A DNA stretch of 32,076 nucleotides from positions 1 through 32,076 of IMG/VR virus record IMGVR_UViG_3300002144_000328, one strand, 5' to 3'. The notes beneath the pieces were generated by a model. The model did not search any database and was not told the origin of the DNA. It worked only from the letters and a program-made list of their open reading frames with translations. Position numbers and translations under genes: made by a program. Each line of letters begins with the position of its first letter. Within the stretch, counting starts at the first letter, position 1. Below are positions 1 to 32,076 of the stretch, piece by piece. The DNA comes from a virus.

Positions 1-14
1 TTTTTTAATTATTT

Positions 15-377
15 TTACTTAAACCGCTGGATAGCACCTTCTGCAGTACATTTAAAGTTCTTACCAGTAGTACCACAAACGTATTGGTAAGGATACTTGT
101 GCGAACGAGAGTTGTAACCAGTAAGAGTATCGCCTTTAGCATTTTTAAAGTTTGTAATTCCTGCAGACCTAGCAACCATTTCTAGCATACGGTCTGTTCT
201 AGTAACAACACCTTTAACTTTAGCGCTTACCTTGATAGAAACTTCTGCACTTGAGAAGCTCATGTTACCAACTTCAATTTCTAGATTAGCTTTAACGGCG
301 TACTTGTTCATTACTTCTTGCATTTCAGCGCGAAGAGCTTTAAGAGTAACTTTGTCAAATTGTGCGAACTTAGTCAT
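15..377 (-). CDS. Conserved phage hypothetical protein, 120 aa
   Basis: I do not recognise a function. The protein is basic and has no membrane segment or signal peptide. The N-terminal third is helix-like and rich in Lys and Glu. The C-terminal part, with GDTLTGYNSRSHKYPYQY and a terminal FKC motif, has the look of a small structured domain seen in other T4-like phages (recalled, not checked). ATG at 377 is preceded by AAGGA with 7 nt spacing. Two strong promoters in tandem (410-438 and 498-526) feed this gene almost alone, which suggests high early expression of a short transcript. Confidence 0.85.
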   Translation of the reverse strand: MTKFAQFDKVTLKALRAEMQEVMNKYAVKANLEIEVGNMSFSSAEVSIKVSAKVKGVVTRTDRMLEMVARSAGITNFKNAKGDTLTGYNSRSHKYPYQYVCGTTGKNFKCTAEGAIQRFK

Positions 378-409
378 GATGTAATCCTTTTGGTTTGGTT
401 TATATGTAT

Positions 410-438
410 ATTATAAGCTAGTTTGAAACCAATGTCAA
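410..438 (-). promoter_or_regulatory. Sigma70-type promoter, perfect consensus (proximal of a tandem pair)
   Basis: On the minus strand TTGACA (438-433), 17 bp, TATAAT (415-410). It lies 33 bp upstream of the 120-aa gene. The -35 box is preceded by AACTG. A 7-bp inverted repeat (395-401 and 426-432) is centred on the -10 box. Confidence 0.9.
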
Positions 439-470
439 CAGTTATTTTCATTTAATTTCAAGTTTTTTAC
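433..470 (-). repeat. 38-nt promoter-upstream repeat, copy 1
   Basis: The block from the -35 box upstream is nearly identical to 521-558 and 6948-6985. Differences are confined to a 6-nt patch (455-460 region). It is A-rich on the minus strand, like an UP element, and ends in GTAAAAAA. In the other two copies this end contains the stop codon of the upstream gene; here no gene ends, so this copy may come from duplication of the 521-558 copy. Confidence 0.85.
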
Positions 471-497
471 TAGCTTGTTTCCTCATTTCTTATATAC

Positions 498-526
498 ATT
501 ATACTACAAACCAACGGGGATGTCAA
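498..526 (-). promoter_or_regulatory. Sigma70-type promoter, perfect consensus (distal of a tandem pair)
   Basis: TTGACA (526-521), 17 bp, TATAAT (503-498) on the minus strand. It starts 28 bp past the stop of the 59-aa gene at 555-734. With 410-438 it forms a tandem pair 88 bp apart. The stretch 378-554 holds these two promoters and no gene that I can support. Confidence 0.9.
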
Positions 527-558
527 CAGTTATTTTCATTTAATATGAAGTTTTTTAC
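521..558 (-). repeat. 38-nt promoter-upstream repeat, copy 2
   Basis: Same block as 433-470 and 6948-6985. The distal end includes the TAA stop (557-555) of the 59-aa gene. The block joins the end of one gene to the -35 box of the next transcript. Confidence 0.85.
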
Positions 559-734
559 TCTTTTTTACGCTTTATATTCATGTCTTCGTCATACCAACGG
601 TCAGAAAACTTATGTTTCCTTTCGTCAGCTCTTTGCCGCTTCTTTTTCTCTTTACCTTTAGATCGGCTATCGTTAGAGCCCCACTCGTCTTCATCCCAAG
701 ATTCACGAAACTTTTTGATGCGGTTATTACTCAT
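555..734 (-). CDS. Small charged hypothetical protein, 59 aa
   Basis: Starts MSNNRIKKFRESWDEDEW and ends MNIKRKKE. It is very rich in Lys, Arg, Asp and Glu, with no hydrophobic stretch, and is likely an RNA- or protein-binding accessory of unknown role. ATG at 734 has AAGGG with 7 nt spacing and lies 13 bp below the stop of the gene at 748-1173. Its stop codon is the start of the 38-nt promoter repeat. Position in a tight gene string and a proper RBS support it despite its size. Confidence 0.75.
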   Translation of the reverse strand: MSNNRIKKFRESWDEDEWGSNDSRSKGKEKKKRQRADERKHKFSDRWYDEDMNIKRKKE

Positions 735-747
735 TTTAGTACCCTTG

Positions 748-1173
748 TTACTCTACGATTAAATCAGGAAATGCTTCTACAATAGTCTGTTTTGTCAGCC
801 CTTTGAACGGCTTCTTAGTAATCATTCGGCAGAGTGTTTCTGCGTCATCATTATCGACATCTTCTAGAAGGCTAATAAACAATGCTTCTCGCTTGATTTG
901 ATTCAAAGTGTCGTACCCGCCACCTTTAATAAAGATTTTAAGCCGGCGTGCTTCAGAATACAAGAGCGCCTTTGCTTCATCTTCATACTGATTCTTCTCC
1001 CAAGGTGGGGGAACGTTTGGAATCAAAAATTCAATACTGTTATCATATGTATATTTTAACACAACTCTAAGTGGTTGGTTGTCGTTGATTCTAAGGAAAT
1101 CAACCTTTTCTGCAATAGTCTTCTTAGAGGCGGCTCCAGTGATGATTTCTGTAATGGAGATTCTTACTGCCAT
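748..1173 (-). CDS. DUF6433-like conserved phage protein, 141 aa
   Basis: The layout (a helical N-terminus, then PPPWEKN, a charged middle, KGGGYDTLNQIKRE, and a C-terminal FKGLTKQTIVEAFPDL) matches the small protein of T4-like marine phages that I recall as DUF6433. Function unknown. ATG at 1173 has AGGA with 9 nt spacing and sits 2 nt past the RNase H stop, so the two are co-transcribed. The family often lies beside replication genes, so a role near replication or repair is possible but not shown. Confidence 0.8.
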   Translation of the reverse strand: MAVRISITEIITGAASKKTIAEKVDFLRINDNQPLRVVLKYTYDNSIEFLIPNVPPPWEKNQYEDEAKALLYSEARRLKIFIKGGGYDTLNQIKREALFISLLEDVDNDDAETLCRMITKKPFKGLTKQTIVEAFPDLIVE

Positions 1174-1175
1174 GT

Positions 1176-2036
1176 TTAAAAGTCCTGTATATCTGTAATT
1201 AGGTGCTTGAGTTTTTTCTTAACAAAGTAGTTAAAAAGCTGTTCGCGACCGACTGATTTTTCTTCATTATATTTTTCTTTAATCTGATCTTGGTACTTCT
1301 GTGGAATCTGTGTAAGATCAATCATCATTTTGTTGCGGAAATACCTACGAAGGGTTTCTTCGTCCATACCCTCGGTACCTTCCTTATAGAAGGCTAAGCG
1401 CTTTTGAGTCATTGCTTTTTGACGCTCACCTACAGCTAAACAATTATCTGGTGACAGAATATTTGGTACACCGTCACCTGTATCACCTTTGATAATATGC
1501 TCTTGGAGATATTGCTCAGGACGATCATCACGAAGCCAGCGCTTACGAATAGGATCATACTGATCTACGTTTGCGTACTTTTGCAACTGGATGAAGTCTT
1601 TATCGGCAGAAAGAATAAGGAATTTTTCTGAGCCAATATTCAATTCAGATCCATTTTCATGAATGACTGTGCCGATAATGTCGTCAGCCTCACAATGATC
1701 CATGTGAATTACTTTATAAGGAAAGAATTCAGCAAGTTCTTCGCGAACATTAGACATGATTTGAAATAGCGCATTCCAATCCATACCAGACTTATCGCGG
1801 CCGGCTTTGCGATTGGCTTTATAGTAAGGATAAGCTTCTTTGCGCCAGGTATTTTTACCGTCTGCACAAATAACAATCTCACCATATTCTTCTGAGAATT
1901 TTCTGCGATTTGAACGAATAGAATTAAGGAACATATGACGAATGATATTTTCGTCAGCTGCTACATCAGTGTGATTACCTATGCTTGCGAATAGTGAAGC
2001 TAAGATAACTTGGTTGTAATCTACTAAGATTGCCAT
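1176..2036 (-). CDS. rnh: T4 RNase H-like 5'-3' exonuclease (FEN family)
   Basis: Flap-endonuclease-type nuclease that removes RNA primers from lagging-strand fragments in the phage replisome. Visible acidic metal-binding clusters: the N-terminal ILVDYN, CADGKNTWRKEAYPYYKANR (arch or helical gateway, about residues 57-76), HCEADDIIG (about 113-121), LSADKDFIQL (about 142-151), and KGDTGDGVPNI (about 183-193). 286 aa compares with about 305 for T4 RNase H. The C-terminus ends LITDIQDF, which may be the clamp or SSB contact tail, as in T4. ATG at 2036 follows GGA with 8 nt spacing. Driven by the promoter at 2073-2101, then runs into the DUF6433 gene. Confidence 0.93.
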   Translation of the reverse strand: MAILVDYNQVILASLFASIGNHTDVAADENIIRHMFLNSIRSNRRKFSEEYGEIVICADGKNTWRKEAYPYYKANRKAGRDKSGMDWNALFQIMSNVREELAEFFPYKVIHMDHCEADDIIGTVIHENGSELNIGSEKFLILSADKDFIQLQKYANVDQYDPIRKRWLRDDRPEQYLQEHIIKGDTGDGVPNILSPDNCLAVGERQKAMTQKRLAFYKEGTEGMDEETLRRYFRNKMMIDLTQIPQKYQDQIKEKYNEEKSVGREQLFNYFVKKKLKHLITDIQDF

Positions 2037-2056
2037 AATTTATTTCCATTATTATT

Positions 2057-2092
2057 TAATCTACATGGTACCATTATACACCATGTAGATTA
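2057..2092 (-). promoter_or_regulatory. 13-bp perfect inverted repeat over the rnh promoter (candidate operator)
   Basis: Arms 2057-2069 and 2080-2092 are perfect reverse complements, separated by 10 nt. The loop holds the -10 box (2073-2078), and the distal arm ends 4 bp short of the -35 box. There is no T-run after the hairpin, so a simple terminator is less likely. A repressor operator or a hairpin in the 5' leader are the alternatives. Confidence 0.6.
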
Positions 2093-2101
2093 AAATGTCA
2101 A
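2073..2101 (-). promoter_or_regulatory. Sigma70-type promoter for rnh, perfect consensus
   Basis: TTGACA (2101-2096), 17 bp, TATAAT (2078-2073) on the minus strand, 37 bp upstream of the rnh ATG and 5 bp past the glycosyltransferase stop. It lacks the AACTG extension (GAGTTGACA instead). Confidence 0.9.
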
Positions 2102-2106
2102 CTCTT

Positions 2107-3060
2107 TTATTCGGCTGCAGTTTGTCTAAGGACTCTAGTCCACAGACTCGAGAAGGTAGTAATATCGTTAGGAACAAGACCAAAACGGTCTGATCGTGTA
2201 AATCTGTTGATAAACAGAGGATCGTTCTTTTGTTGCTCTAACACGCTTTTACCAATAGCATACGCGAGATTTGCATGCTTAACTGTATCTTCGTTGTAAT
2301 CATACATGATTGTAGAATTTGCTGCAGTTTCAGGCAAAGCACCATAGTTTGGATGAATACAAATCAAACCACTTCTAATAGCTTCGATTAGAGCAATACA
2401 CGAAGTTTCTTTCCAAATGTTTGGATACAAGAAAATGTGTGCTTTATCTAACGCTGCAAGAACTTCTTCATTAGGAACAGATCCGTGGTAAGTCATCTTA
2501 GGATGCTCGTGGATCTGTTTAAACAACTCGTTGTACGGCTCATCTCGTTCAGCCCAACCGTAGATAGCAAATGATGAATACACGTCAAGATGAATATTTG
2601 GATATTCTTTAGATAGTGCATCGAACACTGGTGCTAACAATTCTAGACCACGGTGTGGAGTAGTATGGTAGATGAACCGAATGGTTTCAGTATTCTTTTC
2701 TTCTGCTTCGTAGCGCTTTTCAATAGCGTTTGGAATAACAGTACACTTAGAATACGGAATTTTAAAGTGAGCAATGTACTGATCACGTTGCCAAGCTGAT
2801 ACGAAAACAAGCTTATGAAAGATTTGCCATCCGCCGTCTAGCAACACTTTGTTCTCTGGATCTTCAGCCAGATCGTGGCAGTACATGATATTCTTTACAT
2901 CACTTGGGATTTCCCTTGGGCGGGAAAAGTGGATTGCAAAACCTTCTAACAATTCTTTGTCAACGGTGTCGAGCAGACGCTTGCGCATCATCTCTGTGCC
3001 GCCTTTAGAATTCAAAGAAATATCAGTTTCTACAACCTCACCTTTATAAATCATACTCAT
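2107..3060 (-). CDS. Glycosyltransferase, GT4/GT-B type, 317 aa
   Basis: Likely transfers a sugar from an activated donor to phage DNA, a virion glycan or a host surface glycan; the acceptor cannot be read. The fold cues are those of GT-B enzymes: NSKGGTEMMRKR near the N-terminus, VFVSAWQRDQY and VIPNAIEKRY mid-protein, HTTPHRGLELL at the start of the C-terminal Rossmann half, then HGSVPNEEVLAALDKAHIFLYP and the donor-site region ETSCIALIEAIRSGL...PNYGALPE. I take ATG 3060 (GGAG, 10 nt spacing) over an upstream TTG at 3081 that would overlap the preceding gene. Part of the scattered glycan set in this window. Confidence 0.88.
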   Translation of the reverse strand: MSMIYKGEVVETDISLNSKGGTEMMRKRLLDTVDKELLEGFAIHFSRPREIPSDVKNIMYCHDLAEDPENKVLLDGGWQIFHKLVFVSAWQRDQYIAHFKIPYSKCTVIPNAIEKRYEAEEKNTETIRFIYHTTPHRGLELLAPVFDALSKEYPNIHLDVYSSFAIYGWAERDEPYNELFKQIHEHPKMTYHGSVPNEEVLAALDKAHIFLYPNIWKETSCIALIEAIRSGLICIHPNYGALPETAANSTIMYDYNEDTVKHANLAYAIGKSVLEQQKNDPLFINRFTRSDRFGLVPNDITTFSSLWTRVLRQTAAE

Positions 3061-3067
3061 TTGTCTA

Positions 3068-3325
3068 TTACTCCAACTCAAAATCTTTCAATGAATCCCA
3101 ACGGAATGAGCGCCAGCCAGCAGCTTTAACGTCATATACCGCGAGAACATCTGGATTCGGTTTTTTTGTTTTAGTTTCTGCATCTTCAGTTACTAAAGGT
3201 TTTGCAGGAAGAAGATCTTCTTTAAGAGTGCACTTCATTACCCGCTCGTCACCATTTACTTTGGTAAATGTAACATTGCAAACACCTTGCTGCAAAGCGA
3301 TTTTCATATCGTCTTTAGTCATCAT
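3068..3325 (-). CDS. WYL_2 (former DUF2693) SH3-like small protein, 85 aa
   Basis: VCNVTFTKVNGDERVMKCTL followed by a Lys/Pro-rich linker and NPDVLAVYDVKAAGWRSFRWDS is the pattern I recall for the small Sm/SH3-like barrel protein of T4-like phages (Pfam WYL_2). Molecular role unknown; nucleic-acid or regulatory binding is a guess. ATG 3325 follows AGGAG with 7 nt spacing. A TATAAATA box 25 bp upstream (3350-3357) would give it a late transcript. Confidence 0.85.
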   Translation of the reverse strand: MMTKDDMKIALQQGVCNVTFTKVNGDERVMKCTLKEDLLPAKPLVTEDAETKTKKPNPDVLAVYDVKAAGWRSFRWDSLKDFELE

Positions 3326-3349
3326 AATATAACTCCTAGTTCGTATTAA

Positions 3350-3357
3350 TATTTATA
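3350..3357 (-). promoter_or_regulatory. Candidate T4-type late promoter (TATAAATA)
   Basis: Exact TATAAATA on the minus strand, overlapping the stop of the kinase gene and 25 bp upstream of the WYL_2-protein ATG. T4 late promoters consist of this octamer alone. Chance hits occur in AT-rich DNA (one lies inside the ALAS gene at 22767-22774), so this is moderate evidence. Confidence 0.5.
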
Positions 3358-3961
3358 TTGTTTCAAAGATATCTTTTAAAGCTTCTTCGAAGTCTGAAAG
3401 GTTTGAGTTGTTATGTACTCTATATGATAATACATCAAATTTGTGCGGAAGTACATACTTATTTTCAATTTCTGTCTTTTTATTTAGTACATATTCTTTA
3501 GTGATAACTCCGTCAAAATATCTGCGAGAGTCTGTTGAGAAATCATGCCCTTCACGAGTAAGTTGTACTAAGCAGAAATTCTTATTGCCAACCATTTCAA
3601 CTACTGGAATAAGCTCGTCTATGAACCCACCATCAGAGATGCAATAATCTTGTGTTGTGTCGATCTCTGAAGCTACCTGTTTACCAAAGTAGTCTAGACC
3701 ATATCGAGGTTTGATTTTTTTTTCAGAGACATATATCATTGCTTCACGACAAGACATGTTTCCAAGCCAACTTGTAGGAACTTCCTTTAAACTGCGATCT
3801 TCATACCGTTCCATAAACCACTCTTTGTCTACGTTGAAGTACTTTATAGTTTCTGTATACAACCGATATTTGAACGACAAGTGTTTAAATCCACGAGCCT
3901 TAAAGAAATCTGCTGCTAAATCTTTCCCAGAGCCTGGAGGACCATTAAATAGAATTATCAT
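3353..3961 (-). CDS. P-loop deoxynucleoside-monophosphate-kinase-like protein, 202 aa
   Basis: Walker A GPPGSGKD at residues 7-14 opens the protein, followed by AADFFKARGFKHLSF, as in T4 gp1 dNMP kinase, which phosphorylates dNMPs for phage DNA synthesis. The C-terminal half is less conserved. It could also be another small NMP-kinase-fold enzyme. ATG 3961 lies 3 nt past the stop of the preceding gene, with only a distant GGA as RBS. It is followed by the WYL_2 gene. The nucleotide genes elsewhere in the window (nrdAB, thyA, dhfr) fit this role. Confidence 0.72.
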   Translation of the reverse strand: MIILFNGPPGSGKDLAADFFKARGFKHLSFKYRLYTETIKYFNVDKEWFMERYEDRSLKEVPTSWLGNMSCREAMIYVSEKKIKPRYGLDYFGKQVASEIDTTQDYCISDGGFIDELIPVVEMVGNKNFCLVQLTREGHDFSTDSRRYFDGVITKEYVLNKKTEIENKYVLPHKFDVLSYRVHNNSNLSDFEEALKDIFETI

Positions 3962-3964
3962 ATA

Positions 3965-4204
3965 TTAAACTGTTCCAAATTTATCGTTAACAATCTCTTT
4001 CAATTCAGATGAAAAAGCATTTCTCCACTCTTTGTTAGTAATGCCAACCATAATAAACTCGCGATCTGATGAGTTGAGGTAAGGCATTGCTTCATGGATA
4101 GAAATAGAACCTGTTTCATACAGAGCCAAATCTTCGGGTTGAACCGAAATACTCCATGTGCGAGTTTTTCCAGTAAGAACACTTTTGCGAGTTACGTTCA
4201 TCAT
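3965..4204 (-). CDS. Conserved small phage protein, 79 aa
   Basis: SVLTGKTRTWSISVQPEDL, then HEAMPYLNSSDREFIMVGIT and EWRNAF. I recall this pattern (a 'GKT-x-T ... REF(L/I)M-x-G-I-T-x-x-EW' protein) in many large tailed phages, without a known function. The GKT is not part of a P-loop. I choose ATG 4204 (GGAG, 6 nt spacing) over a TTG at 4216; ATG 4201 is a second possibility. First gene behind the promoter 4242-4270. Confidence 0.8.
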   Translation of the reverse strand: MMNVTRKSVLTGKTRTWSISVQPEDLALYETGSISIHEAMPYLNSSDREFIMVGITNKEWRNAFSSELKEIVNDKFGTV

Positions 4205-4241
4205 GTTATTCTCCAAGTTTGGTATTCAATTTATATTAACT

Positions 4242-4270
4242 ATTATAGCTTATATTCGAGCAAATGTCAA
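4242..4270 (-). promoter_or_regulatory. Sigma70-type promoter, perfect consensus
   Basis: TTGACA (4270-4265), 17 bp, TATAAT (4247-4242). Preceded by AACTG. The TGA stop of the GIY-YIG gene (4269-4267) lies inside the -35 box, so coding and promoter sequence share bases. Confidence 0.9.
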
Positions 4271-4716
4271 CAGTTAATTTCACTTTCTTTCATATCAATT
4301 TCCATACCTATGAGACTCTTTACATGATTACGATGGATTTTCGCTTGGATAATTCCGTTGTAATAATCGTCCCTAAGAAGAACATCGTTTACAAACTGAT
4401 ACTTAGCTTCTAAATAGCCAAGCTGTCCTTTCGTAGTACACAGATATAAAATTTCACGCTGGAAATTGTCTACCCCTTTCTCTTCTATCATCAATTTTAC
4501 TGTTTCTGAAGAACCATAATATTTCTTCCAATCAGTTTCTTTAATTACAGTCCTTCTTCTTTTGTTTCCTTTGAGCGGCGGGAGCTTTCGTACTGAAGTA
4601 AGCAGTTTTTTACCAACGTATTTCATACCATTAGATTTATCTGTAATCAAATAAACAAACCCAATCCAGTCTTCAATCATCTCAGAGGTGAATTCCTCAC
4701 CTTTATAAAACCACAT
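4267..4716 (-). CDS. GIY-YIG-type endonuclease, SegE-like, 149 aa
   Basis: The GIY-YIG signature is present in the variant form VYLI...KYVGKK (about residues 24-40), followed by a basic KLPPLKGNKRRR, the conserved TDWKKYYGSS, and a C-terminal LGYLEAKYQF...LLRDDYYNG with the catalytic-type Glu and Asn-Gly ending. I recall this family as SegE-like free-standing homing endonucleases or repair-type nucleases in T4-like phages. I choose ATG 4716 because it has AGGG with 7 nt spacing; ATG 4731 has no RBS. The RBS is enclosed in a hairpin (4721-4747) with a late promoter at its 5' arm. Confidence 0.83.
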   Translation of the reverse strand: MWFYKGEEFTSEMIEDWIGFVYLITDKSNGMKYVGKKLLTSVRKLPPLKGNKRRRTVIKETDWKKYYGSSETVKLMIEEKGVDNFQREILYLCTTKGQLGYLEAKYQFVNDVLLRDDYYNGIIQAKIHRNHVKSLIGMEIDMKESEINC

Positions 4717-4720
4717 ACAG

Positions 4721-4747
4721 TACCCTATCATTGTAATAATAAGGGTA
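4721..4747 (-). promoter_or_regulatory. Hairpin enclosing the RBS of the GIY-YIG gene
   Basis: In RNA from upstream promoters, UACCCU (4747-4742) can pair with AGGGUA (4726-4721), extended by two pairs after a one-base bulge. The 3' arm contains the AGGG ribosome binding site for ATG 4716. Transcripts from the TATAAATA site at 4746-4753 would begin at about 4740 and lack the 5' arm. Confidence 0.55.
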
Positions 4748-4753
4748 TTTATA
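4746..4753 (-). promoter_or_regulatory. Candidate T4-type late promoter (TATAAATA) for the GIY-YIG gene
   Basis: Exact octamer on the minus strand in the short gap between the zinc-ribbon gene stop and the nuclease start. The expected start site falls inside the hairpin at 4721-4747, as in T4 I-TevI. Confidence 0.6.
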
Positions 4754-4762
4754 GGCTGTAGC

Positions 4763-4945
4763 CTAGTAGCCGCCGCTCTTGAACCAACCTTTGCCTTTCA
4801 ACTGAAACCCGCCGCCAGCATTAATAATTTTTACTAACTTTTCGGCAAAGCACGATGGGCAATGTTTTAACGGTTCGTCACTCATTTTCTGTAGCTTTTC
4901 AAATTGGTGATTGCATTCATCACATCTGTATGCATACGTTGGCAT
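4763..4945 (-). CDS. FmdB-family zinc ribbon protein, 60 aa
   Basis: Starts MPTYAYRCDECNHQFE, the typical opening of FmdB/CxxC-CxxC zinc ribbons. Two CxxC pairs (C8/C11 and C29/C32) form the metal site. The Gly-rich tail FQLKGKGWFKSGGY is also typical. Such proteins are usually annotated as putative regulators; the target is unknown. ATG 4945 is preceded by AAGGAGG at short spacing. It lies 8 nt past the ligase stop. Confidence 0.9.
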   Translation of the reverse strand: MPTYAYRCDECNHQFEKLQKMSDEPLKHCPSCFAEKLVKIINAGGGFQLKGKGWFKSGGY

Positions 4946-4953
4946 AAGCCTCC

Positions 4954-6114
4954 TTAATCTTCGCGTTGTTTTTCAAATCCCCAGTCAATTACAACTGGGA
5001 ACCGTGGGATACCATCTGGTGTTGGTGTAAAATACCGTAGAGTAGCCCACACAGGGGTCTGATTCACCTCAAACATATTTCTCATAGTGTCTTGTGTACC
5101 ACGTACTCCTGCGCCAAACTGTGTACCCTCAGGCAACTGTAAAATGAACCTTTTAATATGTCCTGCCCAGTTACCTTTACCCTCTTCTACTGCCACTACA
5201 GTGAACTCTTCGGTGATGAATTCTTTACGTTTAATGAGTGATTTAGAACGTTTGTTTTGTTCATACTGAGTATTTCTACGGATCATCTGACCTTCATATC
5301 CAGCTTCTAAATACTGACCATAAACATTATCCATAGTTTCAATATCATGAACAACACGAGTCTCTACAACTTTAACTGAATCATTATATCCTTGATCGTG
5401 AAACCATTGCCAACGATCGTAGAAAAACACAGAGTCACCATATAGATCAATGACTTCTTCAGGCACTTCAATCATATCATAAACATGATACTGAACTAAA
5501 CCTCTTGCTTCTTCAGTATCGGCAGTTGTTGGTTTAGTTTTACGAACTAGTGATGTGATCTTATTAAAGTCATCTCTGAGATCATGGTTGTATAGTTCAC
5601 CATCAAGAATTGCTTCAGGATGCATTTGAAAGAAACTAATTAGTTCTCTCATAATATGAGGACATGATACAATCTCTTTTCCAGAACGAGACCATAAACC
5701 ATCACGTCGTGCAATACAACGAATACCATCTAGCTTTGGCTGAGAAAAGTGTAATTCATTTTCAAAATCATATTTAGCATCCTCGTGCTTAGAAGCAAGC
5801 ATTGGTTTGATCTTATCGAAAGTGTCGATAGCAGTACGAAGTCTAAAGTAACCACGCTCAGCTTTTTTATTAAATTCGGCCATCATTTCTGCAACGGCTT
5901 GATCTTCTAGAGATGTTTCATTAGCTTTTCCGACATTTTTTTGTTGTACAACTTTCCAACCAGATTCGACTTGCTTACCATCTTCAAGACCAGAAATAGC
6001 TCTCCAAAAACAACTAGCGCCAGTGACACCAACTTCAGCTCGCCAAACACGAACGTTGCCTTTTGAATCTCGCTTATAGAGGGGGCTTGTACCTGCAATA
6101 ATATCTACAATCAT
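4954..6114 (-). CDS. ATP-dependent DNA ligase with WGR-like N-terminal region, 386 aa
   Basis: Seals nicks during replication and repair using ATP. Motif I is QPKLDGIR with the adenylated Lys at 127. Later motifs are AILDGEL, YEGQMIR and SLIKRK (motifs III, IV and V), followed by an OB-fold-like tail (FTVVAVEEGKGNWAG onward). Residues 1-90 (LYKRDSKGNVRVWRAEV...GYF) resemble a WGR-type domain rather than the T4 gp30 N-terminus, so the enzyme is closer to a short, WGR-ligase lineage. ATG 6114 has AGGA with 7 nt spacing. Sits between a conserved phage gene and the zinc ribbon gene. Confidence 0.92.
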   Translation of the reverse strand: MIVDIIAGTSPLYKRDSKGNVRVWRAEVGVTGASCFWRAISGLEDGKQVESGWKVVQQKNVGKANETSLEDQAVAEMMAEFNKKAERGYFRLRTAIDTFDKIKPMLASKHEDAKYDFENELHFSQPKLDGIRCIARRDGLWSRSGKEIVSCPHIMRELISFFQMHPEAILDGELYNHDLRDDFNKITSLVRKTKPTTADTEEARGLVQYHVYDMIEVPEEVIDLYGDSVFFYDRWQWFHDQGYNDSVKVVETRVVHDIETMDNVYGQYLEAGYEGQMIRRNTQYEQNKRSKSLIKRKEFITEEFTVVAVEEGKGNWAGHIKRFILQLPEGTQFGAGVRGTQDTMRNMFEVNQTPVWATLRYFTPTPDGIPRFPVVIDWGFEKQRED

Positions 6115-6132
6115 AATCTTATCCTATTTTGT

Positions 6133-6561
6133 TTAACGGCGCATATTTGCTATATCTATTGCTTGGCTAGTTCCGCGCATGATTGGAACAAGGTTTGATT
6201 TGTGCATTGTTCCAATTCCGATGATGAGGTCTCCTGTATATCTAGGTCGCTCGACTTTAGTGCCAGCCCCAGGTATTGAGTCCGTCGCCTGTTCGATGCG
6301 GCTTGGATACTGCGTTGAGTCGCGGATAGTCTGCTTTGGCGCTTCATATGGCACAAATTCCTTTTTTTGTTTTGGCGTTTTGCCTGTTATATAGTTAACA
6401 TAATCTTGTAAAGTTTCGAACTGATAGCGATGCATATGTTTGCTACGCATCTCTTTATTATACTTTCGCCAAGCTAATTCAACTTTAGCCATGTCTAACT
6501 TTTTAGGCTTGCTCTTAGAATTTCCGTGTACTTGTACACCGTGAATCATATGCATGCTCAT
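6133..6561 (-). CDS. Conserved phage hypothetical protein, 142 aa
   Basis: N-terminal half is basic and helical (KPKKLDMAKVELAWRKYNK), then a Pro/Ser-rich linker, then YTGDLIIGIGTMHKSNLVP and a closing DIANMRR. The 'GIATMHKSN(L/A)VP...DIA-x-MRR' tail is one I recall from many T4-like and other large phages; no function is established to my knowledge. ATG 6561 follows AGGAG with 8 nt spacing. Confidence 0.82.
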   Translation of the reverse strand: MSMHMIHGVQVHGNSKSKPKKLDMAKVELAWRKYNKEMRSKHMHRYQFETLQDYVNYITGKTPKQKKEFVPYEAPKQTIRDSTQYPSRIEQATDSIPGAGTKVERPRYTGDLIIGIGTMHKSNLVPIMRGTSQAIDIANMRR

Positions 6562-6573
6562 AATATAAACTCC

Positions 6574-6894
6574 TTAGTTATTTTCGTTTTTTAATGCGGT
6601 AGCATGCATACGGTGAACAAAAACTACTGCTTCGTCGAAGTCCATAGTGGTTAGTAGGTCTTCATCAGCTCCTAAAGAATTGCGTAGTACTAGCGCTCCT
6701 CTTTCCGAGCAATATGTTATAGCAAAGATCCAATCTTCTGTACCAGTTTCTAACCTTTCAGCTTCATCTGGTGAATTAACCCAGATTTTATAGCCGTTAA
6801 CCTCAAAGGACGGTAATTCGTCGTTACCCCAAGATGTATCTTCCCAAGTTTTAGGAAATACATACGGCGCTTTATAATCTTCCCAAGTAATCAT
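6574..6894 (-). CDS. Conserved phage hypothetical protein, 106 aa
   Basis: FPKTWEDTSWGNDELPSF near the start, then an alpha/beta-looking region with EDWIFAITYC and ALVLRNSLGADEDLLTT. Acidic, soluble, no known motif. ATG 6894 has AGAGG with 7 nt spacing. First gene after the strong promoter 6925-6953. Confidence 0.8.
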   Translation of the reverse strand: MITWEDYKAPYVFPKTWEDTSWGNDELPSFEVNGYKIWVNSPDEAERLETGTEDWIFAITYCSERGALVLRNSLGADEDLLTTMDFDEAVVFVHRMHATALKNENN

Positions 6895-6924
6895 GATATA
6901 GCCTCTTTATTAATTTATAAGACT

Positions 6925-6953
6925 ATTATACATCATTCAAAAGCAAATGTCAA
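6925..6953 (-). promoter_or_regulatory. Sigma70-type promoter, perfect consensus
   Basis: TTGACA (6953-6948), 17 bp, TATAAT (6930-6925). Preceded by AACTG and the 38-nt block. Confidence 0.9.
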
Positions 6954-6985
6954 CAGTTATTTTCATTTAATTGCAACTTTTTTAC
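6948..6985 (-). repeat. 38-nt promoter-upstream repeat, copy 3
   Basis: Same block as at 433-470 and 521-558, differing in the 6-nt patch. Its distal end contains the TAA stop (6984-6982) of the glutaredoxin gene. Confidence 0.85.
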
Positions 6986-7239
6986 AAAGAATACCCTGAG
7001 CCGTTAAAGCCTGTTTCTTCAATATACTTCGCGAAGTCATTATACCCGCCAATATATTCATTTCTGACAAAAATCTGTGGGACAGAACGTACTTCTACTG
7101 GCGCCCGCCCCTTAAGTTCATCAAGAGTATCTAGACCAACAGTAACATCTTTATATTCATATTCTAAGCCGTGGCTATCTGCTAGATTTTTAGCCTTTGT
7201 GCAAAAGCCACACTGCGGCTTACCGTAAATAGTAATCAT
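6982..7239 (-). CDS. grx: Glutaredoxin, 85 aa
   Basis: Active-site CGFC at residues 10-13 (KPQCGFCTKA), cis-Pro loop VRSVPQIFV, and GGYNDF for glutathione contact. In T4-like phages a glutaredoxin/thioredoxin (NrdC) reduces the phage ribonucleotide reductase, whose genes lie at 23292-26782. ATG 7239 has GGAG with 6 nt spacing. A promoter inside the end of the aldolase gene (7295-7323) can drive it separately. Confidence 0.95.
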   Translation of the reverse strand: MITIYGKPQCGFCTKAKNLADSHGLEYEYKDVTVGLDTLDELKGRAPVEVRSVPQIFVRNEYIGGYNDFAKYIEETGFNGSGYSL

Positions 7240-7254
7240 TTGATTCTCCAGTTA

Positions 7255-8049
7255 TTATGAGGACGCTGCTGCTATATTAGAGATATTGAATCCAATTATA
7301 TAATCAAATTCTTCATTTGTCAACCCTTTAGTTAGGCGCTCACTTAATGCTCTACTAAAACTTGCGCTCATATTATTATTTTTGCTTAGTCGTTCGCAAG
7401 CTTCTTGAGTAGAATAACCACCACTGAGCCCAACAACTTTATGAACATTTTGATATTGATTCAATAACCAATAAGTATTTGGAATTTCTGGCAATGTAAG
7501 TTTAAGAATACATTTACCTTTGTAGTTATCTAAAAATGCCTTCAATCTCAAAAACAATGCTTCTTCCATGTTTGCTTTGTCAGGGTGTTCAATAGGAATT
7601 TCTGGTTCGATAATTGGCATCAATCCAACATTATAGATTCTTTCAGCTAATGCAAACTGTTGCTCTAAAATCATATCCATTACATCTAAACTCTTAACAA
7701 TACTACGCATCTTTGTACCATAGCATTCATGTTCATGCGCAACATCTATCATTTTATCTAATTTGAAATATTTTAGATATCCGTTTTCTTCACAACCACT
7801 GTCTACTTTAAGAAATGATTGAATGCCTTTAGCTTTAAGGATTGGAACCATTCCACGTTCAACTGTATCTTGGTAGAGGATTGCTCCCCAGATGTTAGTG
7901 CTGTTGAAGTCAGGAGAGTTAACCATTCTAAGACGCATTTCATGGACTAAATCCATTTTGTTTTCTTCAGTATATTCTTGGTCGTAATTTTTTAGGACAC
8001 CACCGGTAGAACCGCCGCTATGATCCATTGCTGCGATAAATTTACTCAT
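7255..8049 (-). CDS. Class I fructose-1,6-bisphosphate aldolase, bacterial type, 264 aa
   Basis: Cleaves fructose 1,6-bisphosphate to dihydroxyacetone phosphate and glyceraldehyde 3-phosphate, or the reverse. The match to the Staphylococcus-type class I enzyme runs end to end: AAMDHSGGS, MRLRMVNSPDF, FLKVDSG, GTKMRS, PIIEPEIPI, ILKLTLP with the Schiff-base Lys183, VVGLSGGYS, ASFSRALSERL. ATG 8049 has AGGAG with 6 nt spacing; an upstream non-ATG extension would overlap the HAD gene heavily. Overlaps the HAD gene by 8 nt. An auxiliary metabolic gene: it could feed glycolysis or the pentose pathway for nucleotides, or sugar-nucleotide supply with the PMM gene nearby. Confidence 0.93.
   Translation of the reverse strand: MSKFIAAMDHSGGSTGGVLKNYDQEYTEENKMDLVHEMRLRMVNSPDFNSTNIWGAILYQDTVERGMVPILKAKGIQSFLKVDSGCEENGYLKYFKLDKMIDVAHEHECYGTKMRSIVKSLDVMDMILEQQFALAERIYNVGLMPIIEPEIPIEHPDKANMEEALFLRLKAFLDNYKGKCILKLTLPEIPNTYWLLNQYQNVHKVVGLSGGYSTQEACERLSKNNNMSASFSRALSERLTKGLTNEEFDYIIGFNISNIAAASS
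7295..7323 (-). promoter_or_regulatory. Sigma70-type promoter, perfect consensus, inside the aldolase gene
   Basis: TTGACA (7323-7318), 17 bp, TATAAT (7300-7295), within codons for GLTNEEFDYIIG. It lies 56 bp upstream of the glutaredoxin ATG, so it is well placed to drive that gene. Preceded by GGG rather than AACTG. Confidence 0.75.
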
Positions 8050-8374
8050 AGGTTTCTCCTGTGCTACGGAAGAAGTTTTCACTCCAAAATGCTTTATCGT
8101 CAATCCAAATGTCGTAGTGTTCTTTCTTACCAACGCTTAGTTCGTGATGCTTTGCGCCCCAGTTTACTAGTTGATCTTTTGTTAGTTGATAATAGTCAAT
8201 GCCACTAACGCAGCCACGAGCAGTCATATACTTAATTGTGTGTCCAGCCTTGTATAATGCATTTACTTTTGCAATACGATCCATGTATGGAATATGATTA
8301 GCATAGTCTTTTTTACCATTTGGAAGAATAACTTCTTTGCAAATAGTTCCGTCGATATCAATCACATATTTCAT
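8042..8374 (-). CDS. Small HAD-family hydrolase, 110 aa
   Basis: Motif I is YVIDIDGTIC (nucleophile and acid Asp pair at residues 6 and 8). Motif II is YMTARG and motif III/IV is YDIWIDDKA. The short form with no cap domain is like capsule or sugar-phosphate associated HAD proteins of phages and bacteria. The substrate is unknown; a sugar phosphate is plausible given neighbours FBA and PMM. ATG 8374 has only a weak RBS, and the gene starts 1 nt past the previous stop. Confidence 0.85.
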   Translation of the reverse strand: MKYVIDIDGTICKEVILPNGKKDYANHIPYMDRIAKVNALYKAGHTIKYMTARGCVSGIDYYQLTKDQLVNWGAKHHELSVGKKEHYDIWIDDKAFWSENFFRSTGETYE

Positions 8375-8375
8375 T

Positions 8376-8621
8376 TTAATACAAATCCCTTTTATCTGGC
8401 TTTTTTAAATAATACGCACCATTAGGTAGCGTAAAAGATTTTTGAAGCGCTAACATCATTTCTGGCGATATAGCTATTAAGCTAAAACTTTCTGTATCTT
8501 CGTCAAATTGTCTTATGTATACTATATCATCATACATAATAATTTGAAGATCTTCAAACTCTGCGTTTGTGTCTAGAATAGTAATAGCCGTTTCATCCCA
8601 ATCCATTTCTATTGTAAACAT
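8376..8621 (-). CDS. Conserved small acidic phage protein, 81 aa
   Basis: MFTIEMDWDETAITILD followed by DDIVYIRQFDEDTESF and a C-terminal LPNGAYYLKK. I recall this short acidic beta-rich protein from cyanophage-like T4 relatives, with no known function. Start chosen at ATG 8621: its A is shared with the TAA of the preceding gene (TAATG) and AGGA lies 8 nt upstream. ATG 8630 is possible but has no spaced RBS. Confidence 0.8.
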   Translation of the reverse strand: MFTIEMDWDETAITILDTNAEFEDLQIIMYDDIVYIRQFDEDTESFSLIAISPEMMLALQKSFTLPNGAYYLKKPDKRDLY

Positions 8622-8788
8622 TATATCCATCCTAACTTTGTTGTGTTATGTATAATAATCATAAAGCAAGTAGCAATATGTACAACCCACCAAAACGTTC
8701 TGATCACGGCCACTGCATCTGCTTGCTTGTCAGTTTCACCTACTTTTTCGCCTAAGCTTTTAGCCCAAACCCGCCAGAATTTTTTCAT
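8621..8788 (-). CDS. Small single-span membrane protein, 55 aa
   Basis: MKKFWRVWAKSLGEKVGE, an acidic linker, then one hydrophobic span (about residues 32-46, FWWVVHIATCFMIII). The Trp-rich, positively charged amphipathic N-terminus followed by one span is a layout I recall from small proteins of T4-like marine phages. Joined by TAATG at both ends (with the 204-aa gene before and the 81-aa gene after), which supports it strongly as a real gene. Confidence 0.82.
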   Translation of the reverse strand: MKKFWRVWAKSLGEKVGETDKQADAVAVIRTFWWVVHIATCFMIIIHNTTKLGWI

Positions 8789-9402
8789 TAGTCCCAAAGA
8801 CCCTCGTAGTATTTTCCAAACAATTTAAACCCATTTGTCATTCGTTTTTGATGTGCTTCTCTGGCTGTACGGTCTTCCCATACAAGCTTCAATCCAAATT
8901 GTTCTTCAGGGGCTTCATCATATTTGTAGTAATCGCTTTCCCAATCATCACGGCACTTTTGTTCAAATGCCCAGATCATTTCATCAAGAACCCAATCCCA
9001 ACGAAGAAAGTGATTAGCGTCTGTGTCCCACTTATTTTCTTTTGGAGGAGCGCTAGTACTACGCAATTCTTTCGGCACGTCTTTATCATCAACAAAGGGG
9101 CTGCCGTGTTTAGTTTCTTGTAATTGTTTTAGCATTGGTAATACAATTGAAGCTAATGTATGATCCATGCTCCAAGTGTCCCACTTGTTAATTTTAACTT
9201 TTATTTTCTGAACACGACGATCAAACCAGATCCAATTGAAAACATTATACACGTCCTGTACTATATCTTCAATAGCTTCAAACACATAGTCTTCGTGACT
9301 TACATTTTCATTCCAACTGTACCACCCATACTTTTTATGCATGTGGTTGGTATGTATATTACAAGTTAATCTACTAGGATATTCACCGATGTATACTTTC
9401 AT
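8788..9402 (-). CDS. Conserved marine-phage hypothetical protein, 204 aa
   Basis: Starts MKVYIGEYPS. It is unusually rich in Trp (KWDTWSMDHTLASIVLPMLKQL, HFLRWDWVLDEMIWAFE). The run WDTWSMDHTLA...HGSPFVDDKDVP...LRSTSAP is a pattern I recall from many cyanophage and other marine T4-like genomes, always without an assigned function. No signal, membrane span or catalytic motif is visible. ATG 9402 overlaps the PMM stop by ATGA. Confidence 0.85.
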   Translation of the reverse strand: MKVYIGEYPSRLTCNIHTNHMHKKYGWYSWNENVSHEDYVFEAIEDIVQDVYNVFNWIWFDRRVQKIKVKINKWDTWSMDHTLASIVLPMLKQLQETKHGSPFVDDKDVPKELRSTSAPPKENKWDTDANHFLRWDWVLDEMIWAFEQKCRDDWESDYYKYDEAPEEQFGLKLVWEDRTAREAHQKRMTNGFKLFGKYYEGLWD

Positions 9403-10130
9403 TCGAATTCTTCTCTCTGTACAGACTCTAATATTTCTAGTTTAACAAAGGTATCTTCCCAATCAGTAACACGATGTGAAAATCCTAATTGAAATTTCTT
9501 TAATGCTTGAGCTAATGGGTAGTCGTTACCACCTTCGAATATAGCATCACCATAAAAATGTATTCTATTACTTTTTCCAAAGTCTTTTAGTATTTGGCTT
9601 TTATCTGAGCCACGTTGACCGATATCAATTCCAGTTTCACCGCCTACTGTTGCAGTAATATCCGGGAACTCGTTAGTGATAATACGAGCTAATACTTCAC
9701 GTTCTTTTTTACGAGTATCATAAGCAACATATTCTGCTCGCTGTTCTAGACTGGCGTTACGGCCTACAATACTGAAGTTAACCATTCCAGGTCGTTCTTC
9801 AATATGATTACCAGCGCGTATCGGAAATTCACTAAGTCGTACAAATTCTCTTAACAACTGATGAACTTCTGTTGGGATTATCCAGCCATTAGTTCTGATG
9901 TTTACATCGCGTTCCCACACATCATTGCCTGAACATTGATATACTCTTTTGCACAGATTATATGTGTCTTCGCCCACTTGTTCAATAGTTTTATCACGGT
10001 CGCTTCCTGTAACTAGATAAACGTCATTGAATAGACAAAACGCGTTGAAAAACGCTTTGAATTCAGGATCAATTAAACCGCGGCTCGGAGTAAGAGTACC
10101 ATCTACATCAAATACGTATTTAGTTTTCAT
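9399..10130 (-). CDS. Eukaryotic-type phosphomannomutase (HAD fold), 243 aa
   Basis: Interconverts mannose 6-phosphate and mannose 1-phosphate, the precursor of GDP-mannose. Motif I FDVDGTLTPSR holds Asp8 and Asp10; then YLVTGSDRDKT, YQCSGNDVW, a cap with GNHIEERPGMVNFS and GRNA, and motif IV region GGETGIDIGQRGSDKSQI...FYGDAIFEGGNDYPL. This is the alpha-PMM/PMM1-2 family, not the bacterial ManB type. Full length for the family. ATG 10130 with AAAGG, 7 nt spacing. Adjacent to other sugar genes. Confidence 0.9.
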   Translation of the reverse strand: MKTKYVFDVDGTLTPSRGLIDPEFKAFFNAFCLFNDVYLVTGSDRDKTIEQVGEDTYNLCKRVYQCSGNDVWERDVNIRTNGWIIPTEVHQLLREFVRLSEFPIRAGNHIEERPGMVNFSIVGRNASLEQRAEYVAYDTRKKEREVLARIITNEFPDITATVGGETGIDIGQRGSDKSQILKDFGKSNRIHFYGDAIFEGGNDYPLAQALKKFQLGFSHRVTDWEDTFVKLEILESVQREEFE

Positions 10131-10352
10131 TCATCTACCTTTAATTATGTGTTGTACTGGGCCAGCTGTAGTAAATTCCATACCACCTTTATTGCCGACG
10201 TATATTCTACCATTCCAGATCATTTTAATCTTATTTGTCGCGACATATACGTCAAGCGATTGGTTAGCTCTAACATTATCAACCTCTACTTCTATTTTTA
10301 TATCAGTTCGGGTATTAGTTAGCATTGCAGTTTTTTCGTATACAGTTTTCAT
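10131..10352 (-). CDS. Conserved small phage protein, 73 aa
   Basis: VYEKTAMLTNTRTDIKIEVEV, then VATNKIKMIWNGRIYVGNKGGMEFTTAGP. A beta-rich small protein that I recall from T4-like marine phages, function unknown. ATG 10352 with GAGG close by; start and stop codons abut the neighbours on both sides. Confidence 0.8.
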   Translation of the reverse strand: MKTVYEKTAMLTNTRTDIKIEVEVDNVRANQSLDVYVATNKIKMIWNGRIYVGNKGGMEFTTAGPVQHIIKGR

Positions 10353-10535
10353 TTATGCCTCATCTGTTTTAACACACTCGATTATAACTTCTTTTGGTAC
10401 AATCATAAAACGGTATATCCGCGCTTTTGCGTATTCGCACTCGATTCTAGAGTTAAAAGTATCTAGATGCACGTACTCATTTTGGTTATCTAAAGATCCT
10501 GCTAAAGCTGTTATAACGAATAAAGACCAATACAT
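10353..10535 (-). CDS. Small exported protein with two cysteines, 60 aa
   Basis: The N-terminus MYWSLFVITALAGS looks like a short signal peptide, followed by a mature part with SRIECEYAKARIYRF and EVIIECVKTDEA. Two Cys could form a disulfide in the periplasm. Similar small secreted proteins are frequent in marine phages; a role in superinfection control or the cell envelope is only a guess. Start at ATG 10535 shares an A with the TAA before it (TAATG), with AGGA 8 nt upstream. Confidence 0.78.
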   Translation of the reverse strand: MYWSLFVITALAGSLDNQNEYVHLDTFNSRIECEYAKARIYRFMIVPKEVIIECVKTDEA

Positions 10536-10705
10536 TATTCTGATCCTGTCCAATGTAAGCGCTCGTGTGCTTTAGTAGTCAGCGCTGCTAAACGATCTGC
10601 TATCTCATCAAGTCTAGGTGTATGATAGAGTGTAGCTGCAGAACGTAACTGATCTACCATCTCTTTATCATTTTCCCTAACAGCATCTATATCTTTACTA
10701 TTCAT
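10535..10705 (-). CDS. Small helical phage protein, 56 aa
   Basis: MNSKDIDAVRENDKEMVDQL, then LYHTPRLDEIADRLAALTTKAHERL. Likely two helices; no known function. ATG 10705 has AAGGA with 9 nt spacing, and the stop overlaps the next start as TAATG. First gene behind the promoter 10739-10767. Confidence 0.78.
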   Translation of the reverse strand: MNSKDIDAVRENDKEMVDQLRSAATLYHTPRLDEIADRLAALTTKAHERLHWTGSE

Positions 10706-10738
10706 TGTACAGTTTCCTTTGGTTTACTTTATATAGCT

Positions 10739-10767
10739 ATTATACATCATTTAAGAACGAATGTCAA
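10739..10767 (-). promoter_or_regulatory. Sigma70-type promoter, perfect consensus
   Basis: TTGACA (10767-10762), 17 bp, TATAAT (10744-10739), 3 bp after the stop of the TagD-like gene; AACTG precedes the -35 box. Starts the transcript for the block down to the aldolase. Confidence 0.9.
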
Positions 10768-10770
10768 CAG

Positions 10771-11211
10771 TTATTTTCGTCCAGTTGAAGGTGTACTACT
10801 TATTTGATGTTCTGCTACACGTCTGCGCAAGTCTGAGGATGAAAAGCGATGTTCGCGTTTGTTGAAATATAGCAGGATACCACGCTTTTTACAAATATCC
10901 TTGCCCGTAAAATCTTTTTCCTTATACTCCTCTCCTAGTATTCTAACATCAATGTGATACATTGTCAATATGTCTTCAACATCTTTTTCACTAGAATAAG
11001 GAATAATTTCGTCTACATAACGAACACCTTTTAATTGTGTATATCGTTCTACAACTGTTTGAACTGGTGCATTCTTCTCTGGACGATCGTCTGACGGGTC
11101 CATCTGTAAGCCACATATTAAATAATCACATTGCTCTTTGGCTTCTCTGAGCATCTGCACATGGCCTGCGTGTAACAAGTCAAATGTACTAAAGGTTATA
11201 CCGTATTTCAT
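10771..11211 (-). CDS. Cytidylyltransferase, TagD/glycerol-3-phosphate type, 146 aa
   Basis: Nucleotidyltransferase of the HxGH family: FDLLHAGHVQML holds His14 and His17, RPEKNAPVQTVVERY and RFSSSDLRRR (the ISTT-like closing motif) complete the site. The enzyme would make a CDP-activated polyol or sugar such as CDP-glycerol; a different substrate (for example a sugar or heptose phosphate) cannot be excluded. Overlaps the UGD-like gene by ATGA, so the two enzymes are probably made together. Confidence 0.88.
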   Translation of the reverse strand: MKYGITFSTFDLLHAGHVQMLREAKEQCDYLICGLQMDPSDDRPEKNAPVQTVVERYTQLKGVRYVDEIIPYSSEKDVEDILTMYHIDVRILGEEYKEKDFTGKDICKKRGILLYFNKREHRFSSSDLRRRVAEHQISSTPSTGRK

Positions 11212-11954
11212 TTCTTTCTAATCCTGTCGTTATATTCAATAGCTTCTTTCAAAATAGTCATTATTGTTTCTGATTTGCTAACTCTTCCAGACTCTACAAA
11301 TGCTGCAGTATCCTTAGGAAAACAATGACCACCAAAGCCGCGCTCGGCTGTAACAACTGTATGGCTACTACCGACACGATCATCAGAAGTTACTAACTTA
11401 GCAACACTATCATAATCCACACCGCTTGCTTCGCATAAATCAAAAACTTGATTAAAGAAAGCAACCTTCAAAGCTAAAAAGCTGTTACGAGTGTATTTAG
11501 CAATAATAAGTTCTTCTGCAGTAACGATATTTATGCTAACACCAAGAGATGTTCTAAGAAGATCTGACCAGAAAGAAGTATCGCCGCCGCCGACCCAAAT
11601 AGTACTTTGATTCTTAAAGTCTTCCATAGCATGCTGAGCACGAAGGTATTCAGGTGAAAAGCTTACGTTGCTATAAGTCCTGTTAATAGTATCCCAACCT
11701 TCTAAACTAATCGTTGATTTGATTAATATAGGAATACCCGGCTCTACCATAGATATGCAGTCAATTACATTTGATACATCACAAGAACCGTCGGCTTGCA
11801 TTGGAGTTGATACGGCGATAACCACCGCGTCGGCTGCTCCATCAAAGTCTATACGATCTTTTGCTGGATCATACACATGTACATCGTGGTTAGATTCTAG
11901 AGCTAAAGCGTGTGCTTTACCGACAAATCCATACCCACATACTTGTATTTTCAT
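11208..11954 (-). CDS. Short UDP-glucose/nucleotide-sugar 6-dehydrogenase-like protein, 248 aa
   Basis: NAD-binding GYGFVG at residues 7-12, SPEYLR at 100-105, a central helical region with AKYTRNSFLALKVAF, and the catalytic GFGGHCFPKDT with Cys211. These are the key parts of enzymes that oxidise UDP-glucose or UDP-ManNAc C6 to the acid. The usual 390-450 aa enzyme has a C-terminal UDP-sugar binding domain, which is absent here: the protein ends about 37 residues after the catalytic Cys. The reading frame is intact, so it is a shortened form rather than a visible pseudogene. Substrate binding must be altered or supplied otherwise. Confidence 0.85.
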   Translation of the reverse strand: MKIQVCGYGFVGKAHALALESNHDVHVYDPAKDRIDFDGAADAVVIAVSTPMQADGSCDVSNVIDCISMVEPGIPILIKSTISLEGWDTINRTYSNVSFSPEYLRAQHAMEDFKNQSTIWVGGGDTSFWSDLLRTSLGVSINIVTAEELIIAKYTRNSFLALKVAFFNQVFDLCEASGVDYDSVAKLVTSDDRVGSSHTVVTAERGFGGHCFPKDTAAFVESGRVSKSETIMTILKEAIEYNDRIRKK

Positions 11955-12130
11955 TTTTTTCCTATAAACATTTTAAGGGTACGGCCTTCATCTTGAAGCT
12001 CATAAGTAACTTGTTCATCAGCTTCGAGATACTTCACATATACTCTGCCAGTCGGCCACTCTTTAAGCCACGAGTCACCAGTATCGGTGTGGTTGATGAC
12101 TTCAAACCTATTAATAAGTGATAATTTCAT
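11951..12130 (-). CDS. Small hypothetical protein, 59 aa
   Basis: MKLSLINRFEVINHTDTGDSW, then a beta-like RVYVKYLEADEQVTYEL and a basic end MFIGKK. Function unknown. It is held by ATGA overlaps at both ends (with 12127-12468 upstream and the UGD-like gene downstream), and fills what would otherwise be a 170-nt gap. Confidence 0.78.
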   Translation of the reverse strand: MKLSLINRFEVINHTDTGDSWLKEWPTGRVYVKYLEADEQVTYELQDEGRTLKMFIGKK

Positions 12131-12468
12131 TTAATGCCCCAATCAGTATTCATCCAATCAGTATTGTCTGGCATCAATCTAACCTGACCTTTAAACTTCT
12201 GCTGTTTTACTAAATTATCATAGACGCTTGCATTATTCATGCGTAAACAATAATTTTTTTTATAACACCTATAGCAACTACCTGACGACCCATAGAAGTT
12301 ATAATAGTCACCATCATCCTCTACACGAGTGATGCCACTATTCATACGCCAACTATCACCATCGAGATAGCCTCCACTCCATCCTGCTAGAACTTTATAG
12401 AATGGGAATGTGCCTTTACCTTCTTTAATTTTTAACACCACCCAATTGTCTGGTGTATAATCACTCAT
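12127..12468 (-). CDS. Conserved phage hypothetical protein, 113 aa
   Basis: YTPDNWVVLKIK, YKVLAGWSGGYLDGDSWRMNSGI, then YNFYGSSGSCYRCYKKNYCL. I recall the WSGGYL-x-GDSWR-x-NSGI pattern from cyanophage-like genomes. Small, aromatic-rich, three Cys in one patch (SCYRCYKKNYC), which could bind a metal. Function unknown. ATG 12468 with GGGAG, 7 nt spacing. Confidence 0.83.
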   Translation of the reverse strand: MSDYTPDNWVVLKIKEGKGTFPFYKVLAGWSGGYLDGDSWRMNSGITRVEDDGDYYNFYGSSGSCYRCYKKNYCLRMNNASVYDNLVKQQKFKGQVRLMPDNTDWMNTDWGIK

Positions 12469-12799
12469 TTTTATTCTCCCAACAATCTTTAATCCATTCT
12501 ATCTTCTCTTCATCAGACCAACTGGATAAGTAGTCGTTGTCGCGATTAAACATAAGCTTTACACGTTCTTCATCAAGAATAAACGTATCAACAATGCTTT
12601 CACCAAGCCACTTTTGAGAAAATTCTTTTACTTCTTCCATTGTGACAGAATCGTTTGCCCAAGTAATTTGTTCATCAATATTATTGGTGATGTCCACATC
12701 TGGGTTCAGCTTTTGCAATTCACTTACAGGAATTGCGTAGCGTTGACGAAAACTCGAAATACAAGTTACAACAACATAACGTTCATTTTCATTCGGCAT
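12461..12799 (-). CDS. Conserved phage hypothetical protein, 112 aa
   Basis: YVVVTCISSFRQRYAIPVSEL at the N-terminus, then WANDSVTMEEVKEFSQKWLGESIVDTF and a C-terminal amphipathic helix with SWSDEEKIEWIKDCWEN. Acidic and soluble. Not recognised by function. ATG 12799 with GGAG, 9 nt spacing; overlaps both neighbours. Confidence 0.8.
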   Translation of the reverse strand: MPNENERYVVVTCISSFRQRYAIPVSELQKLNPDVDITNNIDEQITWANDSVTMEEVKEFSQKWLGESIVDTFILDEERVKLMFNRDNDYLSSWSDEEKIEWIKDCWENKNE

Positions 12800-13214
12800 T
12801 TACAAATTCTCCATTAACAATTTTAAATACGCCATCAAGGCCAGTGGAACGAATGTACTGACGACCACCGTCAATCATTTTGTCTTCAATAAAAATACAA
12901 TCATGATGTGAAGAAGAATAATACCAGTTATTGTCACTATCCTTAATCATTCCAAATTCGAAACCTTCAACCATATCAGCATTTGTAATCATAAGGTGCC
13001 GTTTTTGAATCAGTCTTGTATCGGTACTGTAATACAAACCAAAGTAACGATTGCCAAATTCTGGATGGGGTGAGTCTCTATAGAAAATATCTGTAGGAAC
13101 ATCACTACGCGATAGATCAGTAGTACATACGTACTTGATTGGAACACCATCTTTAGCTTCGTATATCTCAATCACTTTATCTTTATCGATAATAGTTGGA
13201 TGTTTAATGTCCAT
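12789..13214 (-). CDS. Conserved phage hypothetical protein, 141 aa
   Basis: The N-terminal half has KYVCTTDLSRSDVPTDIFYRDSPHPEFGNRYFGLYY; the second half has EFGMIKDSDNNWYYSSSHHDC and a closing GGRQYIRSTG. A small, mostly beta soluble protein; no motif I can name. ATG 13214 with AAAGGC upstream. First gene behind the promoter 13242-13270. Confidence 0.8.
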   Translation of the reverse strand: MDIKHPTIIDKDKVIEIYEAKDGVPIKYVCTTDLSRSDVPTDIFYRDSPHPEFGNRYFGLYYSTDTRLIQKRHLMITNADMVEGFEFGMIKDSDNNWYYSSSHHDCIFIEDKMIDGGRQYIRSTGLDGVFKIVNGEFVNAE

Positions 13215-13241
13215 AATATAGCCTTTATAAGTTATAGTAAT

Positions 13242-13270
13242 ATAATATCACAAAAGTAAGATGGTGTCAA
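13242..13270 (-). promoter_or_regulatory. Sigma70-type promoter, strong -35, weaker -10
   Basis: TTGACA (13270-13265), 17 bp, TATTAT (13247-13242), between the ClpP stop (5 bp away) and the 141-aa gene. Preceded by AGG rather than AACTG. Confidence 0.78.
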
Positions 13271-13275
13271 CCTTT

Positions 13276-13902
13276 TTATTCGTCTTCTTCTGCTTTATCT
13301 GCTTTAGACTGTTTAGCATGGGCTTTGTCTAGTGCCTTGACTTTTTTCTTCAAGCGCTTAATACACTCATCGCCATCCATCCAAATGTCTTTGCTATCGA
13401 GAATAGAAGTAATTTCTTTTTCAGTCAAGAAATCACTATAAACATCTCGTAGAAGTTTCTCAGACCATACTTTTTCATGCGATAGGCGGTCATACATTTC
13501 CCCACCTTTACCCATTACTCCACTTGAATAGTTGTGGAACATAAACATAGAGTGTGGCGATACTTCAAACTGGTGGCCGCACAAGAAGATAAGAGTAGCT
13601 GCACTCATGCATGCGCCTTCTACTGATACCGAGATAGTAGCTTCGGTCTCTGACAGCACCCTTAAGAATTGAATTGCAGTGAAAAGATCACCGCCTGGAG
13701 AGTTAATATAGATTTTTAAAATATCATTTGCGCTGGCACTGCGGATAATATCAAACCATTCAATGTAATCTTCTGATGATTCAATCTCTCCGCTTAAATA
13801 AAACTCGTGGATATTTACTGCTTGTTTTGAAATAATTCTATGGTTTTGGCTTACTGGCGGTTTAAACAGATCCATTAGATCAATTTGTTTTGATTTCTTC
13901 AT
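13276..13902 (-). CDS. ClpP-like serine protease, 208 aa
   Basis: Clp protease fold with the full triad in place: Ser100 in EGACMSAATLIF, His123 in MFMFHNYSSG, and Asp172 in SKDIWMDGDE. INSPGGDLFTAIQ is the conserved oligomer-side motif. It may degrade host or phage proteins with a host Clp ATPase, or serve as a prohead-type maturation protease; the window does not decide. The basic, Lys-rich tail (about residues 183-208) is outside the usual ClpP fold. ATG 13902 with AGGG upstream. Confidence 0.92.
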   Translation of the reverse strand: MKKSKQIDLMDLFKPPVSQNHRIISKQAVNIHEFYLSGEIESSEDYIEWFDIIRSASANDILKIYINSPGGDLFTAIQFLRVLSETEATISVSVEGACMSAATLIFLCGHQFEVSPHSMFMFHNYSSGVMGKGGEMYDRLSHEKVWSEKLLRDVYSDFLTEKEITSILDSKDIWMDGDECIKRLKKKVKALDKAHAKQSKADKAEEDE

Positions 13903-13917
13903 TAATAATTCCCTAAA

Positions 13918-14142
13918 TTAATAGCTTGGCGCTGAGTAATCTTTATGTTTTTTGTACATGGCAAAGCCATCTAAGCCTAACGCTGGGCAAACTGAAACGA
14001 ATTCAGGCAATCCCATCTCGTCTTTTTCTCCTCCTTCTCCACAAATAAAATATGCACCTTCAAACTTTTCTGGGTTAGAGTGGATAAAGATTTTCTTTAA
14101 CACTTCAAACTGTTTGAATTCTTTTTCAGTAATTTCTACCAT
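13918..14142 (-). CDS. Conserved small phage protein, 74 aa
   Basis: Central EGAYFICGEGGEKDEMGLPEFVSVCPALG. I recall this 'YFICGEGGEKD-x-x-GLPE...VCP' pattern from many phages of proteobacteria, without a function. Two Cys could be structural. ATG 14142 has only a weak, distant GAGAG. Confidence 0.8.
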   Translation of the reverse strand: MVEITEKEFKQFEVLKKIFIHSNPEKFEGAYFICGEGGEKDEMGLPEFVSVCPALGLDGFAMYKKHKDYSAPSY

Positions 14143-14145
14143 TAA

Positions 14146-14331
14146 TTAAACACTCTCTGCATTAACGCCCATTTTAGCGGCAAACAAAAATACTAACCTT
14201 TCTAAACCAAAATCAAATGAAGTTGATTCTTCAGTATCTTCATCCTCGATATAACACATATCATTATCTACATATAATGTGGATGACTCTTCTTCAAGCA
14301 TATCCCAGAAAAGGTTTTCGTCTTTGCTCAT
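14146..14331 (-). CDS. Small acidic hypothetical protein, 61 aa
   Basis: Very acidic N-terminal two thirds (MLEEESS, YIEDEDTEEST), then a hydrophobic helix FGLERLVFLFAAKMGVNA. ATG 14331 with GAGGAA, 8 nt spacing. An acidic DNA-mimic-like role is conceivable but not supported by more than composition. Confidence 0.68.
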   Translation of the reverse strand: MSKDENLFWDMLEEESSTLYVDNDMCYIEDEDTEESTSFDFGLERLVFLFAAKMGVNAESV

Positions 14332-14364
14332 AACATATCTTCCTCTATTGAAATTATTAATATA

Positions 14365-14393
14365 ATATTAACACACAAATGCTATACTGTCAA
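14365..14393 (-). promoter_or_regulatory. Sigma70-type promoter, strong -35, weak -10
   Basis: TTGACA (14393-14388), 17 bp, TAATAT (14370-14365). The -35 box starts 4 bp after the hemC stop, the same placement as the other sites. Confidence 0.68.
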
Positions 14394-14396
14394 CAC

Positions 14397-15152
14397 TTAT
14401 TTGTAAAAGACTGTGCGCATTGTAATTGGATTATCACCTTGTGCGTGTGCAGCAATTTGTGTGTTGCAGTCACCCATAAGACCTTTAAGTAAAGCGCGTT
14501 CTAAATTAGATTGACGGTGGGTTAAATTGTGGTCGGCGCGTTTTACTATAGCAACAGAATCAATATCTGATTTCCTGCATTGTAAAGCTATAGTACCCTG
14601 ACCAATCGCAGGAATAATTGGCAGTATTTTATATGTTCTTTCAATACCCAGTGCTTGTAAACCGGCTTCTGCTAAAACAATAGCATCGTATTCACCAGCG
14701 TCGAGTTTTGCTAAGCGAGTATCGATATTACCTCTGATATGCTTAATTTTTACATTCATTGCAGAATACAATTCTTCTAATTGTGCTGTACGTCTAGGGC
14801 TGCTTGTGCCTAATGTAAATCCGTCAAATACATTTCCAATAATTACATCGTATGGGCTATTACGTTTTAGTGTTGCAGTAACTTCTAGATCTGGGTGTTC
14901 CCAATCTCCAGGCATATCCTTTAAGCTATGTACAGCAACATCGATTTCGTTATCAATCAAAGACATTTCTAACGCACTACAGAAGACACCTTTGCCGCCG
15001 ATTTCGTGAACTGGGACATCGGGGTTTAAATCTCCTATAGTGTTAATAATAACTATCTCAGTATGACACGCTATTGATTTTCTTGCAAGTTCTGCATATG
15101 CTAACGCTAACTTGCTACCTCTAACACCAATTCTTAGTACTCTGGTTGTCAT
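14397..15152 (-). CDS. hemC: Hydroxymethylbilane synthase (porphobilinogen deaminase), short form
   Basis: Polymerises four porphobilinogen units into hydroxymethylbilane. Visible family motifs: VRGSKLALA (residues 10-18), GGKGVF (52-57), SLKDMP with K78/D79, LGTSSPRR (114-121), HIRGNIDTRL (138-147), AIGQG (182-186), and Cys229 in LMGDCNTQIAAHAQ, the residue that carries the dipyrromethane cofactor. 251 aa against about 310: the sequence stops about 22 residues after that Cys, so most of domain 3 is missing. ATG 15152 is shared with the hemF stop as TAATG, with AAGGTGG upstream; a GTG at 15161 is less likely. Last gene of the hemE-hemF-hemC run. Confidence 0.95.
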   Translation of the reverse strand: MTTRVLRIGVRGSKLALAYAELARKSIACHTEIVIINTIGDLNPDVPVHEIGGKGVFCSALEMSLIDNEIDVAVHSLKDMPGDWEHPDLEVTATLKRNSPYDVIIGNVFDGFTLGTSSPRRTAQLEELYSAMNVKIKHIRGNIDTRLAKLDAGEYDAIVLAEAGLQALGIERTYKILPIIPAIGQGTIALQCRKSDIDSVAIVKRADHNLTHRQSNLERALLKGLMGDCNTQIAAHAQGDNPITMRTVFYK

Positions 15153-15946
15153 TATGCCCACCTTACTGTTGGAGGAAGACTCATAAGAATTGCATCCATG
15201 TTACCTCCTGTTTTAAACCCAAACCGAGTTCCTCTATCATACAAAAGATTAAACTCAACATATCTTCCACGTTTAATTTCAAGTATTTCTCTATCTATAT
15301 CACTGTAACCCATATTTAGTGTAGGTGTAATAATACTTCTAATTAGATCATTAAATGTTCGACCAATATCTTGTACAAATTCAAAGCTCATATCTTTCGG
15401 ATCATGGTACTCAAAGAATATTCCACCAACACCACGAGTTTCTTTACGGTGTGGTAAGTAGAAATATTCGTCACACGCTTTACTAAACTTTGGATAGTAT
15501 TCAAGATTGTAGTAGTCGCAAATGTTTTCTAATTTCTTATGATATGATTTAGTATCAAACGGCATACACGGAGTAACATCCATGCCGCCACCAAACCATT
15601 CTTTAGTACTTGTTTTCAGATAACGTGTATTGAAATGCATCGCTGGGGCATGAGGATTCCAAGGATGCAGAACAACACTAATGCCGGTAGCTTGATATCT
15701 ATCGTGCTCTTCAGTACCTGGAATTTCTTTTGCAAACTTTGGATCAAATTCAGATTCGATCTTAGAGAAGTTTACAGTTCCTTTCTCGAACACATCACCG
15801 TGTATAGTCATATGCTGCTGAGTCCAGCCTTTCTTGCCGTCGGTGTCTGAATGAACTTCCATTGGGCAATCGTGATCTATACTTGCTAACGTATGCGAAA
15901 TATCGTCTTGGAGTGTTTTAAACCACTCAGCATATAAATCAAACAT
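15152..15946 (-). CDS. hemF: Oxygen-dependent coproporphyrinogen III oxidase
   Basis: Oxidatively decarboxylates coproporphyrinogen III to protoporphyrinogen IX using O2. Strong match along the family: FEKGTVNFSKI (53-63), GISVVLHPWNPHAPAMHFNTRY (88-109), WFGGGMDVTP (117-126), RKETRGVGGIFFE (167-179) and the C-terminal GRYVEFNLLYDRGTRFGFKTGG and ILMSLPP. 264 aa; it ends shortly after the VRW motif, so it lacks the last 20 or so residues of longer bacterial forms. ATG 15946 overlaps the hemE stop (TAATG). An aerobic step, fitting an aerobic host. Confidence 0.97.
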   Translation of the reverse strand: MFDLYAEWFKTLQDDISHTLASIDHDCPMEVHSDTDGKKGWTQQHMTIHGDVFEKGTVNFSKIESEFDPKFAKEIPGTEEHDRYQATGISVVLHPWNPHAPAMHFNTRYLKTSTKEWFGGGMDVTPCMPFDTKSYHKKLENICDYYNLEYYPKFSKACDEYFYLPHRKETRGVGGIFFEYHDPKDMSFEFVQDIGRTFNDLIRSIITPTLNMGYSDIDREILEIKRGRYVEFNLLYDRGTRFGFKTGGNMDAILMSLPPTVRWA

Positions 15947-16926
15947 TATTCAAACCTATTCCTTACTTTATCAATAAAGTATTTAACATTAGCGTTTGGT
16001 GTTGTCTTATGTATGCCGTGACCAAGCCCACAGATCCAACCTGCAGTATTAACTCCGTCTAAACTATCGAGCCACTTATCTAATTCGTAATGATATAACT
16101 TATTTTCCAATAACATATGGTGTTCATCAAAGTTACCTTGAACAAATCCGTTAGTGTGAGTCTTCAATGTCTTAGCTAAATCTTGTGTAGAATCAATACC
16201 AATACCACACCAATTCATTTTCTTTACTTTCGGCAGACTACCTTTCGGTAAATCACGTGAATAATATCCTACGTTACCAATATCTGCAAGTTCTTCTAAC
16301 ATTGGGAGATACGTATTATTATAATAGTTTTTGCTACAATTGCGCAAGCCACTATCAAATATCATTACGACTTCGGCGCCAGCAACTTTCTGTGCTCGGA
16401 TGCTTCTAGCCATTAGTGGAATAATAACATCTTTAAGATACGTTGTTTTAAAGTCATTGCTTACTTTATTACCGCCTAGTGCATAGTTCAATACACTCCA
16501 AGGGCCACCAACAAAACCGATAAGACTCTTATTGCTAGGTAGCTTTTCTCGAGTAAGTTCCATAGCAGACTGTTGAAAAGATAAGTGATCCATTGCTTTG
16601 TCGAAGTCAGTGTGGTCTTTCCAATTATCTTCGTTAAGGTGAAATTCAAACTTAGGGGCTGGGTCAAACTTTAAAGGAAGACCCAGCCCCTCGACATGCC
16701 AAAGAATATCGCTAAATAAAATAGCAGCATCGAAGTCAAATTGTGTAATAGGTAACATAGCAACTTTAGAAGCAATCTGTGGTAGTTTACACATTTGCTC
16801 AAAATTGTACGATTCTTTTATTTCCATGTATGTTGGCTGATATCGGCCAGCTTGTCTCATCATCCAAATAGGAGGACACGGTTGCTCTACTCGATTAACA
16901 GCATTAGTAAATTTATTTGCGTCCAT
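15946..16926 (-). CDS. hemE: Uroporphyrinogen III decarboxylase
   Basis: Removes four carboxyls from uroporphyrinogen III to give coproporphyrinogen III, the step that commits flux to heme or chlorophyll rather than siroheme or B12. MRQAGRY holds the substrate-binding Arg24 and Arg28; Asp73 in ILFSDIL is the central catalytic-type Asp; GFVGGPWSVLNY has the Tyr148; GLGHGI has His303. At 326 aa it is nearly full length. ATG 16926 with GAGGA, 8 nt spacing, inside the end of the metallophosphoesterase gene. First of three overlapping heme genes. Confidence 0.97.
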   Translation of the reverse strand: MDANKFTNAVNRVEQPCPPIWMMRQAGRYQPTYMEIKESYNFEQMCKLPQIASKVAMLPITQFDFDAAILFSDILWHVEGLGLPLKFDPAPKFEFHLNEDNWKDHTDFDKAMDHLSFQQSAMELTREKLPSNKSLIGFVGGPWSVLNYALGGNKVSNDFKTTYLKDVIIPLMARSIRAQKVAGAEVVMIFDSGLRNCSKNYYNNTYLPMLEELADIGNVGYYSRDLPKGSLPKVKKMNWCGIGIDSTQDLAKTLKTHTNGFVQGNFDEHHMLLENKLYHYELDKWLDSLDGVNTAGWICGLGHGIHKTTPNANVKYFIDKVRNRFE

Positions 16927-17458
16927 CTCTTACATCCTCGATGTGAATAGGTGTATAGTCTATATGCTCAACACATACACATTTGTGCATAGGTGTAGGA
17001 CTAGGATTCTGGTGGATGTGACCATGCACGTTCAAAGGAGTTCCTGGAAAATTACTAAATCGACCTTCGTACATGGTAGTTTCATGTTGTGGAGTATGTG
17101 TTAAAAGCATTCCAAACTCTGGCCACATTCTCCACATCATAATCTTTTGAAACAGTTTGTGCTGAACCATAAACTTAATATCATCATGGTTACCGACAAC
17201 AAGCCTCTTAGCACCATGAAGACGCGCAAAGTTTTCAAGAAACTTTTCTTTCGGTCCCATAAACACGTCACCAAGATGGTACACGATATCGCCGGGTTTA
17301 ACTGTCTTGTTCCATTGCTGGATCATGTGCTCATCCATTTCTTCAACAGACGAAAACAAATTTCCACGAATCAATGGACCATTTTCACCTCCATCACGAA
17401 ACTTAAGAATGTTTTCATGCCCAAAGTGTGTATCACTTATCAGCCAAATATCTCTCAT
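16913..17458 (-). CDS. Calcineurin-like metallophosphoesterase, 181 aa
   Basis: Metal-site motifs in the usual order: SDTHFGHENI (residues 8-17), HLGDVFMG, VVGNHDD, LLTHTP and VHGHIH. Two-metal phosphoesterase; substrate (nucleotide, RNA end, phosphoprotein or phospho-sugar) not readable. Small forms are common in phages. ATG 17458 with GGGAA, 7 nt spacing; 3 nt past the SleB stop. Overlaps hemE by 14 nt, tying it to the heme operon. Confidence 0.9.
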   Translation of the reverse strand: MRDIWLISDTHFGHENILKFRDGGENGPLIRGNLFSSVEEMDEHMIQQWNKTVKPGDIVYHLGDVFMGPKEKFLENFARLHGAKRLVVGNHDDIKFMVQHKLFQKIMMWRMWPEFGMLLTHTPQHETTMYEGRFSNFPGTPLNVHGHIHQNPSPTPMHKCVCVEHIDYTPIHIEDVRDGRK

Positions 17459-17461
17459 AAT

Positions 17462-17980
17462 TTATTCCCAACGATAGTAAACATGCTTGCCGATTGTGCC
17501 AACCATTTGAAGACTGTCAGCCCAATATGGATCTACATATGTTGCGTGGTAGTGTGTTGCGCCTTCTGTAATGCCACGATATTTACCTAGTGTTATCATA
17601 TCCCAAGCAATACTTTGAGCTTCGTTCCAACGATCCATATCATGTGGTACATCTTCTTTACCATCGCAATACCAAGAAAATTGGCAATCACTACGGCCTG
17701 GTTTGTAACCGTCTTGAACAACTTCACAAATACTACTAGGATATCGCCTATCTAGACTTCTATTAAGAACAACATCTGCAACCGCTGCTTTATCGGCTAG
17801 GTTGCTGCTGCGTGCTTCGTAATAAATGTTTAACGCAAGGCATTCTGACGCTTCTTCTTGCGCTTGAAATACGGCTTGCGTGATAGCAGTGTTTTGTGCT
17901 TGGGCTTTAGAATGCAATGGAATTAATACTAAAGCTGCAGCTGCGGTCATACTCATTGCTGTACTGATAATGTTTTTCAT
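17462..17980 (-). CDS. Exported SleB-type cell wall hydrolase, 172 aa
   Basis: Signal peptide with a hydrophobic core (AAAALVLIPL) and AxA cleavage around residue 28. Mature part matches the Hydrolase_2/SleB domain: ECLALNIYYEAR with the catalytic-type Glu55, AAVADVVLNR, CEVV, CQFSWYCDG, ATHYHATYV and WA. Cleaves peptidoglycan from the periplasm. It is far from the lysis block at 29325-31882, so it may serve a different job, such as wall remodelling or superinfection exclusion. ATG 17980 with AAGG upstream. First gene behind promoter 18009-18037. Confidence 0.9.
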   Translation of the reverse strand: MKNIISTAMSMTAAAALVLIPLHSKAQAQNTAITQAVFQAQEEASECLALNIYYEARSSNLADKAAVADVVLNRSLDRRYPSSICEVVQDGYKPGRSDCQFSWYCDGKEDVPHDMDRWNEAQSIAWDMITLGKYRGITEGATHYHATYVDPYWADSLQMVGTIGKHVYYRWE

Positions 17981-18008
17981 TGTTCTGCCTTAATTTGTTT
18001 ATACTATC

Positions 18009-18037
18009 ATTATAAAACATATAAGAACCAATGTCAA
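18009..18037 (-). promoter_or_regulatory. Sigma70-type promoter upstream of the SleB-hem run, perfect consensus
   Basis: TTGACA (18037-18032), 17 bp, TATAAT (18014-18009), with AACTG before the -35 box. The TGA of the 79-aa gene (18036-18034) lies inside the -35 box. This site would transcribe sleB-like, metallophosphoesterase, hemE, hemF and hemC together. Confidence 0.9.
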
Positions 18038-18273
18038 CAGTTATTTATGTTATTTAGCAAGTTTTTTATGCGCCAAAGCATAGTTTTTGTGTTAACATCA
18101 TCTACCCAATAGCTTTCATTTTCAGTCAAGTCTTTGAGCATCTCGAGAAGCATATTGTTATCGGTCCGCAGAGAATCATTGTCCCTGCGGTACTCAGCTT
18201 TTTCTCTCTTATGATGATCGATTTCTAGTTGAAGACCTTCAACCGTTCTTTCGTTTACTTTTAGTATTGCCAT
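18034..18273 (-). CDS. Coiled-coil hypothetical protein, 79 aa
   Basis: Residues 10-52 (GLQLEIDHHKREKAEYRRDN...LLEMLKDLT) form a clear coiled coil with heptad-like leucines; the end has YWVDDVNTKTMLWRIKNLLNNI. Function unknown; could be an adaptor or structural oligomer. ATG 18273 lies within the end of the GT17 gene (35-nt overlap). Confidence 0.75.
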   Translation of the reverse strand: MAILKVNERTVEGLQLEIDHHKREKAEYRRDNDSLRTDNNMLLEMLKDLTENESYWVDDVNTKTMLWRIKNLLNNINNC

Positions 18274-19831
18274 TCTTTACACCATATTTCTCGAAGAATG
18301 CATAATCGCTTGCATACGCTCTTTTAATGAAGTTAATTTGCTCTTCAGAAAAGTCTTGATGCATAATATCTTTATGAGTAACATTATGCTTTTGATCTAC
18401 ACTAAAGTAACTATTAACATCTTCGCGCTTTATAACTTCGATATGTTCAAAGCTATCAGTATCAACGAATCTGCACTGAGGATGGAAATGATGAACCTGT
18501 TGTCCACCTGTAATCTTATTCAAATTGCGAAAGAACAAATCAATCTTTTCTTGTTTTGAAATAGAATTAATGTCTTTATCAAATGTACTAAATATATCTT
18601 TGCCGTAATCAGCATATCGTTGCTTATCTGTAAGGTAAACATTAATCAAAGAAATAAATCTATCAATTGGATCGGTAAAGATCATAATAGGTTTTTTCTT
18701 TTCTTCGATAAACTTCTTATATAATCTAGTGCCACGCATAACCTGCATACGGCCTGGATAACTTTCTTTAATAGTTACTGAGCAACTCCTAGGAACTTCA
18801 AACCAAATCTTACTACTGTTCTCTGGCTCTAGATCATACATTAGAGGCCAATCTAGTTTTTGGCACCAATAGCAATTGCAATCATTGAAAGCGTATGTTT
18901 GTTCAAGCTTAACTTCTGGCAATAAGAAGTCTTTAATAAGCGGGGTCTCAAAGATTATTTCAGGAAGTTCAGAATGTGGATATCTTTTAAGAATATGATC
19001 TTCATTACTATCAGGTGCAACGTTACCTTCAACTGGCTCTGTAGTATCTACAAACTGTTTATAGTCTGAGTATCCACCAGTCTTGTGCCACTTAAAGCTG
19101 TCAAACGCATGTGCGAATGAATCTGCTTTAGTTTGGCGCTGGGCATTAGTACCCATCCACGCAAAGTGCCATCCCATATCTTCTTGTTGAATGCCGCCGT
19201 CAGTAGGGAAACGAATTGGCATATGAATATTACCACAACGAATATTACTAATCTTACAGTGATTGATTTGCTCTTTTGTTGCAAAGAACATAGCGCGCTT
19301 CCAAATTAATGGAGCACCATTGCGATGATGGACACGCAAGTCAGCACGCCCTTGCAAGTATACTAACGGAATTTTAACGATAATATTGGGATGATTATGA
19401 GCCATCTTTGCTAACCACTTAATGTGCTTAGGATTAATAATTTCATCAGCATCGCCATAGATGAATACGTCACGCTTATCAAAATCACGTAATGCAGTCA
19501 TTACAGCATCCTTTTGCAAGCGTTCACGAACACGAGCGTACAAAGAATCTTTATTAGTAGCGTTATTACCAGCGTTACGTCTATCGATCTCTAAGATTTC
19601 AAGGTCTTCAGTATCGGGGATATCATGCTCTACATAGATAATCTTTTCAATAGGAAGACCAAGTTTACGAGCAACCTCTGGAAATTTACGTTCTACAGGT
19701 TGACCAGCATGAGTCTTGTTTGATTCAACAATGATAAATTTATCTACGTGATCTTTTAAAAGGTTTACACGTAAATAAAGTAGTTCTTCTCCGTAAGGAG
19801 CAAACCAAGGAAAACAATCTACAACTTGCAT
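18239..19831 (-). CDS. Glycosyltransferase GT17 fused to a sulfotransferase domain, 530 aa
   Basis: Residues 1-300 match the GT17 family (beta-1,4-GlcNAc transferase type): DCFPWF...EELLYLRVNLL at the start, FIIVESNKTHAG, and the metal-site-like YGDADEIINP (125-134). Residues 340-520 look like a PAPS-dependent sulfotransferase: a 5'-phosphosulfate loop at EVPRSCSVTIK (345-355) and a 3'-phosphate motif TDPIDRFISLI (386-396), then a C-terminal DFSEEQINFIKRAYASDYAFFEKYG typical of Sulfotransfer_2. This suggests one protein that adds a sugar and then sulfates a glycan. Acceptor unknown. ATG 19831 with AAGAGG, 6 nt spacing. Confidence 0.88.
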   Translation of the reverse strand: MQVVDCFPWFAPYGEELLYLRVNLLKDHVDKFIIVESNKTHAGQPVERKFPEVARKLGLPIEKIIYVEHDIPDTEDLEILEIDRRNAGNNATNKDSLYARVRERLQKDAVMTALRDFDKRDVFIYGDADEIINPKHIKWLAKMAHNHPNIIVKIPLVYLQGRADLRVHHRNGAPLIWKRAMFFATKEQINHCKISNIRCGNIHMPIRFPTDGGIQQEDMGWHFAWMGTNAQRQTKADSFAHAFDSFKWHKTGGYSDYKQFVDTTEPVEGNVAPDSNEDHILKRYPHSELPEIIFETPLIKDFLLPEVKLEQTYAFNDCNCYWCQKLDWPLMYDLEPENSSKIWFEVPRSCSVTIKESYPGRMQVMRGTRLYKKFIEEKKKPIMIFTDPIDRFISLINVYLTDKQRYADYGKDIFSTFDKDINSISKQEKIDLFFRNLNKITGGQQVHHFHPQCRFVDTDSFEHIEVIKREDVNSYFSVDQKHNVTHKDIMHQDFSEEQINFIKRAYASDYAFFEKYGVKNGNTKSKRKNG

Positions 19832-19832
19832 A

Positions 19833-20420
19833 TTAGCCTCTTCTTTCCAAAACTGTTAACCCATTGTTATTAGACTTATGCATTTTAAACGTCCAGTGTG
19901 GATTTTTAATTATAAAATCAATAATTGCTGGAAGTAAACCTTGACCAGCCATAGCTTTACGGTCGGGGTTTTTAGCCCAATCTGCTTGCTCATCACGTAC
20001 GCCGTAAGTATGTGTATCATGAAAAGCTAGATATTTACGAGCTGCGTTACCATGCAAATGGAGTTCATCACGTAATTGCTTTTGAGAATGCCAAGTATCG
20101 ATAAAAATCATATCAGTTGGTTCAATAAGAATATTAAGAGTATTACCTTTTTGATATTCAACATCTTTACCAACCTTACGAGCCATTTTAAATAAGTCCA
20201 TAAGAGGATTATGAATTTCTAAATCATATGCTCTGAGTGTTACCGGAGCTTTCAGAAAAGCTTTTGTGCTAGACCCAAACCTACTACCAAACTCGGTAAT
20301 ATGTGTACAATCTTGAGCTAGTGTGCTTAAATCATGCAAGTGCTCGTTAATATCAGACTTCGCATTTAGCTCAGTCTGATATTCGCTTTCGATTACTCTA
20401 TTCCAATCTTTTAAATTCAT
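19833..20420 (-). CDS. Class I SAM-dependent methyltransferase-like protein, 195 aa
   Basis: ITEFGSRFGSSTKAFL is the SAM-binding glycine loop, LRAYDLEIHN the second strand acid, MIFIDTWHSQKQLRDEL the central motif, and YLAFHDTHTYG a metal-site-like HDxH. This combination resembles Methyltransf_24/cephalosporin-hydroxylase-like proteins of sugar clusters. I choose ATG 20420 (GGTGG, 8 nt, ATGA overlap with the RmlB-like stop) over a GTG at 20432. Probably modifies a sugar made or transferred by its neighbours. Confidence 0.82.
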   Translation of the reverse strand: MNLKDWNRVIESEYQTELNAKSDINEHLHDLSTLAQDCTHITEFGSRFGSSTKAFLKAPVTLRAYDLEIHNPLMDLFKMARKVGKDVEYQKGNTLNILIEPTDMIFIDTWHSQKQLRDELHLHGNAARKYLAFHDTHTYGVRDEQADWAKNPDRKAMAGQGLLPAIIDFIIKNPHWTFKMHKSNNNGLTVLERRG

Positions 20421-21442
20421 ACGTCTAACCACCGTCTATTTTCTAGTGTCCATTTAACAACCTCAGCAATACGTTGATGTACTGGTTTAGGTTCCCATCC
20501 CATTTGTTTCATACGCTCCCCGCTTAGTGCATAACGCAAATCATGACCAGGACGGCTGCTATGGAAATCCATAAATTGGTAATTCAATTCTTTACCTTGT
20601 GCGTCAGCAATCATCTGAGCAAGCTCTAAATTGTTTAATTCAGTTGCACCACAAATATTAAACTTAGGGCACTTAACACCAGTATTATTTGTAGTATTAA
20701 GAGTAAGATTAGATTGAAGCAAGAATAGTGTAGCATCTGCTACGTCTTCGGCATGGATATAATGGCGCGAGCCAGGAATTGTTTTTGTCTCATCAGAGTG
20801 AATTGTTACCATGCCGCCATCTCGTACATTACGGATAGTCATAGGAATAAACTTCTCAGGATGCTGACGCTCACCAAACACATTCATAGTATGCGTAATA
20901 TAGATTGGCATATTATATGTATTTTGGTATGCTACTGCGAGTTCTTCGCCACCTGCTTTAGATGCGCTATAAGGATTAGTACTATTATAACGGTCATATT
21001 CGTCGTATTTTACTCCGTCAGGTGCTGGCCCAAATACTTCATCTGTTGAGAAATATAAGAAGCGTTCAAGGTTTGTTTGTTTACGCGCAAACTCTAAGAT
21101 GTTGCATGTGCCAACAACGTTATCCATTACAAATTCCATTGGGAAGTCGATAGACCTATCAACGTGAGAACCAGCTGCTAAGTGAGCAATAACATTAATT
21201 GGACCAATGTCAGCAACGAGCATTGGGTTGAATTCAGCTTTCAGATCATGGAAAATTGTGCGTAAACGCTTGCGTTCTTCTGCTGTTCTTTCTTGCAAAA
21301 GATCATGAAGACGATTAAGATTTCCGCTGTAGTCTAAACGATCTACAGTAATAACTTCCCAATCGGTGGTTTTTAGTACTTGGTTGATCAGGTGGTGAGC
21401 AATAAAACCACCGCCACCTGTAATAAGTATTCTCTTTGTCAT
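20417..21442 (-). CDS. dTDP-glucose 4,6-dehydratase-like (RmlB-type SDR), 341 aa
   Basis: Extended short-chain dehydrogenase: NAD-binding TGGGGFIAHH at residues 8-17, HLAAGSHVDRS, the catalytic STDEV (132-136) with the Asp-Glu pair of dehydratases, and YSASK (158-162). Makes a 4-keto-6-deoxy sugar nucleotide in the RmlB reaction; another NDP-sugar dehydratase or epimerase is possible. Near full length. ATG 21442 with GGAG, 5 nt spacing. Adjacent methyltransferase and GT17-sulfotransferase suggest a surface-glycan path. Confidence 0.88.
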   Translation of the reverse strand: MTKRILITGGGGFIAHHLINQVLKTTDWEVITVDRLDYSGNLNRLHDLLQERTAEERKRLRTIFHDLKAEFNPMLVADIGPINVIAHLAAGSHVDRSIDFPMEFVMDNVVGTCNILEFARKQTNLERFLYFSTDEVFGPAPDGVKYDEYDRYNSTNPYSASKAGGEELAVAYQNTYNMPIYITHTMNVFGERQHPEKFIPMTIRNVRDGGMVTIHSDETKTIPGSRHYIHAEDVADATLFLLQSNLTLNTTNNTGVKCPKFNICGATELNNLELAQMIADAQGKELNYQFMDFHSSRPGHDLRYALSGERMKQMGWEPKPVHQRIAEVVKWTLENRRWLDV

Positions 21443-21496
21443 AATATCTCCGTCATCAATAACATGTTATAAGCAGTATTTCTTAACTGTATTTAT

Positions 21497-21916
21497 CTAC
21501 TTTAGCCAACCGATTTTTTCACCGGCTTCGATGCGGCGTTCAGCTTCTGCTCTAGACCCAGGATAACGTGTAGCCCAACTAATAATCAATGCGAACGTGA
21601 TAGCCATATAAATTGTAGCTTTAACGTTTGCAACTGTAAGGAAAAATACCACAAGTGAAGTAGCCATGACTGCTACCATAAGATATTTCGCTGCTGTTGG
21701 GTATACTCGATATGTTGACCAGTTTTTAATAAACGGTCCGAATCGTGGATGATTCATAATCCATGCATGGAATCTTGGACTTGATTTTGCAAAGCAGAAC
21801 GTTGCACCAAGAATTGGAGTACTCCAAGGTAAGCCAGGAATTAATACTCCAAGATAAGCTACACCTACTAAGATAATTCCTAGGGTAAACCAAAATGCTC
21901 TTTTAATTTTATTCAT
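21497..21916 (-). CDS. DUF454 (YbaN-like) inner membrane protein, 139 aa
   Basis: Three or four hydrophobic spans; the conserved GVLIPGLPWSTPILGATFCFAKSSPRFHAWIMNHPRFGP is the DUF454 signature, followed by two more spans (MVAVMATSLVVFFLTVA, ATIYMAITFALIISW). Function unknown. Start at ATG 21916 with GAGGAAAG; longer upstream reading lacks an ATG with RBS and overlaps the next gene. Lies two genes after the ALAS gene in the same direction, so a link to tetrapyrroles can be asked but is not shown. Confidence 0.88.
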   Translation of the reverse strand: MNKIKRAFWFTLGIILVGVAYLGVLIPGLPWSTPILGATFCFAKSSPRFHAWIMNHPRFGPFIKNWSTYRVYPTAAKYLMVAVMATSLVVFFLTVANVKATIYMAITFALIISWATRYPGSRAEAERRIEAGEKIGWLK

Positions 21917-21926
21917 AATACTTTCC

Positions 21927-22103
21927 TCATGATATTTTCTTCCAATACTTGTTATCCCATTCTGTAGGCAATTGACCGGCGTATTCTTCACCGGTTTCCA
22001 TATCTACTAATTTCCATTTTGCGGGACATTTTGTTTTAATTTGAAGATGCTGTGGAATAAGAAATTCAGGTACTAGTGTGCCGTCTATTAATTTCCTATC
22101 CAT
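21927..22103 (-). CDS. Small conserved-type phage protein, 58 aa
   Basis: Central [19 protein letters not shown], then [10 protein letters not shown]. The 'W-x-L-V-D-x-E-T-G-E' core resembles small proteins I recall from cyanophage-like genomes. ATG 22103 overlaps the ALAS stop by 8 nt; the GAAGG lies directly before the ATG, so the start is less certain. It fills the gap between ALAS and DUF454. Confidence 0.7.
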
Positions 22104-23292
22104 CCTTCAGCACTTCTTTCAATGCTTCTACTAATTGTATCATCATTACATCGTCGTGGTAAGGTGTAGGTGCGATTCTTAGTCTTTCAGTTCCAGCTTC
22201 TACAGTAGGAGCGTTAATTGCTTGAATGTAAATACCGTATTCATTCAGAAGACGATCACTAGCAGTTTTACATTTAAACGCATCATTGACCATTACTGGC
22301 ACAATATGCGTACACGCGTCTTCATGCACTGGGATACCAGCTTCTGCAAGCATTTGTTTAAGTTTTACAGCTTTTTCTTGATGTGCATCTCTTAAGGAAG
22401 AATGGTCGCGGAGGTATCTGATTGATGCAAGAGCTCCTGCGCAGATGACTGGGCTTGTTGATGTCGTAAATATGAACCCACTAGCAACACACCTAATAGC
22501 ATCAACGATATTGCTGTTACCGACAATATAGCCACCTTGGACTCCAAATGCTTTTCCGAGGGTTCCATTTAGAATATCGATCCTTTCTGATAATCCTAAC
22601 TTTTCACAAAAACCTCCGCCTTGTGGACCGTATAATCCAACAGCGTGAACTTCATCGATATATGTCATTGCGTTGTATTTATCTGCGAGATCACAGATAG
22701 CTTCCATAGGACTGATATCGCCATCCATAGAATAAACAGATTCAAATACAATACAAGGAATTTGGTTATTTATATTGCATTGAAACAGCGCTTCTTCTAG
22801 TTCGTCTAAATTATTATGTTCAAAAATCATTTTATCTGCACGGCTATGTGACATACCAACGATTAAAGATGCATGGTTTTTACTATCAGAAACAAAACAA
22901 ATATTAGGAATAATTTTACTTAATGCGATAAGTGTCCATTCGTTAGCAACATAAGCGCTTGTAAATAGCAAAGCTGCATCTTTTTTATGTAGACTTGCAA
23001 GCTCTCGTTCTAGTGTTACGTGGTATTGAGATGTGCCACCAATATTACGAGTACCACCAGAGCCAGAGCCTGATTGATCTAGTGCAGTGTGCATAGCGCT
23101 AATCACATATTCATTTTGGCCCATACCTAGATAATCATTTGAACACCAATTTACGATATTCTTTGGTGCGTATTTTCCGTACCAAATAGCTTCAGGGAAA
23201 GCACCACGCTCTCTAAGAATATCATTAAATATTCTATATCGGCCATCTTTTTTAAAATCTTTTATTACAGCGTTAAAATATTCTTCATACAT
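22096..23292 (-). CDS. hemA: 5-Aminolevulinate synthase (ALAS, Shemin route)
   Basis: PLP enzyme that condenses glycine with succinyl-CoA into 5-aminolevulinate, the entry and usually rate-limiting step of tetrapyrrole synthesis in alphaproteobacteria. Motifs: WCSNDYLGM (49-57), [14 protein letters not shown] (75-88), His140 in [16 protein letters not shown] (213-222) and the PLP Lys247 in TLGKAFG. The C-terminal HIVPVMV and [13 protein letters not shown] separate it from the related KBL and BioF enzymes. At 398 aa it is full length, without a heme-regulatory N-terminal extension. ATG 23292 shares its A with the nrdB stop (TAATG). Confidence 0.97.
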
Positions 23293-24419
23293 TATAATGA
23301 AAACCCCCTGAATGTATCAGAAGATACGTCTTGTTTTGTGCCACCTTGAATATAAGAAGTAATTTCTGTTTCTTGAGGAGCAACTTGTACATCAGCTCCA
23401 GAAATCCATTTTTGAGTCCACGGTAGCGGATTGCTTTTAATATTGTAAGGCGAAGTAAGCTTTACGTTGACCATGCGGCGCGTTGCGATGAACTCAATAT
23501 ATTGAGAAAGCAACTCTGTATTCAAACCAATCATACTGCCGTCTTTAAACAAATACTTTGCCCATTCTTTTTCTTGATCAACAGCGTCAACAAACATTTG
23601 AGTGCATTCTGCTTCTGTTTCTTCTGCGATCTTTACAAAGTCTGGATCTTCTTGTTTTAGTAGTTTAAGCATCATTTGAGTAGAAGCAAGGTGAAGGTTT
23701 TCATCACGGGCAATAAGCTTAATGATTTTAGCATTACCTTCCATTTTCTTTAATTCTGCAAATGCCCAAGAACAAGCAAACGATACATAGAAACGAACAC
23801 CTTCAAGAATGTTAACACTCATTAAGCAAAGGTACAACAGTTTCTTTAATTCATATAGATCAACTACAACTTTCTTACCGTTAACTGTATGTGTACCAAG
23901 GCCTAAAAGATTATAGTAGCCAGCCATCTCGATAAGAGCGTCGTAGTAACCTGAAATAGAATCAGCGCAATCTACAATTTCTTGCACATTAAGCATTTCA
24001 TCAAAGATCTTAGAAGGATTTGAATAGATGTTACGAATAATGTGAGTGTAAGACCTGCTATGAATTGTCTCAGAGAATGTCCAAGTAATAATCCAGTTTT
24101 CTAGCTCAGGTAAAGAAACTATCGAGCCAAAGCTTTCTGCAGGGGCTCGACCTTGAACAGAATCAAGGAGAATTTGACGTTTCAAGTTAGAAGTAAAAAT
24201 ATGCTGCTCGTGTTCAGTTAAAGCTTTGAAGTCTTTCGCATCTTGATAGATATCTACTTCTTCGGGCCGCCAAAAGAAACCTAGTTGCTTGTCTGTTAAC
24301 TGATCAAACTGCTTATACTTTAACGTGTCATATCGTTGAATTGTTGGCCCACCAGTTGGATCTAAGAAAGACGCGACTGAAGTGTGGTCAACACGGTTTT
24401 TGACATCAAAAACACTCAT
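23292..24419 (-). CDS. nrdB: Ribonucleotide reductase class Ia beta subunit
   Basis: Houses the di-iron centre and tyrosyl radical that drive ribonucleotide reduction. Iron ligands and radical site are all present: Asp86, Glu117, His120, radical Tyr124, Glu206, Glu240 and His243 (in [22 protein letters not shown] and ARDENLHL). 375 aa is normal. ATG 24419 with AGGA, 7 nt spacing. Has its own promoter 24453-24481, apart from nrdA, so the beta subunit and ALAS can be made at higher levels than alpha. Confidence 0.98.
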
Positions 24420-24452
24420 CTAAATTTCCTTTGTAATTTCTTATTCTTTTAT

Positions 24453-24481
24453 ATAATAACACTTTTGGGTGCTAATGTCAA
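24453..24481 (-). promoter_or_regulatory. Sigma70-type promoter for nrdB-hemA, -10 TATTAT
   Basis: TTGACA (24481-24476), 17 bp, TATTAT (24458-24453), with AACGG before the -35 box. The -35 box is 3 bp past the nrdA stop. It would carry nrdB, ALAS, the 58-aa gene and DUF454. Confidence 0.82.
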
Positions 24482-24484
24482 CCG

Positions 24485-26782
24485 TTAAATTGTGCAACTT
24501 TCACAGGAATCATCATCTAATTCGCCTTCAGCTAAAGGAGCTTCAGTCATTTTATCCACATCAATTTCGCCTTGTCCATCGAATGTGTTGAAGTAATAAA
24601 GCTGCTTGCCACCGTATTTGTAGAACATAAGTAAGTGTTGCAAAAGAACGCTCATTGGAATTTTTTCGTCTTCAAAGAATTGCGGGTTGTAGCTTGTATT
24701 AACACTAATGCCCTGATCAATATACTTCTGCAGTACCGCCATAATTTTCAAATAACCTTCAGGAGATTTTTGCTCCCATAATAAATCATATTTATTCTTT
24801 AGACGACGATACTCTGGAACAACTTGCTTGAGAACTCCATGCTTGCTCTGCTTAACACTTATAAGACTGCGTGGTGGTTCTATACCATTAGTAGCGTTAG
24901 CGACCTGTGCAGAGGTTTCAGAAGGCATCAGAGCCATAAGAGTAGAGTTACGAATGCCAGTAGCTTTAAGTTGTTTGCGCAACCCTTTCCAATCCATGCG
25001 TTCTTTATGCTTGACTAATTCGTCAAGATCTTTTTTATATGTTTGGTTAGGTGTAATGCCTTGGCCATATTTAGTTTCATTGATACCAGAGATGTTACCA
25101 AACTCGACTGCTAGATCTGCTGAAGCTTTAATAAGGTAATATGACCATGCTTCTGCCCACTCGTCAATGAGTTCTAAGCCCTCTGGAGTGATAGCCTGAT
25201 AGCTTAAGTCATGCTTGGCAAGCCAATAAGCAAAGTTGATGATGCCCACTCCGATTGGTCTACGCTTCTCTGTGGACAGCTGTGCAGCAAGTACAGGATA
25301 GTTCTGGTAACTTAATAACGCATCTAATCCACGAACTGCTAGTGAACATGCTTTTTCAAAATCTGCAGGTGTTTTAATATTGCCCCAGTTGATAGCAGAT
25401 AAAGTGCAAAGACTAATTTCGCCATCAGGATCATTGATATCATTCAAAGGCTTAGTTGGTAAAGTAATTTCTGCACACAAGTTGCTTTGGCGAATAGGAG
25501 CAAGTTCTGGTAAGAATGATCCATGATCATTAGCATTATCTACGTTTTGCAGATAGATACGACCAGTGTTTTTACGCTCATCCATAAACGAACTAAACAA
25601 CGCTGCAGCTTTAAGTGTTTTCTTACGTAGCTTTGTATTACGCTCTGCTTTTTCGTATAGTTCACGGAACTTATCTTGATCTGCGTAGAACGCGTCGAAC
25701 AAGCCTGGAACATCACTTGGTGAGAACAAAGTAATATTGCCACCATTAATTAGACGTTCATACATCAACTTATTAAACTGTACACCGTAATCCATATGGC
25801 GAACTCGGTTATCTTCAGTACCTTTATTGTTTTTCAATACAAGAAGATCTTCTGCTTCATAATGCCAAATTGGGTAATAGATTGTACCAGCACCACCACG
25901 GACACCGCCTTGTGAGCAAGATTTAATCGCAGATTGAAAGTGCTTGTAGAAAGGAATAACACCTGTGTGGTATGCATCACCTTTACGAATAGGAGTACCG
26001 ATTGCTCGAATAGCCCCGCCGCCAATACCAATGCCAGCTTTTTGGCTTACATACTTTACAACAGCCGAAGCAGTAGCACTAATGCTGTCGAGAGAATCGC
26101 CAGTTTCAATAAGCACACAACTAGAGAATTGGCGCATTGGAGTCCGAACGCCAGCCATAACAGGAGTAGGCAAACTAATGTCGTGTAAGCTAATAGCATC
26201 GTAATAATCCTTCACATATTGCAGTCTAGTTTCTACTGGATAGTTATGGAACAGTGTAGCTGCAATAAGAATATAACACATCTGAGGTGTTTCAAAGATC
26301 TCACCAGTAACGCGGTTTTGAACAAGATATTTGCCACGAAGTTGCTCCATTGCAACATAAGTTAGCTGTTCATCGCGCTCGTGTTTAATGAATCCGTTAA
26401 TCTTATCCCATTCTTCATCGCTATAATGTGAGATAAGTTCTTCATCGTAAAACCCTCTTTCGATGTTTTTCACAACCAATTTACGCACATGAATTGGATC
26501 GTAACCGTCATATACTTCTTTGCGCAGAGCGTAGTTAATCAACCGGCCCCCAACAAATTGATAGTTTGGTGTTTCTTCGTTAATAAGATCAGCCGCAGCT
26601 TTAATTAAAGTCTCTTGGATTTCAGAAGTTTTCATTCCGGTATAAAACTGGATTTGACTTTTAATTTCAACTTCACTTGGACTAACACCGGTAATACCTT
26701 CACAAGCGTGGAAAACCACTTTATGAAGTTTTTCAACGTTCAACAGCTCTTTCGTGCCGTCTCGTTTAGTAACTTGAATCAT
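24485..26782 (-). CDS. nrdA: Ribonucleotide reductase class Ia alpha subunit
   Basis: Reduces ribonucleoside diphosphates to deoxy forms. An N-terminal ATP-cone (KRDGTKELLNVEKLH, about residues 6-95) gives allosteric control. The core has the active-site Cys of QFSSCVL, NLCAEITLP with the thiyl-radical Cys and Glu, LMPSETSAQVANATNGIEP, and the C-terminal CESC (760-763), the shuttle pair reduced by glutaredoxin (gene at 6982-7239). 765 aa, normal. ATG 26782 with AAGGAAG. Follows thyA in T4 order. Confidence 0.98.
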   Translation of the reverse strand: MIQVTKRDGTKELLNVEKLHKVVFHACEGITGVSPSEVEIKSQIQFYTGMKTSEIQETLIKAAADLINEETPNYQFVGGRLINYALRKEVYDGYDPIHVRKLVVKNIERGFYDEELISHYSDEEWDKINGFIKHERDEQLTYVAMEQLRGKYLVQNRVTGEIFETPQMCYILIAATLFHNYPVETRLQYVKDYYDAISLHDISLPTPVMAGVRTPMRQFSSCVLIETGDSLDSISATASAVVKYVSQKAGIGIGGGAIRAIGTPIRKGDAYHTGVIPFYKHFQSAIKSCSQGGVRGGAGTIYYPIWHYEAEDLLVLKNNKGTEDNRVRHMDYGVQFNKLMYERLINGGNITLFSPSDVPGLFDAFYADQDKFRELYEKAERNTKLRKKTLKAAALFSSFMDERKNTGRIYLQNVDNANDHGSFLPELAPIRQSNLCAEITLPTKPLNDINDPDGEISLCTLSAINWGNIKTPADFEKACSLAVRGLDALLSYQNYPVLAAQLSTEKRRPIGVGIINFAYWLAKHDLSYQAITPEGLELIDEWAEAWSYYLIKASADLAVEFGNISGINETKYGQGITPNQTYKKDLDELVKHKERMDWKGLRKQLKATGIRNSTLMALMPSETSAQVANATNGIEPPRSLISVKQSKHGVLKQVVPEYRRLKNKYDLLWEQKSPEGYLKIMAVLQKYIDQGISVNTSYNPQFFEDEKIPMSVLLQHLLMFYKYGGKQLYYFNTFDGQGEIDVDKMTEAPLAEGELDDDSCESCTI

Positions 26783-26818
26783 TCTTCTTCCTTTATAATA
26801 TAGCTATCTTGTAAACAA

Positions 26819-26826
26819 TATTTATA
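26819..26826 (-). promoter_or_regulatory. Candidate T4-type late promoter (TATAAATA) before nrdA
   Basis: Exact octamer overlapping the thyA stop, 36 bp upstream of the nrdA ATG. nrdA is not normally a late gene, so this may be chance in AT-rich intergenic DNA. Confidence 0.35.
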
Positions 26827-27706
26827 TTGCCATCTTAGCTTTAATTGTATCATGATGCAAGTAATTTGTCAACTTAAATTTACTAGCAGTGTCGTTATCA
26901 TATGCAGATATTAACTGTAATTCAAACTCGTTTTCAATAACAAGAGTTGGAGCTGGATATGCAGCGCGACTTAATTGCTCGTTTACTTGATCAATGTGAT
27001 TTTGATAAATGTGGGCATCACCGATAGTATGCACTAAGTCGCCAACACCTAGACCACATTCGCGTGCTATAATGTGTGTTAGAAGGGCGTATGATGCAAT
27101 GTTAAATGGCACACCCAGAAATACATCAGCGCTTCTTTGGTACATCTGGCAGCTTAGTTTGCCCTTATAAACTCGGAACTGAGCCATTACGTGACAAGGT
27201 GGAAGTGCCATGAAGTTGATTTGATTAGGATTCCACGCACTAAGAATTAATCGTCTACTATTTGGGTTTGTTTTGATTTCATTTAGAAGCCACTTAATTT
27301 GATCTGTGCCATAACTACTTCCAGGCCATTCATTGCCGATTTCGTTAAAGCCTCGCCATTGAAATCCATAAACTGGACCAAGTTCGCCATCTGCGTATCC
27401 TAGTGCTTTACCTTGCGCGTTTGCGTTTGCGGTCCAAATAGTTTGTTTGTTTACGAGTTCTTTTCTATCTTTGCCATATGTTAGCTCAGCTAGTCTACGC
27501 TCGTCAGTACTTCCTTCGAGGAACCACAACAATTCAGCAACTACTGATTTCCACGCAAGCTTCTTTGTAGTTACGGCAGGAAATCCTTCGCGTAGATCAA
27601 ACCGCATCTGATGGCCAAAAATAGAACGTGTGCCTGTTCCAGTACGATCATCTACATCTTCGCCTGACTCTATAATAATGCGCAGTAATCTTTCATAATC
27701 ATACAT
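26822..27706 (-). CDS. thyA: Thymidylate synthase (ThyA type)
   Basis: Methylates dUMP to dTMP with methylene-tetrahydrofolate. Catalytic Cys171 in LPPCHVMAQF; GVPFNIASYALLTH and GDAHIYQNHIDQV are the folate and dUMP contacts. 294 aa is normal. It is the ThyA type, not ThyX. ATG 27706 overlaps the dhfr stop by 8 nt. T4 has the same frd-td order. Confidence 0.98.
   Translation of the reverse strand: MYDYERLLRIIIESGEDVDDRTGTGTRSIFGHQMRFDLREGFPAVTTKKLAWKSVVAELLWFLEGSTDERRLAELTYGKDRKELVNKQTIWTANANAQGKALGYADGELGPVYGFQWRGFNEIGNEWPGSSYGTDQIKWLLNEIKTNPNSRRLILSAWNPNQINFMALPPCHVMAQFRVYKGKLSCQMYQRSADVFLGVPFNIASYALLTHIIARECGLGVGDLVHTIGDAHIYQNHIDQVNEQLSRAAYPAPTLVIENEFELQLISAYDNDTASKFKLTNYLHHDTIKAKMAI
26844..26872 (-). 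promoter_or_regulatory. Sigma70-type promoter inside the thyA end, for nrdA
   Basis: TTGACA (26872-26867), 17 bp, TACAAT (26849-26844), within the last codons of thyA and 61 bp upstream of the nrdA ATG. The AACTTG before it differs from the AACTG form. Confidence 0.72.
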
Positions 27707-28202
27707 TGTTTTTAATCCATTTTGTAATTGTTCCGAAGCTTTTTACTTCCCAAGATGTGGCAGAAAATTGCTTCATGATTTGTTCTTTTGGTAAGAAAGT
27801 ATCGCATTCATAATTGCTTTGAACGTTATTTAACCAAAGTTCGTCAATAATATCTAAGGAACTTTTAATCAGTTGGGCGCCGCCGATAATCCAAACATCT
27901 TGAGTACTTGATAGTATATTCAATCTTGATTTATAGATGTCCGGCTTTACAACTTCAACCATAAGATGGTCTAGTGTTCCCAGTGTATTTGAAACAATCA
28001 CATTATACCTGTTTGGTAATGGGCAGAACGAGTATGGTAAGCTATCCCAAGTGTTGCGACCCATAACAACAACAGATTCCCAAGTACATTCTTTAAACCA
28101 TTTCAAGTCTTCACTATTCTTTGGCCAAGGAAGATCGCCGTCTTTACCTATTCCCCATTGTGAATCGTGTGCTAATATAGCTCTAATCAAGTTTTTCTCC
28201 AT
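27699..28202 (-). CDS. frd: Dihydrofolate reductase
   Basis: Regenerates tetrahydrofolate for thymidylate synthase. AILAHDSQWGIGKDGDLPW (substrate and NADPH loop), VVVMGRNTWDSLP and WIIGGAQLIKSS are the family motifs. 167 aa, normal. ATG 28202 lies 16 nt inside the primase gene end; no clear RBS, so translation is probably coupled. Same order as T4 frd-td. Confidence 0.97.
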   Translation of the reverse strand: MEKNLIRAILAHDSQWGIGKDGDLPWPKNSEDLKWFKECTWESVVVMGRNTWDSLPYSFCPLPNRYNVIVSNTLGTLDHLMVEVVKPDIYKSRLNILSSTQDVWIIGGAQLIKSSLDIIDELWLNNVQSNYECDTFLPKEQIMKQFSATSWEVKSFGTITKWIKNNV

Positions 28203-29206
28203 GCTTGGAATTTCAATTCTGCTTGAAGACCTTTATACGTGTGGTCTTCAATTAACTTTTCTACATTCACGCCGGTGAGATGCATATCATTAATATCTTT
28301 ACCTAGAACATTATCAGGCCAAATACAAATTTTGTAACCATTCTTGATTACTTTTTCCATACGCTTATGAATTTCTTTATTGCGTGGCTCAGCATCGAAT
28401 ACGTATATAGCATTTTCATTTGCAGAGTTACCATTGCCTTCAGCGCCATTCATAGATATAGCATTTTCAAGGAACATACTATCTAGAGCACCTTCGACAA
28501 TGTAATATGGATGATCTAAGTTAACTTTGTCTAGACCGAAGATTTTTGGTCTTTCATCAAACATAATAGTTATATATCTGATTCCGTTAGGATTAAATCC
28601 ACGGGCTGATACACCAAAGACTTTGCCGTTTTCATCTAAGAACGGAATAACTAATCTTGGTTCATCTTTGCCAATTTTTGCTGGGTCAAACTTATCTGGT
28701 ATGATTTCGTTAATCCACGTCATAAAGTGGCGAGCATAAAACAAACGATAGTGATGTGCCGGAGGAATTTGTCGTGAAGTAATGTATTTCTTTATAGGAT
28801 GATCATGACTAAGTTGACTGATTTTTTTAAGCTTTTTGAGGGGATCTGAGTTAAACACAGGAGCTTTTGTTTTGAATTGCTCGGCTGAGTCTTCTTTCTT
28901 AGTATCCTTAATAGACGTATTTGCGTTAGTTACAAACTTTTCAGCAATATAATCGTTATACAATAAAGGATCTACAGTTTTAAGAAAGTTATTGAAACTA
29001 TGACTAGCCCCGCAGTTGTGACAGTAATAAGAGAACTTGTTATCTCGTTCTAGTAACCAACCACGAGCTTTTGAACGAGACTTCTCAGAATCGCCGCAAA
29101 TAGGACAGCGAAAATTGATTTTGTACGGATTAGTGTGTCTTATTTTGAAATGATCAAGACGACCAGAAAGCATCTGTGCAAATTGAATATCAATAAATTC
29201 TGCCAT
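28187..29206 (-). CDS. DNA primase, T4 gp61/DnaG type
   Basis: Makes RNA primers at the replication fork. An N-terminal zinc ribbon (CPIC at 34-37, CHNC at 62-65) binds template DNA. A TOPRIM core follows: YIVEGALDSMFLENAISMNG, the acid pair in VFDAEP, and IWPDNVLGKDINDM. 339 aa equals the T4 gp61 class. ATG 29206 with a weak GGA. Driven by the tandem promoters 29242-29270 and 29295-29323. Confidence 0.95.
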   Translation of the reverse strand: MAEFIDIQFAQMLSGRLDHFKIRHTNPYKINFRCPICGDSEKSRSKARGWLLERDNKFSYYCHNCGASHSFNNFLKTVDPLLYNDYIAEKFVTNANTSIKDTKKEDSAEQFKTKAPVFNSDPLKKLKKISQLSHDHPIKKYITSRQIPPAHHYRLFYARHFMTWINEIIPDKFDPAKIGKDEPRLVIPFLDENGKVFGVSARGFNPNGIRYITIMFDERPKIFGLDKVNLDHPYYIVEGALDSMFLENAISMNGAEGNGNSANENAIYVFDAEPRNKEIHKRMEKVIKNGYKICIWPDNVLGKDINDMHLTGVNVEKLIEDHTYKGLQAELKFQAWRKT

Positions 29207-29239
29207 AATAAAGAGTATCCACAGTGGTTATATACAGAT

Positions 29240-29267
29240 ACATTATAGCACAAAATAGCTATAATGT
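29240..29267 (-). promoter_or_regulatory. 10-bp perfect inverted repeat inside the primase promoter
   Basis: Arms 29240-29249 and 29258-29267, 8-nt loop. The arms reach into both the -10 and -35 boxes, so a protein bound there would block the promoter. Confidence 0.5.
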
Positions 29268-29270
29268 CAA
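29242..29270 (-). promoter_or_regulatory. Sigma70-type promoter for primase (proximal), perfect consensus
   Basis: TTGACA (29270-29265), 17 bp, TATAAT (29247-29242), 36 bp upstream of the primase ATG; AACGG precedes the -35 box. Confidence 0.9.
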
Positions 29271-29294
29271 CCGTTAGTTACATTATATAGATTA

Positions 29295-29323
29295 ATTATA
29301 TACTATTAATTGAGAGTTGTCAA
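29295..29323 (-). promoter_or_regulatory. Sigma70-type promoter for primase (distal), perfect consensus
   Basis: TTGACA (29323-29318), 17 bp, TATAAT (29300-29295), only 1 bp after the stop of the 164-aa gene. Second of a tandem pair 53 bp apart. Confidence 0.88.
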
Positions 29324-29324
29324 C

Positions 29325-29819
29325 TTAAAAAAGTGTATTCCATTGAATATTTGCTGCTATGGCGATGACTGCTGCACCTAGACCCATAATGTACCATTTC
29401 CATTGCTCGAGCAATTTAATACGATCATCCATTGATGTCATTTTTTTATCTAGAGCACCATTCATTTTTGCAAGCTGAACCATGATTTCTTCATTGCGTT
29501 CTTTGCGGTTTTCTGCCGACTCTTTGGCAAGTTTATCATGGTCTGCGTAAGCAGATTTGCGGTGTTCTTCTAATCGTGTATTGATATTTTCAACGGCGGC
29601 AATATCTTCTTTTTTATGTTGAATAACCATATCGCCAAGTTCATTGATTTTTTCAACAGTGTTCTTAAGTATTTCGCCTTGAACAGCAACTTTTTGCGAG
29701 ATGTCTGCCATTGATGCTAACGCAGTGTCGAATCGCCCGAAAAATCTTTCAATTTGCTTAAGATCTTTTTTTATTAACGCGACATCAGTCTTTAGACTAG
29801 TATCATTATCTTCAGACAT
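29325..29819 (-). CDS. Membrane-tethered coiled-coil protein, possible XhlA/holin-accessory type, 164 aa
   Basis: Residues 10-125 are a long coiled coil (DVALIKKDLKQIERFF onward); one C-terminal span (about 143-160, YIMGLGAAVIAIAANI). A coiled coil plus C-terminal anchor is the XhlA-like layout seen beside endolysin and holin genes. Its place next to the spanin pair and the endolysin supports a lysis role, but it may also be a structural or tail protein. ATG 29819 with AAGGAA, 7 nt spacing. Confidence 0.65.
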   Translation of the reverse strand: MSEDNDTSLKTDVALIKKDLKQIERFFGRFDTALASMADISQKVAVQGEILKNTVEKINELGDMVIQHKKEDIAAVENINTRLEEHRKSAYADHDKLAKESAENRKERNEEIMVQLAKMNGALDKKMTSMDDRIKLLEQWKWYIMGLGAAVIAIAANIQWNTLF

Positions 29820-29840
29820 TTGGTATTCCTTAGATTAGAA

Positions 29841-29871
29841 AACCTTACTAACTATTTTTGCTAGTAAGGTT
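29841..29871 (-). terminator. Stem-loop between the outer-spanin and coiled-coil genes, possible terminator
   Basis: 10-bp perfect arms (29841-29850 and 29862-29871), extendable to 12 with one G-U, 7- to 11-nt loop. Only TTTTC follows on the minus strand, so termination would be weak. It may instead be an mRNA-end or processing hairpin. Confidence 0.45.
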
Positions 29872-29901
29872 AATTTTATTTTAGATATATACTGCTTGTA
29901 T

Positions 29902-30258
29902 TTATTCATCCCAAACTTTCTCATATAATATAATTACTTGACGTTGTTGCTGAATATATGCTCTTACAGCACTTAAATTAGAAGCAATATCTTCATAACC
30001 TTTAGAAGTTAAAGCAAACAAAACTTTGTCATTTTTTAAATCTGCCATCACCTTCTCAAAATTCTCTGGTGTAACAACAATAAACTCTATATCTTTTAGA
30101 GAAAGAAGATCTGGCTGTATTACTATCGGTTTTGGTGGAACAACGTATTCAGTTTCAGTTACTATCTTCGCCGGTGGTTGTACTGGATTCGACGAGCACG
30201 CCGCGAGTGATAAGATCATCATAAATCCAAGGACATTCACTATTAAATGCTTTGCCAT
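29902..30258 (-). CDS. Outer-membrane spanin lipoprotein (Rz1-like), 118 aa
   Basis: Signal peptide with a lipobox ending SLAAC (Cys21), then a Pro-rich part (SSNPVQPPAKIV, VPPKPIVIQP) and a C-terminal folded stretch. The start overlaps the inner-spanin gene out of frame, the Rz/Rz1 layout. I choose ATG 30258 (GGAG, 8 nt); ATG 30276 has no RBS. Longer than phage lambda Rz1. It would join the inner spanin to fuse the membranes at lysis. Confidence 0.82.
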   Translation of the reverse strand: MAKHLIVNVLGFMMILSLAACSSNPVQPPAKIVTETEYVVPPKPIVIQPDLLSLKDIEFIVVTPENFEKVMADLKNDKVLFALTSKGYEDIASNLSAVRAYIQQQRQVIILYEKVWDE

Positions 30259-30676
30259 TTTTAGCGCTCCTTTCATTGTCTGTTAAAGGCGCACCAGATT
30301 CTAGCTCAAAGCATCTGAATGCTTTATTTGATGCGGTGTTGATAACTCTTTCAACTAGGGCAGGTTTAGCAGCGGCTAAGGCGCCAATATCATGTCTACC
30401 CAATCTGTCTTGGAGTTGGTTTTTTTGTTCGCGGATTAAGCTGTAACTTTGCTGTAGCTGTTGGAAATTTTCCCGCTGTGTTTCAAAGTTTGCTTCCATC
30501 CGAGCAATAGTATCAATATTCTTTTGATTAGCTTGCTCTATTTGTTCAACGTTCGCAGTTAATTGTGCGTTGTAAGCAGTTAATTCCATGATAGTAGCCT
30601 GAGTGGACTTGTAATACAAAGCTCCACCACCAGCTACTACCATAAGAATCATTCCGACATATATAAATGAGGGCAT
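30155..30676 (-). CDS. Inner-membrane spanin (Rz-like), 173 aa
   Basis: One N-terminal span (about residues 3-22, SFIYVGMILMVVAGGGALYY), then a coiled coil (about 25-95, ANVEQIEQANQKNIDTIARM and on), then a periplasmic end with CFELESGAPLTDNER and a further Cys. It overlaps the lipoprotein gene by about 104 nt. The span plus coiled coil plus overlapped lipoprotein fits an i-spanin. ATG 30676 has no RBS nearby; a 9-bp hairpin (30685-30705) lies just before it. Confidence 0.8.
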   Translation of the reverse strand: MPSFIYVGMILMVVAGGGALYYKSTQATIMELTAYNAQLTANVEQIEQANQKNIDTIARMEANFETQRENFQQLQQSYSLIREQKNQLQDRLGRHDIGALAAAKPALVERVINTASNKAFRCFELESGAPLTDNERSAKNGKAFNSECPWIYDDLITRGVLVESSTTTGEDSN

Positions 30677-30684
30677 AATAAGAT

Positions 30685-30705
30685 TAAGACGACTGGGTCG
30701 TCTTA
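30685..30705 (-). promoter_or_regulatory. 9-bp hairpin between the acidic gene stop and the i-spanin start
   Basis: Perfect arms 30685-30693 and 30697-30705 around a 3-nt loop; the TAA stop (30705-30703) is in the 5' arm. No T-run follows. Folding would bring the AAAGG at the gene end closer to ATG 30676, as known for T4 gene 25. Confidence 0.5.
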
Positions 30706-30972
30706 TTTACCTTTCTTCAAAAAGGCAGGCTTATCATCGTCTTCATCTTCATCTTCGTCGTCATCTTCGTCGTCGTCCATGTCATCTTCATCTTCGTCGT
30801 CCATGTCATCTTCATCTTCGTCTTCATCTTTAGCTTTTTTAGCTTCCATGATTTCGAGATACTTTTCTTCAAGACGATCTTGAATGCGTGATTCGATTTC
30901 TTCTGCAAATGCGTCCTTCATTTCTAGTGGACGACCTGCCATTGCTTCTGCAACGATTTTCTCTAAAGACAT
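30703..30972 (-). CDS. Acidic prohead-core-like protein (gp67-like), 89 aa
   Basis: The N-terminus SLEKIVAEAMAGRPLEMKDAF and ESRIQDRLEEKYLEIMEAKK resemble the helical start of T4-type small prohead core proteins, followed by a tract of almost pure Asp and Glu (about residues 49-80) and a basic end. Such proteins fill the prohead scaffold and are cleaved. Family is inferred from composition and layout. A 24-bp perfect tandem duplication (30774-30821) codes for eight repeated residues of the acidic tract. ATG 30972 with AAAGGAG. Confidence 0.55.
   Translation of the reverse strand: MSLEKIVAEAMAGRPLEMKDAFAEEIESRIQDRLEEKYLEIMEAKKAKDEDEDEDDMDDEDEDDMDDDEDDDEDEDEDDDKPAFLKKGK
30774..30821 (-). repeat. 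24-bp perfect tandem duplication in the acidic gene
   Basis: Two identical 24-bp units (30774-30797, 30798-30821) that keep the frame and double an Asp/Glu/Met octapeptide. Slippage-prone, so acidic-tract length may vary between related phages. Confidence 0.85.
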
Positions 30973-31018
30973 GTTAATCTCCTTTTGTTAAATGTAATTT
31001 AATATGTAGTACTATTTA

Positions 31019-31882
31019 TTATCCAAACATCTTTGCTTGGGTATTCGGACCAACAATGCCGTCTGCTACTAGACCATTAACTTTCTGCCATTTCTTAACA
31101 GAAGTTAATGTTCCGAATCCAAAGTCGCCGTCAGCAGTTAAACCAAGAGCTTTTTGCATTTTAGCAACATCGTCACCTTTATCACCTTTACGAAGTGTGC
31201 GGGCTTCTTGTGATGCTTTTGCGGGATTAGCAGTAGGAGCTTTCGCTACTGATGCGCCACCCAATATAGCTTTTGCGGTTTCATAACGCTTATTTCTATC
31301 ATCTAAACCTATTGTACCACCATTAATCTTTTTTGTCAACCCTAAATTGTCATCTGCATCAGCATATTTTTCAAGCTTATTAGTAGCCCAGAACCAGCAA
31401 GCTGACTCAAGTGCACCTTTTGGAGTAGCTACATATTCTGCTGATTCTTCTGCTGACATTCCGATTGATTTTGCAAATGCTGTATAGTTATTCCGGCCTG
31501 TAAGTTGCTTAATGCCACGGCCCCTAAATCTCCAACCATCACCGGCATTGGTATTGCCCAAGGCACCTTTTGCAGATCTGAATTCATCTTGGTAAACATA
31601 GTTAGCAATCTTTTCAGGTTTGCGCGCATAATCTTTAGCATTTCTTTTTCCTGCTCCAAAATAACGTCCAAATACGCTATTTAATGCTTTTTCTGAATAA
31701 TTAAGGTTTTCTTCTAGCGCAGTAAAGTCCATCGACTCGTGACCACATTGTGCCATAAAACCAGCAATACGATTAGTTGTGTCAATACCATATTTTTCAA
31801 ACATTGGTACTGCAGCATCATACCATGATTCTGGATCTTTGTTCTTCGAAATCATAGCGCTAAATTGTTCTAGTGTAATCAT
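31019..31882 (-). CDS. GH19-type endolysin with C-terminal peptidoglycan-binding domain, 287 aa
   Basis: The catalytic part (1-205) is a glycoside hydrolase 19 / lysozyme-like domain: AGFMAQCGHES with Glu49, ENLNYSEKAL, WRFRGRGIKQLTGRNNY and INGGTIGLDDR. An Ala/Pro linker (about 208-224) leads to a PG_binding_1 domain (LRKGDKGDDVAKMQKALGL to the end, about 228-287). Cleaves the cell wall at lysis. No signal peptide, so it needs a holin. ATG 31882 with GGGAG, 8 nt spacing. Spanin genes follow. Confidence 0.95.
   Translation of the reverse strand: MITLEQFSAMISKNKDPESWYDAAVPMFEKYGIDTTNRIAGFMAQCGHESMDFTALEENLNYSEKALNSVFGRYFGAGKRNAKDYARKPEKIANYVYQDEFRSAKGALGNTNAGDGWRFRGRGIKQLTGRNNYTAFAKSIGMSAEESAEYVATPKGALESACWFWATNKLEKYADADDNLGLTKKINGGTIGLDDRNKRYETAKAILGGASVAKAPTANPAKASQEARTLRKGDKGDDVAKMQKALGLTADGDFGFGTLTSVKKWQKVNGLVADGIVGPNTQAKMFG
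31311..31339 (-). promoter_or_regulatory. Possible sigma70-type promoter inside the endolysin gene
   Basis: TTGACA (31339-31334), 17 bp, TACAAT (31316-31311), inside coding sequence and about 340 bp before the next gene start. Spacing is right, but distance to the next gene makes it weak. Confidence 0.4.
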
Positions 31883-32076
31883 TGTGTTACTCCCATAATA
31901 TCTCTTAATCTTTTCTTTTTCGTAGTCTTGTTTTTGCTAGTCCATTTTTGTTGGCCTGCATTAGACATGTGACCAGCATCCATACCAGCAATATTACCGC
32001 CACTTACGTTATTAGCTGGCTCTTCTTCTAATTCTGGTTTGATATTAATAGCAGATTCAGTAACTTTTTTACCTTT
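31879..32076 (-). CDS. Hypothetical phage protein, C-terminal 65 aa only
   Basis: Open to the window edge. Visible part: an acidic PELEEEP stretch, then NNVSGGNIAGMDAGH and a basic end with KKKRLRDIMG. The short 'NNVSGGNIAGM' piece resembles C-terminal tails that I recall in T4-like virion proteins; the family cannot be fixed from this part. Its stop overlaps the endolysin ATG by ATGA. Confidence 0.65.
   Translation of the reverse strand, partial: KGKKVTESAINIKPELEEEPANNVSGGNIAGMDAGHMSNAGQQKWTSKNKTTKKKRLRDIMGVTQ

Follow-up and report, generated by a model that had tools for sequence, protein, structure and literature searches.

An uncultured T4-like phage carries a single gene in which a GT17-type GT-A glycosyltransferase is almost certainly joined to a domain with the Sulfotransfer_2 fold, to judge by sequence comparison and structure prediction. 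The gene lies on the minus strand at 18239..19831 of the window, the 32,076-nucleotide stretch analysed here, which is a single IMG/VR virus record (IMGVR_UViG_3300002144_000328); all window coordinates given below refer to the same strand. The frame starts with ATG and runs uninterrupted for 530 amino acids; read on the plus strand, this interval holds many stops. The phage origin is evident from the T4-like genes around the fusion (ribonucleotide reductase, thymidylate synthase, DHFR, primase, DNA ligase and RNase H), and a 47-kb contig comes from the same virus, with 99.97% identity across 29 kb. Both domain types are already known in phages, and the fusion combines two known enzyme families in a new architecture; our literature search, which covered open-licence papers, found no report of a GT17-sulfotransferase fusion. 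We believe that the gene probably encodes a glycan-modifying enzyme in which the GT17 domain would add a sugar and the C-terminal domain would sulfate.

The assignment of the N-terminal half (residues 1-305, 18917..19831) is based on a Pfam match, the AlphaFold model, Foldseek and stand-alone homologues. Residues 16-149 score 31.1 bits for GT17 (PF04724), where the cut-off is 26; this match spans only model positions 86-201 of 348, and relatives of the protein score 32-62 bits. The whole-protein AlphaFold model has a mean pLDDT of 88, with the GT17 domain mostly above 85. Searched against the PDB with Foldseek, it matches GT-A enzymes in its N-terminal half, and the best 50 matches of the full-length model cover that half only. 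Viral proteins named GT17 in BFVD resemble the same half, with TM-scores by target length up to 0.84. Alignment places the DxD motif, the nucleotide-sugar/metal site of GT-A enzymes, at D127-A-D129 within GDADE (19445..19453), and both aspartates are invariant in 32 aligned sequences. Stand-alone GT17 homologues of 319-320 aa exist (L052-L055). In more distant viral proteins (L057, L058, L060, L059, L064) GT17 has other fusion partners: GT2/GT25-like domains and TPR in some, DUF6445 in others, either alone or together with a methyltransferase.

The C-terminal half was assigned to a Sulfotransfer_2-like domain (residues 315-517, 18281..18889) from hhalign, Foldseek and the stand-alone homologues L166, L168 and L169-L171. 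Taken alone, the window protein has no Pfam match to PF03567 in this half. At the level of the family, 8 of 24 members match Pfam Sulfotransfer_2, the best with an E-value of 9.9e-5, and relatives scanned singly mostly fall under the PF03567 cut-off (20.5 bits at most, against 22, in a one-by-one re-scan). For the comparison of profiles, 45 C-domains were aligned with hhalign to a profile built from 12 PF03567 proteins of a class-level genome sample, 11 of them cellular and one from a Rhodobacteraceae MAG, and the probability was 96-97% across 178-208 columns. The loop, PxxRxxS, H.PQ and the C-terminal DY.F/DF.F motifs are in register in this alignment. Reversed and 20 column-shuffled profiles reached at most 0.6%, the N-domain reached 0.1%, and no unrelated family (P-loop kinase, epimerase, methyltransferase-like, hydrolase) exceeded 2.1%, while the positive control, viral canonical sulfotransferases, reached 98.1%. 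Against five viral canonical sulfotransferases the C-domain profile gave a short, low-probability match only. We attribute this to the narrowness of that set, since the broader cellular PF03567 set resolved the similarity.

Sequence searches of the PDB matched nothing with the whole protein as a single sequence and gave chance matches only with the family profile, because the relatives there are too distant. Structure goes further. The AlphaFold model of the C-domain has a pLDDT of 85 and a pTM of 0.83, and all 50 of the matches that Foldseek listed from the PDB are sulfotransferases, led by NDST1 and 3-O-sulfotransferases. Individually these matches are weak (E-values from 0.014 to 0.7, TM-scores below 0.3), partly because of distance. 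The predicted sulfotransferase fold therefore rests on agreement across all 50 listed matches and on no single E-value. It is the fold that the original prediction expected here when it read the 530-residue frame as GT17 with a C-terminal sulfotransferase domain. Any other predicted fold would by its own account have refuted that reading, and the model did not give one; the GT17 match, the family-level and profile-profile similarity and the AlphaFold model together uphold that reading of the architecture.

According to a review of polysaccharide sulfotransferases, two residues define their core, a Lys or Arg of the PAPS-binding loop and a Ser that sits on the 3'-phosphate helix, and the PF03567 consensus is PxxRxxS (PMC11625862). 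PAPS-binding-like loops had been proposed at residues 345-355 and 386-396, and both were placed correctly: they correspond to F344-E-V-P-R-S-C-S-V-T-I-K355 and D387-P-I-D-R-F-I-S394, each strongly conserved across relatives. The first belongs to the PAPS-binding-loop equivalent W343-FEVPRSCSVTIK-E356 (18764..18805; motif as in PMC11625862), whose core PRSCSVT is residues 347-353, with Arg348 at the position of the catalytic Lys of PF03567. The second is the 3'-phosphate-site equivalent (18650..18673), which keeps PxxRxxS and has T, not Arg, at residue 386. A further motif, HHFHPQ (H447-Q452, 18476..18493), aligns with HF.PQ of PF03567 and holds a candidate catalytic base. In 48 distinct sequences R348, P388, R391 and S394 are invariant and together would make up the core as PMC11625862 defines it; T353 and histidines 447 and 448 of HHF.PQ are likewise invariant. 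At the domain junction there is an invariant C318-x-C320-x-W-C323 motif (18863..18880), a possible metal or disulfide site. This CxCxWC is missing from the canonical PF03567 proteins in our collected set.

Two positions of the donor site differ from the canonical enzymes in every member of the family. The loop Lys is Arg348 in 48 of 48 distinct sequences, and the Arg before DP, which opens R(D/N)P and is present in nearly all canonical PF03567 members of the collected set, is T, S or A in the same 48 of 48. These replacements could mean that the C-domain keeps the sulfotransferase fold and is non-catalytic, serving the GT17 half as an acceptor-binding or scaffolding module. GT17-only versions at the same locus also favor this idea, as the GT half can evidently do without the C-domain. 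We take this to be the main rival to an active enzyme but a rather unlikely one. The invariance of R348, T353, P388, R391, S394 and the two histidines, together with a dN/dS of about 0.10 for the C-domain, speaks against it, as does the persistence of sulfotransferase-only genes without any GT17, which is hard to explain if the domain is only an accessory. Replacement of the Lys by Arg is also tolerated in active enzymes such as Mt Stf0, and Arg is found in PF13469 (PMC11625862). An alphaproteobacterial PF03567 protein, L086, has an Arg loop as well (VPRAAGMS), and it is the top-scoring relative when the C-domain model is searched against the PF03567 set. Since the loss of the Arg before DP is fixed and the domain is under strong purifying selection, the altered site resembles a constrained modification and not decay. 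In our opinion the C-domain is probably catalytically active as a sulfotransferase.

That the R(D/N)P arginine is missing from all 48 sequences calls for caution about the use of PAPS. The domain might be an active enzyme that transfers a group from a different donor, such as APS in place of PAPS, now that the 3'-phosphate arginine is gone. The loss is specific and fixed family-wide with invariant residues next to it in the site, and the redesign of sulfotransferase sites for APS has been described (PMC11625862). However, the 3'-phosphate motif is otherwise retained as PxxRxxS, and redesigned enzymes are not natural precedents, so in our opinion a changed donor is improbable. The boldest form of the idea would be a phage-specific bifunctional glycosyl-/sulfotransferase whose 3'-phosphate arginine has been permanently exchanged and which uses another donor, such as APS, to produce a sulfated surface or virion sugar. 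We regard it as a long shot. If it were true, the donor chemistry would be one so far unseen among known PF03567 enzymes. An active sulfotransferase remains our preferred reading, and the conserved altered donor site is a natural test of the purpose of the 3'-phosphate arginine.

The full fusion is found in 60 IMG/VR contigs from many samples, 57-100% identical, and the phages that bear it are mostly marine. Nearly all contigs with enough flank have the same gene order: (NrdB), ALAS, DUF454, RmlB-like, methyltransferase-like, fusion, SleB hydrolase. The dN/dS of the GT half is about 0.08, near that of the C-domain. Because the fusion recurs in independent contigs from many samples, with dN/dS of about 0.1 in both halves and with conserved neighbours, neither chance nor an error of assembly accounts for it. 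INPHARED holds no full-length relative of the fused protein, one match to the GT half at 26% and no match to the C-domain. Matches in the genome_contigs collection (L065-L067) are three contigs of one Rhodobacteraceae MAG (Water_Bin34). Since these share the phage synteny, they are most likely phage DNA binned into a bacterial genome; we considered the fusion as a cellular gene and rejected the idea, as these three contigs of one MAG, all with phage synteny, are the only matches in that collection.

The original prediction had placed the fusion beside RmlB-like, methyltransferase and other sugar genes, and this is roughly correct. The dTDP-glucose 4,6-dehydratase-like (RmlB-like) NDP-sugar enzyme (20417..21442) matches TIGR01181 with 243 bits, under the cut-off of 365. 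The ORF directly upstream of the fusion (19833..20432, 199 aa) is methyltransferase-like by eye only, with no match in Pfam, PHROG or NCBIfam. Both are conserved neighbours, as are the downstream SleB-type cell-wall hydrolase (17462..17980; PF07486, 3.6e-20) and 5-aminolevulinate synthase (22096..23292; TIGR01821, 568 bits against a cut-off of 339). ALAS in phages has already been published (PMC11480375). The window has four heme-pathway genes in all, hemC, hemF, hemE and ALAS (14397-16926 and 22096-23292), and hemF is present in only 2 of 13 related contigs. Further away, a UDP-glucose dehydrogenase-like ORF (11208-11954) lacks two parts of the profile, the usual ~70 residues at the N-terminal end and the C-terminal domain.

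The two halves also occur alone. The GT17 gene stands by itself at the syntenic locus in L052-L055, and the sulfotransferase-like gene does so in L166 and L168 and at other sites in L169-L171. It follows from GT17-only and sulfotransferase-only forms sharing one locus that the fusion protein is modular. We considered a split gene, in which a separate sulfotransferase follows the GT17-only gene, and found none in the ~3 kb after that gene in L052-L054. The sulfotransferase-only rows of the C-domain tree are placed apart from the fused groups, which are well supported; this placement is compatible with a single fusion event or with the contrary. One might argue from the separate occurrence of the halves, and from the separate sulfotransferases also present in these phages, that the two act on different substrates and were fused for co-expression only. 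We find this very improbable. The fusion is kept nearly family-wide at a locus of NDP-sugar genes, which is what sequential steps on one glycan would predict, and both halves come from carbohydrate-enzyme families.

Those separate sulfotransferases are canonical stand-alone PF03567 proteins (PKTASSS / RDPVDR type), found in several genomes of the fusion group and mostly beside glycosyltransferase-like genes. The fused C-domain is a diverged relative of these enzymes. The longer contig of the window virus encodes one of them (L183:10322-11011), and a 221-kb contig with the fusion has two tandem copies. The L183 gene is part of a three-gene cassette (L183:9692-11690) of a DXD glycosyltransferase, the canonical PF03567 sulfotransferase and a GT25-like protein. 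The presence of separate sulfotransferases in several genomes makes sulfated glycans a plausible theme of this phage group. As for the supply of PAPS, an ORF in 5 of 13 related contigs exceeds the Pfam APS_kinase cut-off and adjoins a small nucleotidyltransferase in the two contigs examined (L188:2826-3651, L189:2074-3157). We make no claim that this ORF is a source of phage-made PAPS, for generic P-loop kinase models match it equally and it is far under the NCBIfam adenylyl-sulfate kinase cut-offs. The P-loop kinase and nucleotidyltransferase might work together in PAPS supply or, alternatively, in nucleotide/NAD salvage.

Under the two-step reading that we prefer, the GT17 half would transfer a sugar from a nucleotide-sugar donor to a glycan, and the C-terminal half would sulfate either that sugar or the one next to it, with PAPS or a related donor as the source. 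Arg348 would stand in for the usual Lys and one of the HHFHPQ histidines would be the base, while the sugar may be provided, or altered further, by the RmlB-like enzyme and the methyltransferase-like protein. Whether the halves work in sequence on the same glycan is in our opinion an evenly balanced question. That the target is a surface glycan, with host surface polysaccharide or LPS and a virion glycan as the likely candidates, we would put at about even chances, and the purpose may be surface masking. Phage-made sulfated glycans are essentially unexplored, and here a widespread, mostly marine T4-like lineage couples sugar transfer with a sulfotransferase fold in one polypeptide at a fixed locus. 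Sulfated sugars, if they are on infected cells or virions, might change phage adsorption or superinfection. It is important to realize that natural GT-only, sulfotransferase-only and fused forms at one site make the question of function testable.

The type enzyme of GT17 is MGAT3, the bisecting GlcNAc-transferase. The GT17 family (PF04724; MGAT3), including viral GT17 proteins, has the GT-A fold and the GDADE DxD motif in common with the phage fusion, but the phage protein is joined to a second catalytic-fold domain. PF03567 enzymes, including the stand-alone phage members, share PxxRxxS, H.PQ, the C-terminal motifs and the fold with the C-domain, which differs from them in its loop Arg, in S/T/A for the R(D/N)P Arg, in the extra CxCxWC segment and in its fusion to GT17. 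Sulfotransferases described from marine phages are likewise in marine phage genomes, but they are of the PF13469 type and stand alone, and the role of phage sulfotransferases has been called unclear (PMC10580990). A comparable two-domain architecture is that of carbohydrate sulfotransferases such as NDST1, an N-deacetylase and N-sulfotransferase, in which a sugar-modifying domain is also joined to a sulfotransferase for two successive steps. NDST1, however, is eukaryotic, has another first domain, and couples deacetylation, not glycosyl transfer, to the sulfotransferase.
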